Source: a virus
Strand: one strand, 5' to 3'
Length of the DNA: 45,500 nucleotides
IMG/VR virus record: IMGVR_UViG_3300021061_000026
Location: 1 to 45,500 of that record
Position numbers and translations under genes: made by a program. The notes under the pieces are model-generated. The model did no database searches. It had not been told where the DNA came from and worked only from the letters and a program-made list of their open reading frames with translations. Below, in pieces: positions 1 to 45,500 of this stretch. Numbering within the stretch: the first letter of the stretch is position 1; each line of letters starts with the position of its first letter.

Positions 1-1
1 C

Positions 2-43
2 GAGACGGTCAAGGGGTTCGTGAAGTTTGACAGCGTGACGTAA
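2..43 (+). CDS. C-terminal end of an upstream gene (partial)
   Basis: The reading frame is open from the window edge and ends in TAA at 41-43, giving ETVKGFVKFDSVT. The next gene starts 41 bases later behind its own ribosome-binding site, so a real gene probably ends here. Only 13 residues are visible. Its place just before a decoration-like virion gene makes a structural protein, possibly the major capsid protein, plausible, but nothing in the residues proves it. Confidence 0.4.
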   Translation, partial: ETVKGFVKFDSVT

Positions 44-84
44 GCCTTTACCTTCCAAACATTTGGCCTCCTTGGAGTTCATAC

Positions 85-705
85 ATGCACGGCAGTCCTC
101 CTTTTCCGCGTGGGACCACGCTGGTCAACGGTGGTTACACGATCAGTTCCTCGGACCTTCCGGGCTTGGCCATCGAAGGCAAGCACTGGACCTTCGAGGA
201 CATCGACTACAACTCGACCGAGACGGTCAAGCCCCACCGTTCTTCGCACTACGTCCGGTGCGTGGCGGTGCGGAACATGGCATCTTTCGCCCTTCGTCCG
301 AAGTCGGTCGTCACCTTCCAGGCCACCGCGGGCGTCAACCGCGCCCGGGTGGACGGCATGTGCGACGTGACGGCCGAGAAGTGCGCGGGTGTGGTGGACG
401 AGTTCCTTTCGTCCACGGGCATCGTGCAGTACGACATCGGCTGGGTGGTGGTGGACGGGCCGTCCTTGGTGACGACTCCCCTTGAAGGCGATGCCAACAA
501 CCTGATTCCGGTCGGCACAATCCTCGTGGCCCTGACTGCGGTGACGTCCGGCGCCACCACGTCGGGCCGCGTGCGTCCGCAGGACCTGACTGGCGCGACG
601 GCGGTCCTGGCGGGCCAGGCACTGAATCGCGTCGGCGAGGCGATGAGCGCCGTGACCACGGGCAATACCAACGCTGAGCTGCTCGCGTTCATTAAGGTCT
701 GGTAA
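85..705 (+). CDS. Putative virion surface (capsid decoration or head-fibre-like) protein
   Basis: This 206-residue protein has no signal peptide and no membrane segment. The ATG at 85 follows a GGAG at 74-77. The protein is rich in Val, Thr, Ala and Gly, as beta-structured virion proteins often are. Its C-terminal part, ending NRVGEAMSAVTTGNTNAELL, resembles the end of phage capsid decoration or fibre proteins that carry an 'A..T..NT...LAFI' ending; this is a family impression, not a search result. It is followed by a hairpin and T-run (733-771), which suggests it closes a transcription unit with the upstream gene. The function is inferred from context. Confidence 0.6.
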   Translation: MHGSPPFPRGTTLVNGGYTISSSDLPGLAIEGKHWTFEDIDYNSTETVKPHRSSHYVRCVAVRNMASFALRPKSVVTFQATAGVNRARVDGMCDVTAEKCAGVVDEFLSSTGIVQYDIGWVVVDGPSLVTTPLEGDANNLIPVGTILVALTAVTSGATTSGRVRPQDLTGATAVLAGQALNRVGEAMSAVTTGNTNAELLAFIKVW

Positions 706-732
706 CGAATCACTCCTTTAGGCGGGGGTGAG

Positions 733-771
733 CCGCGAGGCGTGATTCAAGGCGCGTCTCGCGGACCTTTT
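733..771 (+). terminator. Candidate intrinsic terminator
   Basis: A perfect 7-base stem, CCGCGAG at 733-739 and CTCGCGG at 758-764, is followed by ACCTTTT (765-771). It lies in the 79-base gap between the putative decoration protein and the methyltransferase gene. A second inverted repeat (GAATCAC/GTGATTC) overlaps it. The loop is long (18 bases) and the T-run short, so termination may be partial. Confidence 0.4.
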
Positions 772-784
772 CTCCGGTGACACA

Positions 785-1492
785 ATGCTTGCGACCGCCC
801 CGGCGCTTCAGTTTCAGTTTCGCCCTGGCACGCAGGACCGGGACGTTTTCCAGGAAGTCGTTCAGGGCAACTGCTATCACCTGCCGCACTTCTTCGCTCC
901 CGACGACATCATCATCGACGGCGGGGCCCACATTGGCTCCTTCGCGGTGGCCTGTGCAGGGCGTGGCGCGCGGCGGATCCACTGCTACGAGCCTGACAGG
1001 GACAACTTCCGCTACCTCACGGGGAACACCAATTCGCTCATCGGCGTCCGCCGCAGGCAATGCGCCTTGTGGCGCAGCGACTGCGAAGAGGAAGTGTGTT
1101 TCTCGGGCTACCCCGAAGGCTCAACCTGCTGCGGGACGGTGCTGCCCAACGTCACGGTAGGGGGGCAGAACAAGCGCGAGCCGGTGGCCACGGTGTCTCT
1201 GGACGAAGCGATCCGGGAAGCCACGGACGACGGCAAGGAGCGCGTGCGGCTTTTGAAGCTCGACATCGAAGGGTCGGAGTTCATCGTCCTGGGCACGAGC
1301 AAGAGATTGGACTTGGTGGACGAGATCATCGGGGAGGTTCACGAGGGCCTTCCGGGATCTTCAAGCAAGATGAAGCGCTTCGATGCGGAGTGCCTCAGTG
1401 AATACCTGGCGGACCAGGGCTTCAGTGTGAGCGTGTTCAAAGAGGCGTACTGGAACGCTCCGAAACTCAAGCTGATTAGTGCGAGGCGCTGA
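785..1492 (+). CDS. FkbM-family SAM-dependent methyltransferase
   Basis: This 235-residue protein carries the SAM-binding glycine motif IDGGAHIGSF at about 44-53. An acidic ribose-binding segment, CYEPDRDNF, follows at about 67-75, and the FkbM-type LLKLDIEGSEF sits at about 156-166. FkbM proteins usually methylate hydroxyl groups of sugars or polyketides. In a phage virion cluster next to a glycosyltransferase-like gene (3124-3987), it may modify a glycan on the particle or the host surface; that role is inference. The start is ATG 785 with a weak GGTGA upstream. The gene ends in a TGATG overlap with the next gene, so the two are probably translationally coupled. Confidence 0.85.
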   Translation: MLATAPALQFQFRPGTQDRDVFQEVVQGNCYHLPHFFAPDDIIIDGGAHIGSFAVACAGRGARRIHCYEPDRDNFRYLTGNTNSLIGVRRRQCALWRSDCEEEVCFSGYPEGSTCCGTVLPNVTVGGQNKREPVATVSLDEAIREATDDGKERVRLLKLDIEGSEFIVLGTSKRLDLVDEIIGEVHEGLPGSSSKMKRFDAECLSEYLADQGFSVSVFKEAYWNAPKLKLISARR

Positions 1493-1956
1493 TGCTCTAC
1501 AAGGACGCCAACGTAATCGACGTGACGCTGAGCCTGGACACGAGCGCGTACGGCGCTGGCGATGTGCTGGCGGACACGCAGATCATTGCCACGCAGACGG
1601 TGCGTGGTCCGGGGGCGTCGGCCAAGCTGGTGTCCATGACAGTCATTGACAAGGACGATCAAGCCGCCGCGGTGATGGACTTCTACTTCCTGGACCAGAA
1701 CGTGTCGCTGGGCACGGAGAACGACGTGCCGAGCATCTCGGATGCGAATGCACTGTCGATTCTTGGTCATGTGACAGTGGCGGCGGCGGACTGGAAGGAC
1801 CTGGGCGGTTGCAAAGTGGCGACGATCGAGAACATCAACCTGATGCTCAAGGCGCGTTCGACATCCGAAGCCCTGTACATCGCCGCAACGACGGCGGGTA
1901 CGCCGACGCAAACGGCCTCGGGCATCGTGGTCAGACTCGGCCTGGAGCAGCAGTAA
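1492..1956 (+). CDS. Putative virion protein, paralogue of 21918-22367
   Basis: This is a 154-residue beta-rich protein without signal peptide or membrane segment. It shares long matching blocks with the protein encoded at 21918-22367: SLDTSAYG.GDVLADTQ near residues 14-29, NVSLGTEN near 70-77, ISDAN, KDLGG, and GTPT.TASG near the C-terminus. The two are clearly paralogues. Both sit among virion genes, so a structural role such as a decoration, fibre or tail accessory protein is likely, but the fold is not known to me. The start ATG overlaps the stop of the methyltransferase gene. Confidence 0.65.
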   Translation: MLYKDANVIDVTLSLDTSAYGAGDVLADTQIIATQTVRGPGASAKLVSMTVIDKDDQAAAVMDFYFLDQNVSLGTENDVPSISDANALSILGHVTVAAADWKDLGGCKVATIENINLMLKARSTSEALYIAATTAGTPTQTASGIVVRLGLEQQ

Positions 1957-1971
1957 CGGGGGGAATAGATC

Positions 1972-2556
1972 ATGGCGTTTTCCGACCAACTCAACAACAA
2001 GCTCCGTCTGGCCCTGGGCACGGGCGCTGCGCAGGAGCTTGAGGACGAAGTGGAGCAGCTCCAGGACCTGGACACAGCGGACCTGGCGAAGATCGACGGC
2101 ATCACGAACGGCACGGTGGCCGCCTCCAAGGCGGTTGTCGTGGACACCAACAAGGATGTGACCGGCTTTCGCAACGTCGATGCGACCGGCACGATCAAGT
2201 CGAGCGGCGCGACCTCGGGCATCGGCTACGCCACAGGCGCTGGCGGCACGGTGACGCAGGCCACGAACAAGTCAACCGGCGTGACGCTGAACAAGGTCTG
2301 CGGCCAGATCACGATGAACAACGCCGCTCTGGCGGCGGGCGCGGAAGTGGCGTTCACCCTGACCAACTCGGCGATTGCCGCGACGGATGTGGTGGCGGTC
2401 AGCATCGCCTCGGGCGGCGCTTCGGCGTCCTACGGCGTGGCGGTGACGGCGACCGCGGCCGGATCGTGCGAGATCACGTTGGCGAACTGGTCGGCTGGCT
2501 CTCTGAGCGAGGCGGTGGTTCTCAACTTCGTGGTCATCAAGGGAGTGTCGGCTTAG
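1972..2556 (+). CDS. Putative phage head-fibre or decoration protein
   Basis: This 194-residue protein starts at ATG 1972 behind GGGGGGAA. Residues about 1-50 are helical or coiled and acidic, with a heptad-like LEDEVEQLQDLD. The C-terminal half is beta-rich and contains GIGYATGAGGTVTQATNKST, followed by a segment rich in small residues. That block recurs in many phage capsid-associated or fibre proteins, as I remember the family. An N-terminal coiled trimeriser followed by a beta domain fits a short fibre. It precedes the nuclease gene without overlap (17-base gap). Confidence 0.65.
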   Translation: MAFSDQLNNKLRLALGTGAAQELEDEVEQLQDLDTADLAKIDGITNGTVAASKAVVVDTNKDVTGFRNVDATGTIKSSGATSGIGYATGAGGTVTQATNKSTGVTLNKVCGQITMNNAALAAGAEVAFTLTNSAIAATDVVAVSIASGGASASYGVAVTATAAGSCEITLANWSAGSLSEAVVLNFVVIKGVSA

Positions 2557-2572
2557 TTTTCGGAGGCCCCCA

Positions 2573-3127
2573 GTGACAGTGAGGAGCGCGACAAAACGAT
2601 GCGGGCGCTGCCAACAGGAAAAGCCTGTTGATGCGTTCGGCGTCGTGCGCTCAAATCCGGACGGACGACGCGGCGTGTGCAAGGAGTGCTTCAACGGCAA
2701 AAGACGCGAGTGGATTGCACGGAATCACGAACGGGTGAAGGAGAACAAGCGGCGCGAGTATGAACTGAACCGCGACAAGTACAAGCAGTATTTCAATTCC
2801 GACAAAAGACGACTGCGCGTTTTTGAATGGAAACTACAGCGGTTCTTCGGGATCACCATAGACGATTTTGAAGCAATGATGGACGCGCAGGCAGGGCGAT
2901 GCGCGATTTGCAGGCGACTACCTGACGACATCAGCAATCATCGAAATAAGGTTCGTCTGCACGTTGATCACGATCACAAAGCCAAGAAGGGCCGCGGCCT
3001 CCTGTGCAACACATGCAACATGGGCCTAGGCGCATTTCGTGATTCCATCGATGACCTCAAGAGCGCCATTCGCTATCTCGAAGAATCCAAACAGATCCTG
3101 TTTCTCCCGAAAGGTAACACAGCGTGA
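2573..3127 (+). CDS. Endonuclease VII-like HNH nuclease
   Basis: This 184-residue protein has an N-terminal zinc ribbon (CGRC at 10-13, CKEC at 36-39) followed by a basic helical linker. The C-terminal treble-clef nuclease core has CAIC at 110-113, HVDHDH at 130-135 and CNTCN at 145-149. This is the pattern of recombination endonuclease VII, the T4 gp49 family, which resolves branched DNA. Stand-alone copies in structural clusters may also act as homing nucleases. The start is probably GTG 2573 behind CGGAGG, with GTG 2579 as an alternative. Its GTGA stop overlaps the next start. Confidence 0.85.
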   Translation: MTVRSATKRCGRCQQEKPVDAFGVVRSNPDGRRGVCKECFNGKRREWIARNHERVKENKRREYELNRDKYKQYFNSDKRRLRVFEWKLQRFFGITIDDFEAMMDAQAGRCAICRRLPDDISNHRNKVRLHVDHDHKAKKGRGLLCNTCNMGLGAFRDSIDDLKSAIRYLEESKQILFLPKGNTA

Positions 3128-3987
3128 CCCCCCAGCGACTGAACGTGTATTTCGCTTTCTTCAGTTTCGGCGGAAATGGCGGCGTCTCTATGAGTCACCC
3201 GTCGATCCGCTCATGGTTCGCCACGACTTTGCTCACAGCAAAAAAGGATGAGCGGATCGACAAGGCGATGGAGGCGGACTACTCGGATACGCCACTGACC
3301 ATGACCCGCAATCGTTCCGTCCGCGATGCAATCACGCGCGGCGCGGACGTCTTGGTGATGGTGGATTCGGACCAACATCCCGACCTGTACGTCCCGCATG
3401 GCGCGAAGCCGTTCTGGGACTCATCCTTCGACTTCCTCTACCAGCATCACCACAAGGGCCCGGTGGTCATCGGCGCGCCCTATGGCGGGCCGCCTCCGGC
3501 AGAGAACGTCTACGTGTTCAAGTTTGGGGACATGGAAACGGGGACGCCGAACTACGACTACTCGATCAAGCAGTTCAGTCGTGAGGAAGCGGCGCAGCGC
3601 TCTGGGATCGAGCCGGTGGCGGCGCTGCCCACGGGCCTCATCATGTTCGACCTGCGTGTCTTTGACTACCTGAAGCCGCCCTACTTCTACTACGAGTACA
3701 CCGACGAATACGAGCAGGAGAAGGCGTCAACGGAAGATGTGACCTGCACGCGCGACATCGGCATGGTCATCCAAGAGCGCCTGGGCTACGCGGCGGTGCA
3801 TTGCAACTGGGACGCCTGGGCTGGGCACTACAAGCCCAAGTGCGTCGGCAAGCCCGCGCCCCTGTCCATCAGCCAAGTCAACCAGAAATACCGCGAAGCC
3901 GTCCTCCGCAATCAACCGCACAACGAGCGCATGGTCTACATCCGTCAACCCAAGTCCAACGGCGTGGAGATCAGGAATGGAGCTTGA
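3124..3987 (+). CDS. Putative GT-A-fold glycosyltransferase
   Basis: This 287-residue protein starts at a GTG that overlaps the previous stop. The segment TRNRSVRDAI (61-70) followed by GADVLVMVDSDQHPD (73-87) is typical of GT-A glycosyltransferases, where the DSD matches the metal-binding DXD motif. Acidic and aromatic residues continue to a WDAWAGHYK segment near the C-terminus that could supply the last metal-binding His. No membrane segment is seen, so the enzyme is cytosolic. With the FkbM methyltransferase upstream it could form a small glycan-modification set; the acceptor is unknown. Confidence 0.7.
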   Translation: MTPQRLNVYFAFFSFGGNGGVSMSHPSIRSWFATTLLTAKKDERIDKAMEADYSDTPLTMTRNRSVRDAITRGADVLVMVDSDQHPDLYVPHGAKPFWDSSFDFLYQHHHKGPVVIGAPYGGPPPAENVYVFKFGDMETGTPNYDYSIKQFSREEAAQRSGIEPVAALPTGLIMFDLRVFDYLKPPYFYYEYTDEYEQEKASTEDVTCTRDIGMVIQERLGYAAVHCNWDAWAGHYKPKCVGKPAPLSISQVNQKYREAVLRNQPHNERMVYIRQPKSNGVEIRNGA

Positions 3988-4213
3988 GCTGGCGACGATG
4001 AAGGACGTCATCGCCGAATTGAGCCGGCGGCAGATCGCCGTGTTCATCATCACCGAGCAGCAGGACCCCAAGCGCGAAGGTTGCTTGCAGCGGCATGTGG
4101 ACTGGAACTGCGGCCTGACGATGGCCCTGGGGATGCACAAGCTCGCGGAAGAGTACCTCCTGGAGGAGGTGGCGAAGGCAGAGACAGTGACGGAGGAGGA
4201 GGGTGATGGATGA
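3977..4213 (+). CDS. Small hypothetical protein
   Basis: This 78-residue acidic protein is not recognised. It starts at ATG 3977 inside the end of the glycosyltransferase gene and ends where the next gene starts. The sequence is mostly helical, with a very acidic tail (LEEVAKAETVTEEEGDG). No motif, signal peptide or membrane segment is seen. Tight overlap on both sides supports a real gene within an operon. Confidence 0.6.
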   Translation: MELELATMKDVIAELSRRQIAVFIITEQQDPKREGCLQRHVDWNCGLTMALGMHKLAEEYLLEEVAKAETVTEEEGDG

Positions 4214-4598
4214 CAAGGCATGGGCGGCGATCTTCGCCGGGGCCGCGTCGGTGCTGACGGTGATATTCGTCAAGGGCGGGCCGTACATCAAGACGCTCCT
4301 GACGATCAAGAGCAAGAAGGACAGCATTGCCCACGAGCTTGCCAGCAAGGGCCAAGAAGCGGTGATAGCGCTTCTGTCCGATCAGGTAGAGAGCTTGAGA
4401 GCGGAGGTCGCCGAGGTGCGGCAGGAGGCCAAGGACGCCGAGAAGGAATGTCACGAAAGATTCGAGAGGCTGGAGCGGGAGTCTCGCGAGGAGCGTCACG
4501 CGATGCGCAACGCCGAGCACAAGTGCATGCTGGAGCAGGCGCGGCTTCAGGCGGAACTCGACATCCTGAAGCGGCAGATCAAGGGCCAGGAGCAATGA
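4206..4598 (+). CDS. Membrane-anchored coiled-coil protein
   Basis: The protein is 130 residues long from ATG 4206; a GTG codon directly before it is an alternative. Residues about 5-22 form one hydrophobic segment, with IFAGAASVLTVIFVKGG at about 8-24. The rest is a long highly charged coiled coil with heptads through the C-terminus (VESLRAEVAEVRQEA and beyond). One N-terminal helix plus a coiled coil is a layout seen in phage inner-membrane spanin-like and accessory lysis proteins, but no lysis enzyme was found nearby, so the role stays open. Confidence 0.6.
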   Translation: MDDKAWAAIFAGAASVLTVIFVKGGPYIKTLLTIKSKKDSIAHELASKGQEAVIALLSDQVESLRAEVAEVRQEAKDAEKECHERFERLERESREERHAMRNAEHKCMLEQARLQAELDILKRQIKGQEQ

Positions 4599-4783
4599 CC
4601 TACACCGTCCACTTCGCTGAGGGTCGGGGTTATGCCCTGAGCCGTGAAGAGGGCGGGGTGATGGAGTATTTCGCAGTGGGCCGGTGGGTGGTCGGGGTCA
4701 GGTACGTGCAGAACCTGGGGACCTTGCTCAACGGAGCGGGGCTGTCGCCGGGGATGGAGCTGAGGTTCGTGTGGCACAAGTAA
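4595..4783 (+). CDS. Small hypothetical protein
   Basis: A 62-residue protein starts at ATG 4595 in an ATGA overlap with the preceding gene. It begins MTYTVHFAEGRGYALS and contains several short beta-prone stretches. No signal peptide or membrane segment is seen. The same frame is open further upstream, but that part is only the shadow of the preceding gene. The overlap and the well-formed small beta-like sequence support a real gene. Confidence 0.55.
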   Translation: MTYTVHFAEGRGYALSREEGGVMEYFAVGRWVVGVRYVQNLGTLLNGAGLSPGMELRFVWHK

Positions 4784-4863
4784 TCGAGTGGCTCGTGGCC
4801 GCCGTGGACTGGTTCGGGGACGTGGCAGAGACGTTCCTGGATGCGGTGCTTTGGGAGGAATGA
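4771..4863 (+). CDS. Possible 30-residue membrane-active peptide
   Basis: GTG 4771 opens a 30-codon frame that ends in TGA at 4861-4863, giving MAQVIEWLVAAVDWFGDVAE followed by TFLDAVLWEE. It overlaps the end of the previous gene by 13 bases. The peptide is strongly amphipathic, with tryptophans and acidic residues, and could lie on a membrane. No clear ribosome-binding site of its own is seen, so translation would depend on coupling. It may be a chance frame. Confidence 0.4.
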   Translation: MAQVIEWLVAAVDWFGDVAETFLDAVLWEE

Positions 4864-4864
4864 A

Positions 4865-5530
4865 GTGAAGCCGTCACCGTGGGCACCGATCATTGGAATG
4901 GTTTTTGGCGTTGCCTTCACTTGGGGCATCCTCTGGCTCGGTGTGGATTACGCCAGCCTTCGCGGAAAGGCGTCGGCGCAAGATGGAATCATCGAAGAGT
5001 TGCAAAAGGAGCGTGGCGATCTGTGGGAGCAGCGCGATGAAGCGCATCGGCAGCTCAGAGCCTTCAAAGAGAAGGCCGAGGTCTGGCGCGTGAAGGCGGA
5101 AGCCGGTGACGAGTTCATCGAACGCACAAACAAGCAAGCCGCCAAGCCGATCCCGCCGGCTCGCGGGATTGAGTCCGACCCAAATGGCGGCGGACGATGT
5201 GAGCCGCCTCCCGAAAGGCCAATGGCCCAAGTCCCCACGCTGCCGCCCCAGATATTCCCCCAGACCGGGAAGTTTTCCATTGGCGACAAGGTGGCATTCT
5301 ACCACGAGAACCCGAACCCGGCAGACAGGTTCGTTTCGGTTGGCAGCGGCATCATCGTGGGCAGGGAACGCGAGGCGTTCACGATCCGCTGGAAAAGCGC
5401 CATCGATGGCAAACTGCAATACGCCCCGTTCCTCGCTCGGGAACTGAGGCTGATTGAAGCCGCGCCGGTGGCGACGCTCCCCGTGATCTACAACGGCGAC
5501 TGCGTGTGCAAGGACTGCTGCTGCAAATGA
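4865..5530 (+). CDS. Membrane-anchored protein with coiled coil, SH3/Tudor-like domain and Cys-rich tail
   Basis: The protein is 221 residues long from GTG 4865, chosen because GGGAGGAA at 4853-4860 is well placed; an in-frame ATG at 4841 is poorer. One membrane helix (about 8-29) is followed by a coiled coil to about 90. A proline-rich linker leads to a small beta domain at about 138-200 that begins FSIGDKVAFYHENP. A similar 'IGD.V' domain occurs in the lipoprotein at 8324-8788. The last dozen residues hold five cysteines (CVCKDCCCK), which may bind metal or be lipid- or disulfide-linked. The function is unknown. Confidence 0.65.
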   Translation: MKPSPWAPIIGMVFGVAFTWGILWLGVDYASLRGKASAQDGIIEELQKERGDLWEQRDEAHRQLRAFKEKAEVWRVKAEAGDEFIERTNKQAAKPIPPARGIESDPNGGGRCEPPPERPMAQVPTLPPQIFPQTGKFSIGDKVAFYHENPNPADRFVSVGSGIIVGREREAFTIRWKSAIDGKLQYAPFLARELRLIEAAPVATLPVIYNGDCVCKDCCCK

Positions 5531-5541
5531 TCTTGGGGCGA

Positions 5542-5588
5542 GCGGGCCGCCCCCGTGGCTGAGCCAGGAAGGGATAGACCCGGCCCGC
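5542..5588. other. Inverted repeat in intergenic gap
   Basis: GCGGGCC at 5542-5548 and GGCCCGC at 5582-5588 form a perfect 7-base stem around a 33-base interior that itself contains TGGCT/AGCCA. It fills the 80-base gap between two membrane-protein genes. No T-run follows, so it is more likely an mRNA structure than a terminator. Confidence 0.3.
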
Positions 5589-5610
5589 CACTTTGAGCAC
5601 GGAGGTTCGG

Positions 5611-5805
5611 ATGGAACTGTTTTGGCTTGTGTGGTTGGCGGGAGGCGCGCTTGCTGGCGCGACCATCATACTCCTCTTCGTCGGGGGGTTCATGGAGGAG
5701 AAGGACAAGGAAACTCATGATCTGCGCCAGCGCCTGCAAGCTGCTGAACAGGAAAAATACGAAGCGCTGCGACGAATCGAGGAAGCCAAGAAGGCTCTTG
5801 AGTGA
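5611..5805 (+). CDS. Small single-helix membrane protein with coiled coil
   Basis: The protein is 64 residues long from ATG 5611, chosen because GGAGG lies at 5601-5605; a TTG 18 bases upstream is unlikely. A strongly hydrophobic N-terminal segment (about 2-27) is followed by a charged coiled coil (QRLQAAEQEKYEALRR). The layout resembles the gene at 4206-4598 on a smaller scale. Both may belong to a membrane complex of the lysis or virion-entry type, but no enzyme nearby confirms this. Confidence 0.6.
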   Translation: MELFWLVWLAGGALAGATIILLFVGGFMEEKDKETHDLRQRLQAAEQEKYEALRRIEEAKKALE

Positions 5806-5808
5806 ACC

Positions 5809-6144
5809 ATGCTGCGACGATTGCTCGACTGGTGGCGCGGCAAGCCCAACTTGGGCAAGCGCTCGCCGAAATGGCGGAAGGTCAGGGCTGAGCACCTGAA
5901 AAGCTACCCATGCTGCGCGGCCTGCGGTGGAACCAAGAAGCTCGAAGTTCATCACATACTTCCGTTCCACCTGTTCCCCGCGCAAGAGCTGTGCCGGGAC
6001 AACCTGATGACGCTGTGCGAGGCCAGAGGCTGCCACCTCATCTTCGGCCACGTTTGGAGTTGGAAGGGATGGAACCCGACTGCGGTAGAGGACGCTCTGA
6101 AGTTTCGTGAGAAAAGGCGAACGCTGGACTTCATCCTGAAGTGA
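5809..6144 (+). CDS. HNH endonuclease
   Basis: This 111-residue protein has the treble-clef pattern of HNH nucleases. CAAC is at 36-39, the catalytic VHHILPFH at 47-54, the central Asn at 65 (DNLMTLC), and the second metal pair is C70 with CH at 75-76 followed by GH at 80-81. Small HNH proteins near terminase genes often take part in DNA packaging in other phages; this one lies about 4 kb upstream of the terminase. It is close in spacing to both neighbours and probably cotranscribed. The motif set looks intact. Confidence 0.85.
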   Translation: MLRRLLDWWRGKPNLGKRSPKWRKVRAEHLKSYPCCAACGGTKKLEVHHILPFHLFPAQELCRDNLMTLCEARGCHLIFGHVWSWKGWNPTAVEDALKFREKRRTLDFILK

Positions 6145-6151
6145 CGCTGCC

Positions 6152-7402
6152 ATGTCACGCTGCCTACTACTCCTGCTGCTGATCGCCTCGCCGGCGCTGG
6201 GCCAGTACACGCGCCCGGCGGACGGCTGACTGCTTCCGCCTAGCGCGGAGTTGCCGCGCCCCGGAAACGGACGTCCCGAATACGCGGACTACATCCCGGC
6301 CGATCTGGTTGCCGCGTCGGTCAAGATCCGCATGCAAGGCGGCTACGGCGGCTCTGGGACGGTGATCCACGTCGATCCGCAGCAAGGCGCTGCGATGGTG
6401 CTGACGAACAAGCACGTTGTCGAGAAGGGTAACGGCATCGCCATCGTCACCTTCCCCTCGGGTCACGAGTTCGAGGGAGAGGTGATCGGCTACGACAAGA
6501 CGGGCGCGGATCTCGCGGCCATCGCCATTCCCGCTGACGCCTCGACGCCATTCGTCCCGGTCGCCAAGAGCTACCCACTCAAGGGCACTGGCATCTGCCA
6601 AGTGGGCTACGGCGGCGGGCAGATGCAGCGCCGCAGTGGGTTCATTGCTGGCTACCGCGAAAGGTCGCCGCACTACAACCTGATGCTGAGCTTCCAGGTC
6701 ATCAGCGGGGACAGCGGCTCGGGAGTGTTCATCCTTAAGACGAAGGAGCTGTGCGGCGTGGTCTGGGGCGGGCCGGACTACGACAACAGCGGCTATTTCG
6801 AGCCGCAAGCTGTCACCCTCGTAAACATCCACCGCTTCGTAGACGCTTGCCTGCCGAGGCTCTGCCCGCCGCGCCGAGGCTCGCCACGTCCGCCGTCAGG
6901 TGCTCGCCCGCCATCAGGCGTCCGCCCTCCGTCCGGCAACGGCCCGCCGATCATCGAGGTGCCTCCTGGGAGTCCTGGACAGCCAACGCAACCCGTTCAG
7001 CCGCCGGCCGTGACGCCTCCTGAACGCACGGGGCCGGTGATCGACCGGATCCGTGACGAGATCAAGAAGGAGTTGGAGGCCGAGAAGAAGGCGCTCATTG
7101 CGGTGCTGATCCAGATTCAGACCGACATTGCTGAACTGAAGTCGCGGAAGGTGGACAAGGGAGAAAAAGGTGACCGTGGACCGGCTGGACCACAAGGACC
7201 GGCAGGCCCTCCGGGACGAGACGGCAAAGACGGAGACACAACGGCACTGCAAGCCGAAGTAGCGGCGCTACGAAACGAGCTAAACGCCCTGCGTGCTCAG
7301 CGGCAGATATGCGAGCTGCTCGACGCCAAGGGCACAGTGATCCAGCGTTCGGAGTTCGGCCCGGGGGAACCCTTGCGCATCCAACTAATCCCGGTGAAGT
7401 GA
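6152..7402 (+). CDS. Trypsin-like serine protease with collagen-like tail; signal peptide separated by in-frame TGA
   Basis: One frame runs from ATG 6152 to TGA 7400-7402 and is interrupted only by TGA at 6227-6229. Codons 1-25 encode a classic signal peptide (MSRCLLLLLLIASPALGQ). After the TGA come a chymotrypsin-fold protease, a Pro-rich hinge, a helical coil, nine uninterrupted Gly-X-Y triplets (GEKGDRGPAG and on), a second coiled coil and a short C-terminal domain. Counted from TTG 6251, an alternative start, the triad is H55 (LTNKHVV), D87 (GADLAAI) and S155 (GDSGSG); the collagen part spans about 304-330. All catalytic residues are intact. The TGA is followed by C, a weak stop context in E. 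coli, so read-through is possible. A recent nonsense mutation, probably of a TGG, or a sequence error is equally possible. TTG 6251 has no well-spaced ribosome-binding site and would give a leaderless cytosolic protease. Confidence 0.75.
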
Positions 7403-7463
7403 TCGTTCCATGGCAGAACCGATCCAGATCCCAGTACCGGGCGAGAGCCCAAAGGAGAACGAA

Positions 7464-7715
7464 ATGGCTGTTGATGCAACCATCGAGAAAGTCTTGGACC
7501 AAGCGTTCGCCAAGACCCACGAAGTCTGGCTCGGCCAGATGGAGCGTGAGAACGCCGGCACCGGCCTTCTGTCCGAAATCACGCGCGGCACGTTCGGCGC
7601 CGCGGCTTCGATGCAGGTCCAGCTCGCGAGCGGCATCCTGGCGCAGCGGTCGGCTCAGGCCCAGCCGCAGTCTCCGGGCGGCGCCGGCGTCTCCGGCGTC
7701 CCCGGCCAGAAGTAA
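7464..7715 (+). CDS. Small hypothetical protein
   Basis: The protein has 83 residues from ATG 7464, preferred because AAAGGAG lies at 7451-7457. An in-frame ATG at 7410 would add 18 residues but lacks a site. The first part is helical (ATIEKVLDQAFAKTHEVW), and the end is a low-complexity Gln/Pro/Gly/Ala tail (QAQPQSPGGAGVSGVPGQ). No motif, signal or membrane segment is seen. It directly follows the protease-collagen gene. Confidence 0.6.
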   Translation: MAVDATIEKVLDQAFAKTHEVWLGQMERENAGTGLLSEITRGTFGAAASMQVQLASGILAQRSAQAQPQSPGGAGVSGVPGQK

Positions 7716-7725
7716 AGGCTGAGCG

Positions 7726-8013
7726 ATGGACATGGAAGAATCACGCCTGACGCACCTGCGTCTCCGTCAAGCGATCTTGGCTGAGATGCAGGGCGCGTCC
7801 GGCGAAATCAAGAAGGTGCTGGATGAGCGAATCGCAAGCCTCAGCGCCGCCTTCAACCTCGACGCCAAGCGAGCCGAACTTGCTCGAATCAGCGAAGGCG
7901 GACAAGGTGGCCCTGGCGATGCTGCTGCAACGGGGGCAGCAGGAGCAGGACACGGACAAACTGGTGCTGGACAGCAACAAGCGGTGGCGGGAGAACCACC
8001 ACCGGCTGTTTGA
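7726..8013 (+). CDS. Small helical hypothetical protein
   Basis: The frame from ATG 7726 encodes 95 residues. Residues 1-55 look like a genuine charged helical protein. The C-terminal 40 residues are Ala/Gly-rich and lie entirely over the next gene in another frame, so they may be a by-product of that gene's composition. The overlap of about 190 bases is much longer than elsewhere in the window. A +1 frameshift joining the two products is a possibility. Confidence 0.5.
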   Translation: MDMEESRLTHLRLRQAILAEMQGASGEIKKVLDERIASLSAAFNLDAKRAELARISEGGQGGPGDAAATGAAGAGHGQTGAGQQQAVAGEPPPAV

Positions 8014-8317
8014 GGCACGCATGGAGAAGTTCGGCGCTAAGGGCGCTGGCACGGGGAGCGAGGACGAAATGGGGCGGAACATCCTCATTGATTCCCCGAC
8101 AACGGAGAACCACTACCACCAGCCACCGCCATCCGTGCCAGCACCGTCATCCGGCGTGGCGGGCCTGCTGACGAAGGCGGCTCTGACTGCGGCGCTTGTC
8201 GGTGGTGGCGGTGGCGTGGGCTACCTGCTGAACAACTGGCTCAAGCCATCAACGAGCACGACGATCGAGAACACGAACGGCTTCCTGCTGAAGCTGTTGC
8301 CCAGCGAGAAGAAGTGA
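7823..8317 (+). CDS. Hypothetical protein with C-terminal membrane segment
   Basis: The 164-residue protein starts at ATG 7823 with AGAAGG at 7811-7816 at good spacing. After a Ser/Pro-rich start comes a charged helical segment (about 20-70) and a His/Pro-rich linker. A hydrophobic Gly-rich helix follows at about 112-137 (LTKAALTAALVGGGGGVGYL). The layout suggests a tail-anchored membrane protein. Its first 190 bases overlap the preceding gene in another frame. The function is unknown. Confidence 0.6.
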   Translation: MSESQASAPPSTSTPSEPNLLESAKADKVALAMLLQRGQQEQDTDKLVLDSNKRWRENHHRLFEARMEKFGAKGAGTGSEDEMGRNILIDSPTTENHYHQPPPSVPAPSSGVAGLLTKAALTAALVGGGGGVGYLLNNWLKPSTSTTIENTNGFLLKLLPSEKK

Positions 8318-8323
8318 GAACCA

Positions 8324-8788
8324 GTGAGGCGACTGACCATCATCCTCTGCCTGTTCGCGTCTGGTTGTGGTCGCACCGACCCAGGATGGAGCGATGCCGA
8401 ATGGGATCGCATCCACGCACAGAACGCCGAGCGGCGCAAGAAGGCCGCCGAGGATAGCGCGCGTCGGCTTGTGGAGCAAAAAGGCTATGGCGAGACGATG
8501 CGCAAACTTGCGGCACTGCCTCCGCCGGATGATTTCCAGATAGGCGACAGGGTTGACATCAACGCCTTTTACGAAGTTCGCTGCGCCACCGTCCTGGCGA
8601 TTGCAGATGGCCTCTACACGGTGCGATACGACCGCCTAGTTGACAACCGCTATCAGACGTTTACGCACCAATTTGTTCGCCGCGAACTGTCTCATGAACG
8701 GCGAGACGTATCGGTGCCTTCGCTTGACGGGAAGCGTTGGGAAACGGTTGCGGTGTACGTCAAGAATCTTCCGCCGGAGAAGCAATGA
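8324..8788 (+). CDS. Lipoprotein with SH3/Tudor-like domain
   Basis: The 154-residue protein starts at GTG 8324. The N-terminus MRRLTIILCLFASGCGRTD is a short lipoprotein signal with lipobox ASGC, so Cys15 is probably lipidated and the protein sits in the envelope. A helical, charged region (about 22-65) leads to a beta domain at about 70-120 that begins FQIGDRVDINAFYE. This matches the start of the domain in the membrane protein at 4865-5530. An outer-membrane lipoprotein near inner-membrane coiled-coil proteins fits a spanin-like arrangement, but the proteins are longer than usual o-spanins. The role is inferred. Confidence 0.65.
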   Translation: MRRLTIILCLFASGCGRTDPGWSDAEWDRIHAQNAERRKKAAEDSARRLVEQKGYGETMRKLAALPPPDDFQIGDRVDINAFYEVRCATVLAIADGLYTVRYDRLVDNRYQTFTHQFVRRELSHERRDVSVPSLDGKRWETVAVYVKNLPPEKQ

Positions 8789-8943
8789 ACCCGTCCGAGA
8801 TCACGCGCCAGGACGAGTGCACGACGATGTACACCGCCGACGCCATTCGGGCGGATGAGTATTGGGGCGACGTGACTCCTGTGGTTCGGGAGAGGCCGCA
8901 GGAGGACGCCAGCGCTGGAGAGAAGGCCGGCGCTGGCTTTTGA
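8785..8943 (+). CDS. Small acidic hypothetical protein
   Basis: A 52-residue protein starts at ATG 8785 in an ATGA overlap with the lipoprotein gene. It contains DEYWGDVTPVVRERP and ends AGEKAGAGF. No signal peptide or membrane segment is seen. Coupled overlap with the upstream gene is the main support. The same frame is open upstream only as a shadow. Confidence 0.45.
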   Translation: MNPSEITRQDECTTMYTADAIRADEYWGDVTPVVRERPQEDASAGEKAGAGF

Positions 8944-8946
8944 ACC

Positions 8947-9099
8947 ATGTACACGACGCTCATAGTCCTGGTGACGCTGGCTGACGTGGCGATGTTCCCT
9001 TCGGAGGACATCTGCCGCAAGCAGTACGAACTCGCCGGCACATACCTGCGCGAGCGCGAGGCGGACCGGGATATGTGGGGCGGGTGGCAGCGTCACTAA
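8947..9099 (+). CDS. Small hypothetical protein with hydrophobic N-terminus
   Basis: ATG 8947 opens 50 codons to TAA at 9097-9099, beginning MYTTLIVLVTLADVAMFPSE. The first 18 residues are hydrophobic and could be a signal or membrane anchor; the rest is charged and helical (LAGTYLRERE). It lies 3 bases after the previous gene. No clear ribosome-binding site is visible, so the call rests on spacing and sequence character. Confidence 0.4.
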   Translation: MYTTLIVLVTLADVAMFPSEDICRKQYELAGTYLREREADRDMWGGWQRH

Positions 9100-9102
9100 G
9101 AG

Positions 9103-9231
9103 GTGCGTATCGCCCGTTTGAGGCATCAGGTGTGGTTCGCCGCGTGGTGGGTGACATGGAAGGACGCGACCTGGGACGACCGCATGCGCTGGGCAGTGAG
9201 GTTCCGGGAGATCCAGAGGGAACTCGAATGA
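9103..9231 (+). CDS. Possible 42-residue Trp-rich peptide
   Basis: GTG 9103 opens a 42-codon frame that ends in TGA at 9229-9231, overlapping the ATG of the next gene. It contains VWFAAWWVTWKDATWDDRM and a basic helical end. Five tryptophans in a short stretch suggest a membrane-interface helix. Start-site evidence is weak, but the precise ATGA overlap with the next gene supports translation. Confidence 0.4.
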   Translation: MRIARLRHQVWFAAWWVTWKDATWDDRMRWAVRFREIQRELE

Positions 9232-9668
9232 AACGCCGCTACCACCTCCTCGCCGCCGTCGCCGTCGCGGCGCTGATCTTCTGCCTCAACCTCCTGGTGA
9301 ACGGCCAGACGCGCCTTGAGGAGACGAAGCCTTCAGGCGACATCACGGGCTACTACTCGTGCAAGGGCATCGAAACCGGGGGCAAGCAGTACAGCGGGGT
9401 CTGCGTCATCTACCGGCGCGGGGAAGTCTACCTCGTGACCTGGACCACCTCGGGAGGCTCGTTCTCCGGCGTTGGTATTCGGGTCGGCGACACGCTTTCG
9501 GTGGGCTGGTCGGCTCCTGTCGAGGGGAAGGTACTGAAGGGCGTCAACCAGTACAAGCTCGACGGCAAGACCCTGAACGGACGCTGGGCGACGGCTCCCG
9601 GAAACGGGCAAGTGCAAACCGAGACGTTGGTGTGGCTCAAGGATCTCGACAAGGAAGAGGACGAGTGA
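9228..9668 (+). CDS. Secreted or membrane-anchored beta-domain protein
   Basis: The protein has 146 residues from ATG 9228. An N-terminal hydrophobic segment (about 7-27, AAVAVAALIFCLNLLVNG) may be a signal anchor. The remainder is a compact beta domain with GYYSCKGIETGGKQYSGVCV and, later, GVGIRVGDTLSVGW and LNGRW. This pattern of two Cys and repeated Gly/Tyr/Trp resembles small periplasmic bacterial domains of unknown function that I have seen in host genomes, so it may have been acquired from a host. It closes the block of envelope-associated genes before the packaging block. Confidence 0.6.
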   Translation: MKRRYHLLAAVAVAALIFCLNLLVNGQTRLEETKPSGDITGYYSCKGIETGGKQYSGVCVIYRRGEVYLVTWTTSGGSFSGVGIRVGDTLSVGWSAPVEGKVLKGVNQYKLDGKTLNGRWATAPGNGQVQTETLVWLKDLDKEEDE

Positions 9669-9736
9669 AACTCCTTCTGTTGTCACTGGGGGGGAGAGCC
9701 CCGGGGAAGTCTTAGGACCAACCGGGGTGTTTCACC

Positions 9737-10234
9737 ATGCCGTCGTCACCAGAAGCCAAGAAAGCCCGCAAGGACCTGCGCAAGGGCCTAAAGGACGTAT
9801 TCGACGGCCGGGACACGGAAGTAGATGTCGTCGAGCTGGCCCGGGCCCTGTGGCGCAAAGCCGGGGGCATGGACCAACTGGCAAGCCGGCTCTGGGAGGC
9901 ATACGACTCGTCCGACCCCAAGAGCCAGTATGCCCAGCGCATGCTGAGCATGTGCATGACGCTATGGACCACTGCGACTCCCAATGAAGAGGAGCGGAGC
10001 CGGTTCAAGAATCTGTCGGACGCGGAGTTGGAGCAGACGATCAAGGAAGCCATGCCCACGGAATCGGAAGTGGTCAAGGCACTGGAAGCCAAGGTAGCCG
10101 TCCTCGAAAAGCTCGTGGAGGGCTACCGGCAACTGTACGGCGAACTAGATGCTCGACACGGTACTGACATGCCCGGAAGTGGACACGGCGAAGCTGAAGG
10201 CTTTGCTGGCGGAGAAAGCCTCCCGCCGGCTTGA
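9737..10234 (+). CDS. Candidate small terminase subunit
   Basis: The 165-residue protein starts at ATG 9737 behind GGGGTG and lies directly upstream of the large terminase. It is helical, with a basic start (AKKARKDLRKGL) that could bind DNA. A central helical part (VDVVELARALWRKAGG) is followed by a coiled coil (ALEAKVAVLEKLVEGYRQLY) suitable for oligomerisation. Those are features of small terminases, which recognise DNA and form rings. The last 29 codons overlap the large terminase gene. No family motif proves the call; position is the main evidence. Confidence 0.55.
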   Translation: MPSSPEAKKARKDLRKGLKDVFDGRDTEVDVVELARALWRKAGGMDQLASRLWEAYDSSDPKSQYAQRMLSMCMTLWTTATPNEEERSRFKNLSDAELEQTIKEAMPTESEVVKALEAKVAVLEKLVEGYRQLYGELDARHGTDMPGSGHGEAEGFAGGESLPPA

Positions 10235-11756
10235 AGCCCTCAACCTCTACGAGCCCACACCCCTCCAGGCGCCGTTTCACCACTGCACCGCCGCCGAAAA
10301 AATCATTCGGGGCGGCAACCGCAGCGGGAAATCGGTCGCTTCCGCCGTGGAGTGCGCGCGCTGCGTCACGAACCAAGATCCCTTCAACAAGTACCCCAAG
10401 GAAGGCATCTGCTACGTCGTCGGCAAACAGGGACGCGAAGTCGGCCAGGTGTTGTGGCGCATGCTCGGTAGAGCAGGAGCATTCAAGATCATCCGCGACA
10501 AGGTGACGGGTCTGTGGCGCTCCTACCGGCCGTTCGACGAGTCCGATCTGGAAAGAGCCAAGGAAGCGCGTCCGTCCCCTCCCTTGATCCCGCCGCGGCT
10601 CATCTCGGAAATCGTCTGGGAGAACAAGAAAGAGAATCTGCCCAAGATCGTGCGACTCGTGACAGGGTGGGAGATTCACTTCTTCTCAGGGGAAGCGGCT
10701 CCTCCGCAGGGCACGACGGTTGACTTTGCCTGGTTCGACGAGGAAATCGAGCATAAGGCTTGGTACACGGAAGTCAGCGCGCGTCTGATCGACCGCAACG
10801 GCATCTTCCAGTGGTCCGCCACTCCTCAAGCCGGCACCGAGCAGCTCTATGAATTGCACTGCCGTGCCGAGGAGCAGAAGTTCCAGGCTGAGAAAACCAT
10901 CGAGGAGTTCGAGCTGTCCTTCGAGGACAACCCTCACCTCACCAAGAAACAGAAAGACCTGTTCAAGGAGAAGATGTCGGAGGACGAGCGTTTGGTGCGC
11001 GTGCATGGTCAATTCGCCATGCTCACTTCCATCGTCTATCCCGAGTTCAAAGCCGACGTCCACGAGGTCGAATACTTCGACATCCCCGACACCTGGACGC
11101 GCTACGTCTCCATCGACCCCGGAAGGCAAATCTGCGCCGCGATGTTCCTGGCCGTGCCTCCCCCCGACAAGGGGGACTACGCCTACGGCTACGACGAGCT
11201 CTACATCCCCAACTGCGATGCGGAGCAGTTCGGCGAGCGCATGCGGGAGAAGTGCGGGGGGCAGACATTCCAAGCGTTCCTCATCGACCATCAGGAAGGC
11301 CGCAAGGTTGAAGCGGGATCGGGTCTGTCGATCGAGGAGCAGTATTCCCGCGCCCTACGGAAGCGCAAGATCGCCTCGGCGCTGACGGGAAGCATGTTCC
11401 TTCACGGAGACTCGAACAAACAAGCCGGTGTGGAGGCGTGCAGGTTGTGGCTGAGGCAGAGAGAAGAAGATGCCGAGCCGAAGCTGAGGATCATCAAGGG
11501 GCGGATGCCAAACTTCGTCATGGAGATCAAGCGCTATCGCTTCAAGCGTCTCCAGACGGTGAATGGAGCGATTGTCTCCGATGAGACCGATGACCGCGGG
11601 CGCTGCCATCTGATGCACTGCTTCAGATACCTCGTGCAGTACAACCCGCGCTATGTGAAGCCTCAGCCCAAAAGGGACAAGAACTACGCGGTGCTGGCGA
11701 TGGAGCGGAAGCGCAAGAAGAAGGACCAGTACGTTCGGTTAGGACCAGGAGCTTAG
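10149..11756 (+). CDS. terL: Terminase large subunit
   Basis: The 535-residue protein has the ATPase and nuclease motifs of phage large terminases, the packaging motors. Walker A is GGNRSGKS at 55-62. Walker B is VDFAWFDEE at 191-199, with D197/E198 as the likely catalytic pair. The coupling motif SAT is at 223-225. The RNase H-like nuclease part shows acidic residues in YVSIDPG (D323), FLIDHQ (D380) and near 480-482 (DETDDRG). It sits between the candidate small terminase and the portal, as expected. ATG 10149 lies 86 bases inside the upstream gene; no later start keeps the N-terminal helix. Confidence 0.95.
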   Translation: MLDTVLTCPEVDTAKLKALLAEKASRRLEALNLYEPTPLQAPFHHCTAAEKIIRGGNRSGKSVASAVECARCVTNQDPFNKYPKEGICYVVGKQGREVGQVLWRMLGRAGAFKIIRDKVTGLWRSYRPFDESDLERAKEARPSPPLIPPRLISEIVWENKKENLPKIVRLVTGWEIHFFSGEAAPPQGTTVDFAWFDEEIEHKAWYTEVSARLIDRNGIFQWSATPQAGTEQLYELHCRAEEQKFQAEKTIEEFELSFEDNPHLTKKQKDLFKEKMSEDERLVRVHGQFAMLTSIVYPEFKADVHEVEYFDIPDTWTRYVSIDPGRQICAAMFLAVPPPDKGDYAYGYDELYIPNCDAEQFGERMREKCGGQTFQAFLIDHQEGRKVEAGSGLSIEEQYSRALRKRKIASALTGSMFLHGDSNKQAGVEACRLWLRQREEDAEPKLRIIKGRMPNFVMEIKRYRFKRLQTVNGAIVSDETDDRGRCHLMHCFRYLVQYNPRYVKPQPKRDKNYAVLAMERKRKKKDQYVRLGPGA

Positions 11757-11760
11757 CCCC

Positions 11761-12171
11761 ATGATGCAAAAGACGTTCAACGGCCTCGGGATTGTGGATG
11801 TGGCGGTGAAGGCGAACGAAGCCTACGCGATTGCCACGGATGGAGAGCCGACCTACGAAGAGGACCGCTGGGAAGCGGTTGCGGCCAAGGCGATCTGGCT
11901 GATGGACCCGCGCGAAGGTCGAGAGGTGGAAGTCTCAGCCAAGGACGCCGCGGCGGCGCTGTACCAGTCGTACATGGGTGCGCCCTCGGAGGACTATGCA
12001 CTGTTCTTTCAGCAGCCCAAGCCAGTGAAGGTGGCTTGGGAGGCGGTGGCGCGATTCCTGTTCGACCTGCTTACGTCGGACGTTCCGACCTCAGTGACTT
12101 ACGAGCTGGTCCGCCCCTGGGTGGAATCGCAATTAGGAGATCTTCATGAGTTGGAAAATGCCTCACGTTGA
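11761..12171 (+). CDS. Hypothetical protein between terminase and portal
   Basis: The 136-residue protein starts at ATG 11761, or ATG 11764, with AGGAG at 11747-11751. It is helical and acidic, with EEDRWEAVAAKAIWLMDP and a WEAVARFLFDLL segment. There is no signal or membrane segment. Its place between terminase and portal hints at packaging or head assembly, but no family is recognised. The end overlaps the next gene by 26 bases. Confidence 0.7.
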   Translation: MMQKTFNGLGIVDVAVKANEAYAIATDGEPTYEEDRWEAVAAKAIWLMDPREGREVEVSAKDAAAALYQSYMGAPSEDYALFFQQPKPVKVAWEAVARFLFDLLTSDVPTSVTYELVRPWVESQLGDLHELENASR

Positions 12172-12490
12172 GCGCGGCACGACCGTTCGCTGGCACGACG
12201 GTGGTGATCTTGGCGAGCAGTGGGTGCCGGCCATCGTGACCAAGGTCAACGACGTCTCTGGCGAGCACGCGCGGCATGTGTGTCTCGCGGTGATCTATGC
12301 GGACAACATGTACTTCGTGGTCAAGGACGGCGTGCATCATCACGACGATCCGACCACTACGGACGCTGAAAAAACGCACGCGGGAACCTGGACTTACACC
12401 GACGAGCACAAGCGCATCGGCGAACTCCAGGCGCGTGTGGCGGCTCTGGAAGTGTTGCTCGAACCGGCCCCCAAGAAAACTGAGAAATGA
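12146..12490 (+). CDS. Hypothetical protein, beta domain plus coiled coil
   Basis: The 114-residue protein starts at ATG 12146 behind TTAGGAGA. The first 60 residues look like a small beta barrel (GTTVRWHDGG, EQWVPAIVTKVND), similar in style to the SH3/Tudor-like segments at 4865-5530 and 8324-8788. A His/Asp-rich stretch (VHHHDDP) follows, then a coiled coil (RIGELQARVAALEVLLEP). It overlaps both neighbours, the next in an ATGA. The function is unknown; a portal- or head-associated accessory is possible. Confidence 0.65.
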   Translation: MSWKMPHVERGTTVRWHDGGDLGEQWVPAIVTKVNDVSGEHARHVCLAVIYADNMYFVVKDGVHHHDDPTTTDAEKTHAGTWTYTDEHKRIGELQARVAALEVLLEPAPKKTEK

Positions 12491-14943
12491 CCGAAACCCC
12501 ATACAAGGCGATCAAAGAGCACTGGCTCAAGAAGATCCGGCTGGGCTTGGATCACAAGAAGGATTTCCAGAAGGACGCCGACGAAGGAATGAAGTTCTTC
12601 AACGGCCCTTACGACTTCCTTTACGATCTCAAGCGCTCCGAGATGAAGGGGGATTTCGTCTACGCCGGCCCCGAAGGGATGCCGCGCCCAAGATTTTGTA
12701 TGACCCACAACAAGGTCGCCGAAGCGATCCAGTTGTTCGGGCCGTACCTGTATCACACGAACCCCGTCAGAACGATCACTCCTCGTCAGCTATTCATGCC
12801 GAGCGTCGAGTTGTTCGGAGATCCGAACGACCCGATGGTGCAGGCGCAGCACGCGATGACGGTGCAGCAAGTAGTGGTGGGAAAGCACACGGACCAGACG
12901 CGCGCTGATCTGATGCTGGCCTACCAGAACTACACCCCTGTCGCCACGGACCTGAAGTCGAACGCACGCCGGACCATCGACGAGGCGTTCATCAAGGGCA
13001 TGGGTCTGTTGCGGACGCAGGTCTACCAACCCCCGGGAACTCCGTGGAAGATGGTCGCCAGTTTCCACGAGTCGGTGGACAACTATGTCATGGACCCGGA
13101 CGTGGAGAACCGGGACGACTGCAAGTGGACCGCGCTGTGGTGCCTCCAACCCGCATGGCAGGTCGAGGAAGAATACGGCCTGCCTCCGGGGTCACTGAGG
13201 GGCAAAGGCTCAGCCGAGAGCTACGACGAGAAGGCTACTCAGGAGACCAAACCTCCAGCGCATTCGGATAAGCAGAACGGCCGCACCAACGACCTGATCG
13301 GCTACTGGAAGGTGTGGTCGAAGATGGGCCTTGGGGGGAAACTGTCCGGCATCGATCCGTCGGTGTACGAGGTCGATGTGCATGGCAACTACGTGTTCCT
13401 GGCGATCTGCGAGAAGTGCGACTACCCGCTCAACATCCCCCCGGAATTGTGGGCGGACCCGATGCAGGTGGGCGAGCGAGTGCAGTGGGAGACGCCTTAT
13501 TGGGCGGACGACGCCTGGCCCTGCACACCGTTCATCTTCCATGAAGTGCCGCGCAAGATCTGGCCCATGAGCCACTTCAAGCCCGCCATGGGAGAGCTGA
13601 AGTTCCTCAACTGGGTGTACTCGTTCCTGGCCTCGAAGGTGGGAACAGCTTGTCGGGACCTGATCGTCTGCGCCAAGAGAGCCTCGGAGGAGATCAAGCG
13701 GGCGATTGTGAGCGGGACGGACTACGAGCTGATCGAGATTGAAGCGTCCACCGGAAAGATCGGTGAGATCGTCGAGTTCCTTCAGCATCCTCCGTTTCAT
13801 GGCGACATCCTGAAGGTCGTCATGATGGTCAACGAAGCCTTCGAGAGGCGGGTGGGGCTCACGGAGCTGATGTACGGCTCAACCCCGGTGCAGATGCGGT
13901 CTGCGGAAGAGGCCGCGGTCAAGGCGAACCAACTTCGGGTGCGGCCGGATGATTTGGCGAACAAGGTCGAAGATGCGATGACCGATGTGGCGCGCCGGGA
14001 AGCGCTGGCGGCGCGGTGGAACCTGGAACCGCAGGACGTGGAGCCGATCTTGGGTCCGGTTGGGGCACAACTCTGGGGGCAGTTCGTGACCCCGACCGAC
14101 CCGAGCATGCTTCTGCATCAACTGGAATACCGCATCGAAGCGGGTTCAGCCCGGAAGCCGAACAAGGACAAGCAAGTCGGGGACGCGACCGCGGCGATGC
14201 AGAACGTGTTCCAGCCGCTGTTCCAGTATTCGATGCAGTCCGGGGACGTGGGCCCGACCAACGCAGTCTTGGAGATGTGGGCCAAGGCCAATGACATCGA
14301 GCCTGAGAAGCTGATGCTCCAGCCCCCGATGATGCCACCAGTCGATCCGGCAACGGGGATGCCGATGGCGCCCACGCCCGACCCGATGGCTCAACCGATG
14401 CCTGCCGAACCAATGATGCAGGAGCCGGCGCTGCCAGCATTGCCCGAGTTGCCGCCTGTTCCTCCGACCCCGCCGGTGACGGTGAACATCAACGTGGTGG
14501 GTCAGCCGCAGCAGTCGTTCAACGTGACGACTCCGCAGCAGACGATCAACGTCCAGTCCCCACCGCAGACGGTGAATGTGGGGATGCCCACCGTCACCGT
14601 GCCCCCAGCGCAGGTGACGGTGCAGCCAGCGGTGCCGAACATCAACGTCCAGCCAGCGAATCCGGCGATCAACGTGGCTGCATCTCCGCCGAACATCAAC
14701 GTGCAGCCGCCGCCGATCCAGATTCCTCCCGCGCCTCCCGCGGTGGTGAACGTGCAGACGCCGCCGCCGATCGTGAACGTAGCCCCACCGCCGGCTCCGG
14801 TGGTGAACGTGCAGGTGCCCGAACGTCAGCCGGAAGAGACGGAGTACGAGGTCGTGCGGGATGGAGCCAACGACGTCATGGGCATCAAGAAGGTGCCAAA
14901 GAAGAAACCTGACGAGGACAAGCCCAAGAGGAAGGGTAAGTAG
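12487..14943 (+). CDS. Portal protein with Pro/Asn-Val repeat tail
   Basis: The 818-residue protein follows the terminase, and its size and mixed alpha/beta sequence fit portals of short-tailed phages, which form the dodecameric DNA gate. Residues 1-620 form the portal body, for example AIQLFGPYLYHTNPVRTITP near 80-100 and the MRSAEEAAVKANQLR stretch near 475-490. From about 659 to 780 the sequence changes to Pro-rich repeats built on 'NVQ.P.' or 'INV..PP'. A basic, Lys-rich end closes the protein. Such NV/P tails occur in other phage structural proteins. The start overlaps the previous stop. Confidence 0.85.
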   Translation: MTETPYKAIKEHWLKKIRLGLDHKKDFQKDADEGMKFFNGPYDFLYDLKRSEMKGDFVYAGPEGMPRPRFCMTHNKVAEAIQLFGPYLYHTNPVRTITPRQLFMPSVELFGDPNDPMVQAQHAMTVQQVVVGKHTDQTRADLMLAYQNYTPVATDLKSNARRTIDEAFIKGMGLLRTQVYQPPGTPWKMVASFHESVDNYVMDPDVENRDDCKWTALWCLQPAWQVEEEYGLPPGSLRGKGSAESYDEKATQETKPPAHSDKQNGRTNDLIGYWKVWSKMGLGGKLSGIDPSVYEVDVHGNYVFLAICEKCDYPLNIPPELWADPMQVGERVQWETPYWADDAWPCTPFIFHEVPRKIWPMSHFKPAMGELKFLNWVYSFLASKVGTACRDLIVCAKRASEEIKRAIVSGTDYELIEIEASTGKIGEIVEFLQHPPFHGDILKVVMMVNEAFERRVGLTELMYGSTPVQMRSAEEAAVKANQLRVRPDDLANKVEDAMTDVARREALAARWNLEPQDVEPILGPVGAQLWGQFVTPTDPSMLLHQLEYRIEAGSARKPNKDKQVGDATAAMQNVFQPLFQYSMQSGDVGPTNAVLEMWAKANDIEPEKLMLQPPMMPPVDPATGMPMAPTPDPMAQPMPAEPMMQEPALPALPELPPVPPTPPVTVNINVVGQPQQSFNVTTPQQTINVQSPPQTVNVGMPTVTVPPAQVTVQPAVPNINVQPANPAINVAASPPNINVQPPPIQIPPAPPAVVNVQTPPPIVNVAPPPAPVVNVQVPERQPEETEYEVVRDGANDVMGIKKVPKKKPDEDKPKRKGK

Positions 14944-15554
14944 TGGCCGGCATCTGCACAGCTTCGACGCGCGATTCCGGCGGCTCGTGTGAGCACCTCA
15001 CGCTCACCGTGTCGCTGGATGGGGATTCGTTCACGTTCAAAGCCGGCCACCACGACCCCGCTCCGCTGACGAGCGACGAAAAGCTCGACCTCTTGAGGAA
15101 GCTCGCTCGCTGGCACAAAAGCAAAGGCGCAGACCTGGCGGCGTTTCTGGGGCGGGTGCTACTCGGCGAGGAGGCGACGAACGTGCAACAGCAAGACCTG
15201 CTCACGCGCGATGTGACCAAAACCAACATCGGCACGGCTTACGTCAACGTTCCTCCGGGGGCCAACGGCGAACGAGTCCTGATCGACTTCACCGGATGCA
15301 CTCAGTACCGCTTGCGGCTGTGGGCTAACTTCGCCGGCACCGGCCCCTGGCAGGTGCGCATCGTGCGCGACAGCGACAACGCCGTGCTTTATGAATCTCC
15401 GTCTCTGACGCAGAGCGGCGAGCGGGAGCTGGACAGCGGCTGGCAGAATCTTCCGGCCGCCGCGAGCGGCGCTATCGAGGTGAGGTTGCAGGCAAAATCA
15501 ACGACGGCCGCCGATGACCCGATCTTCCATCGCTGCACGCTTGGAAAGAAGTAA
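14943..15554 (+). CDS. Hypothetical virion-associated protein
   Basis: The 203-residue protein starts at a GTG that shares its G with the portal stop. Residues 1-80 mix beta strands and a basic helix (LLRKLARWHKSKGADLAAFL). The C-terminal half is a predicted beta sandwich (YVNVPPGANGERVLIDFTGC), ending in a Gly/Ala-rich strand pair. This looks like a jelly-roll module used by fibres or decoration proteins. No catalytic motif is seen. Confidence 0.6.
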   Translation: MAGICTASTRDSGGSCEHLTLTVSLDGDSFTFKAGHHDPAPLTSDEKLDLLRKLARWHKSKGADLAAFLGRVLLGEEATNVQQQDLLTRDVTKTNIGTAYVNVPPGANGERVLIDFTGCTQYRLRLWANFAGTGPWQVRIVRDSDNAVLYESPSLTQSGERELDSGWQNLPAAASGAIEVRLQAKSTTAADDPIFHRCTLGKK

Positions 15555-15570
15555 ATGGGGGGCGATTTTC

Positions 15571-15750
15571 ATGAACCGTCGCAGTTTCTTCAGGCGCGCT
15601 ATGGGCTGCCTCGCTGGCTTGGCCGGCTTGGCATCCAAAAGCGAAGCTCTGCATGTGGCTGGCTGCATTAAGAAGGTTGGCTTTGTCTTTGGCAATGTAG
15701 TCAAAGATGGGTCTGGTTTAACGGTATCGCTTTCGAGCTTGGCGAAGTAA
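15571..15750 (+). CDS. Tat-like signal fused to a truncated copy of the next gene's N-terminal segment
   Basis: ATG 15571 opens 59 codons ending directly at the next ATG. The N-terminus MNRRSFFRRAMGCLAGLAGL has a twin-arginine motif (RRSFFR) and a hydrophobic core, as in Tat signal peptides. The C-terminal half, KKVGFVFGNVVKDGSGLTVS, closely matches NKVGFLFGSVTKAGGSGLTV in the following protein (about residues 55-74). It may be a decayed or partial duplicate of a secreted adhesin, or a small exported protein. Its ATG lies behind GGGGGGCG. Confidence 0.5.
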   Translation: MNRRSFFRRAMGCLAGLAGLASKSEALHVAGCIKKVGFVFGNVVKDGSGLTVSLSSLAK

Positions 15751-16884
15751 ATGGCCCTGCAAACCATCGCTGGACGCGGAGCGTACTTGCCACGGCACTT
15801 GTACATCTCTCGCGGTCCGTTCCTCAATTCGGCCGTCATCGACGCTACGGGCGAGAAGATCGCCTACATCGGTCGGGTCTGGAACAAGGACGGCAGCTCC
15901 AAGAACATCAACAAGGTCGGCTTTCTATTCGGCTCCGTCACCAAGGCCGGCGGATCTGGCCTGACCGTCTCGCTCCAGGACGTGAGCCTGACTTCCGGTC
16001 CGGTCTTTCAGCCAGACGAGACCCAGGATCAAACGGTGGCGATTGCCAACGGCGATGCGGGGTTCACGTCGAATGCGTGGTATCAGACCGGGGCGCTGTC
16101 GGCGACGCGCACGGTATCGCCTGGCGACCTGTTGGCGGTGGTCATCGAATACGACGGGTCCGGTCGGCTGGGAGCGGATGCGGTCAATGTCCGCTGCCTT
16201 GCTCAAGCGGACTCTTCTGGCTTCAACATGCCTGGCGTGGTGCTCAAGTCTGGCGGGTCTTGGAGCGACACCACTGACATCCCGAACGTCATCCTGGAGT
16301 TCGACGACGGCACCTTCGGCACGCTTGACGGTGGATTCCCGTTGTCGGCAACCAGCAGCGCAGCGTTCAAACAGGACACGGGCACGGCGGACGAGTACGC
16401 GATGGAGTTCAGCGTACCGTTCCCTTGCAAGGCGGATGGTTGCTGGCTGACCCACGCCTTGAGCGCCAACACGTCGAACTACGAAATCGTGCTCTATGAG
16501 GGCACGACCGTCAAGACAACGGTGACGGTGGACGCCAACGCTGTGAAGGCCGCAGGAGACTCGCCGCGTTTCGCGTGGTTCGCGTTCTCCTCGCAAATCT
16601 CGCTTACAGCGAACACGACCTACTATCTGGCGGTCAAACCGACGCAGACCACCAGCACAGTGACGCTCCATTACTTCGACGTTGCAGCGGCCAATCACTT
16701 CCAGGCTCACGACGGCGGGACAGCGTTCAGGTTCGCAACTCGCCTGGATGAAGGCGCATGGGCAGCGGCGACGACGACTCGGCGGCCGTACATGGGGATT
16801 CGGCTGTGTGCGTTTGATGACGGGGTTGGCGGCGGGAGTGGCGGCGGCCTGAAGATTGTTGGCTGCGGGGGGTTGGCAGGATGA
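15751..16884 (+). CDS. Putative tail or head fibre beta-sandwich protein
   Basis: The 377-residue protein is beta-rich throughout, with Thr/Ser/Gly/Asp content typical of virion adhesins. An N-terminal segment (about 37-160) and a second one (about 200-355) each look like a jelly-roll-type domain. The second runs from AFKQDTGTADEYAMEF to NTTYYLAVKPTQT, the pattern of 'what is seen by a sensor' beta sandwiches. The C-terminus is a Gly-rich tail (GVGGGSGGGLKIVGCGGLAG). It overlaps the next gene by 4 bases. A role in host attachment is inferred from position and composition. Confidence 0.6.
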   Translation: MALQTIAGRGAYLPRHLYISRGPFLNSAVIDATGEKIAYIGRVWNKDGSSKNINKVGFLFGSVTKAGGSGLTVSLQDVSLTSGPVFQPDETQDQTVAIANGDAGFTSNAWYQTGALSATRTVSPGDLLAVVIEYDGSGRLGADAVNVRCLAQADSSGFNMPGVVLKSGGSWSDTTDIPNVILEFDDGTFGTLDGGFPLSATSSAAFKQDTGTADEYAMEFSVPFPCKADGCWLTHALSANTSNYEIVLYEGTTVKTTVTVDANAVKAAGDSPRFAWFAFSSQISLTANTTYYLAVKPTQTTSTVTLHYFDVAAANHFQAHDGGTAFRFATRLDEGAWAAATTTRRPYMGIRLCAFDDGVGGGSGGGLKIVGCGGLAG

Positions 16885-18362
16885 GCTATCTCGGAGATTT
16901 TGCCGCTGGCGACACAGTTGATTTCAACTTCACAACCCGTCGTTTCTCGACGGGCGCTCCGCACCAACTCGCGGGTACGCCAGCGGTGCGCGTCTACAAG
17001 GGATCGTCCACGACGGAGGATGACTCTGGCATCACGCTCACGGTTGACTTCGACTCGCGCACCGGCCTGAACCACGTCACCATCGATACTTCGGCGGACG
17101 GGACGTTCTACGCAGACGGCGGACAGTTCGAGGTGGTCATTACGGCTGGAACGGTGGACAGCGTATCGGTGGTTGGGGAAGTGGTGGGGCGATTCACCCT
17201 GCGAGCGCAGGCGAGCTTGTACCCGACGACAGCGGGCCGCAAGCTCGACGTGACAGCAGCGGGTGAGGCTGGCATCGATTGGAACAACATCGGCAGTCCG
17301 ACCACGGTCGTCAATTTGTCGGGAACGACGGTAAAGACCGCGACCGACGTGGAAACGGACACGGCTGACATCCAATCGCGTCTGCCTGCGGCACTGGTGA
17401 GCGGGCGCATGGACAGCAACATGCAGGCCGCGGCGAACGGGGTCATTACCGCAGCGGTTATCGCTGACAGCGCGATCGACCGTGCGACGTTCGCTGCGGA
17501 CACCGGCATGCAAACGGTGCGCAGCAACACCGCTCAAGCAGGTGGGGCCAGCACGATCACCCTGGACGCCTCGGCAAGCGCCACCAACGACATTTACAAC
17601 GACCACCTCATCTACCTCACCGGGGGCACGGGCGCAGGACAGGCCGCGTTCATCACCGACTATGTGGGCGCGACCAAGGTCGCCACGATCAAGCCGGCCT
17701 GGGTCACTGCGCCGGATAACACCACGACGTTCGCCATCATCCCTGCGGCGAGCCTCTGGCACCAGATCATGGCCGATCATGTGGTGAGCGGCTCCACCGG
17801 CGCATCGCTCAACGCCGCTGGCTCTGCGGGCGATCCCTGGACCACAGCACTTCCGGGGGCTTACGGCGCGGGCACAGCCGGGAAGATCATCGGGGACAAC
17901 CTCAACGCCACGGTGTCGAGCAGGGCGAGCCAGACATCGCTCGATACGCTCGACGACTACGTGGACTCGGAAGTGGCTGCGATCAAGGCCAAGACGGATC
18001 AGCTCACGTTCACGACGGCCAACAAGGTAGATGCGACCATTCAGGCCGCAGGCGACTTTGCTCAGGGTGCAGCAGACAAGGCATGGTCATCTGGCACCAG
18101 AACTCTCACCGCCATTGGCTCGGGCGTCATCGCTGCGGCGGAACTCAACAACATCGCGGACGCGCTGCTCAAGCGCGATTGGTCAAGCGTCTCTGGTGAA
18201 GCCGCGCGGTCAGTCCTCAACGCCCTGCGCAAGCTCCGCAACGAATGGTCGATCAGCGGCACGACCCTGACGGTGAAGAAAGAGGATGATTCTACCACAG
18301 CTTACACGCAGACGCTGACTGCAACGGCCGGAGCGGACCCGATTACGGCAGTGGATAACTGA
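16881..18362 (+). CDS. Putative tail fibre protein
   Basis: The 493-residue protein starts at ATG 16881 inside the previous stop. The first 105 residues resemble the N-terminal particle-binding domain of baseplate or fibre proteins (MSYLGDFAAGDTVDFNFTTR). A related start occurs at 23857. The middle contains IQSRLPAALVSGRMDSNMQA, and a beta segment with GGTGAGQAAFITDY resembles a segment of the nozzle-like protein near 27190-27410. The end has DALLKRDWSSVSGEAARSVL and a final beta hairpin. These blocks are common in phage fibre proteins as I remember them. It likely attaches to the tail and reaches towards the host. Confidence 0.7.
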   Translation: MSYLGDFAAGDTVDFNFTTRRFSTGAPHQLAGTPAVRVYKGSSTTEDDSGITLTVDFDSRTGLNHVTIDTSADGTFYADGGQFEVVITAGTVDSVSVVGEVVGRFTLRAQASLYPTTAGRKLDVTAAGEAGIDWNNIGSPTTVVNLSGTTVKTATDVETDTADIQSRLPAALVSGRMDSNMQAAANGVITAAVIADSAIDRATFAADTGMQTVRSNTAQAGGASTITLDASASATNDIYNDHLIYLTGGTGAGQAAFITDYVGATKVATIKPAWVTAPDNTTTFAIIPAASLWHQIMADHVVSGSTGASLNAAGSAGDPWTTALPGAYGAGTAGKIIGDNLNATVSSRASQTSLDTLDDYVDSEVAAIKAKTDQLTFTTANKVDATIQAAGDFAQGAADKAWSSGTRTLTAIGSGVIAAAELNNIADALLKRDWSSVSGEAARSVLNALRKLRNEWSISGTTLTVKKEDDSTTAYTQTLTATAGADPITAVDN

Positions 18363-18363
18363 C

Positions 18364-18660
18364 GTGGCTCAACATGGCTTCCTGGATTTCGTCGGCTATC
18401 CGGTTGGCGTGCCGGACACAGAGCCGGAAGTCGGCTACCGCGGCATCGTCGATTGGACGGGTCTGCCTGCGGGAGCGGTGACAAGCGGGCCCCGATGTGG
18501 CCTGGTCGGCATCATCGACTGGACCGGCATCCCGTGTGGTGGTGGTACGACGGCCCGGCGCCGAGGTGCGGTGAAGAAGAAAAAGCGACTCGCCGACTGG
18601 AAACGCCGGCATGACGACGAACTGATCCTGGCGATGGTCTTGGGACTTGAGGACGAATGA
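18364..18660 (+). CDS. Small hypothetical protein with internal repeat
   Basis: The 98-residue protein starts at GTG 18364, one base after the fibre stop. It contains two copies of a short repeat, GYRGIVDWTGLPAGA and GLVGIIDWTGIPCGG, at about 24-38 and 47-61. A basic stretch (ARRRGAVKKKKRLADWKRR) and an acidic helix follow. Beta-turn repeats of this kind may be a small fibre cap or chaperone, but no family is recognised. The stop overlaps the next start. Confidence 0.6.
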   Translation: MAQHGFLDFVGYPVGVPDTEPEVGYRGIVDWTGLPAGAVTSGPRCGLVGIIDWTGIPCGGGTTARRRGAVKKKKRLADWKRRHDDELILAMVLGLEDE

Positions 18661-19172
18661 TGTGCCCGAAGTGCAATGAACGCGAAGGCATCCCCTTCCT
18701 CGAAGGGCTGTGCAGACTCTGCGATATGTTCCAGTCCCAGACTCCTCCTCAATCGAGGAGCGACCGCGAGTTCCTCATGGGCTCGGCCAACGGCTCTCAG
18801 TTCGAGAAGAACCCCGCCATGGGGGACTACTACGCCAAGAAAGCCAAGAAGGCCGGGGTCTCCCTCGCAGGCAAGGTCTACAAGCACAGCCTGGCGCGCT
18901 ACGCCGGCGACCCCAGAGCATGGGTGTCGGACCGGGGGGACGTGAAGCGCATCTGCGAGCAAGAGGGCTGGGGGTGCAACGGCGCTGTGCAGAACAAGCT
19001 GCGCGAGCAAGAACCTCCGAAGCCGGTGGACATCGCGCCGCACCTCTTGAAGAAGTACGTCAAGCAAGAGCTGAAGAAGGAAGGCGGACCAGTGACCCCC
19101 AGACGACTAGAGGACGTGACGGAGCGGGTGAAGAACAAGATCAAACGAGGCTCAAAGAAGAGGGGGGCATAA
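18657..19172 (+). CDS. Zinc-ribbon-containing hypothetical protein
   Basis: The 171-residue protein starts at ATG 18657 or 18660. It begins with two CxxC pairs (CPKC near 3-6, CRLC near 19-22) that form a likely zinc ribbon. The middle holds a conserved-looking segment (SRSDREFLMGSANGSQFEKN), followed by Lys-rich helices to a very basic end (KIKRGSKKRG). No enzymatic motif is seen. Basic residues and the zinc ribbon suggest nucleic-acid contact, possibly inside the virion. Confidence 0.65.
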   Translation: MMCPKCNEREGIPFLEGLCRLCDMFQSQTPPQSRSDREFLMGSANGSQFEKNPAMGDYYAKKAKKAGVSLAGKVYKHSLARYAGDPRAWVSDRGDVKRICEQEGWGCNGAVQNKLREQEPPKPVDIAPHLLKKYVKQELKKEGGPVTPRRLEDVTERVKNKIKRGSKKRGA

Positions 19173-19173
19173 G

Positions 19174-19593
19174 GTGGCGACGTTCAACAAGATAAATTCG
19201 TTCGTGGAGGCAGTTGCGGAGGAAGTGCATCAACTCGCCAGCGACACCTTGAAGGTCATGCTGACCAACACCGCGCCGGTGGCCACGAACACCGTGAAGG
19301 CCAACCTCACCGAAATCTCGGCCGGCAACGGCTACACCGCGGGCGGTACACAAGCCAGCCAGTCGAGCAGTGCGCAGTCCTCGGGCACGTACAAACTCGT
19401 GCTCGGGGACGTGACGTTCACTGCGTCGGGTGGGTCGATTGGACCGCTCAGATACGTCGTGCTTTACAACGACACGGCCACGAATGACGAGTTGATCGGC
19501 TGGTGGGACTACGGCTCGTCGATCACTCTGGCGGATGGCGAGTCTCTCACCGTGGACTTCTCGGCAGTCAATGGCGTACTCACGATCACATAA
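19174..19593 (+). CDS. Putative virion structural protein
   Basis: The 139-residue protein starts at GTG 19174, one base after the previous gene. It begins with a helix (SFVEAVAEEVHQLASDTLKV) and continues as a beta-rich domain with GPLRYVVLYNDTATNDELIG. This layout recurs in small phage tail or fibre-associated proteins, as I recall. It overlaps the next start by one base and is probably cotranslated with the fibre protein that follows. Confidence 0.65.
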   Translation: MATFNKINSFVEAVAEEVHQLASDTLKVMLTNTAPVATNTVKANLTEISAGNGYTAGGTQASQSSSAQSSGTYKLVLGDVTFTASGGSIGPLRYVVLYNDTATNDELIGWWDYGSSITLADGESLTVDFSAVNGVLTIT

Positions 19594-20768
19594 TGGCCGT
19601 CTCCCATGTAGGATCGCAGGCGGGCTCGGGGGCCAGCACGACTGGCCTCACGCTCCTCATACCGGCCGGCACCCAGACGGACGACGTGCTGTTCCTGTCG
19701 CTCATGAACGCAGGCGCAGCAGCGGACGCGACGGTGGCGGACAACGACTCCGGTGGGAACACCTGGGCCCTGATGCACGGACGCGACAACGGCACCGCCA
19801 GAGCAGCGGTGTGGTGGAAGCGCGCCACCGCGAATACAGCCTCCAAGACCATCACCATCTCGGGCTGCACGGACTCATGCTCGGGAGGGGTTTCGGTCTA
19901 CCGGGGGGCGTCAACCGGGACTCCCTACGAAGAGGCGGGGAGCCAGCTCAGAGGGTCGGGCAACGAGACTGCCACGGGGATCACGACGACCCAGAACGGG
20001 GCGATGGTATGCTTCTCGGTTTTCAACCATACCAACGACAACTCGCTCCTGTCGAACGTCTCGACGACCAGTCCTGGAACCCTGACGACGCGCTTTCAGC
20101 ACCTGAGTTCGGGAGGGAACGACTCATCGTGCGCGCATGCGAGCGAGGTGCTGACCACCGCTGGGGCGACGGGAGACTTCACCTGGTCCCAAGCAGATGC
20201 AGCTACGACGGTCATCAAGTGGGCGGTCGTTCCACCGACTTTGACGAGTTACACAATCGAGGCCGAGGCCGCGGCTTTTATCCTCACAGGGCAGGACATC
20301 CTTTTCCAGAGGGTCATGGTTGCGGAGGTGGGGGCGTTTGTTCTGACCGGGCAAGATGTGTCGTTCGGGAGCGCACGCACTCTCGACGCGGGGTTTGGCG
20401 CGTTCACCCTGACGGGGCAGAATGCGAACCTCCTGTATCATCGGGTGCTCACTGCCGGGACGGGGGAGTTCCTGTTCACGGGGCAGGACGTTGGCATCGG
20501 TCGCCCAAGGTCGATCATCGCCGACACGGGCGAGTTCACCCTGACAAGTCAGGATGCGACGTTCCGCAGGACGTACATCATGGTCGCGGACGCGGGGAGC
20601 TTCACCCTGACGGGTCAGGACGTGACTTTCACCGCAGAGGCCCTGCCGGATGCAACGCCAATTCGCGTGGATGAATCCCGTGCGGGGTTCACGCGCGTCG
20701 AGGTGAGCGGGACCACACATGGCCGCGTGGACGATGGAGACATAAGCCGCCGCTTGAGGCCGGAGTGA
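19593..20768 (+). CDS. Fibre-like protein with six LTGQD repeats
   Basis: From ATG 19593 the protein has 391 residues; an earlier open stretch is shadow. Residues 1-215 form a beta-rich domain (SQAGSGASTTGLTLLIPAGT and on) of the type seen in phage adhesins. Residues about 220-345 carry six tandem repeats of 20-22 residues with the core F.LTGQD. The last 40 residues are charged and resemble a small capping domain (VDESRAGFTRVEV). Repeat-built spacers often set the length of a fibre. It is placed between other virion genes. Confidence 0.65.
   Translation: MAVSHVGSQAGSGASTTGLTLLIPAGTQTDDVLFLSLMNAGAAADATVADNDSGGNTWALMHGRDNGTARAAVWWKRATANTASKTITISGCTDSCSGGVSVYRGASTGTPYEEAGSQLRGSGNETATGITTTQNGAMVCFSVFNHTNDNSLLSNVSTTSPGTLTTRFQHLSSGGNDSSCAHASEVLTTAGATGDFTWSQADAATTVIKWAVVPPTLTSYTIEAEAAAFILTGQDILFQRVMVAEVGAFVLTGQDVSFGSARTLDAGFGAFTLTGQNANLLYHRVLTAGTGEFLFTGQDVGIGRPRSIIADTGEFTLTSQDATFRRTYIMVADAGSFTLTGQDVTFTAEALPDATPIRVDESRAGFTRVEVSGTTHGRVDDGDISRRLRPE
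20283..20621 (+). repeat. Six LTGQD-type tandem coding repeats
   Basis: The core codons for LTGQD, or the close variants LTGQN, FTGQD and LTSQD, start at 20283, 20343, 20409, 20475, 20541 and 20607. The spacing is 60 bases once and 66 bases four times. Copies differ in many third positions, so the array is old or maintained by selection rather than freshly duplicated. Confidence 0.85.
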
Positions 20769-20771
20769 CCG

Positions 20772-21905
20772 ATGCCGCTGACGACATACATGGACCTGGT
20801 TCAGCATGCGTTAGATTACCTCAACGCATCTACCTCTCCCGAGATGGAGAGGGCCGCGCGCCGCTCTGTACAGGCGGCGTATCAGGACATCGTGAACTTC
20901 AAGCGCTGGTCGTACTACATGCACGAAGGGCGATTAGCGACCGTAGCCCCATACTCGACGGGCACGGTGGTCTACACGAACAGTACGAGAGAACTGACCC
21001 TGACCGGCGGAACCTGGCCAACGTGGGCGGCGCGCGGAGTGGTGCGCTTCAGCGACGTCTATTACCAGGTCTCCGAGAGGACCAGCAGCACGGTCATCAA
21101 GCTCAACTCCGCCTCCAACCCTGGGGAGGATGTGGCGAGCACGACGTTCGAGATCTGGCGCGACTGCTTCTCCTTGCCGACGGACTTTCAATCGATGGGC
21201 CAGGTGGTCATCGTCGGCAACTCGATGATGCTCGACTACATCCACCCAAATGACTGGCTTCAGTCGCAGAGGATCTACCACGGTGGGTCCACCCCTTCGA
21301 TCTACACGATCACCGGAGACCCCGATTTCCAGAACGGCATGGCCATCCGCTTCTTCCCGTTCCCCGACAGTGCTTACACCCTGGCGTACCTCTACCAGAG
21401 GCGTCCGAGGGACCTGAAGATCCTGGAGGAGTCAGCGGGGACCGTCTCGACCACGAGTGGCTCGACGACGGTGACTGGATCTGGGACGGCATTTACGAGC
21501 GGTATGGTGGGGTCGGTGATCCGCTTTGGCACGACCGCGGTGGGGGACAAGCCCACGGGTTTGTCGGGGGCGGCGCCCTACCATATCGAGAGAATCATCA
21601 CGGCGTATTCGAGCGCCACGTCGGTGACGATTGACGCAGATCCGGGTGAAAGTTTGTCGTCGGTGGTGTATAGTGTAAGTGACCCTGCGGACCTTGAACC
21701 CGGGGCCATGACGACGTTCCTTTACCGAAGCATCGAGCATCACTGCCGGCTGATCCGCAGGATGCCCACGACGAATGTGGACGAGGGACGTTATCGAGAC
21801 GCCTTGATTCTCGCGCAAGAAGCCGATTCGCGCAGCTTTTCCCCCCGCCTAAATGGAGTGACTTACTATCCGCAACGACTTGCGGATATGCCCGTCACCT
21901 TTTAG
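20772..21905 (+). CDS. Putative head-tail adaptor (tail tubular A-like) protein
   Basis: The 377-residue protein starts at ATG 20772 behind GGAGTG. The N-terminal helices (MDLVQHALDYLNA, RRSVQAAYQDIVNFKRWSYY) resemble adaptor proteins that dock under the portal in short-tailed phages. A central part contains PDFQNGMAIRFFPFPD and YTLAYLYQRRPRDLK. An inserted Thr/Ser/Gly-rich beta domain (about 225-310, TTSGSTTVTGSGTAFTS) has a counterpart in the nozzle-like protein at 25538. A C-terminal helical part (LYRSIEHHCRLIRRM) closes it. The assignment rests on architecture. Confidence 0.6.
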   Translation: MPLTTYMDLVQHALDYLNASTSPEMERAARRSVQAAYQDIVNFKRWSYYMHEGRLATVAPYSTGTVVYTNSTRELTLTGGTWPTWAARGVVRFSDVYYQVSERTSSTVIKLNSASNPGEDVASTTFEIWRDCFSLPTDFQSMGQVVIVGNSMMLDYIHPNDWLQSQRIYHGGSTPSIYTITGDPDFQNGMAIRFFPFPDSAYTLAYLYQRRPRDLKILEESAGTVSTTSGSTTVTGSGTAFTSGMVGSVIRFGTTAVGDKPTGLSGAAPYHIERIITAYSSATSVTIDADPGESLSSVVYSVSDPADLEPGAMTTFLYRSIEHHCRLIRRMPTTNVDEGRYRDALILAQEADSRSFSPRLNGVTYYPQRLADMPVTF

Positions 21906-21917
21906 GCCGGGGAAGTC

Positions 21918-22367
21918 ATGCCGTTTGGACTCGCCGAACTCACCTTCTCCCTGGACACCTCCGCCTACGGTTCAGGAGACGTCCTCGCCGACACTCAGGA
22001 ATTGGCCTCCTTCTTCCCCGCCTCGGGGCACACGGTCGTCCTGCGCTCGGTCGTCTTGATCGACGAGGATGACCAGGGCATCGCTCTGGACCTGCACTTC
22101 TTCGATTCCAACGTCAGCCTGGGAACAGAGAACGCCGCGCCCAACATCTCGGACGCCAACCTGCGCACGAGTCTGGGGTCGATTGCCATTGCGGGCGGCG
22201 ACTACAAGGACCTGGGTGGCGCGCGGTCGGCGACGTTGCGCGGGCTGGATTTGTTCCTGAAGGGCGCGGCTGGATCGACGAGTTTGTGGGTGGGGGCAGT
22301 GACCGGAGGCACCCCGACACACACGGCCTCGGGATTGCGCTTGAGGCTTGGGTACGAGTGGCATTAA
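21918..22367 (+). CDS. Putative virion protein, paralogue of 1492-1956
   Basis: This 149-residue protein is the second copy of the family described at 1492-1956, with matching blocks along its entire length, including SLDTSAYGSGDVLADTQ near residue 11. The copies are about 20 kb apart and clearly diverged. It lies between the adaptor-like gene and more small virion genes. ATG 21918 follows GGGGAAG. A duplicated decoration or tail accessory protein is the simplest reading. Confidence 0.65.
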   Translation: MPFGLAELTFSLDTSAYGSGDVLADTQELASFFPASGHTVVLRSVVLIDEDDQGIALDLHFFDSNVSLGTENAAPNISDANLRTSLGSIAIAGGDYKDLGGARSATLRGLDLFLKGAAGSTSLWVGAVTGGTPTHTASGLRLRLGYEWH

Positions 22368-22379
22368 CAGGAGACGATC

Positions 22380-22844
22380 ATGGGGGTTCCCCGTGTTTAT
22401 ACCGGATATGGCGCGGCGGCGGTCGGCACGAACCTGACGTTGGTGACGCTGATCGGCGCGACCAACATTCGCCCCGGCCTGTCGTACTTGTCCATCGGCT
22501 GCAGTGCCGCGCCCGTGGATGCAGCGACAAAGTTCCGCGTTCTGCGCTGCACCACTACCGGCACGCCGAGCGCGTCTGTCACACCGCAAGCGAACGATCC
22601 GGGCGACCCTGCTTCCTTATGCACGGTGGGCGGCGGTGCGTTTGGCGGTGCCAACGAACCCACCTACACTGCGGCGGCGATCAATCGCACATGGAACCTG
22701 AACCAACGCAACACGCTTCAGTGGGGTGCCTATCCGGGACGTGAGATCATGGTGCCAGCGACGGCCAACAATGGCCTGGGCATCCGCTCCATCGCGTCTA
22801 CAGGCTCGGCGGAACACGAGGCGATGATTGAGTGGATCGAATGA
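22380..22844 (+). CDS. Putative virion structural protein
   Basis: This 154-residue beta-rich protein begins at ATG 22380 behind GGAG. It is rich in Thr, Ala, Gly and Asn and contains AINRTWNLNQRNTLQWGAYP and a closing EHEAMIEWIE. The style resembles the neighbouring decoration-like paralogue, but I see no convincing shared blocks. It ends in an ATGA overlap with the zinc-binding gene. Confidence 0.6.
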   Translation: MGVPRVYTGYGAAAVGTNLTLVTLIGATNIRPGLSYLSIGCSAAPVDAATKFRVLRCTTTGTPSASVTPQANDPGDPASLCTVGGGAFGGANEPTYTAAAINRTWNLNQRNTLQWGAYPGREIMVPATANNGLGIRSIASTGSAEHEAMIEWIE

Positions 22845-23119
22845 GGCGCAGCAGCATTCACGCAGACGGGTTCGTCATTGTGGACGACCGGCAAGTGGCG
22901 GACACGCTTCAATGCGTTCACTGCATGGCCCACTTCGAGGTGGTTCCGGGGAGCGGGAACAAGCGAGGTTTCTGTACGAAGTGCGCCGGGCCGACGTGTT
23001 CTCCGAAGTGCTCGGGGAAATGCGTGCCTGCAGAACAATGGCTCACGAATGTCGAGAAGGGGCTGCCGGAGGATTTCGTGCCGGTGATTGTGTCGGTGCC
23101 GAGGAGCATCCATGGCTGA
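22841..23119 (+). CDS. Small Cys-rich zinc-binding protein
   Basis: The protein has 92 residues from ATG 22841, which overlaps the previous stop. It contains many Cys residues: CVHC near 25-28, CTKC near 45-48, then CSPKCSGKC near 53-61. This suggests two zinc sites. Small Cys-rich proteins of this style are frequent next to virion genes in metagenomic phages, as I recall. Its function is unknown, perhaps a folding or assembly factor. A GTG nine bases earlier is a less likely start. Confidence 0.65.
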   Translation: MRRSSIHADGFVIVDDRQVADTLQCVHCMAHFEVVPGSGNKRGFCTKCAGPTCSPKCSGKCVPAEQWLTNVEKGLPEDFVPVIVSVPRSIHG

Positions 23120-23291
23120 GCCTGCCCGCCCCGTGATGGTCATCGAGGACTTTCCGGGGCTACTCACCAACGCGGATCCGGTTGATTACCCGCCTGGAGG
23201 CGCGGAGGAGCAGGTTAACGCCTGCTCTCACCGCGTTGGTGAGCTGGTGGTCCGTAGGGGCCTTGCCGAGGTTACGTTTGAGGGGAACTAG
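23112..23291 (+). CDS. Small protein resembling an N-terminal tail module
   Basis: ATG 23112 opens 59 codons ending in TAG at 23289-23291. The sequence DFPGLLTNADPVDYPPGGAE, followed by QVNACSHRVGELVVRRGL, resembles the start of phage tail proteins that begin 'DF.GL...DP...PPGA...QVN'. In those, as I recall, the module is the N-terminal part of a longer beta-propeller protein. Here it stands alone, and a candidate remainder starts about 2 kb downstream (25341 and 25538). A hairpin starts on its stop codon. Confidence 0.55.
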   Translation: MAEPARPVMVIEDFPGLLTNADPVDYPPGGAEEQVNACSHRVGELVVRRGLAEVTFEGN

Positions 23292-23321
23292 ACCACCTGC
23301 GCAAAATGCGCAGGTGGTCTA
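23289..23321 (+). terminator. Perfect 14-base hairpin at gene end
   Basis: TAGACCACCTGCGC at 23289-23302 pairs perfectly with GCGCAGGTGGTCTA at 23308-23321 around an AAAAT loop. The stem begins with the TAG stop codon of the preceding gene. Downstream is ATCAATGTTTTCT, with only four consecutive T. It may be a partial intrinsic terminator or an mRNA stability element within the late operon. It is the strongest simple hairpin I noticed in the plus-strand block. Confidence 0.6.
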
Positions 23322-23344
23322 TCAATGTTTTCTGGGGTTTTCTG

Positions 23345-23860
23345 ATGTTCGTCGGTTACGTTGCCCTAAGCTCTGCGGTCCGCGGCACGCACGTCACGAA
23401 GAACTCGTCGAGTGTGCCGACGAACGCTGACTCCACCCCGACGTTCCGGGTCTACGGGCCCTCGGGGACGCTGATGACCAACGGCACCGGCTCATTGACC
23501 CAGAAGGACACTGGGTCGATCACCGGGGCCACGAATGCCACGCCAATCGTCATCACGAGCACGAACCACAAGCTATCAACCGGGAACCGGGTCACCATCA
23601 CCGGGGTCCAGGGCAACACGGCAGCCAACGGCACGTTCAACGTCACCGTGCTCACGGCCAACACGTTCTCGCTGGATAGCTCGGTTGGCAACGGCAGCTA
23701 TACCAGCGGCGGATCATGGAATCTCAGCGGGGTGTATGACTTCTCGATCACTCCCACTGCGGCGAATGGGTATGCGTCGGGCAGCACTTACCTCGTCCTG
23801 GTGACGGACATCGTGAGTTCAGTGACCAAGGTGGGGACGTATCGGTTCACGGTGACATGA
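23345..23860 (+). CDS. Beta-domain virion protein sharing a domain with the nozzle-like gene
   Basis: From ATG 23345 the protein has 171 residues. An earlier in-frame ATG at 23306 lies inside the hairpin and is not a credible start. The middle, starting ITGATNATPIVITSTNHKLS, is a module of about 65 residues that also occurs at 25800-26010. This module resembles the beta domain often annotated as E1 FCCH-like in phage tail proteins. The flanks are Ig-like strands (TPTFRVYGPSG, TYRFTVT). Its stop overlaps the next ATG. Confidence 0.6.
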   Translation: MFVGYVALSSAVRGTHVTKNSSSVPTNADSTPTFRVYGPSGTLMTNGTGSLTQKDTGSITGATNATPIVITSTNHKLSTGNRVTITGVQGNTAANGTFNVTVLTANTFSLDSSVGNGSYTSGGSWNLSGVYDFSITPTAANGYASGSTYLVLVTDIVSSVTKVGTYRFTVT

Positions 23861-24282
23861 GTTATCTCGGGCGAGCGCAGCTTGGCCAGACCATCTGCCC
23901 GTACCTTCAGTGCGTGGATGCGTCCGGTTCTCCGGTGCTCCCTGACGACCCACCCCAGATCAAGATTCGCGCCTCGACGGGCAACATCATCATCGTGGCT
24001 GCGGAAATGCCCCTGGTCGAGCGCTTCGTGCAGACGGGACTCTTCAAGTACCCGCTGTACCTGGGATCGCAGTACACGACGGGTCTGTACGAGGTGAACT
24101 ACTACTACCGCTCGGGGGCGCACTACGGTCTGGAGTCGGACAACTTCGAGATCGTACCAGCGGGTCACGCGGACGGGCAGGTCTTAAACATGCACTTCTA
24201 CAACCGCCCGCATGCGCAGTTCATCGTGTACGGCACCGAGACCGGGGCCATCGTTCGCGGACGAAAACCCACCGTGAGGTAG
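23857..24282 (+). CDS. Putative tail fibre or tail accessory protein
   Basis: The 141-residue protein starts MSYLGRAQLGQTICPYLQCV, recalling the MSYLGDFAAGDTVDFNF start of the fibre gene at 16881. It continues as a beta domain (TTGLYEVNYYYRSGAHYGLE) typical of particle-binding fibre domains, and ends in a basic tail. The complete protein is no longer than that one domain. It overlaps the previous gene in an ATGA. Confidence 0.6.
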   Translation: MSYLGRAQLGQTICPYLQCVDASGSPVLPDDPPQIKIRASTGNIIIVAAEMPLVERFVQTGLFKYPLYLGSQYTTGLYEVNYYYRSGAHYGLESDNFEIVPAGHADGQVLNMHFYNRPHAQFIVYGTETGAIVRGRKPTVR

Positions 24283-24284
24283 AC

Positions 24285-24815
24285 GTGCAAGGAGTGATCC
24301 TGAGCGGGTGGTTCGAGGTTCACTGCGAGGGTGAGTGCGTGCGCATTAGCAACGGCATCACCCAGCAGGGCCTCAACCATGCGCTTCTGAAGCACTTCAA
24401 CCCATCGCTTCAGGCACAGACTTGGTATGCGGGACTCATCGACGACGTGGGGTTCACGGGGATCTCGGATTCGGACACGCACGCGAGTCATTCGGGATGG
24501 TCGGAATTGACCAGCCTTGCTTCAGCGGACCGAGCGCGAATCCGCATGGCCACCCCGACCTCGAAGGTGGCGATCCACAGCCCACTTGCGGTCGGGGAGA
24601 ACGCGATTGACCTGTTGCCTCTGGTTCCCGGATCGTCTCACCCCGCGGCCGTGAAGATCCGGGGGGTGTTCATGGCCAACATCGCCACGGTGGGGAGCAC
24701 GAGTTCGGGCGGGGTGCTCTGGTCCACGGGGCTCTTCGACGCGCCCCGGACTTACCAGGCTGGGGCAAGGCTGACCATCGTTTACGGCTGCACGGCATCG
24801 GAGCGTTCGACGTGA
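24285..24815 (+). CDS. Putative virion protein, first of a tandem pair
   Basis: The 176-residue protein starts at GTG 24285 (GTG 24294 behind AAGGA is an alternative). It is a tandem paralogue of the following gene: both contain NGIT..GL near residues 23-30, a TW...GLI segment, S.TH/TSH.GW, IRG.F, and WSTGLF followed by L.V.Y.C. The pattern suggests a single beta-rich fold used twice side by side in the particle. Each gene starts inside or just after the stop of the gene before it. Confidence 0.6.
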   Translation: MQGVILSGWFEVHCEGECVRISNGITQQGLNHALLKHFNPSLQAQTWYAGLIDDVGFTGISDSDTHASHSGWSELTSLASADRARIRMATPTSKVAIHSPLAVGENAIDLLPLVPGSSHPAAVKIRGVFMANIATVGSTSSGGVLWSTGLFDAPRTYQAGARLTIVYGCTASERST

Positions 24816-25333
24816 GCGCGGAGTTCCATGTCACCTGGGAAGGGAACGACGGCGAGCGCTGGGAGGAGACGGTCCCCAACGGCATCACCGACGAAGGACT
24901 CACGGCGCTACTTGCTTCGGCGCTTGTTCTGAGCCAGGCAGCTACTTGGAAGATGGGGCTCATCTACGGAAGCGGGGGGGATGGGCTGACAACCCCGGTG
25001 TTCTCAGCGGTGGCGGCGACGGACACGAGCACGAGTCATCCGGGGTGGGCGAGGTATGGGTCGTTTGCCGAAGTGGGTTCATCGACCTCGCACTCGACTT
25101 CTCCGGCGTTCAGCGTAAGCGGCACGACGGTCACGATGAGTTCACCCCTGGCGTTCACCATGAACACCTCGTACCGGGGGAACGTGTATATCCGGGGGAT
25201 TTTCCTGATTACCCAATCTCCTGCGGGACTCTGGAGCACGGGGTTGTTTTCCTCGGCGCGTCAGGTGGGTCACGGGGGCGGGATTCTGACGGTCAAGTAC
25301 AGTTGCTCGGCTGCGGCCGGCATTACTCCATGA
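24812..25333 (+). CDS. Putative virion protein, second of a tandem pair
   Basis: This 173-residue protein starts at GTG 24812, overlapping the previous stop. It matches its upstream neighbour in order and spacing of the blocks NGITDEGL, TWKMGLI, TSHPGWARY, IRGIFLI and LWSTGLFSSAR. The middle is Ser/Thr-rich. It has no signal or membrane segment. The pair might form a heteromeric virion component, or one copy may be diverging towards a new role. The fold is unknown to me. Confidence 0.6.
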   Translation: MSAEFHVTWEGNDGERWEETVPNGITDEGLTALLASALVLSQAATWKMGLIYGSGGDGLTTPVFSAVAATDTSTSHPGWARYGSFAEVGSSTSHSTSPAFSVSGTTVTMSSPLAFTMNTSYRGNVYIRGIFLITQSPAGLWSTGLFSSARQVGHGGGILTVKYSCSAAAGITP

Positions 25334-25340
25334 GGCATTT

Positions 25341-25538
25341 ATGGTCTACGCAAGTGTGCATCTTCCCGTTCCGCAGAGGGACGTGAGCCGGATCTACCAG
25401 ACCAACCTGACGGTGGCGGCGCTGCCGAATCCGGGTGGTCATGAGGAGATCGACCAGACCTTCGTCATCACGCAGAAATCGGTGCCCGAAGTGTCATCGG
25501 GCAATGACGACAACATCAGCAGCGGCCGGAGCAGCTAG
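25341..25538 (+). CDS. Small virion-cluster protein
   Basis: ATG 25341 lies behind GAGG (25332-25335) and opens 65 codons. The protein contains HLPVPQRDVSRIYQTNLTVA and ends in a Ser/Asn/Asp-rich tail. It looks like a beta-strand segment broken off a larger protein; the next gene starts on its stop codon in another frame. It may be a small spacer peptide or part of a split tail protein. Confidence 0.5.
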   Translation: MVYASVHLPVPQRDVSRIYQTNLTVAALPNPGGHEEIDQTFVITQKSVPEVSSGNDDNISSGRSS

Positions 25539-27781
25539 TGGAGAGCTTTGCCGAGACGCCTGAAGGGCTGTTGTTCGTGGCCAACGGCTTCGACCCCGTG
25601 CAGCGCTGGGATGGGCTCACGGGGCAGATGGAAGCGGTGGGTCTGACTGCGCCCACAGTGGCTCCGGTCATGGCCAAGTCCGGCACCGGGGCAATCGTGG
25701 GCGACTACTACGCCTACTTGCGCTACGTGGACCGCTTTGGGCTGGTCTCGAATCTCTCTCCGATCTCCAACCTCCTGACGATCTCCGCTGCGTCAGGCAA
25801 CGTCACAGGGGCCACAAACAAGACCCCCATCAGGATCACCACGGAGGCGGCGCACGGTTTGTCCTCGGGGGCCACGGTCAAGATCAGCGGAGTCGGGGGG
25901 AATACGGCAGCCAATGGGACCTGGACGATCACGGTGAAGTCCTCGACGACCTTCGACCTGCGCCGAAGCTCGGGGAATGGCACGTACACGGGCAGCGGGG
26001 AATGGCAGAGCGGGGCGGGGACGATCACCTTCTCCTCTCTTCAGGTTCCAACGGACTCCAAGGTGGTGCGCCGCCAAATCCTGCGCAACACCGACGGCCA
26101 GACGACGACGTTCTACGTGGACCTGGACACGACGGACCTCACGAGCACCTCCCTGACCTCAACGAAGGATGACGACACCCTTTCCGCGAGAACCTCGCAG
26201 GCGCTTCTGGGCCTCAATGGAAATGCCCTGGCCAACCGGCATAACATTCCGCCGAACCACAAGGCAGTTCTGGCGCATCACCTGAACCGGATGTTTCTGT
26301 TTGTCGAGAAGGAATACAGCCAGGGCATGGCCAAGGTGACGTTCGGCTCGACCACAGTAACAGGGGTCGGGACCAAGTGGACCTCCAGCATGGCCTCGCG
26401 CGTACTCTACATCGTGGGGGCCACCCGAAGCTACACGATCAGCTCGGTCAACTCGACGGCTCAGACTCTGACCCTGAGCTCCGCTTATCAGGACCCCACT
26501 GATGAGTTCGCGGCCTACGCGATCTTCTCTGCGCCCGCAGAACGCAAGACCCTCTACTGGTCTGAGGCTAACCTGCCCGAGTCCTGGCCTCCCGTGAACG
26601 CAGCCACCATTCAGGAGGACGGGGACGAAGGGACTGGCTTAATGCCGATGCGCTCGTTCCTCTACATCCTGGAGCGACGACATATCTACAAGCTGAGCTT
26701 CGCCGAGGACCCAGCGCTGGACGGGGAAATCTACCTCGCTGCCAACCGTGGGTGCATCAACAACCGTTGTTGGGTGCAGGTCGATGACGTGGCGTACATG
26801 CTCGACGAGTTCGGGGTCCACAAGTTTGTCGGCAACGCAGAATCCGAGCACCTCTCGACCCCTGTGCAGCCTTTGTTCGGCACCGATCAGGAGGACTCGC
26901 CCTGGAAGATCAACTGGCGGGCCAGCGAATACTTCCACGCAGTTCTCTACCGGCCTCAAGAGACGATTCGCTGGTTCGTGACTCTTTCAGGGATGGGCAC
27001 GCCCAGACATGCGCTGGTCTACAACTACCGCCTTCAGCGGTGGTGGCTTGAAGAGTACCCCGAACCAATCGGTGGCTCCTGTCTTGGTCAAGTGAGCAAC
27101 GTGACGGAGATGTTCCTGGGGGGCGCGAGCAAGAAGGTCTATGCGTTCTGGAAGCGGACCACGGACATCGTGAACCCCGGCGCCGGGACGGTACGAGGCA
27201 CAGTGACGTCAAGCGGAGTCCTGTCGATCACGGATACTCAGGCGACGTTTCCTACATGTCTCAACGCGCCTCTGGCGATCGTGCATGGCACGGGTAAGGG
27301 TCAGGTCAGGAAGATCGTGGCGCAGTCGGGGACGACTCTCACGGTGGATCAGCCTTGGCTGGTGAGGCCGGACACGACGAGCGTTTACCAGATCGGGGGG
27401 ATTTCCTGGAAGTTCAAGACCGGCTGGTTCCGTTTGAGTCACGCTCCTGAGATGGAGGACCGGCAGCTTGAGATTGCGTTTGGGCCCACGGTGGACCCGG
27501 CGATCATGGACATGCGCCTGTTCTACAACTTCCAAGCTACCGCTGAGTACCAGCAAGTAAGGCACTCGAAGGATTCTGGTGGAGGAATCGAAACGATAAA
27601 GAACGACCCGATTCTGTCGATCCACATGGACAACGACGATACGGGGCTTGTGGTTCACAAGCTTCCGGGGACCAGAGAGCATCTGAGCCGGGGCAAGAAG
27701 TTCAGCCAGGTCGAGTTGTCTGGGGTGACGAACAAGGACGAAGTGATCGTGCGTCAGCTTCAGTACGACGGGGTGCAGTGA
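25538..27781 (+). CDS. Large tail nozzle-like (tail tubular B-like) protein
   Basis: The 747-residue protein starts at GTG 25538 within the previous TAG. The start (PEGLLFVANGFDPVQRWDG) and the later part (TLYWSEANLPESWPP, DVAYMLDEFGVHKFVG, ALVYNYRLQRWWLEEYPEP) have the repeated sheet pattern of beta-propeller nozzle proteins in short-tailed phages. Inserted domains include the module shared with 23345-23860 (about residues 88-155), a TTVTGVGTKWTS domain shared with the adaptor-like protein, and a GTGKGQVRKIVAQ module similar to one in the fibre at 16881. Its position after the adaptor supports a nozzle. The family is not proven. Confidence 0.65.
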   Translation: MESFAETPEGLLFVANGFDPVQRWDGLTGQMEAVGLTAPTVAPVMAKSGTGAIVGDYYAYLRYVDRFGLVSNLSPISNLLTISAASGNVTGATNKTPIRITTEAAHGLSSGATVKISGVGGNTAANGTWTITVKSSTTFDLRRSSGNGTYTGSGEWQSGAGTITFSSLQVPTDSKVVRRQILRNTDGQTTTFYVDLDTTDLTSTSLTSTKDDDTLSARTSQALLGLNGNALANRHNIPPNHKAVLAHHLNRMFLFVEKEYSQGMAKVTFGSTTVTGVGTKWTSSMASRVLYIVGATRSYTISSVNSTAQTLTLSSAYQDPTDEFAAYAIFSAPAERKTLYWSEANLPESWPPVNAATIQEDGDEGTGLMPMRSFLYILERRHIYKLSFAEDPALDGEIYLAANRGCINNRCWVQVDDVAYMLDEFGVHKFVGNAESEHLSTPVQPLFGTDQEDSPWKINWRASEYFHAVLYRPQETIRWFVTLSGMGTPRHALVYNYRLQRWWLEEYPEPIGGSCLGQVSNVTEMFLGGASKKVYAFWKRTTDIVNPGAGTVRGTVTSSGVLSITDTQATFPTCLNAPLAIVHGTGKGQVRKIVAQSGTTLTVDQPWLVRPDTTSVYQIGGISWKFKTGWFRLSHAPEMEDRQLEIAFGPTVDPAIMDMRLFYNFQATAEYQQVRHSKDSGGGIETIKNDPILSIHMDNDDTGLVVHKLPGTREHLSRGKKFSQVELSGVTNKDEVIVRQLQYDGVQ

Positions 27782-28269
27782 TGTTCGCACAGCAGCGCAT
27801 TCGCCTTCTGCGCGAGGAGAAATGGACGCCTGACGAACTGGCGCGAGAGATCTACGCCATGATGGGGCCGGATGTTCCCCTTGAGCATCACGGCCAGATC
27901 ACGCTTCATGCCCCGGCGAACGGCGCGCCTCTGGTCATCAAGGGTCTTGCGGTGGGAGACGTGATTATCCAGTTACCCAATCGAGAGGGAGCGGTGGAAG
28001 ATGACGACGCCCCGGTGCTCGACGTGGTGGCTGCGGAAACGGACAGCACAACCGAAAACCAACGGACCGGGATCGCCGGGGAGATTCTGTCTGGGACGCA
28101 CCCGGACTACTCCGTGCGGATTTACCCCGAAGGGCTGTCGGCAGATACCGAAACCGTGACCGTTAAACAGCTATCCGGTGTCTCTGGGGTGGCGCTGCAA
28201 GCGGGAACCTGGGTCATCGTCTACGTGGACGTGAACGGGGACTACTTCATGAACGTGCCGGTGTGGTGA
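27781..28269 (+). CDS. Hypothetical virion-associated protein
   Basis: The protein has 162 residues from ATG 27781, in a GTGATG overlap with the nozzle-like gene. A short helical start (QRIRLLREEKWTPDELAREI) is followed by beta-rich sequence with an acidic linker (EGAVEDDDAPVLDVV) and a closing VIVYVDVNGDYFMNVPVW. The helix plus beta domain would suit a tail-bound small spike or collar protein. No motif is recognised. Confidence 0.6.
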   Translation: MFAQQRIRLLREEKWTPDELAREIYAMMGPDVPLEHHGQITLHAPANGAPLVIKGLAVGDVIIQLPNREGAVEDDDAPVLDVVAAETDSTTENQRTGIAGEILSGTHPDYSVRIYPEGLSADTETVTVKQLSGVSGVALQAGTWVIVYVDVNGDYFMNVPVW

Positions 28270-29154
28270 ATGGCAGGTACATGGGAAGGACGAAAGCTGT
28301 TTCTCCCCTCACGCAAACTGGTGACGGGGAGCCTGAGCAAGACCTACACCCTGAACGACGGTGCGGGCACGGTCTCCGTGACGATGCAGAACATGCAGCC
28401 GACCATTGCTTTCGACTGGACCGGGCGTCAGGTCGGTCTCGACACAGACATCGCGTTCTATCCCTTGGCCTGGCTGAGGTCGAACGTAACCATCGGAGGC
28501 TCGGACACGGATGCGGGGGGCGGGGCGAAGCTCCCAAACGTGGTGATCTTCAACACCGACCCCTTCGGAGCGATTGCCGAAGGCCTCGGGGACATTGCTT
28601 CGAACCTGGCGCGCTTGGACGTGTTTGCGTCCCTGCCGCAGTTCACCTACGGGAGCCACAACCAGGAATGGATGAGCACCTCGCTCTACCAGACCGACTA
28701 CACCGTGGTCTCCGACACCGCAGTCCTGGCTCCGGGGTCCTACGGGAACCTCGTGAAGCAAGTGACGGCCTCGCACTGGATCGGGGGCAACGTGATCGAG
28801 CTGATCGCCATGACTCCCCAGGTCACAGGCAAAACCACGGGCTATGCCCTGCACGTGAACGCAAGCGGCACCTGGAGAACAGCGGACGCGGTGAACATGA
28901 TAAGCGCGGCGCGGAGTCAGAGGTCGGCGAACATGGCGCGCTTCAATCGGTTCAAGACGGTGGTCTTGTACTACGATCCGTCAACGAGCACTCTTCCAAC
29001 GGGGTTCCCGACGAGCATCACCCGGACGAGGAACGAGGACATCACGGACGCGACCAGCGAGGCGGATTTCGTGTACTGCGGGGCCTTCAGTGTGGCGGAT
29101 GGAAACATGCGGCGTGAGGTCAGAAACAGGGTGGCGAGCTTCTTCGGAGTGTAA
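28270..29154 (+). CDS. Putative virion structural protein
   Basis: The 294-residue protein directly follows the previous stop. It mixes beta strands (MAGTWEGRKLFLPSRKLVTG, GTVSVTMQNMQPTIAFDW) with a helical C-terminal part (NMRREVRNRVASFF). There is no signal or membrane segment. Its size, solubility and late position fit a structural protein, and a capsid or tail component cannot be told apart by sequence alone. SD-like GTGGTGA precedes the ATG. Confidence 0.55.
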   Translation: MAGTWEGRKLFLPSRKLVTGSLSKTYTLNDGAGTVSVTMQNMQPTIAFDWTGRQVGLDTDIAFYPLAWLRSNVTIGGSDTDAGGGAKLPNVVIFNTDPFGAIAEGLGDIASNLARLDVFASLPQFTYGSHNQEWMSTSLYQTDYTVVSDTAVLAPGSYGNLVKQVTASHWIGGNVIELIAMTPQVTGKTTGYALHVNASGTWRTADAVNMISAARSQRSANMARFNRFKTVVLYYDPSTSTLPTGFPTSITRTRNEDITDATSEADFVYCGAFSVADGNMRREVRNRVASFFGV

Positions 29155-29165
29155 AGGGGGCGATC

Positions 29166-30479
29166 ATGTACGGCGGTGGCGCATTCGGCGGCGGTGGCGG
29201 GTTTGGCATGGCTGGCTCTTACGGCGGGGGCAGCCGCGCAGGGTCTAGCTACGGCTCCTACGGTGGCGGTTCCACCAGTTTCAGTTCTGCCCCGAGATCC
29301 TCTTCGTACTACGGCTACAGCCACGGCACTCCGGGGGCGCGGCCGAGTTCACATGCTGGGGTCATGGGGGGCATCAGCCCGAGTGCCACGGCTTCGTCGC
29401 TCTTGGGGTCGATGGGTCCTGGAAGAGCCGGGAGCAGTCTTGGATGGAGCATGCTCGGTCACATGGGGCCAGGGGTCTCTCCTGCCTCGGCGCTGGCCTC
29501 AGCGGTACGCGGGTCAATCCTGACGACTCCGGGAGAGGCACGCGGAGCGGTGAGCGGACTCACCACGCGACCGACTCCAGGACCGACGACCGCCAGCATC
29601 CGCGCTCGCGGGTCGGCTGGTGGCTCGGCCGGTGGCGGATCATCCGGTGGCGGAGGTGGTGGCACGGTGACTCCTCCCTCTCCGGTTGGAGGGCCCGTGG
29701 ACAGCCGCGGCAAGGGAAAGGCTGCAGGCAAAGCGAGTGCTGGCAAGACGGCCAGTGGGAAGTCTGTCCTCTCGCAGGCTGTTGAGTCAGGCGCTGGGTG
29801 GTCGAACACGGCTGGTTGGGCACCGAGCTATTCGACGCCTTTGACGGAGCTGAACGCGAAGCAGCAGAACACGATGGACCTGGTGAGCTACCTCAACACC
29901 CTCTCCAGCCCGGCGGACTACAACCCGTATGTGGGTTGGGTTGCAGCCATGGGGCGGGAGCCGACTCTTGATTCGTATTCCCCAGAGGCGTTCAACGCTC
30001 GTCTGGACAACATGAAGGCCATGGGCCGACCGGCCCCGAGTGGGCCACTCTTCAGCGGGGTCAGCCCCTTCGATCAAACGGCCTGGGACGACCACCTCGC
30101 CAGGGCGGGTCAGCGCGGGGCGCACAACTGGGAGATGGTGCCGATCCCGTGGGCGCCGGGGCAGTACAGCAGCGTTGCTCAGGTGTTCGACAGTTATATG
30201 GCCATGCAGCCAGACTTGGCGCAAGCCAGGACAATGGCCCAGCCGTACCTCGGGACCGCCCCCGCCCCGCGCACGGGCGTGGAGGCACGCACAGAGCCGG
30301 CCTACGACGTCCCGGGCTACACCGTGACGGACGAAAACCCGCTCATTCAGGCGCTGAATCCCGGCACGCCGGCCCCAGCAGCGGCTCCAATGGCCCCGAG
30401 CATGCCGCCCAAGCAGCCGACGGCTGGTCCGACTCAGCCGCGTGGGCGGAATCGTGGTATAACGCAGACAAAGAAATAA
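29166..30479 (+). CDS. Gly/Tyr/Ser-rich low-complexity virion-cluster protein
   Basis: The 437-residue protein starts at ATG 29166 behind AAAGGGGG. Residues 1-60 are almost pure Gly, Ser and Tyr (MYGGGAFGGGGGFGMAGSYG), and Gly/Ala/Ser-rich segments continue to about 200, with a short basic stretch (SRGKGKAAGKASAGKT). A folded-looking part with Trp, Tyr and Pro follows (about 210-370), then a Pro/Ala-rich basic tail. This composition resembles flexible or phase-separating linkers. The role is unknown; an internal virion or DNA-associated protein is possible. Confidence 0.6.
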   Translation: MYGGGAFGGGGGFGMAGSYGGGSRAGSSYGSYGGGSTSFSSAPRSSSYYGYSHGTPGARPSSHAGVMGGISPSATASSLLGSMGPGRAGSSLGWSMLGHMGPGVSPASALASAVRGSILTTPGEARGAVSGLTTRPTPGPTTASIRARGSAGGSAGGGSSGGGGGGTVTPPSPVGGPVDSRGKGKAAGKASAGKTASGKSVLSQAVESGAGWSNTAGWAPSYSTPLTELNAKQQNTMDLVSYLNTLSSPADYNPYVGWVAAMGREPTLDSYSPEAFNARLDNMKAMGRPAPSGPLFSGVSPFDQTAWDDHLARAGQRGAHNWEMVPIPWAPGQYSSVAQVFDSYMAMQPDLAQARTMAQPYLGTAPAPRTGVEARTEPAYDVPGYTVTDENPLIQALNPGTPAPAAAPMAPSMPPKQPTAGPTQPRGRNRGITQTKK

Positions 30480-30489
30480 GGTGATCTGA

Positions 30490-30858
30490 ATGGACCTGGA
30501 GAAGCTAACTCCGGCACCGTGGTCGTCAAATGTTCCTTCCGGCAATGAAACGGAAGCCGTGTTCGCCTCTGGAAAGATGATCCTGGAGTGCATCGTTAAC
30601 CGCCACTACCAAACGTGTGAGGCGGATGCCGAGTTCATCGCCCTTGCCCGCAATGCCTTCGACGTGATGATGCGGCGAAAGTGGTGGGTAGAGCCGATTG
30701 GAGGAGGCGATCTCGGCTGGGCGGTGTTTGAAGAGGTCGAGCGGGACGGCAACTTGCGCCACCCTCCCGTGTGGATGGAAGCCGACCCGGCGTTTGACCC
30801 TTTCACAGCCCTCGTCGAAGCGGACAAGTGGTACAAAGCAAACGTCGAAAAGAGGTGA
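30490..30858 (+). CDS. Phage hypothetical protein of the 'PxPW...ADAEFIA' type
   Basis: The 122-residue protein starts at ATG 30490 behind AAGGTG. It contains LTPAPWSSNVP near the start and EADAEFIALARNAFDVMMRR in the middle, a pair of motifs common in small phage proteins. A related layout is found in the minus-strand gene at 40654-40989 (HTPGPW ... ADARLIAAAPDLL). The family is widespread but its function is unknown to me. It is unusual to see it between structural genes rather than among early genes. Confidence 0.65.
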   Translation: MDLEKLTPAPWSSNVPSGNETEAVFASGKMILECIVNRHYQTCEADAEFIALARNAFDVMMRRKWWVEPIGGGDLGWAVFEEVERDGNLRHPPVWMEADPAFDPFTALVEADKWYKANVEKR

Positions 30859-30861
30859 GTG

Positions 30862-31485
30862 ATGTTTTCCGGATCTTCTTCATGGACCTTTCCGACTGGT
30901 GGTGGGTGGGCGGCGGGGACTCCTCCCTTGCACGGCATGCCCGCGCCGATGCATTACCTTCACCCTCGGGGGGTCTTGGGACACTCGATGGACCGGGCGG
31001 AACTCGACAACGCCCGCACCGCGAATGAGCTGGCCAAAGCCCAAGAAGCAAGGCGCGCCCAAGCCTTCGGGATGCTCTCGAAGCACGTCTCGGGGGGCAG
31101 AAGTGGCGGGGATGGCCCACGACCCAACATCGACACGAATCCGATCTGGGACACGCGCATGACCCAGCAGATGGTCAACTCTGCCCGGGCCTACAACGAC
31201 CAGCGCACCGGGACCGCAGTGGCCGACATGGAGGAGAGTACCGCTGCACGAGGGTTTGGGCCGCAGTCTCCCCTCATTCAGGCGCTGCGGACCAATCTTG
31301 CGATGCAGAACATGGCTGCCAATTCCCAAGCGGGGACGGACATCCGCATGCGGACGACTGGGGAGAACGCTTCCCACCGTTTGGCGGCGCAGAAGGCGTA
31401 TGAAGAAGAGATCACCCGCCGAAGGGCGATCGAGCAGGAAGAGTACAACGCGCTGTTACAGGCGCTCATGGGGTTCGCAGCATAA
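30862..31485 (+). CDS. Hypothetical, possibly internal virion protein
   Basis: The protein has 207 residues from ATG 30862 (GTG 30859 is an alternative). A Gly/Pro-rich start is followed by long helices (ELDNARTANELAKAQEARRA, then EITRRRAIEQEEYNALLQAL). Between them is a stretch with SARAYNDQRTG and ARGFGPQSPLIQALRTNLAM. Long amphipathic helices and the late position suggest an ejected or core protein. No family motif is recognised. Confidence 0.6.
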   Translation: MFSGSSSWTFPTGGGWAAGTPPLHGMPAPMHYLHPRGVLGHSMDRAELDNARTANELAKAQEARRAQAFGMLSKHVSGGRSGGDGPRPNIDTNPIWDTRMTQQMVNSARAYNDQRTGTAVADMEESTAARGFGPQSPLIQALRTNLAMQNMAANSQAGTDIRMRTTGENASHRLAAQKAYEEEITRRRAIEQEEYNALLQALMGFAA

Positions 31486-31497
31486 ATGGAGTGACCA

Positions 31498-32703
31498 ATG
31501 CCATACGGCAATCCTCTGGCATACGCGGCTGATTACGGGGTGGGGCAGACGCCGGCGCAGATGGACCGGCTTCAGCACCAAGCCCACTTCATGGGGCCGC
31601 TTCAGTATCCGGACCAAGAACAGTTGCGCGCCCGCTTGCATCAATGGTCGCAGATCATGAACCAGATGCAGCCAGTGGCGGAGCGCAACCAGCAGAGGCT
31701 CACGGAGCTGAACCGCGCCGCGCCTCCTGCCGCAGGGGGAGCAGGGCAGGCACCCATCGTCGAGGACTACCCGAGTCAGGCTCCCCGGCAGGTGCCGCGC
31801 AACAACACAGCGCCCATTGGTGCCACCCCGCCTAATGTGCCTGGGAATCCGGTCATGGAGATGTGGGGCGGCAACGTCCCCTCTCCTGGGTTCTTCATGG
31901 GCGAGTTCCAGAACTACCAGGGCAACCCCTTCCACCGCTCGGATCGCCTGATCCAAGAAGGGCGGAGGATGGACCTGTACCAGCACTTGCTCAACGCGGC
32001 CCAGCAGGCACAGCAGCACGGGGACGATTACCTTCAGCGGCAGCAGCGGCTGGACACGGACCGGCAGATCGGCATTGGGCAACTGGGGCTGGGGGCTGCG
32101 GAGCTGTTCGGCTCGAACGGCACTCCTGGGTCACTGGGCATGCGGGCAGCGGAGAACTCGCGCCGGGAGCGTGAGAGCAACTTCCAGATGTCGCCCGAAG
32201 GACTGGGGAGCGCAACGCTGTCGGCGATGCTGACGCGAGACGCCTCGGGGTCGGTGCAACCTCGGGACGTGGTGCCACTATTCCGGGAGTTGCTGGCGAA
32301 CGGCAATGGACAGGGTGGTGGTACTGCCCAGCCGCCTCTTGTCCAAGAGATGCGCCGGCGAATGACGCACACCCTCCCGGGTCAACCGCCGCAGCGCATG
32401 CCCCTGACGAGCTTCGTGTCGCAGGTCGCGGGCATTCCCGGGATGAACCTGAACGAGAACATCGCGGACGTGATCGAGTTCATGCAGCAGAACTACCCGG
32501 AGTTCAACAGTTGGATGGAGCAGAACAACTGGACGAACAACCCGCACAACCAAGCGCGGCGGCTGCTCATCGAAGCCATCAACTCACGTGCTCCGGGGGC
32601 TGCTCAGAGAATCGGCGGTTGGCCGCACGAGATTTACCGTCTGCCGCCTGACATCATTCAGCGGCTGCGCGGGACGCAGCAGACGCCGTTGAACGCACGC
32701 TAG
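31498..32703 (+). CDS. Hypothetical, possibly internal virion protein
   Basis: The 401-residue protein starts at ATG 31498 behind GGAGTG. It is Gln- and Pro-rich with helical parts (QMNQMQPVAERN-like segments near 50, HLLNAAQQAQQHGDDYLQRQ near 165). The C-terminal region is compact (NENIADVIEFMQQNYPEFNS). It is placed directly before the two largest virion-internal candidates. Its stop TAG shares bases with the stop of a minus-strand gene at CTAG 32700-32703. Confidence 0.6.
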   Translation: MPYGNPLAYAADYGVGQTPAQMDRLQHQAHFMGPLQYPDQEQLRARLHQWSQIMNQMQPVAERNQQRLTELNRAAPPAAGGAGQAPIVEDYPSQAPRQVPRNNTAPIGATPPNVPGNPVMEMWGGNVPSPGFFMGEFQNYQGNPFHRSDRLIQEGRRMDLYQHLLNAAQQAQQHGDDYLQRQQRLDTDRQIGIGQLGLGAAELFGSNGTPGSLGMRAAENSRRERESNFQMSPEGLGSATLSAMLTRDASGSVQPRDVVPLFRELLANGNGQGGGTAQPPLVQEMRRRMTHTLPGQPPQRMPLTSFVSQVAGIPGMNLNENIADVIEFMQQNYPEFNSWMEQNNWTNNPHNQARRLLIEAINSRAPGAAQRIGGWPHEIYRLPPDIIQRLRGTQQTPLNAR

Positions 32704-32879
32704 TCCCGAAAGCCGAGCCAGCCAATGCCGCAGACAGCGGCGGAAATGATACCGGCGATGGCGATGCTGGCGAACAAGCCTGGTTCGGGAACTCCGAAGC
32801 CATTGCCGACGATGACAGCCACGGCGACCAGGAAGCCGCCGATGCCAAGGATCAGGGAGTAACGCTGTCCGTTGTTCAT
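32700..32879 (-). CDS. Small two-helix membrane protein on the opposite strand
   Basis: ATG 32879 on the minus strand opens 59 codons, ending in TAG at 32700-32702. The sequence MNNGQRYSLILGIGGFLVAV begins the first hydrophobic segment, and a second runs through FASIAIAGIISAAVCGIGWL. A Pro/Gly-rich turn (GFGVPEPG) separates them. GGGGGCG precedes the start. The MN.GQR start is like small bacterial membrane proteins, and two helices with a tight turn also fit a class II-type holin; either is possible. It fills the only plus-strand gap of this block and is convergent with the gene before it. Confidence 0.65.
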   Translation of the reverse strand: MNNGQRYSLILGIGGFLVAVAVIVGNGFGVPEPGLFASIAIAGIISAAVCGIGWLGFRD

Positions 32880-32920
32880 CGCCCCCAAATCCTAGCCCTT
32901 CTGCCGGAGGGAAGTCAAGT

Positions 32921-34309
32921 ATGCCTCAATACGCTGCACCAATCGAAGCCTTCGGCTCCCGCGCCGGGGGCGCGCTCGGAGCCACCACAGGCGCTACCTC
33001 GGGCGGATTTCTCGGCCGCCTCGGCGAGGTATTGTCCCCCCTCGATTGGCCTCGGAGGGCCGCAGCCAACCTGTTCGCCGCTCCTTCGCGGGCGATGGAC
33101 ACTGGGGACGCCTCGCACCTCTGGGGCGCGGTTCCGGGCGCGGCAGGGGCCGTCCTGGGTGGGGTAATGGGCGGGCCTCTGGGAATCCTCGTCGGCTCCC
33201 TCCTCGCCGGGGGACTACAGGGCATGGGCCAGGCCACGGGAAGCGAGGTGTTTGACGCGCCCAATGTCTCGGACCTGACGGGGACGGAGGACTTCGCGCC
33301 CAACCTTCTGGTGGGGATGCTCACGGACCCGCTCACGTTCGCCGGGGGGATCGGAGGCGCAGCCGCAGGGGCCAAGACAGGGGGTAAGATCGGACGAGGT
33401 ATCGGGGAATCGCTTGAGGCTGCAGCCAACTTCCGTGGACCTGCTTATCCCGGAGGGTTCGAGAAGATCGTCGAGGCCGTGCGCGCGGCCAATCCTTCTT
33501 TGACGGACGACGCGATCCGTCAGACCTACGGACACCTGGACAACCCGAGGCTCCTGGGCGAGATGCCGCCGCAGAGTTCATTCCTGGGCGAAGGGGTTGA
33601 GCGCACCGCATTTCTGCGCCCGGAGACCGAGGGAGGCGGGGTGCTCACGTTCGCCAAGAGCGATCCGAACTTCATCAACACTCATCATGGCGGGTTCGGC
33701 AAATCCGCTTACGAGGCTGGTCAACCACCCCCGACGCGCATCGACACGCCTCTCATGAACCCTGCGGTGCGCTCGGTGCCGGTTGGTCCAATCCGCGCAG
33801 AAGTTTCGCCGCAGCTCAAAACCGCGGATCAGGTCTACGAGGACATCACCGGATTCTCGATGGACACAGCCCCAACCTCGCCCACGATGAACAGCGCGGA
33901 CTTCCAGGCGATGGAGCATCTGGCCAAAGCCCGCGTTGACATCATGGATGCGCTGGACCAGCAAGGCTTGCGGCCGGCGGACCTGCACTACGGCAACATC
34001 GGCCTTGGCCAGGAAGGGTGGAAGATCCTTGACCCAGGCTCTGTGCATCCGTGGGGCAAATCGGGGTTCGCGCCGCGCGTCCCCGAGATGGAAATGGAGG
34101 AGCCAGGCTTCATCAGCAATTTGCTGTTGCGCTTGCTCGGCTCGGACAAGGCCGTGAGACGGGAGATCATGGAGCAACTCGCGCGTCACGGCGAAGCTCC
34201 CCCGGTCAGGCTTCCCGGTGTAACGCCATTGCCCGACATGATGACGCCACGAGCTGAGCCGGTTACGCCGTTCTCGTCCAGCGCTATGACCCCACTTGCT
34301 CGCATGTGA
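32921..34309 (+). CDS. Putative internal virion protein with kinase-like signature
   Basis: The 462-residue protein starts at ATG 32921 behind GGAGGGAAG. The first 170 residues are Gly/Ala-rich with hydrophobic stretches (AVLGGVMGGPLGILVGSLLA) and DLTGTEDFAP...DPLTFAGG, a module also present in the next gene. Residues about 220-375 show a kinase-fold pattern: a loop FLGEGVERTAFL (221-232), a Lys at 246 (TFAKSD), DLHYGN (354-359) as in APH/HipA-like catalytic loops, and DPG (371-373) in the DFG position. This could be an active small-molecule or protein kinase or a pseudokinase. A low-complexity C-terminus follows. Confidence 0.65.
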   Translation: MPQYAAPIEAFGSRAGGALGATTGATSGGFLGRLGEVLSPLDWPRRAAANLFAAPSRAMDTGDASHLWGAVPGAAGAVLGGVMGGPLGILVGSLLAGGLQGMGQATGSEVFDAPNVSDLTGTEDFAPNLLVGMLTDPLTFAGGIGGAAAGAKTGGKIGRGIGESLEAAANFRGPAYPGGFEKIVEAVRAANPSLTDDAIRQTYGHLDNPRLLGEMPPQSSFLGEGVERTAFLRPETEGGGVLTFAKSDPNFINTHHGGFGKSAYEAGQPPPTRIDTPLMNPAVRSVPVGPIRAEVSPQLKTADQVYEDITGFSMDTAPTSPTMNSADFQAMEHLAKARVDIMDALDQQGLRPADLHYGNIGLGQEGWKILDPGSVHPWGKSGFAPRVPEMEMEEPGFISNLLLRLLGSDKAVRREIMEQLARHGEAPPVRLPGVTPLPDMMTPRAEPVTPFSSSAMTPLARM

Positions 34310-34316
34310 GGCTCTG

Positions 34317-37289
34317 ATGCTTCCATTCCCTGACCCATTCGACATCTTCCGCCGACCCCTCGCACCCATCGCCGCGCGGACACCCTCTATCCCTCCCCTG
34401 ACTCCGGAGGAAGAATCCTCCATCCTGGGGCAGATCGGCCACGGTGCGCTATCGGGTCTGTCCTACGTGGGTGGGGCGCTCAACAAACCCGGCAGGGCCA
34501 TCCGTGGACTCCTGGGTGGTCAGCCAAGGGAGATGCTCAACGTCATCCCCTTCTCGGATGCGCTGGGGATCACCGACCCCACTCAAGAAGTGCGCGGCAC
34601 GGACCTGATCGGCGCAGGCAAAGACACGTCATTCTTCTCCCCCGAAGGGATAGCAGGGTTCGGCACGGAGATCCTTCTTGATCCCCTGACGTACATGACG
34701 TTCGGGGCCTCGGCAGTGAACAAGCTCGGACATGCTGCGAAGAAGGTCGGGGTCTTGCCCAAGGGAGCGCAAGGAAGATTGGCCGGGGTCTCAGGGGACG
34801 CGGCGCAGAAGCTGGCGGACAACCTGGGTGTGGATGTAGGAGAGGTGGCGGGGAAGAAACTCGGTGGGCACGTAGGGTTTCATCTTCCGCTCACGGAAGC
34901 GCGCGGGAGTGCGGACCTGACCAAGCCTTTGCAGATGGGGTCGGACCTTCTGGGGATGCTTCCCGGCTCGAACGTGGTCAAGGCCACGGGTCAGGTTCTG
35001 GGAGAAGTGACGGCCCCATTGCGCCGAGGGGTCCGGGCGATGTTCGATCCATCGGTGATGGGTCAGTGGCACAGCGATAAAGCGCAAGAACTCGGACGGA
35101 GCGTGTTTGCTGCCCGGAACGCTGCCCGGGCATCAGCACTTGAGGGGGGCGTGGCCCCGGTGGTCAGAGCAATGGGCGAGGATGCCCTGACAGACCCCCA
35201 AGGGCTGCGCACATTGCTCGAAGGCACAGGGCCCGCCTCCCAAGGGGCACAACGAGCAGCACAGATCGCCCGCGAGGCGCTGGCCGCTTCTCACGCGAGG
35301 GCGGTCAACGAAGGGGTGGACGTCGGGCGCCTGGAGAATTATCTGGGCCGCCAGGCTACACGCCCGGAGATTGACGTGGGGCGACCTGGAGGGCACGGGA
35401 CAGGACACCCTCTAGGTCTGGGCGCAAGTTCGCTCATGGCGCGCACCGAGGTCATCGGGGACCTTCCGACTGAGACCGTGGAAAGGATGGTCCGAGATCC
35501 GCGCATCAGCAGCTCGGCGCGTACAGCCAACGCCGCAGACGCAGAGGCGATCCTGCGCACGGAGTACGGTCTGACGGCGAACAAGGCTTTCGACGTGGCG
35601 CCGTGGCTCTACTCGCTTCACCCCGATCGGCTGAAGATCGGCTACTTCAACAAGCACGCGCTCACGGACTACGAGACCAGCCTGGTAGGACTGGATGAAG
35701 TGGCAGGCACAGCCCAAGCGATGAAGAACTTCATTACCCAGAACGCCACCGATGTTGCAGGACCTGGAGCGAAGCGCATCGGGGACGTGATTCGGGAGAT
35801 GGGGCTGACGGAGAAAGCGGAGTTCGACATCTTCCAGAAGCTGGGTACACCAGCAAAGCAGTACATTCCCCAGGATGTGGCCGATGCGCTGGTGCGGGCG
35901 ACCAAACCCTTCACGATGCCCGAGACCTTGGAGCCGGTCAAGCGCGCGTGGGACTCGATCCTCAACCTCACGAAGTCCTGGCTCACCCAAGCCTTCCCCA
36001 GTTTCCACGTCAGAAACCTCATGTCGGGGATGTGGCAGAACTACGTCATCATGGGCGCCGGTGGACTGACGGACGCCTACTCAAGCGCCGCCAAGATGCT
36101 CCGAGGTCAGGCCGTCGAGGGGCTCGGCAACCTGCCCTTGTTCCGGGGCATGACGGACGAGCAGGCGACCAAGGCGCTCGCGGACATGGCGTTCGGCCGA
36201 GGAGTCACCGGAGGCCACGCGGCTACCGACCTGGTGGGGATGGACGCAGCAACGGATGTGCTCAAGCGCCTTCCGGGGGCCTTCCCGAATCGCAAGGCCG
36301 GCATGTCCATGGTGCCGGAGTACCTCGCGGGGATGATGGGGCAGCGGGGCGGATCGTGGAACCCGATGGATGCGCGTGGGGTTAGAGGGGCGACGGAGAG
36401 CAACAACTGGCTCTTGCAGGCTGGTGAAGGGGTGGGCACGGAGATCGAACACCTCGGGCGCGTGGCTGGGTTCATCGGACTCGTGAAGAAGGGTTATGTG
36501 CCCGACGTCGCCGCAGCGATGACCAAAGCAGGGCACGTCGATTACACTGCGATGACCAAGTTCGAGCGCGAGGTGATGAAGCGCATCTTTCCTTTTTACG
36601 CATGGACCAGAGGCAACGTCCCTCACCAGCTCAAGCTCCTCGCAGAGAACCCCGGAGGCCCAACAGGCGTGGCGATCCGCGCCAGCACTCGCGCAAACGA
36701 ACAACCCGGCTTCACTCCTGAGTATCTGGGTCAGGGAGTCGCGGTGCCCGTGGGCGCAGAGGAGAACGGCACGCAGCGGTTCCTCTCGCAACTGGGCTTA
36801 CCATTCGAGGATCTCGGGCAACTTCCCTCCCCGGGCAGGATGGTCCTGGGGAACCTGGGGCCGATCCCGAAGTACCTGTACGAATCAATGAGCGGGCAGC
36901 AGGCGTTCTCGGGGAGGGACCTGCGCGACCTGCATTCGAGGATGGGGGAACTGGGGCTGCCGATGCCCGTGGCGACGGAGAACCTGCTCATGAACTCGCC
37001 ATTGGCAAGGGTCGTCTCGACGGCGGGGACGATTGCGGACGAGCGCAAGGACCCACTGACGAAGCTGCTCAACCTGACGACGGGCGTGCGGATGTCTGAT
37101 GTGAACACTCAGAGGGCGCGAGACGTGGCGCTGCGAGAGTACACGGAGGACCTGTTGCGCGGTCAGCCGGGTGTCAATCGGTTCGAGCGGCTGTTTGTTT
37201 CGCCGACCAATTTGCCGTTGCTGAGCCCGCAAGAACAGCAACTCTATCGGCTGTATCAAGCAAGGCAGAGGAGAAACGCAGGGCAATGA
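34317..37289 (+). CDS. Very large putative internal virion (ejection) protein
   Basis: The protein has 990 residues from ATG 34317; an in-frame ATG at 34296 lies inside the previous gene. It begins with a helical, Gly-rich segment (GALSGLSYVGGALNKPGRAI) and GTEILLDPLTYMTFG, then alternates long amphipathic helices. A segment near 545-580 (LTKSWLTQAFPSFHVRNLMS) and FPFYAWTRGNVPHQLKLLAE near 760 resemble blocks seen in large uncharacterised phage virion proteins, as I recall. No catalytic motif is clear. It is the last plus-strand gene of the structural block and probably enters the cell with the DNA. Confidence 0.65.
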   Translation: MLPFPDPFDIFRRPLAPIAARTPSIPPLTPEEESSILGQIGHGALSGLSYVGGALNKPGRAIRGLLGGQPREMLNVIPFSDALGITDPTQEVRGTDLIGAGKDTSFFSPEGIAGFGTEILLDPLTYMTFGASAVNKLGHAAKKVGVLPKGAQGRLAGVSGDAAQKLADNLGVDVGEVAGKKLGGHVGFHLPLTEARGSADLTKPLQMGSDLLGMLPGSNVVKATGQVLGEVTAPLRRGVRAMFDPSVMGQWHSDKAQELGRSVFAARNAARASALEGGVAPVVRAMGEDALTDPQGLRTLLEGTGPASQGAQRAAQIAREALAASHARAVNEGVDVGRLENYLGRQATRPEIDVGRPGGHGTGHPLGLGASSLMARTEVIGDLPTETVERMVRDPRISSSARTANAADAEAILRTEYGLTANKAFDVAPWLYSLHPDRLKIGYFNKHALTDYETSLVGLDEVAGTAQAMKNFITQNATDVAGPGAKRIGDVIREMGLTEKAEFDIFQKLGTPAKQYIPQDVADALVRATKPFTMPETLEPVKRAWDSILNLTKSWLTQAFPSFHVRNLMSGMWQNYVIMGAGGLTDAYSSAAKMLRGQAVEGLGNLPLFRGMTDEQATKALADMAFGRGVTGGHAATDLVGMDAATDVLKRLPGAFPNRKAGMSMVPEYLAGMMGQRGGSWNPMDARGVRGATESNNWLLQAGEGVGTEIEHLGRVAGFIGLVKKGYVPDVAAAMTKAGHVDYTAMTKFEREVMKRIFPFYAWTRGNVPHQLKLLAENPGGPTGVAIRASTRANEQPGFTPEYLGQGVAVPVGAEENGTQRFLSQLGLPFEDLGQLPSPGRMVLGNLGPIPKYLYESMSGQQAFSGRDLRDLHSRMGELGLPMPVATENLLMNSPLARVVSTAGTIADERKDPLTKLLNLTTGVRMSDVNTQRARDVALREYTEDLLRGQPGVNRFERLFVSPTNLPLLSPQEQQLYRLYQARQRRNAGQ

Positions 37290-37370
37290 CGTGCTTTGCG
37301 ATTCAGTGATGGCTTTGCGTGTCCGTGCCCTGCGACGCAACGGTTTGACCTTCTCTCATGTTCTATGAGG

Positions 37371-37844
37371 TTAGTTAACCCAGACGTATCCTTGCTCCGG
37401 CACCTCGCCGACACGTTCTTCTTGCCGTATCTCATCGGCTCGGATCACAAGCACCTTGCCGCTTGCGAGGTATTCGTCGAGCGTCATGTAAGGCATGCCG
37501 CGGAACGGATCAGACGCGGGACGTTCAACCCACATATCGCGGAAGCCAGGAAGCAAGCCAACGCCAGTTCGCCACGCCTGCGTAATGGGCACCTCATTGC
37601 CGTCGCTATCCAGGTAAACGTAATCGCATCCGCGGTGAAAGCCGGTCGCCTGCTCCAGAGTCGGTGATTCGTCGATGGAATAGTCACTGCCGCAGCAGGT
37701 GCAGGTCACTCGCTCTGGGTTGTGGCCGAAGCGGTTGTAGAAGATGATCTTGGCCTCCTCTTTGGGAGCCTCGATGTAGATCATCTCGTATGGTGGCTCC
37801 TTCGTGCCACCGCCGCTGTGCATGTCCCAAAACGCTGTCCACAT
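37371..37844 (-). CDS. Phage hypothetical protein with CxxC pair
   Basis: The 157-residue protein starts at ATG 37844 behind AAGGGGTGAG. It begins MWTAFWDMHSGGGTKEPPYE and has a CTCCGS segment near 48-53, with a further Cys in HRGCDYVY, so one metal site is likely. The rest is acidic and aromatic. This sequence type is common in phage accessory regions, as I recall, without known role. It faces the late region, so transcription converges in the 81-base gap at 37290-37370, where I see no strong terminator. Confidence 0.7.
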   Translation of the reverse strand: MWTAFWDMHSGGGTKEPPYEMIYIEAPKEEAKIIFYNRFGHNPERVTCTCCGSDYSIDESPTLEQATGFHRGCDYVYLDSDGNEVPITQAWRTGVGLLPGFRDMWVERPASDPFRGMPYMTLDEYLASGKVLVIRADEIRQEERVGEVPEQGYVWVN

Positions 37845-37848
37845 CCGC

Positions 37849-38403
37849 TCACCCCTTCCTCGTCAGTTCCTGCCGTAGCTGGTTCATGAGGTTCGTTGCC
37901 TGCTCCAGGGTCAGCTCCCGCGGCATCTCTTCCACCACTACTCTATGACCCAAGCGCCGCACCTTCGGCTCCTGGCGGGCAAGTTCCCACCGCGCACCCA
38001 CCTTGCCAATCAACCCCGCGTTGACCAGGAGCAAGCGTATCCAGTTTGGCGTGCGCTGCATCAGCTTGCCCAGAGTCTTGAGCGAGGGTGGATAGCCGTG
38101 CTCGCGCTGGTGCTTCTTCCACAGTTCCAGGGCCCGCGCAACCGTCTCTGGTCTGCGCGCCCGACCCTTGGGCCAGCCGTGATTGGCTGCGTAGTGGGCT
38201 TGCTTGTCTTTGGGTATGCCGCGCTCGTCCATGTTCAGGCAACCGCAGTTCGTTCGGTGTTTTAGCTGAGACTTGCGGATTCTTCGGGTGCCCCCGCATC
38301 TGTTGCAGAGAATCCAGACGCAGGTATTTCTCCATTTGTCGGGAGGAGCGTGGCCGAGGACAGTGATTCCCTGGCCCTCAGCTCTTGCTCTTTCTCCATC
38401 CAC
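37849..38403 (-). CDS. Zinc-ribbon DNA-binding-type protein
   Basis: The frame is open from 38526, but the first part lies on the recombinase gene. GTG 38403 is the start I prefer, giving 184 residues; the true start is uncertain. Near the N-terminus a zinc ribbon occurs (WILCNRCGGT ... NCGCLN), preceded by GQGITVLGHAPPD, a layout seen in phage regulatory and homing-type proteins. Helices with RPETVARALELWKKHQREHG and SLKTLGKLMQRTPNWIRLLL could be a second DNA-binding part. The C-terminal helix contains LEQATNLMNQLRQEL. Confidence 0.6.
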   Translation of the reverse strand: MDGERARAEGQGITVLGHAPPDKWRNTCVWILCNRCGGTRRIRKSQLKHRTNCGCLNMDERGIPKDKQAHYAANHGWPKGRARRPETVARALELWKKHQREHGYPPSLKTLGKLMQRTPNWIRLLLVNAGLIGKVGARWELARQEPKVRRLGHRVVVEEMPRELTLEQATNLMNQLRQELTRKG

Positions 38404-39089
38404 TGTTGCAGAGTTGCGTGGGGAGGGACTTTCGACGGCGCGCAACCCATTCTCCTGAGCTGCTCCCGCACCTGCTGAAACGTCAGCCCCTGATTCCTCA
38501 GCTCCAGGACGGTCGAGGCGATCCACCGTTGCTCCTCGTTCGGGATGAGCTTTTGTCTTACGCGGCCGTTGTCGTTGACCTTCTTGATCTTGAACCCATA
38601 TGGGGGTCTACCCAAAGTGTACCAGCCCTGCGCCTCGGCGTGCGCGCGCCCGGCCTCCATGCGCTCGCGGATCATGGTGCGGTCGAGCTCGATCGCGGCC
38701 CCGAACACCGTCATAGCGAAGCGCCCCACGGGGGTAGTCGTGTCGATGTTCAGGTCCAGAAGGTGGACGGAGACCCCGCGTTTATGCCATAGGTCGTAGG
38801 TCGTCAGGAGATCCACGACGTTGCGGAACCCTCGGTCCAAGCGTGGAAAGATCACGGCATCCCCGGATTTGGCGCACTCGTTGATCTGTTTGCCTGCGGG
38901 GCGTTCGATGAGGGGGACGCGCGAGGAGATGGCGGGATCTTCAAGGGTGCCGGCGTAGGTGTAGCCTTGGGGGGCGAGGCGATAGCGGAAATAGGCTTCG
39001 ATGGCCTCGGCGTGCTGCTCGAAGGTGTTCGTGTGCTGAACCTGGAATTGGGTGGAGAGGCGGCAGTATCCCCAGGCGGTGCGGGTCAT
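38262..39089 (-). CDS. Serine recombinase (resolvase/invertase family)
   Basis: The 275-residue protein begins MTRTAWGYCRLSTQFQ, where Ser12 matches the catalytic Ser of 'Y.R.S'. The core continues with DAVIFPRLDRGFRNVVDLL, whose arginines fit the active site, and FGAAIELDRTMIRERMEAGR, which precedes the long E-helix. A short recombinase-type part (GRPPYGFKIKK) and a helical DNA-binding end follow. At 275 residues it is longer than small resolvases and much shorter than large serine integrases. It may resolve genome multimers, invert DNA or integrate the phage. No att-like inverted repeats were identified next to it. Confidence 0.9.
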   Translation of the reverse strand: MTRTAWGYCRLSTQFQVQHTNTFEQHAEAIEAYFRYRLAPQGYTYAGTLEDPAISSRVPLIERPAGKQINECAKSGDAVIFPRLDRGFRNVVDLLTTYDLWHKRGVSVHLLDLNIDTTTPVGRFAMTVFGAAIELDRTMIRERMEAGRAHAEAQGWYTLGRPPYGFKIKKVNDNGRVRQKLIPNEEQRWIASTVLELRNQGLTFQQVREQLRRMGCAPSKVPPHATLQQWMEKEQELRARESLSSATLLPTNGEIPASGFSATDAGAPEESASLS

Positions 39090-39388
39090 TGGTCCTCCCT
39101 GACGAGCTGCACGGCGCTTGCGTGGCCTTCCAGGGCTTGCTGGCGGGTCGTGTAGCGGCGCTGGTATTCGTCGTGCGGCCCGCCGAAGATCATCGTTTCG
39201 TACAAAAGCGGCGGGCCTTTGCCGTGCTGGTGGTCGAGGCCGAGAAACACGGTACTGACGCGCACCTCACCGATTTGGTCCTGCGCGATGATCCGGTCAT
39301 CTGGGTTGCCCTCGAACCACTTCGCCCAGGTCATGAGGTCGGCTGGCTTGGGCACGCCAGCGGCGTCGAGGATGTATTTGTTGCTCAT
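39086..39388 (-). CDS. Small phage hypothetical protein
   Basis: From ATG 39388 the protein has 100 residues. It begins MSNKYILDAAGVPKPADLMT and contains STVFLGLDHQHG and YETMIFGGPHDEYQRRYTTR. This resembles a common phage protein type in which a His/Asp-rich centre is followed by a 'Y.TR..AL.GH' end. The function is not known to me. Start and stop overlap both neighbours by 4 bases (ATGA), so it belongs to an operon with the recombinase. Confidence 0.75.
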   Translation of the reverse strand: MSNKYILDAAGVPKPADLMTWAKWFEGNPDDRIIAQDQIGEVRVSTVFLGLDHQHGKGPPLLYETMIFGGPHDEYQRRYTTRQQALEGHASAVQLVREDQ

Positions 39389-39570
39389 GGTCTGAGCCCC
39401 AGTTCCTTGCACTGGTCAAGATAGAGCTTGACGCAACCTTCGTGGATCATGCAAACGCCGATGGCGTAGGCTTTGTCCTTGCTGGTGAATGGCTTCTCGC
39501 AAGCCAGGCAGCAAGGCGGATCGGTGCGCTTGCACCAGCGGCGCGGCTTCGGGCGTTTGGTCGGTGACAT
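39385..39570 (-). CDS. Small Cys-rich protein
   Basis: The protein has 61 residues from ATG 39570, chosen for GGAGG at good spacing; TTG 39582 is less likely. Basic residues at the start (KRPKPRRWCKRTD) are followed by CCLACEKPF, a further Cys-Met-Ile-His pair and CVKLYLDQC. Four or more Cys/His form a likely zinc site. It may bind nucleic acid or a partner enzyme. It precedes, and probably is cotranscribed with, the recombinase group. Confidence 0.65.
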   Translation of the reverse strand: MSPTKRPKPRRWCKRTDPPCCLACEKPFTSKDKAYAIGVCMIHEGCVKLYLDQCKELGLRP

Positions 39571-39620
39571 GGATGCCTCCAAAAAATCTACCCCGCCCGG
39601 TCTCGGCTCCGCGTGAGCGG

Positions 39621-39671
39621 GCGGCGGTGATTAGTCGCCGCAGAGGACACGGGCGGGGCAGAGGGAATGAC
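39621..39671 (+). promoter_or_regulatory. Inverted copy (element d) of the TGATTA hairpin leader
   Basis: On the plus strand GCGGCGG (39621-39627) and TCGCCGC (39635-39641) form a 7-pair stem with one G-T pair around the 7-base loop TGATTAG. AGAGGGAATGAC follows at 39660-39671. It is in the opposite orientation to the three similar elements a-c and lies at the 3' end of a minus-strand gene. It does not precede an obvious plus-strand gene. It may be an inverted duplicate or a leader that has lost its gene. Confidence 0.5.
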
Positions 39672-40136
39672 TTACTCTTCGGTTTCCTCAGCGAGGCCAA
39701 GCGCCTCTTTGGTCTCGTCGTTATCGGGTTCGTTCACGTCGATGCCCTCGGCGTCGAGCTGCTCCATCACGTCAGCTTCAAGAGCGCAGTAGGCCAGACC
39801 AGACCAGTTGATAGCGCCGTCATTCGCAATGCCCTCTTTCCCGAATTGGTCTACGTAGGCATCTTGGTTCTCAGTGAAGAGGAGCGTTTTCTGCGCCTGC
39901 CAGGTGTAGATCACGCGCTCGTTGCCGTCGATGGTCTCGTTGATGTGCTCGATGAGCCATTCGCGGAGCGGTTCGCCGGAGTTGCCGTCTTTGATTTGGT
40001 CGCGCAGCTCGTCCATGATGCTATGGGCGAGGCCGCGCACGTCGGCCCAATATTCGGCGCGGAGCACATGTTCCGCGTCCTTGACGATCTTCTCGGCCTC
40101 TTCGCGGGTCAGTTCGGAGAAAGGCTTGGTCAACAT
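39672..40136 (-). CDS. Phage hypothetical protein
   Basis: The 154-residue acidic protein starts at ATG 40136 behind hairpin leader element a. It is helical with EAEKIVKDAEHVLRAEYWAD, then DELRDQIKDG, LREWLIEHINETIDG, and an acidic tail (DNDETKEALGLAEETEE). The type is widespread in phages and mobile elements, as I recall, with no known role. Its gene is flanked by inverted copies of the hairpin element at both ends. Confidence 0.75.
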   Translation of the reverse strand: MLTKPFSELTREEAEKIVKDAEHVLRAEYWADVRGLAHSIMDELRDQIKDGNSGEPLREWLIEHINETIDGNERVIYTWQAQKTLLFTENQDAYVDQFGKEGIANDGAINWSGLAYCALEADVMEQLDAEGIDVNEPDNDETKEALGLAEETEE

Positions 40137-40182
40137 GGTTCATTCCCTCTTTTAGGAGTGCGGGGAGGTAATCAACCGCCCC
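40137..40182 (-). promoter_or_regulatory. TGATTA hairpin leader, element a
   Basis: Reading on the minus strand, GGGGCGG (40182-40176) and CCTCCCC (40168-40162) form a stem with one internal C-T mismatch around the loop TTGATTA. About 15 bases later comes AGAGGGAATGAACC, then the ATG at 40136. GAGGGA is the probable ribosome-binding site. Elements b and c have the same layout with different stem bases. Confidence 0.65.
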
Positions 40183-40185
40183 AGT

Positions 40186-40208
40186 GCTCGCCTACGATGC
40201 CGGCGAGC
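40186..40208 (-). terminator. GC-rich hairpin upstream of element a
   Basis: GCTCGCC at 40186-40192 and GGCGAGC at 40202-40208 form a perfect 7-base stem with a 9-base loop. It lies between the end of the next minus-strand gene (40288) and element a. No T-run follows on the minus strand. It may work together with element a as a double hairpin, for example in processing or attenuation. Confidence 0.45.
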
Positions 40209-40287
40209 GAAGGCAACACACAAGAGTAGACGCGCCCACCGTGGGCACGTCAAGCGGTGCGGCTGTGCAGGTGCGCAGCCCATAGAT

Positions 40288-40536
40288 TTAGCGTGCCAGC
40301 TCAGCGTATGAGCGCCATCCGTCAACCGGCTCGCCTCGGAACCATCTCCCCTCTTTCTCCCAGAGGCGGGCATGGAACCCGGTTAGCTTCGCTGCCTCGG
40401 CCTCGCGCTTCGTGGCGAACGTGTCTAGCGTGCCGCCCCTGGACGATTTGAGCGCCCAGCGGCGGCCGTGCTTTTCGACGGTCCACGATGACGGCGGATC
40501 GGCGTCGTGTTCTTCTGGGGTAAGGTGCAGGGCCAT
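40288..40536 (-). CDS. Small hypothetical protein
   Basis: From ATG 40536 the protein has 82 residues; GGAGGAA upstream supports this start over TTG 40551. It contains SWTVEKHGRRWALKSSRGGT and a helical DTFATKREAEAAKLTGFHAR, followed by a Trp-rich end. The pattern 'strand-strand-helix' suggests a small compact fold like those of phage proteins that read as 'W.V....G.W......G....T...R.EA'. Its last 14 bases are identical to those of the gene at 40558-40650. Confidence 0.65.
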   Translation of the reverse strand: MALHLTPEEHDADPPSSWTVEKHGRRWALKSSRGGTLDTFATKREAEAAKLTGFHARLWEKEGRWFRGEPVDGWRSYAELAR

Positions 40537-40557
40537 TCGCGTTTCCTCCAAAGGGGT

Positions 40558-40650
40558 TTAGCGTGCCAGCGCTTCCGCAATGGCTAGTCCGCAGACAAGG
40601 GCGACCAGCGCCAGGGCGATAGCGCAGAGGCGGGGATAGTGGTTAGGCAT
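40558..40650 (-). CDS. 30-residue single-helix membrane peptide
   Basis: ATG 40650 opens 30 codons to TAA at 40558-40560: MPNHYPRLCAIALALVALVC followed by GLAIAEALAR. Residues 8-27 form one hydrophobic helix with a short positive start. It fits exactly between two other genes of the block, and its 3' end repeats the 3' end of the next gene downstream. No clear ribosome-binding site was seen. The composition argues for a real tiny membrane protein. Confidence 0.5.
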   Translation of the reverse strand: MPNHYPRLCAIALALVALVCGLAIAEALAR

Positions 40651-40653
40651 TGG

Positions 40654-40989
40654 CTAGGCTCCGGTGCCAGTGGCCTTTGCAATAGCCTTGCGCAGCACGT
40701 CTAAACGAAGCGTGGATACACGCCACGCCGCGCTTGCGCCAAGCTCCTCGAAAGCCTGCTTGCATGCCTCCAGCAAATCAGGCGCGGCCGCTATTAATCG
40801 TGCATCAGCCTCGGCAATGGCGTGGTCATTCGCTTCGCAGACCTCGGCTATCGTTTCTATGGCAACATCGACGCCCCGTTCCTCGGCGGCTTCCTTGCCA
40901 AGGTCCCGATTGATGCCGAACGCTCGCAAGCCGTTTAGCTTGTCGTCGGCGCTGTAGGTCCACGGTCCCGGTGTGTGTTTCGCTTGCAT
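40654..40989 (-). CDS. HTPGPW-type phage protein
   Basis: The 111-residue protein starts at ATG 40989 behind GGAGGGATAAGC. It begins MQAKHTPGPWTYS and contains AIAEADARLIAAAPDLLEAC, the two hallmarks of a widespread phage accessory family whose function is unknown to me. The C-terminal helices (VSTLRLDVLRKAIAKATG) are basic. It has a relative in the late-region gene at 30490-30858. Confidence 0.8.
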   Translation of the reverse strand: MQAKHTPGPWTYSADDKLNGLRAFGINRDLGKEAAEERGVDVAIETIAEVCEANDHAIAEADARLIAAAPDLLEACKQAFEELGASAAWRVSTLRLDVLRKAIAKATGTGA

Positions 40990-41073
40990 CGCTTATCCCT
41001 CCAGGGTTTGCCACCTGGCGCGCTCCGAAGTGAAGCGCGGCCCATTACGCGCCTTGCGGCGCGGGCTCTGAGT

Positions 41074-41301
41074 TTAGAACCTGGCGGCGCTCTTTTCCTT
41101 CGCCCATGTCAGCAGCGATTCCAGCTCTTTCAATACCTTGCGAGCGCCGATCGTCTGTTCATAGATGATCGGTGTATCTGGCTGGTCTAGTTCCCGGTCC
41201 ATGTTCGCCACATGGCGGCGCATGCGCGTGGTTTCTTCGGATAGTGCGTCGCGGATTGCGATAACCTCAGATTCGGTGAACGTCGCGGTAATGGTTCTCA
41301 T
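41074..41301 (-). CDS. Small helical protein
   Basis: The 75-residue protein starts at ATG 41301 behind hairpin leader element b. After a beta-like start (MRTITATFTESEVIAIRDAL) it is a helical hairpin with RMRRHVANMDRELDQPDTP and a second helix (ARKVLKELESLLTWAKE). This could form a small bundle. No family is recognised. It begins with the same leader layout as the genes at 39672 and 41400. Confidence 0.7.
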   Translation of the reverse strand: MRTITATFTESEVIAIRDALSEETTRMRRHVANMDRELDQPDTPIIYEQTIGARKVLKELESLLTWAKEKSAARF

Positions 41302-41341
41302 TGTTCATTCCCTCCGAATATGGCCGGGTAATCAATCCGGC
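41302..41341 (-). promoter_or_regulatory. TGATTA hairpin leader, element b
   Basis: On the minus strand GCCGG (41341-41337) pairs with CCGGC (41327-41323). An additional T-G pair leaves the 7-base loop TTGATTA. CATATTCGGAGGGAATGAAC then leads to the ATG at 41301. The stem sequence differs from elements a and c, but the loop and the GAGGGAATGA segment are the same. Confidence 0.65.
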
Positions 41342-41365
41342 ATACGGTTAAAGGCACTCACCATA

Positions 41366-41385
41366 GCGCCGGAGCATGCCGGCGC
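41366..41385 (-). terminator. GC-rich hairpin upstream of element b
   Basis: GCGCCGG (41366-41372) and CCGGCGC (41379-41385) form a perfect 7-base stem with a 6-base loop. It sits 15 bases after the end of the gene at 41400-41924 and before element b, as does the hairpin at 40186-40208 relative to element a. No T-run follows; a role as terminator or processing site is possible. Confidence 0.45.
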
Positions 41386-41399
41386 AGTAGTGAAAGCCC

Positions 41400-41924
41400 C
41401 TAAGCGGATTGCGCGTGGCGAGACGTGCGGAAATGCTCGGGCGTGATTGTCGGCAGCGCGTCCCATGCCACTACGTCTTGTTCGATGCCGACCGCATAGG
41501 CGTCTATAGCGTTCGTCGTCATGTCTCTGAGGAAGAACGCGATCGGATAGCCTGCGCCGTTCAGGACAACGCCGATAAACTCGAAACCGTAAAACTCCGC
41601 CTCCGCCTTGCCATGCTCTCCCTCAAACGTGACAGATGGATAGGCGCGGCTGATGCCGTGGCGCAGCGCAGCTCCTACCTTGATGGGGAGATGCGGTTCG
41701 CTTGGCGCGTGAAACATCCAGCCATTTGGCATGGTCTCTTTAGTCAGGACGAAAGAGAGGATGCGGAACCCGTTGGCGCGGGCACGCATCATGGCGACGT
41801 TGGATAGGTCGGAGCGGCGCTTTTGCTCGGCGCGGTTTGCCTTCTCCGCCTTGCGTAGCGCTTTCTTGGCGGCCTTTTCGGTCTCGCCCTCAAACCGGCC
41901 TAGCTCTGTCTCGATCGCAAACAT
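41400..41924 (-). CDS. Phage hypothetical protein
   Basis: From ATG 41924 the protein has 174 residues; an ATG six bases earlier is part of the leader motif and too close to the ribosome-binding site. A strongly charged coiled helix (EGETEKAAKKALRKAEKANR) is followed by a mixed alpha/beta part (ARANGFRILSFVLTKETMPN, AEFYGFEFIGVVLNGAGYPI). The sequence type occurs in phage accessory regions, as I recall, with no known function. It is preceded by element c and promoter P1. Confidence 0.7.
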   Translation of the reverse strand: MFAIETELGRFEGETEKAAKKALRKAEKANRAEQKRRSDLSNVAMMRARANGFRILSFVLTKETMPNGWMFHAPSEPHLPIKVGAALRHGISRAYPSVTFEGEHGKAEAEFYGFEFIGVVLNGAGYPIAFFLRDMTTNAIDAYAVGIEQDVVAWDALPTITPEHFRTSRHAQSA

Positions 41925-41963
41925 GGTCATTCCCTCTGTGCGGGACGAGTAATCAGCTCGTCC
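41925..41963 (-). promoter_or_regulatory. TGATTA hairpin leader, element c
   Basis: On the minus strand GGACGAG (41963-41957) pairs perfectly with CTCGTCC (41949-41943) around the loop CTGATTA. CGCACAGAGGGAATGACC then leads to the ATG at 41924. Together with a and b it shows a stem that changes while pairing is kept. It lies about 20 bases after the predicted start point of promoter P1. Confidence 0.65.
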
Positions 41964-41989
41964 GCGGGTTGAATTGATCTACGCTCTAA

Positions 41990-42017
41990 CTATTACGTCG
42001 GCGAAAGAGATAGTCAA
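41990..42017 (-). promoter_or_regulatory. Promoter P1
   Basis: On the minus strand TTGACT (42017-42012) and TAATAG (41995-41990) are spaced by 16 bases. The spacer TCTCTTTCGCCGACG-like core is nearly the same as in P2, 290 bases upstream. Transcription would start near 41983 and run through element c into the gene at 41400-41924 and probably on to the genes behind it. Confidence 0.5.
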
Positions 42018-42080
42018 GGGGGAGAGAAAGAAAAGACGTGAGACCGCAGAAAAGATTGATCTATTTCGCTGACGGGACAG

Positions 42081-42272
42081 TTAGTTTTGTGGGCGCGGTC
42101 TGCCGGGAGCCTGACGTTTGAAGCGCATCACGTCAGAACGGAGAAGGGCATAGGAGCGTTCGAGCTGCTTAGCGGGAAGGCGGCCAGCTCGAATGAATTG
42201 CCTGACGCGCGTAGGCGTGACACCGATAATCCGGGCCGCCTCAGACACCGATAGGACATCATCAAGGGACAT
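42081..42272 (-). CDS. Small helix-turn-helix (MerR/excisionase-like) protein
   Basis: From ATG 42272 the protein has 63 residues; the longer open frame upstream crosses the promoter and is not credible. It contains VSEAARIIGVTPTRVRQFIR at about 9-28 and the wing-like GRLPAKQLERSY, the winged-helix layout of excisionase and MerR-type DNA-binding proteins. The basic tail ends RPRPQN. No ribosome-binding site is present, and P2 would start the RNA about at the ATG, so a leaderless mRNA is likely. It may control P1 and P2, whose spacers share a site. Confidence 0.75.
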   Translation of the reverse strand: MSLDDVLSVSEAARIIGVTPTRVRQFIRAGRLPAKQLERSYALLRSDVMRFKRQAPGRPRPQN

Positions 42273-42280
42273 CACGCAAG

Positions 42281-42309
42281 ATTCTATCGCCGACGAAAGA
42301 GAAAGCGAA
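42281..42309 (-). promoter_or_regulatory. Promoter P2
   Basis: On the minus strand TTCGCT (42309-42304) and TAGAAT (42286-42281) are spaced by 17 bases, with the spacer TTCTCTTTCGTCGGCGA. TAGAAT is a good -10 box. The predicted start is within two or three bases of the ATG at 42272. The 5' half and spacer match P1 at most positions, which indicates a shared regulator or a duplicated promoter. Confidence 0.5.
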
Positions 42310-42953
42310 TGAAAATGAAAGAAGCATTTTCGCTGAGAGGGAACGGCAGCGACGCGCTGAACGGCGCCAGCACGCACACAAGACCGCAATAGCCGGCGCA
42401 ACGGACGATGTAGCGCCGCTCTTTCCCGCCTCTTTACGCGCCGATTGCCCAGGCGATGCATAACAGAGGAGCCAGACACACCAGAGCAGATGGACCAGAG
42501 ACACAAGAAGCGCCAGAGCCTACCATCTGGCAGCTCTGGTAGCTCTGACAGGTCTGGTAGCTCTGGTAGGGACGAGCTCTTTCACCCATGCTTACCCGCT
42601 CTTTCGGCCATGCTTCAGACCAGAGGCGGAACAATGCCGAACCATAGCAGACACAAGGGCTTGCGGCCATTCGTCCCAGGCTATGCGTTAACCCTTCCGC
42701 TAACAGGACAAAGGCCCCCTCAGCCTGTCATTAGCATATGCTAGCTTCACATACCGCACGATACATGGCCACGCATAGCTAGTCGGGGTATATGCTTGCG
42801 TCATACTGGCCATGGGCTGTGCATGGGCCAGAGACCCTACCCGGTTGGCCCCCAAACGTAGCCAGGACAGTAGTCATATGCCCCATCTGGAGTTTTTGAC
42901 CCCCCTTTAGTTTTGGGGAGGCTCTAGGATCACGTCTGGCGCGTTTTGGTGGG
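42310..42953. other. Gene-free control region, candidate origin
   Basis: About 640 bases without a convincing gene. The region contains five tandem 9-base repeats (42526-42570), several CCAGAG words before them, an 18-base imperfect repeat GCTCTTTC..CCATGCTT at 42576-42593 and 42598-42615, and a perfect 12-base palindrome TAGCATATGCTA at 42732-42743. A C-run/G-run pair lies near 42897-42919. An open frame on the minus strand over the repeats (42434-42670) is low-complexity and has no start site. The mix fits an origin, partition or promoter region. Confidence 0.5.
42526..42570 (+). repeat. Five tandem 9-base repeats (TCTGGTAGC type)
   Basis: Units start at 42526, 42535, 42544, 42553 and 42562: TCTGGCAGC, TCTGGTAGC, TCTGACAGG, TCTGGTAGC, TCTGGTAGG. 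The second and fourth are identical, the others differ by one to three bases. Reverse-complement words (CCAGAG) occur at 42479, 42495 and 42514, just before. Directly repeated short units in a gene-free region resemble iterons. Confidence 0.7.
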
Positions 42954-43565
42954 TTAGGTGGCTTTGGAGTCGGGTTGAGGTGTTTGGAGCGGTTCTGGGG
43001 CATTCTGGGAGGAATCTGGACCTGTGTGGGTGTTCAGTACGTGGTGATCGACCGGCTCGAATCGCTTCCTGCCCATCTTGGCTGCCACTTGGTCGTAGCT
43101 GATCGGCCGGAATTCCCAGCAGTCCACGCCGACGTCGAAGGAGCGGCTGGTTTCGAGCTCGGGGAGGCTGCCGTGGCTGTGTCCGTGGAGGTGCCAGGAG
43201 CCGTGGTGCATGCAGTTCCAGGTACGGAAGGCGTAGTGGCAGAGGTAGATCTTCTGGTCACCAACCTTCAGGCCGAAGTAGTCCTTGATCCAGATCCAGC
43301 GGTCCAGTTTCTCCGCGACCCGCTCGTGGTTGCCGCGGATGAGGTAAATCTGCCCGTTGAGGCGTTCGGCGATCTTGCGGGCCTCCTCGACCGGACCCAG
43401 GGCGAAGTCGCCAAGGTGGTATACCCGGTCACCGGGACGGACACGCTCATTCCACCGCTCGATCATGAGATCGTTCATCTCGTCGAGCGAGGCGAACTGT
43501 TTGCGGAAGAGCAGGCAGTTCTTGTGGTTGAAGTGGGTGTCGGAAGTGAACCAGATGTCGTTCAT
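42954..43565 (-). CDS. Calcineurin-like metallophosphoesterase
   Basis: The 203-residue protein carries all metal-binding blocks of the family: SDTHFNH with D9 and H11, LGDF with D53, RGNHE at 77-81, CHYAF with H110 and HLHGHSHG at 125-132. Such small enzymes cleave phosphoesters in nucleotides or nucleic-acid ends; the substrate here is unknown. The C-terminal 30 residues are Pro/Ser-rich and likely disordered. The ATG at 43565 overlaps the stop of the gene upstream, so it ends an operon that begins near 44843. Confidence 0.9.
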   Translation of the reverse strand: MNDIWFTSDTHFNHKNCLLFRKQFASLDEMNDLMIERWNERVRPGDRVYHLGDFALGPVEEARKIAERLNGQIYLIRGNHERVAEKLDRWIWIKDYFGLKVGDQKIYLCHYAFRTWNCMHHGSWHLHGHSHGSLPELETSRSFDVGVDCWEFRPISYDQVAAKMGRKRFEPVDHHVLNTHTGPDSSQNAPEPLQTPQPDSKAT

Positions 43566-43819
43566 GGGCGTTTCGAGGCTTGCTTCCAGAAGGACTCAAT
43601 GTCGGAGCGGAGGCGGTCAAAGGTGAGGTCGGTGTTGTCGCCCCAGTCGAGGTCGTATTTGGTCAGGGCTTTGATGTCCCCTGGTTGCAGGTAGAGCGCC
43701 CGCGCTTGCTTGCCTTCATCCCATCTATCGTCGCGGTCCAGTTCCAGCGCTCCGAAGTGGCGTAAGTTGTAGCTGCGGTCGCCGATGCGCAGGATGCCGT
43801 CGTTGATTTCCCAGGTCAT
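43562..43819 (-). CDS. Small hypothetical protein
   Basis: From ATG 43819 the protein has 85 residues; GAGGAGG upstream supports this start, while a much longer open frame is shadow. It reads MTWEINDGILRIGDRSYNLR and later LYLQPGDIKALTKYDLDWGD, a small acidic alpha/beta protein. No motif is recognised. It overlaps both neighbours by 4 bases. Confidence 0.65.
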   Translation of the reverse strand: MTWEINDGILRIGDRSYNLRHFGALELDRDDRWDEGKQARALYLQPGDIKALTKYDLDWGDNTDLTFDRLRSDIESFWKQASKRP

Positions 43820-44013
43820 TTCGCCTCCTCGTGTTCCTTGGCCTCTTCCCATGTCGGTGTGGGGGCGATGGCTTCGCCGAATGTTTGGTTGATGTGGCGG
43901 CGCCGGGCCATTTCTTCCTCGTAGCACTCCCGGCAGAGGCGCAGGTGCATGGGGCCGATCGGAACCAGCTTCAGAGGACCAGGGGAGGAGCACCGCTTGC
44001 CGTCGCAGGTCAT
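43816..44013 (-). CDS. Small Cys-containing hypothetical protein
   Basis: The 65-residue protein starts at ATG 44013, overlapping the end of the upstream gene remnant. Cys at 3 and 8, then CREC at about 27-30, could form a zinc site, followed by a helical acidic end (EEAKEHEEAK). The start has a GGAAGCCGAG site. The function is unknown. Confidence 0.6.
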   Translation of the reverse strand: MTCDGKRCSSPGPLKLVPIGPMHLRLCRECYEEEMARRRHINQTFGEAIAPTPTWEEAKEHEEAK

Positions 44014-44193
44014 TTCTCGGCTTCCTCGTTGGAGCGCGCCTCGTCCGCGGCAAGATCAATGGCCTGAGCAAGCACCTTGGCGGCTTGCCAGCTTTCTTAT
44101 CTTGTGGCGGAGATGGGTCAGCCCCAGGAGCGTGATGGAAACCTCGTCGTACTCCAGGGACACGACCACATCTTCGGTCTCGACGTTGCCCAT
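44010..44193 (-). pseudogene. Small gene broken by a +1 shift (or programmed frameshift)
   Basis: ATG 44193 opens MGNVETEDVVVSLEYDEVSI and would stop at 44058 after 45 residues. If one A of the run at 44093-44095 (plus-strand TTT) is skipped, the frame continues as KIRSWQAAKVLAQAIDLAAD to a TGA at 44010-44012, exactly overlapping the next ATG in an ATGA, as in the neighbouring genes. The combined product would be about 60 residues, helical. The tight junction downstream makes a single original gene likely. A sequencing error, a real mutation or +1 recoding cannot be told apart. Confidence 0.55.
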
Positions 44194-44205
44194 TGACGCA
44201 ACTCC

Positions 44206-44499
44206 TTAGTAATACTCGCATTCCAGGCCGGTTGCTTGCTCAACGAGTGCGCGGATCTTGTGCAGGTCCTCTTTCGCCGGCGCGTGCTCGACGCTCTCGA
44301 CCCACCGCGTCAGCCGGCCGATCTTCGAGATGGTCTCGATCTTCTCCAGCACCGCGGCACCAACGAGGCGGTCGATGAACGCCACGATGGGATCGACGAC
44401 CTGATCGGATGGGCCCATGCCTACCACGATCCCGGCCGGCGTGTGCGTGTATTCGATGGGCAGAAGCCGTTTCAGTTCAGCGATTTGCGTGTCGGTCAT
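44206..44499 (-). CDS. Hypothetical protein
   Basis: The 97-residue protein starts at ATG 44499. It begins MTDTQIAELKRLLPIEYTHT and contains a Gly-rich turn (AGIVVGMGPSDQ) and helices with IDRLVGAAVLEKIETISKIG. No motif is recognised. It lies in the same operon as the phosphoesterase, with a 12-base gap to the broken small gene downstream. Confidence 0.65.
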   Translation of the reverse strand: MTDTQIAELKRLLPIEYTHTPAGIVVGMGPSDQVVDPIVAFIDRLVGAAVLEKIETISKIGRLTRWVESVEHAPAKEDLHKIRALVEQATGLECEYY

Positions 44500-44507
44500 C
44501 GTGGCCC

Positions 44508-44843
44508 TCAGTCATTGGCTTTGCGGGTGATTGGCTCGTCGGCCATCCGTGCCTCGGCCTTTTTCATGATCTCGGCCACCGCCGGCGCCTCATCGCCGAA
44601 CATCTCAGTGAGAGCGTCGGTGTCCGAGCTGCGGATTTGGATCTGGTTGCCGCTGGCCTTGGGGACAAAAGGCTGTCCGTCCATCGCCATGGCGTCGCCC
44701 TGATAGCTTGGTTGGTACACGACATTATTGTGACGGTCGCGTCCGACGCCGGCGTCGTCAAAGATCACAAGGCATGGCAGGCATACGCAGTTATCCGTGA
44801 GCCCCTTGCCGCAGATCGGGCAATTGCGCTGACCACCGTCCAT
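44508..44843 (-). CDS. Zinc-ribbon hypothetical protein
   Basis: The 111-residue protein starts at ATG 44843 behind GAGGAG. The start has a compact zinc-ribbon (CPICGKGLTDNCVCLPCLV near 8-26). The C-terminal half is acidic and helical (DALTEMFGDEAPAVAEIMKK). It is the first gene of the minus-strand operon that ends with the phosphoesterase. The function is unknown. Confidence 0.65.
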   Translation of the reverse strand: MDGGQRNCPICGKGLTDNCVCLPCLVIFDDAGVGRDRHNNVVYQPSYQGDAMAMDGQPFVPKASGNQIQIRSSDTDALTEMFGDEAPAVAEIMKKAEARMADEPITRKAND

Positions 44844-44929
44844 AATCGAATCTCCTCAAATTAGCGTCACCTAACCTCTTGGCATGTGTCTTGCAAGTTG
44901 TTGTGCTACCATGCTTTTAGGAGGGTGCC
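44844..44929. promoter_or_regulatory. Divergent promoter region (weak)
   Basis: These 86 bases separate divergent genes. On the plus strand TGCTACCAT (44904-44912) fits an extended -10 box, with no good -35 at 17 bases; a TAGGAGGG site precedes GTG 44930. On the minus strand TTGCAA (44896-44891) could be a -35 with a poor -10 near 44873. Promoters are expected here from gene order, but the boxes are weak. Confidence 0.35.
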
Positions 44930-45082
44930 GTGAACGACCTTGCGGTGATAAAGGCCCTGCTGAACCCCACTTTTCTCTCAAGCGAGGCAGTGCGGCGCTT
45001 GTCGATCAGGAAGCAGAAGTACGTGCCCCTGCGTAAGAAGCTGCTCAAGGCCCCGCCTCCGGTGCAGGTGTCGTTGCGCTAG
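44930..45082 (+). CDS. Small basic hypothetical protein
   Basis: GTG 44930 lies behind TAGGAGGG and opens 50 codons: MNDLAVIKALLNPTFLSSEA, then a basic stretch (RRLSIRKQKYVPLRKKLLK) and a Pro/Val end. It is the only plus-strand gene in this minus-strand block. Its TAG shares the CTAG at 45079-45082 with the stop of the convergent gene. The strong ribosome-binding site supports translation. Confidence 0.6.
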   Translation: MNDLAVIKALLNPTFLSSEAVRRLSIRKQKYVPLRKKLLKAPPPVQVSLR

Positions 45083-45444
45083 TAGTCTCGCCTCATCGAC
45101 GAGGTGAAGGCCTCGGCCATCTTCTCGGCCATCTTGTCCACGGGCATGTTCAGGATCCGGTCCGCGGTCTCGCGGATCAGCGTGTTCAGCTTCTCCGTGA
45201 ACGCCGCATCGCTTTTGACGTACTCCCTGACCAGTTCCCGGGCGACTTGCGTGGTCGCCAGGTCAAAGGCCATCTCCAGCTCCGTCTTACCCATGCCGTA
45301 GTCGCCAGTTTTCTTGTTCAAGAGGTTGCTGATGGCCGTGCGCAGGAGATTCTCCCGCACTTCGGGCGTGAGTGTGCCCATGATCGCCTGGGCGGTCGCC
45401 TCACGCAGGGCCACGGGGTCGAGTTGAATGGTCAGTTGGCTCAT
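45079..45444 (-). CDS. Phage hypothetical helical protein
   Basis: The 121-residue protein starts at ATG 45444 in an ATGA overlap with the upstream gene. It begins MSQLTIQLDPVALREATAQA and is helical throughout, with a Gly-rich turn (KKTGDYGMGKTELEMAFDLA) and EKLNTLIRETADRILNMPVD. No catalytic motif is seen. The type is frequent in phage genomes, as I recall, of unknown role. Confidence 0.7.
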   Translation of the reverse strand: MSQLTIQLDPVALREATAQAIMGTLTPEVRENLLRTAISNLLNKKTGDYGMGKTELEMAFDLATTQVARELVREYVKSDAAFTEKLNTLIRETADRILNMPVDKMAEKMAEAFTSSMRRDY

Positions 45445-45500
45445 GCGTTTCTCCTCGGGAACTGCTTTGCAATGGCCGGGTGCACATAGATCGAGTTTCC
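45441..45500 (-). CDS. C-terminal end of another minus-strand gene (partial)
   Basis: The minus-strand frame is open from the window edge to TGA at 45441-45443, giving GNSIYVHPAIAKQFPRRNA. It overlaps the next ATG by 4 bases. Nineteen residues are too few to assign a family; an 'IYVHP..A.Q' stretch occurs in some KilA-N-type phage DNA-binding proteins, but this is only a hint. Confidence 0.45.
   Translation of the reverse strand, partial: GNSIYVHPAIAKQFPRRNA

Follow-up and report, generated by a model that had tools for sequence, protein, structure and literature searches.

Introduction

The A1 protein of phage Q-beta is a readthrough protein, and the leaky stop codon that gives rise to it was demonstrated by experiment. 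In E. coli, UGA followed by C is a weak termination context, and Gracilibacteria are a lineage in which TGA is read as glycine. Here we describe a gene that is interrupted by a TGA soon after its start. The gene lies at positions 6152–7402 of a 45,500-nucleotide stretch of viral DNA (hereafter the window), which corresponds to positions 1–45,500 of IMG/VR record IMGVR_UViG_3300021061_000026, a record classed as linear. The locus resembles that of A1 in that a UGA is followed by an intact open frame; the stop in the window, however, is only hypothetically leaky and is not conserved.

The part of the gene that follows the stop is predicted to encode a protease, for which the HtrA-Deg proteases are the closest described counterparts, with DegS the nearest by fold. 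The likeness consists of the Trypsin_2 domain, the His-Asp-Ser triad and the fold, whereas in place of a PDZ domain the window protein has coiled coils and a Gly-X-Y run. In the open-licence literature we found neither a phage exported trypsin-collagen protein nor a phage signal peptide combined with a leaky stop, findings that leave absence in print unproven in both cases. The evidence presented below leads us to think it very probable that 6152–7402 is a gene disabled by a stop-gain at codon 26, be it a real allele or an assembly error.

Results

The ATG at 6152–6154 (+ strand) lies seven bases past the stop of an upstream HNH-like gene (5809–6144, + strand) and is preceded by an in-frame stop (TGA 6137). 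It opens a run of 25 codons (MSRCLLLLLLIASPALGQYTRPADG; 6152–6226) that ends at TGA 6227–6229, the next base being C, and beyond this TGA the same frame is open for 390 codons, up to TGA 7400–7402. An earlier, sequence-only reading had described a TGA that interrupts a frame otherwise unbroken to 7402, and our count of 25 plus 390 codons shows that description to be exact.

The same reading had taken ATG 6152 to open a strong signal peptide, and two measures bear this out. With a simple signal-peptide score that takes in a basic residue, a hydrophobic core and small residues at the cleavage site, ATG 6152 ranked second among the window's 4135 start codons, both strands included. Moreover, the 25 codons that precede the stop are coding-like in their codon usage, which fits that of the phage's genes; their score of 0.24 was reached by 2.8% of 1160 out-of-frame 25-codon stretches and is ordinary for coding DNA, as 27.6% of 232 coding stretches score no higher.

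We scanned the window for stops flanked on either side by coding-like codons, the frame having to be open for 20 codons or more ahead of the stop and for 80 or more beyond it. Four sites were found: 6227 (+), 28267 (+), 14826 (−) and 23698 (−). The site at 28267 was rejected as a split gene because the ATG of a gene start comes immediately after it, as at a gene boundary, and the two sites on the minus strand, which lie opposite + strand frames, were rejected as reverse-strand shadows. The stop at 6227 is the only one in the window that clearly splits a gene. (Note that under a stricter threshold, used in an earlier scan, 6227 was narrowly missed, and the five sites obtained were all stops other than TGA.)

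A single in-frame TGA within an otherwise intact gene is in keeping with UGA being a sense codon in the phage or its host. TGA, however, terminates 26 of 42 plausible genes (our own selection of + strand frames) and is the commonest stop in the window, and there is no other gene with a clear internal TGA. In addition, no tRNA genes were found in the window. The earlier view of a changed genetic code as unlikely is upheld by these findings, and we regard UGA as a sense codon here as extremely unlikely.

The frame after the stop encodes a real and intact trypsin-fold protease, to judge both from its sequence and from a structural model. In particular, positions 6350–6760 (+ strand) matched the full length of the Pfam Trypsin_2 profile (PF13365, profile positions 1–144) with an E value of 3.4e-17 and a score of 64 bits against a cut-off of 27.6. 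An alignment of the window protein with three phage relatives shows no variation at the predicted catalytic residues His88, Asp120 and Ser188 (in read-through numbering). An AlphaFold model of 6251–6874, made with 15 relatives, had a mean pLDDT of 84.8 and a pTM of 0.85; Foldseek matched it to DegS/DegP, the top PDB match being DegS (E 3e-11, TM 0.68, ~20% identity). These findings agree with the sequence-only reading, which had noted a protease with all of its catalytic residues. The resemblance does not extend to membership of the HtrA/DegP/DegS subfamily: the NCBIfam DegP/HtrA model scored 35.9 bits against 416.2, and a Pfam scan of the window protein found no PDZ domain. (PADLOC gave weak matches only to the protease, such as LmuA at E 4.1e-5; we took this match to reflect a shared protease fold and rejected an assignment to LmuA.)

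Between the signal peptide and the protease domain is an open linker (6230–6343, + strand) in which the first possible later start is TTG 6251. On the other side of the domain, a proline-rich linker and a coiled coil (6872–7150), read by eye in the translation, are followed by a short collagen-like Gly-X-Y run (7157–7234) and by a second coiled coil, also recognized by eye, with the C-terminal segment and the natural stop (7235–7402). The Pfam Collagen model scored 22.1 bits in the window protein against a cut-off of 27.2 (E 1.3e-4). The description of the product as a protease-collagen protein thus stands as regards the protease; the Gly-X-Y run is visible by eye, yet falls under the Pfam cut-off.

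Relatives of the protein were found in other phages. A profile built with two Planctomycetota proteins (L018 and L019) retrieved 35 loci in viral contigs (L035–L069), and a pattern that represents the Ser motif at the DNA level retrieved 96 loci, two of which, L117 and L074, encode related proteases (profile E values of 1.2e-34 and 5.5e-8, respectively). Together these make 37 phage loci in IMG/VR that encode Trypsin_2 proteases. Between L117 and the window protein, homology begins at residue 1 and continues through the collagen run (404 aligned columns, 33% identical, pair E 4e-44), and L117 has the proline-rich linker and coiled coil in the same order; in L074 both Trypsin_2 and Collagen score above the cut-off. 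Like the window protein, both have a signal peptide, Trypsin_2, a coiled coil and a collagen run.

The signal peptide and the protease are joined in one stop-free frame in 35 of the 35 loci with a complete N-terminus. (L064 and L065, which are truncated N-terminally, were left out of this count; 34 of the loci were checked by script and L117, which the script's motif missed, was checked by reading.) The 34 loci checked by script form 14 clusters at 90% identity, and with L117 there are at least 15. The exported Trypsin_2 proteases of IMG/VR phages thus differ from the window sequence in being without a stop after the signal peptide whenever the N-terminus is complete. The occurrence of the joined form in all complete phage relatives argues that the family consists of one protein and that the TGA is peculiar to the window sequence.

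The relatives bear on two further explanations for the stop. The first is that the signal peptide belongs to a small gene of its own, which by chance shares the frame of a leaderless, unrelated protease gene behind it. This would accord with the stop that divides the two, but L117, a single protein, aligns to the one part as well as to the other, and the joined form is found in every complete relative; we consider separate genes very unlikely. The second is that re-initiation at TTG 6251, or at a start further on, yields a protease that lacks the signal peptide and acts within the cell. TTG 6251 is 21 bases past the stop, and a product begun there would retain the whole protease domain. Against this, TTG 6251 has no Shine-Dalgarno match, and every complete phage relative has a signal peptide, which makes an internal start decidedly unlikely. 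(Note that a Shine-Dalgarno match of at least four bases was found for 24 of the 42 plausible genes, compared with 22.8% of random places, and that the match of ATG 6152 is three bases.)

Some of the relatives have features of their own. In L040 (2099–3801) the gene for the exported trypsin-like protease begins within the last part of a class 3 lipase gene, and the protease is followed by a proline linker and a coiled coil; lying side by side, the lipase and the protease could be two enzymes that act on the host surface. In L058 (2809–3675) a signal peptide and half of a Trypsin_2 domain are followed in the same frame by a LysR substrate-binding domain. This is probably a chimeric contig, in which the signal peptide is still joined. 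Many of the relatives (L035–L069, L117 and L074) have a Cys-rich part between the signal peptide and the protease, which we take to be zinc-ribbon-like.

Conservation of the TGA among relatives, raised in the sequence-only reading as a mark of recoding, was not seen: none of the 35 complete phage relatives has a stop at this place (0/35). The closest relatives of the window protein are only ~33–43% identical to it, so that codon 26 itself cannot be aligned, a point that we counted against a stop-gain. When the stop was scored neutrally, codon 26 came to lie opposite Q36, Q31, H25 or E44 of L117, varying with the gap costs (five settings). A Trp of L117 was placed opposite the stop only when Trp had been written in beforehand (default alignment) and at none of the five neutral gap settings, and this placement was rejected. 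Because the placement of codon 26 shifts with the gap costs, the ancestral codon is not readable from these relatives.

The sequence-only reading had put forward either readthrough with two products or a fresh nonsense change. In the case of readthrough, a near-cognate tRNA would read the UGA at low frequency and give a short signal peptide together with a rare full-length exported protease. The downstream frame is indeed fully intact and free of the decay that a long-dead gene would show, which we counted against a stop-gain. The C that follows the UGA is also present as reported, but the supposedly weak context is not special here, as UGA-C terminates 6 of the 42 plausible genes (6 of the 26 that end in TGA). 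The 64 bases after the stop form a moderately stable RNA fold that is better than those of shuffled sequences (z −2.4; 3 of 200 shuffles as good), and this too was counted against a stop-gain. However, of 297 segments taken at points along the record, 6 had a z as low and 16 an energy as low, and an equally low z was obtained for 2 of 27 TGA sites at ordinary gene ends. A suppressor tRNA gene is absent from the window (suppressor tRNA or selenocysteine was rejected on the tRNA scan of the window by itself), and in 35 of 35 phage relatives there is no stop between the signal peptide and the protease. We therefore consider programmed readthrough unlikely. The same low probability attaches to the idea that a leaky UGA serves as a dose control, whereby few ribosomes would make a potentially harmful exported envelope protease.

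Since the relatives are unbroken in 35 of 35 cases, a stop-gain is better supported than recoding. Of the two alternatives put forward earlier, the nonsense change thus gains support from the unbroken relatives, and recoding loses it through the lack of a conserved TGA.

Searches beyond the phage loci gave the following results. The two Planctomycetota chromosomal Trypsin_2 proteins, L018 and L019, are 35% identical to the window protein over the protease domain; they differ from it in that no collagen run was seen in their translations and no stop lies inside the match. When Planctomycetota genomes were searched with a protein query, 17 of 392 matched at an E value of 1e-5, none with an internal stop. 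A two-row profile matched 52 of the 392 genomes at 1e-8, and among the 57 matches listed, 3 had one internal stop, which suggests that a broken copy here and there may be normal for so wide a family. The kinship to Planctomycetota proteins gives only a hint, drawn from sequence, as to the host. No match was found among INPHARED phages, either with the window protein (E up to 5) or in a DNA search; a plasmid search gave two weak matches. Exact-peptide scans of viral contigs found no relative, and one match from them, L014, was rejected as an unrelated protein that shares only about eleven residues. A match in Gracilibacteria (L015/L017) was weak and was not used as evidence.

In the window at 10149–14943, TerL has only remote relatives in INPHARED (best ~24%). 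TerL and the next large gene, which we took to be the portal gene by its place and size, have relatives of 40–45% identity in IMG/VR (L002–L012). Judging from these similarities, the TerL/portal region would seem to belong to an uncharacterised phage lineage. In the 11 records with TerL/portal relatives, neither the protease protein (0/11) nor Trypsin_2 (0/11) was found; the Trypsin_2 search did detect the window itself. Conversely, TerL was found in 0 of 8 records with a protease locus (L040, L058, L035, L038, L048, L062, L054 and L046) and the portal in 0 of 3 (those of L117, L074 and L040), several of these records being fragments.

Discussion

The stop-gain that we favor would have placed a stop at codon 26 of a single gene, the product of which is an exported, DegS-like protease with a trypsin fold, borne on a coiled-coil/collagen stalk. 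Ribosomes would make the 25-residue signal peptide and then terminate, and we infer a loss of product, such that the protease would be neither made in useful amounts nor exported. The change may be an error of metagenome assembly or a real allele, carried by the phage as a whole or by only part of its population. Because there is no second lesion in the 390 codons, the stop-gain would be recent. According to a published screen (PMC8629427), in-frame stops in pseudogenes most likely arise from single transitions.

If the TGA is a mere stop-gain or an error, it is of little import beyond annotation; gene callers would give a leaderless protease and overlook the export of the family. If readthrough were true, the locus would offer one of few instances, for a DNA phage, in which readthrough of a stop controls export. 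The more interesting by-product of the analysis is the set of at least 15 clusters of phage-encoded, exported trypsin-like proteases, related to Planctomycetota proteins and some of them on collagen stalks. Judging by export and fold alone, the intact protein would pass into or through the host envelope and would cut envelope or surface proteins, and members of the family are possible candidates for enzymes that attack the envelope or alter the surface.

Other genes in the window may be recorded here. At 9075–9668 is another gene that has a strong signal peptide, read from ATG 9228; a match to the LIC10280 family there scored 36.8 bits, under the cut-off of 100. A possible lipoprotein (MRRLTIILCLFASGCGRT) is encoded at 8324–8788, which belongs to the same group of small genes ahead of the terminase, and a gene for an FkbM-family methyltransferase (E 1.5e-17) lies at 785–1492.

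Follow-up and report, generated by a model that had tools for sequence, protein, structure and literature searches.

The window, a 45.5 kb stretch of DNA, is the entire IMG/VR virus record IMGVR_UViG_3300021061_000026. The terminase large subunit encoded in it is not closely related to that of any sequenced phage, its best matches there showing about 24% identity, and it shows 33-53% identity to metagenomic contigs and MAGs. Three minus-strand genes, c, b and a (Table 1), belong to a leftward operon in which c is the first gene and a is the last one to carry the leader described below. Pseudaeromonas phage KLEP7 encodes a weak homologue of the gene a product (30%, E=6e-5). A candidate promoter, recognized by its match to the consensus, is present ~25 nt upstream of the hairpin that precedes gene c, which would put this hairpin close to the mRNA 5' end, and the region past gene a, from which we propose that an RNA (d-) arises, at the 3' end. 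Leaders c, b and a together with d- would thus be carried on one transcript. A serine recombinase (resolvase/invertase) gene is the neighbor of gene a.

Other repeated sequences are also present in this part of the window. CTCTTTCGCCGACG-like motifs at 41990-42013, 42283-42305 and 44269-44282 surround the candidate operon promoter and an excisionase-like gene (42081-42272), and could be operators. Upstream of the operon, at 42526-42569, a 9-base unit, TCTGGTAGC, occurs in short direct repeats.

The shared leader of genes a, b and c

Each of the three genes is preceded by a leader that lies over its RBS and contains the same succession of parts: a hairpin with the loop YTGATTA, then GAGGGAATGA, then the ATG. 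An earlier note on this DNA had drawn attention to these elements, and the observation is real, with small corrections. Elements a, b and c are found where that note placed them, before three different genes, and their strand, which it left unstated, is minus. The note's statement that the stems differ in sequence but keep pairing holds fully for b and c; in stem a, GGGGCGG/CCTCCCC, a C-U mismatch leaves six of the seven pairs. The arms differ across all of the elements and are without common sequence; thus, the constant loop and the box are the conserved parts. A constant loop and SD box with variable, paired stems are expected if the stems merely display a loop that matches another molecule.

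Table 1. Position of the genes, leader parts and proposed RNA features (window coordinates unless an accession is given)
Feature	Position	Strand	Detail or basis
Serine recombinase (resolvase/invertase) gene	38262-39089		
Proposed antisense RNA d- (5' end approximate)	39577-39680	-	predicted fold -53.9 kcal/mol, z = -3.96, 0/200 shuffles
Intrinsic terminator of d-	39581-39662	-	UCUGCCCCGCCCG / CGGGCGGGGUAGA + U6; encloses the kissing hairpin
Hairpin of d-	39621-39641	-	GCGGCG (ACUAAUCAC) CGCCGC
Anti-SD seed of d-	39661-39671	-	GUCAUUCCCUC, complementary to GAGGGAAUGA(C) of a, b and c
Gene a, 154 aa	39672-40136	-	codon score 0.46 bits/codon
SD box a	40140-40149	-	GAGGGAATGA; ACC, then the ATG of gene a
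Leader hairpin a	40162-40182	-	GGGGCGG (TTGATTA) CCTCCCC, one C-U mismatch
Gene b, 75 aa	41074-41301	-	ORF and codon score
SD box b	41305-41314	-	GAGGGAATGA
Leader hairpin b	41323-41341	-	GCCGG (ATTGATTAC) CCGGC
Gene c, 174 aa	41400-41924	-	first gene of the leftward operon; ORF and codon score
SD box c	41927-41936	-	GAGGGAATGA
Leader hairpin c	41943-41963	-	GGACGAG (CTGATTA) CTCGTCC
Candidate operon promoter	41989-42017	-	TTGACT-17-AATAGT; consensus match only
CrimD anti-SAS hairpin region	NC_014459 58779-58929 (L159:28780-28930)		

The box GAGGGAATGA occurs exactly four times in the 45.5 kb, each time with TGATTA shortly upstream. TGATTA itself is found at nine sites in the window, and only the four sites beside the box are borne on hairpins, with stem scores of 7, 6.5, 5.5 and 5 (chance of such scores at random positions, ~0.004, 0.017, 0.03 and 0.05, respectively); the remaining five sites score 3 or less. 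Taken singly, the hairpins of a (z = -1.3) and b (z = -0.6) are not unusual in their stability, while that of c is unusually stable (z = -2.6). The earlier note could name no described motif for the leader, and in agreement with this, a scan of the window with Rfam at the gathering score returned no family. The leader is a cis-acting RNA element whose loop is constant and whose stems vary in sequence while remaining paired.

The inverted copy at the end of the operon

The set of three copies that the earlier note described overlooks a fourth, d (39621-39671), which is inverted relative to a, b and c. On the plus strand, no start codon is present at leader distance behind the box of d. An ORF on this strand that starts from an ATG inside the box scores -0.26 bits/codon and looks non-coding, and a 246-aa plus-strand ORF over gene a scores 0.007 bits/codon, versus the 0.46 of gene a on the minus strand. 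Copy d is not a leader for any plus-strand gene.

When read on the minus strand, copy d is 3' UTR sequence lying immediately past the gene a stop codon. This codon is followed, in order, by GUCAUUCCCUC, the first (5') arm of a 13-bp stem, the hairpin whose loop is ACUAAUCAC, the second (3') arm of the stem, and U6. Comparison of all 13 T-runs of at least five in the window reveals that d- contains the only strong intrinsic terminator among them, which lies on the operon strand just past the gene a stop; its stem has 13 bp, of which 10 are GC, versus 8 bp and 4 GC for the next best. The same stretch carries the complements of both conserved parts of the leader in the correct antiparallel order. 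Its anti-SD seed can be matched to the three SD boxes over 10-13 nt, and its hairpin loop contains UAAUCA, the complement of the UGAUUA in the loops of a, b and c. In the predicted fold of d-, the seed is mostly single-stranded and the loop is unpaired. Rfam gives no relevant weak match at d either. Since complementarity between a direct and an inverted copy arises automatically, the argument for an antisense RNA rests on the position of d, on its terminator, and on the lack of a plus-strand gene behind it.

Predicted pairing and its possible meaning

Outside of its own locus, and with both strands of the window considered, the top three duplex sites for the seed are leaders c (-23.8 kcal/mol), b (-19.8 kcal/mol) and a (-18.9 kcal/mol), with the fourth-best site, at -18.7 kcal/mol, only 0.2 weaker than the third. 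UGAUUA and UAAUCA are both located within predicted hairpin loops, the kissing core being only 6 nt. Loops a, b and c begin with UUGA, UUGA and CUGA, all of which fit YUNR, the U-turn rule for the loops of kissing antisense systems (PMC4485353); GUGA, in the plus-strand reading of d, does not fit. Cofolding of the whole d- with a, b and c gives -11.4, -8.8 and -8.2, while the top-scoring ones among 92 control starts range from -10.5 to -8.5; it thus does not single out the three leaders over many other starts, because GC-rich parts of d- bind many of them. In the joint structures predicted for the three leaders, the SD box is paired with the seed, and the kissing hairpins stay intact with their loops free.

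A screen of 5.1 Mb of fetched DNA (259 loci, both strands) for SD boxes repeated before starts and accompanied by a same-strand antisense copy yielded 1482 repeated boxes, 328 of them with such a copy. The d- of the window ranks first, with a terminator score of 23, and the next terminator score is 11; since the scoring was devised after the d- case had been seen, it is this gap, rather than a P value, that constitutes the evidence.

These features suggest that d- may be a 3'-UTR antisense RNA by which the operon represses three of its genes through two contacts, anti-SD pairing and loop-loop kissing. For this reading, which rests on one genome, we estimate a probability of roughly 0.6. According to this model, the hairpin with its YUGAUUA loop and the extended SD box GAGGGAAUGA would serve as an address tag on three of the operon genes. 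As the operon is transcribed, d- would build up, either as a processed 3' fragment or by way of its own promoter; alternatively, the pairing might take place inside the same mRNA molecule. The first contact between d- and a tagged leader would be the kissing of the loops over 6 bp, with the target loops presented as YUNR U-turns. Zipping of 10-13 bp across the SD box would then block ribosome binding, so that the three tagged genes would come under negative feedback. Operon genes lacking the tag would be spared, or touched only via polarity. For the phage, such an arrangement may provide an early burst of expression followed by shut-off.

The earlier note had left it at the loop binding a protein or an RNA that controls the translation of all three genes. 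Copy d makes an RNA the better choice of partner: it lies on a strong terminator in the operon's own 3' UTR and specifies sequences complementary to the loop as well as to the SD box. Under the protein half of the proposal, the leader would be an operator of the MS2 coat or T4 RegA type, recognized by an RNA-binding protein of the phage or its host, and the inverted copy would be a stray, or a decoy on the opposite strand. Hairpins bound by proteins also typically combine a constant loop with a stem that varies but stays paired, and the plus-strand hairpin of d, at 7 bp with a G-U pair included, is slightly longer than the minus-strand one. However, an operator of this kind leaves unexplained the conservation of the SD box as a 10-mer that extends past the pairing region, the inverted orientation of the fourth copy within the operon 3' UTR, and the location of d on the best terminator of the window; moreover, neither a plus-strand gene nor a start lies behind d. 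No candidate for a cognate RNA-binding protein was present among the proteins scanned. We consider a protein operator unlikely.

It is less probable still that the leader is merely an efficient RBS that has spread by local duplication, with the hairpin and the inverted copy having no regulatory role. Such duplication would be easy, since the copies all lie within 2.3 kb, and GAGG at 8-9 nt from the ATG is a good SD sequence. However, duplicated leaders would have a common stem sequence, but it is the stems that differ here and the loop and box that are identical. The four hairpins are also jointly improbable, the remaining genes of the operon have other leaders, and the inverted copy lies away from any start. 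An element acting at the level of the DNA appears very improbable. Copies d and a form inverted repeats flanking gene a, and a resolvase/invertase gene adjoins, an arrangement that might suggest recombinase sites or operators; both of these, however, need conserved arms, whereas here the arms vary and the loop is constant. Serine-recombinase sites were rejected for this reason.

Further occurrences in phages, by which the earlier note had proposed to support a new cis-regulatory RNA, were not obtained. An exact-pattern scan of IMG/VR gave 59 matches, nearly all of them without a stem and essentially attributable to chance, as also appears to be the case for the single hairpins found in two of the matched loci (L015 and L026). 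No copy of the leader/antisense system was present in 48 contigs with a related terminase, and the search for relatives of proteins a and c found none. Two of the terminase relatives, L067 (3405-3430, 8122, 12094 and 13422) and L068 (4840, 7342-7411 and 11274), contain repeated near-perfect palindromes, which were considered as analogous repeats and set aside. Their arms are conserved (ATGTGGTGCCAA..TTGGCACCACAT and GGCATGAACGCCA..TGGCGTTCATGCC), and they resemble repressor operators or stoperators; the elements of the window look quite different from these operator-like palindromes.

Known antisense RNAs and the start-associated sequences of Cluster K phages

The arrangement in the window combines known kinds of regulator, a 3'-UTR autoregulatory sRNA and a bipartite, kissing antisense RNA. 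OppZ and CarZ of Vibrio cholerae are sRNAs that derive from 3' UTRs and repress their own operons (PMC7398697). Like these, d- lies directly past the last gene, ends in the Rho-independent terminator of the operon, and is predicted to inhibit translation by pairing with translation starts on what would be its own transcript, to which it is complementary. Unlike these, it is found in a phage rather than a chromosome, has three targets with a common tag and a second, loop-loop contact, and shows no homology to them. In pMV158, the single-stranded 5' tail of RNAII pairs with the target mRNA to repress translation, assisted by kissing of hairpin loops (PMC4485353). Recognition by d- would likewise be bipartite, with a predicted single-stranded seed and kissing loops; in both predicted RNAs the loops are complementary, and YUNR is present in those of the targets. 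However, the target of RNAII is the repB mRNA encoded by its own plasmid, whereas d- matches three different genes. The c4 antisense RNA of P1/P7 blocks an RBS by base pairing, its structure displaying the complementary stretches (PMC12197685), and d- would similarly be a phage antisense RNA directed against the RBS. Unlike d-, c4 controls the synthesis of the antirepressor (ant), and d- matches no Rfam family at the gathering threshold.

Start-associated sequences (SAS) of Cluster K mycobacteriophages offer a further parallel. These 13-bp sequences precede non-structural genes, some with an inverted repeat upstream, and in four K1 phages one copy is present in the opposite orientation, away from gene starts; the authors argue against RNA pairing (PMC3203893). 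Papers of 2024-2025 still call the function of SAS unknown. As in the SAS and ESAS, the window contains a box longer than an SD sequence, located a few nt before the ATG of several genes, with a hairpin or inverted repeat upstream. The sequences themselves differ, GGGATAGGAGCCC (13 bp) in the SAS versus GAGGGAATGA in the window, and the ESAS have conserved 17-bp inverted-repeat arms, whereas in the window elements only the loop is conserved.

In CrimD, 13 SAS copies (with at most one mismatch) are found before genes, along with one inverted copy in a 420-bp gene-free interval that separates genes 93 and 94. On the strand of the genes, a long hairpin is present here whose apical loop consists of exactly the anti-SAS sequence, CCUCCUAUCC. 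Efra2, LastHope, Niklas and Enkosi retain this hairpin and its loop, with compensatory changes in the stem, a covariation seen among five sequences only, in which two pairs have changed on both sides. The region around the hairpin matches 177 Mycobacterium phage records. RNA-seq of Adephagia indicates that late transcription begins between genes 92 and 93 (PMC11373665), an interval that is probably equivalent to the CrimD hairpin gap. It is possible that the K1 anti-SAS hairpin is an antisense regulator of the SAS genes; located in a stretch devoid of genes toward the right end of the genome, it could shut these genes off at the onset of late transcription.

Among the 17 Cluster K records searched, an inverted copy in a hairpin loop is confined to five K1-type phages. 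In 11 of the 17, 12-19 forward SAS copies are present and no inverted copy; K8 Boilgate has a single forward copy. Most K subclusters thus differ from the window phage in lacking an inverted copy. A Microbacterium EF-type contig contains nine forward copies and no reverse copy. The many SAS phages that lack an inverted copy indicate that such boxes need no antisense RNA, and the generalization to all SAS phages fails on the 11 K records and the Microbacterium contig. The ten other aligned records have a different sequence at the position of the K1 hairpin. Pyrimidine-rich sequences, CTTCCCTTCCC and CTCCCTTCCC, which are not complementary to SAS, occur at this position in Amgine (L164), Krueger (L167) and Shandong1 (L168). 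The wider proposal, that an operon terminator can serve as a multi-target antisense RNA by means of a two-part tag and that start-site tagging together with an antisense hairpin arose independently in the K1 phages, is one that we advance tentatively, considering it somewhat more likely to be wrong than right.

If the antisense reading of d- is correct, a single RNA made from the end of an operon would repress several of the genes encoded there, recognizing them by a common tag and requiring no protein. This would be a compact feedback device, for which we found no phage description in the literature. The case of the window also offers a testable idea about the SAS of mycobacteriophages, since the loop of the K1 hairpin is the exact complement of the box core.
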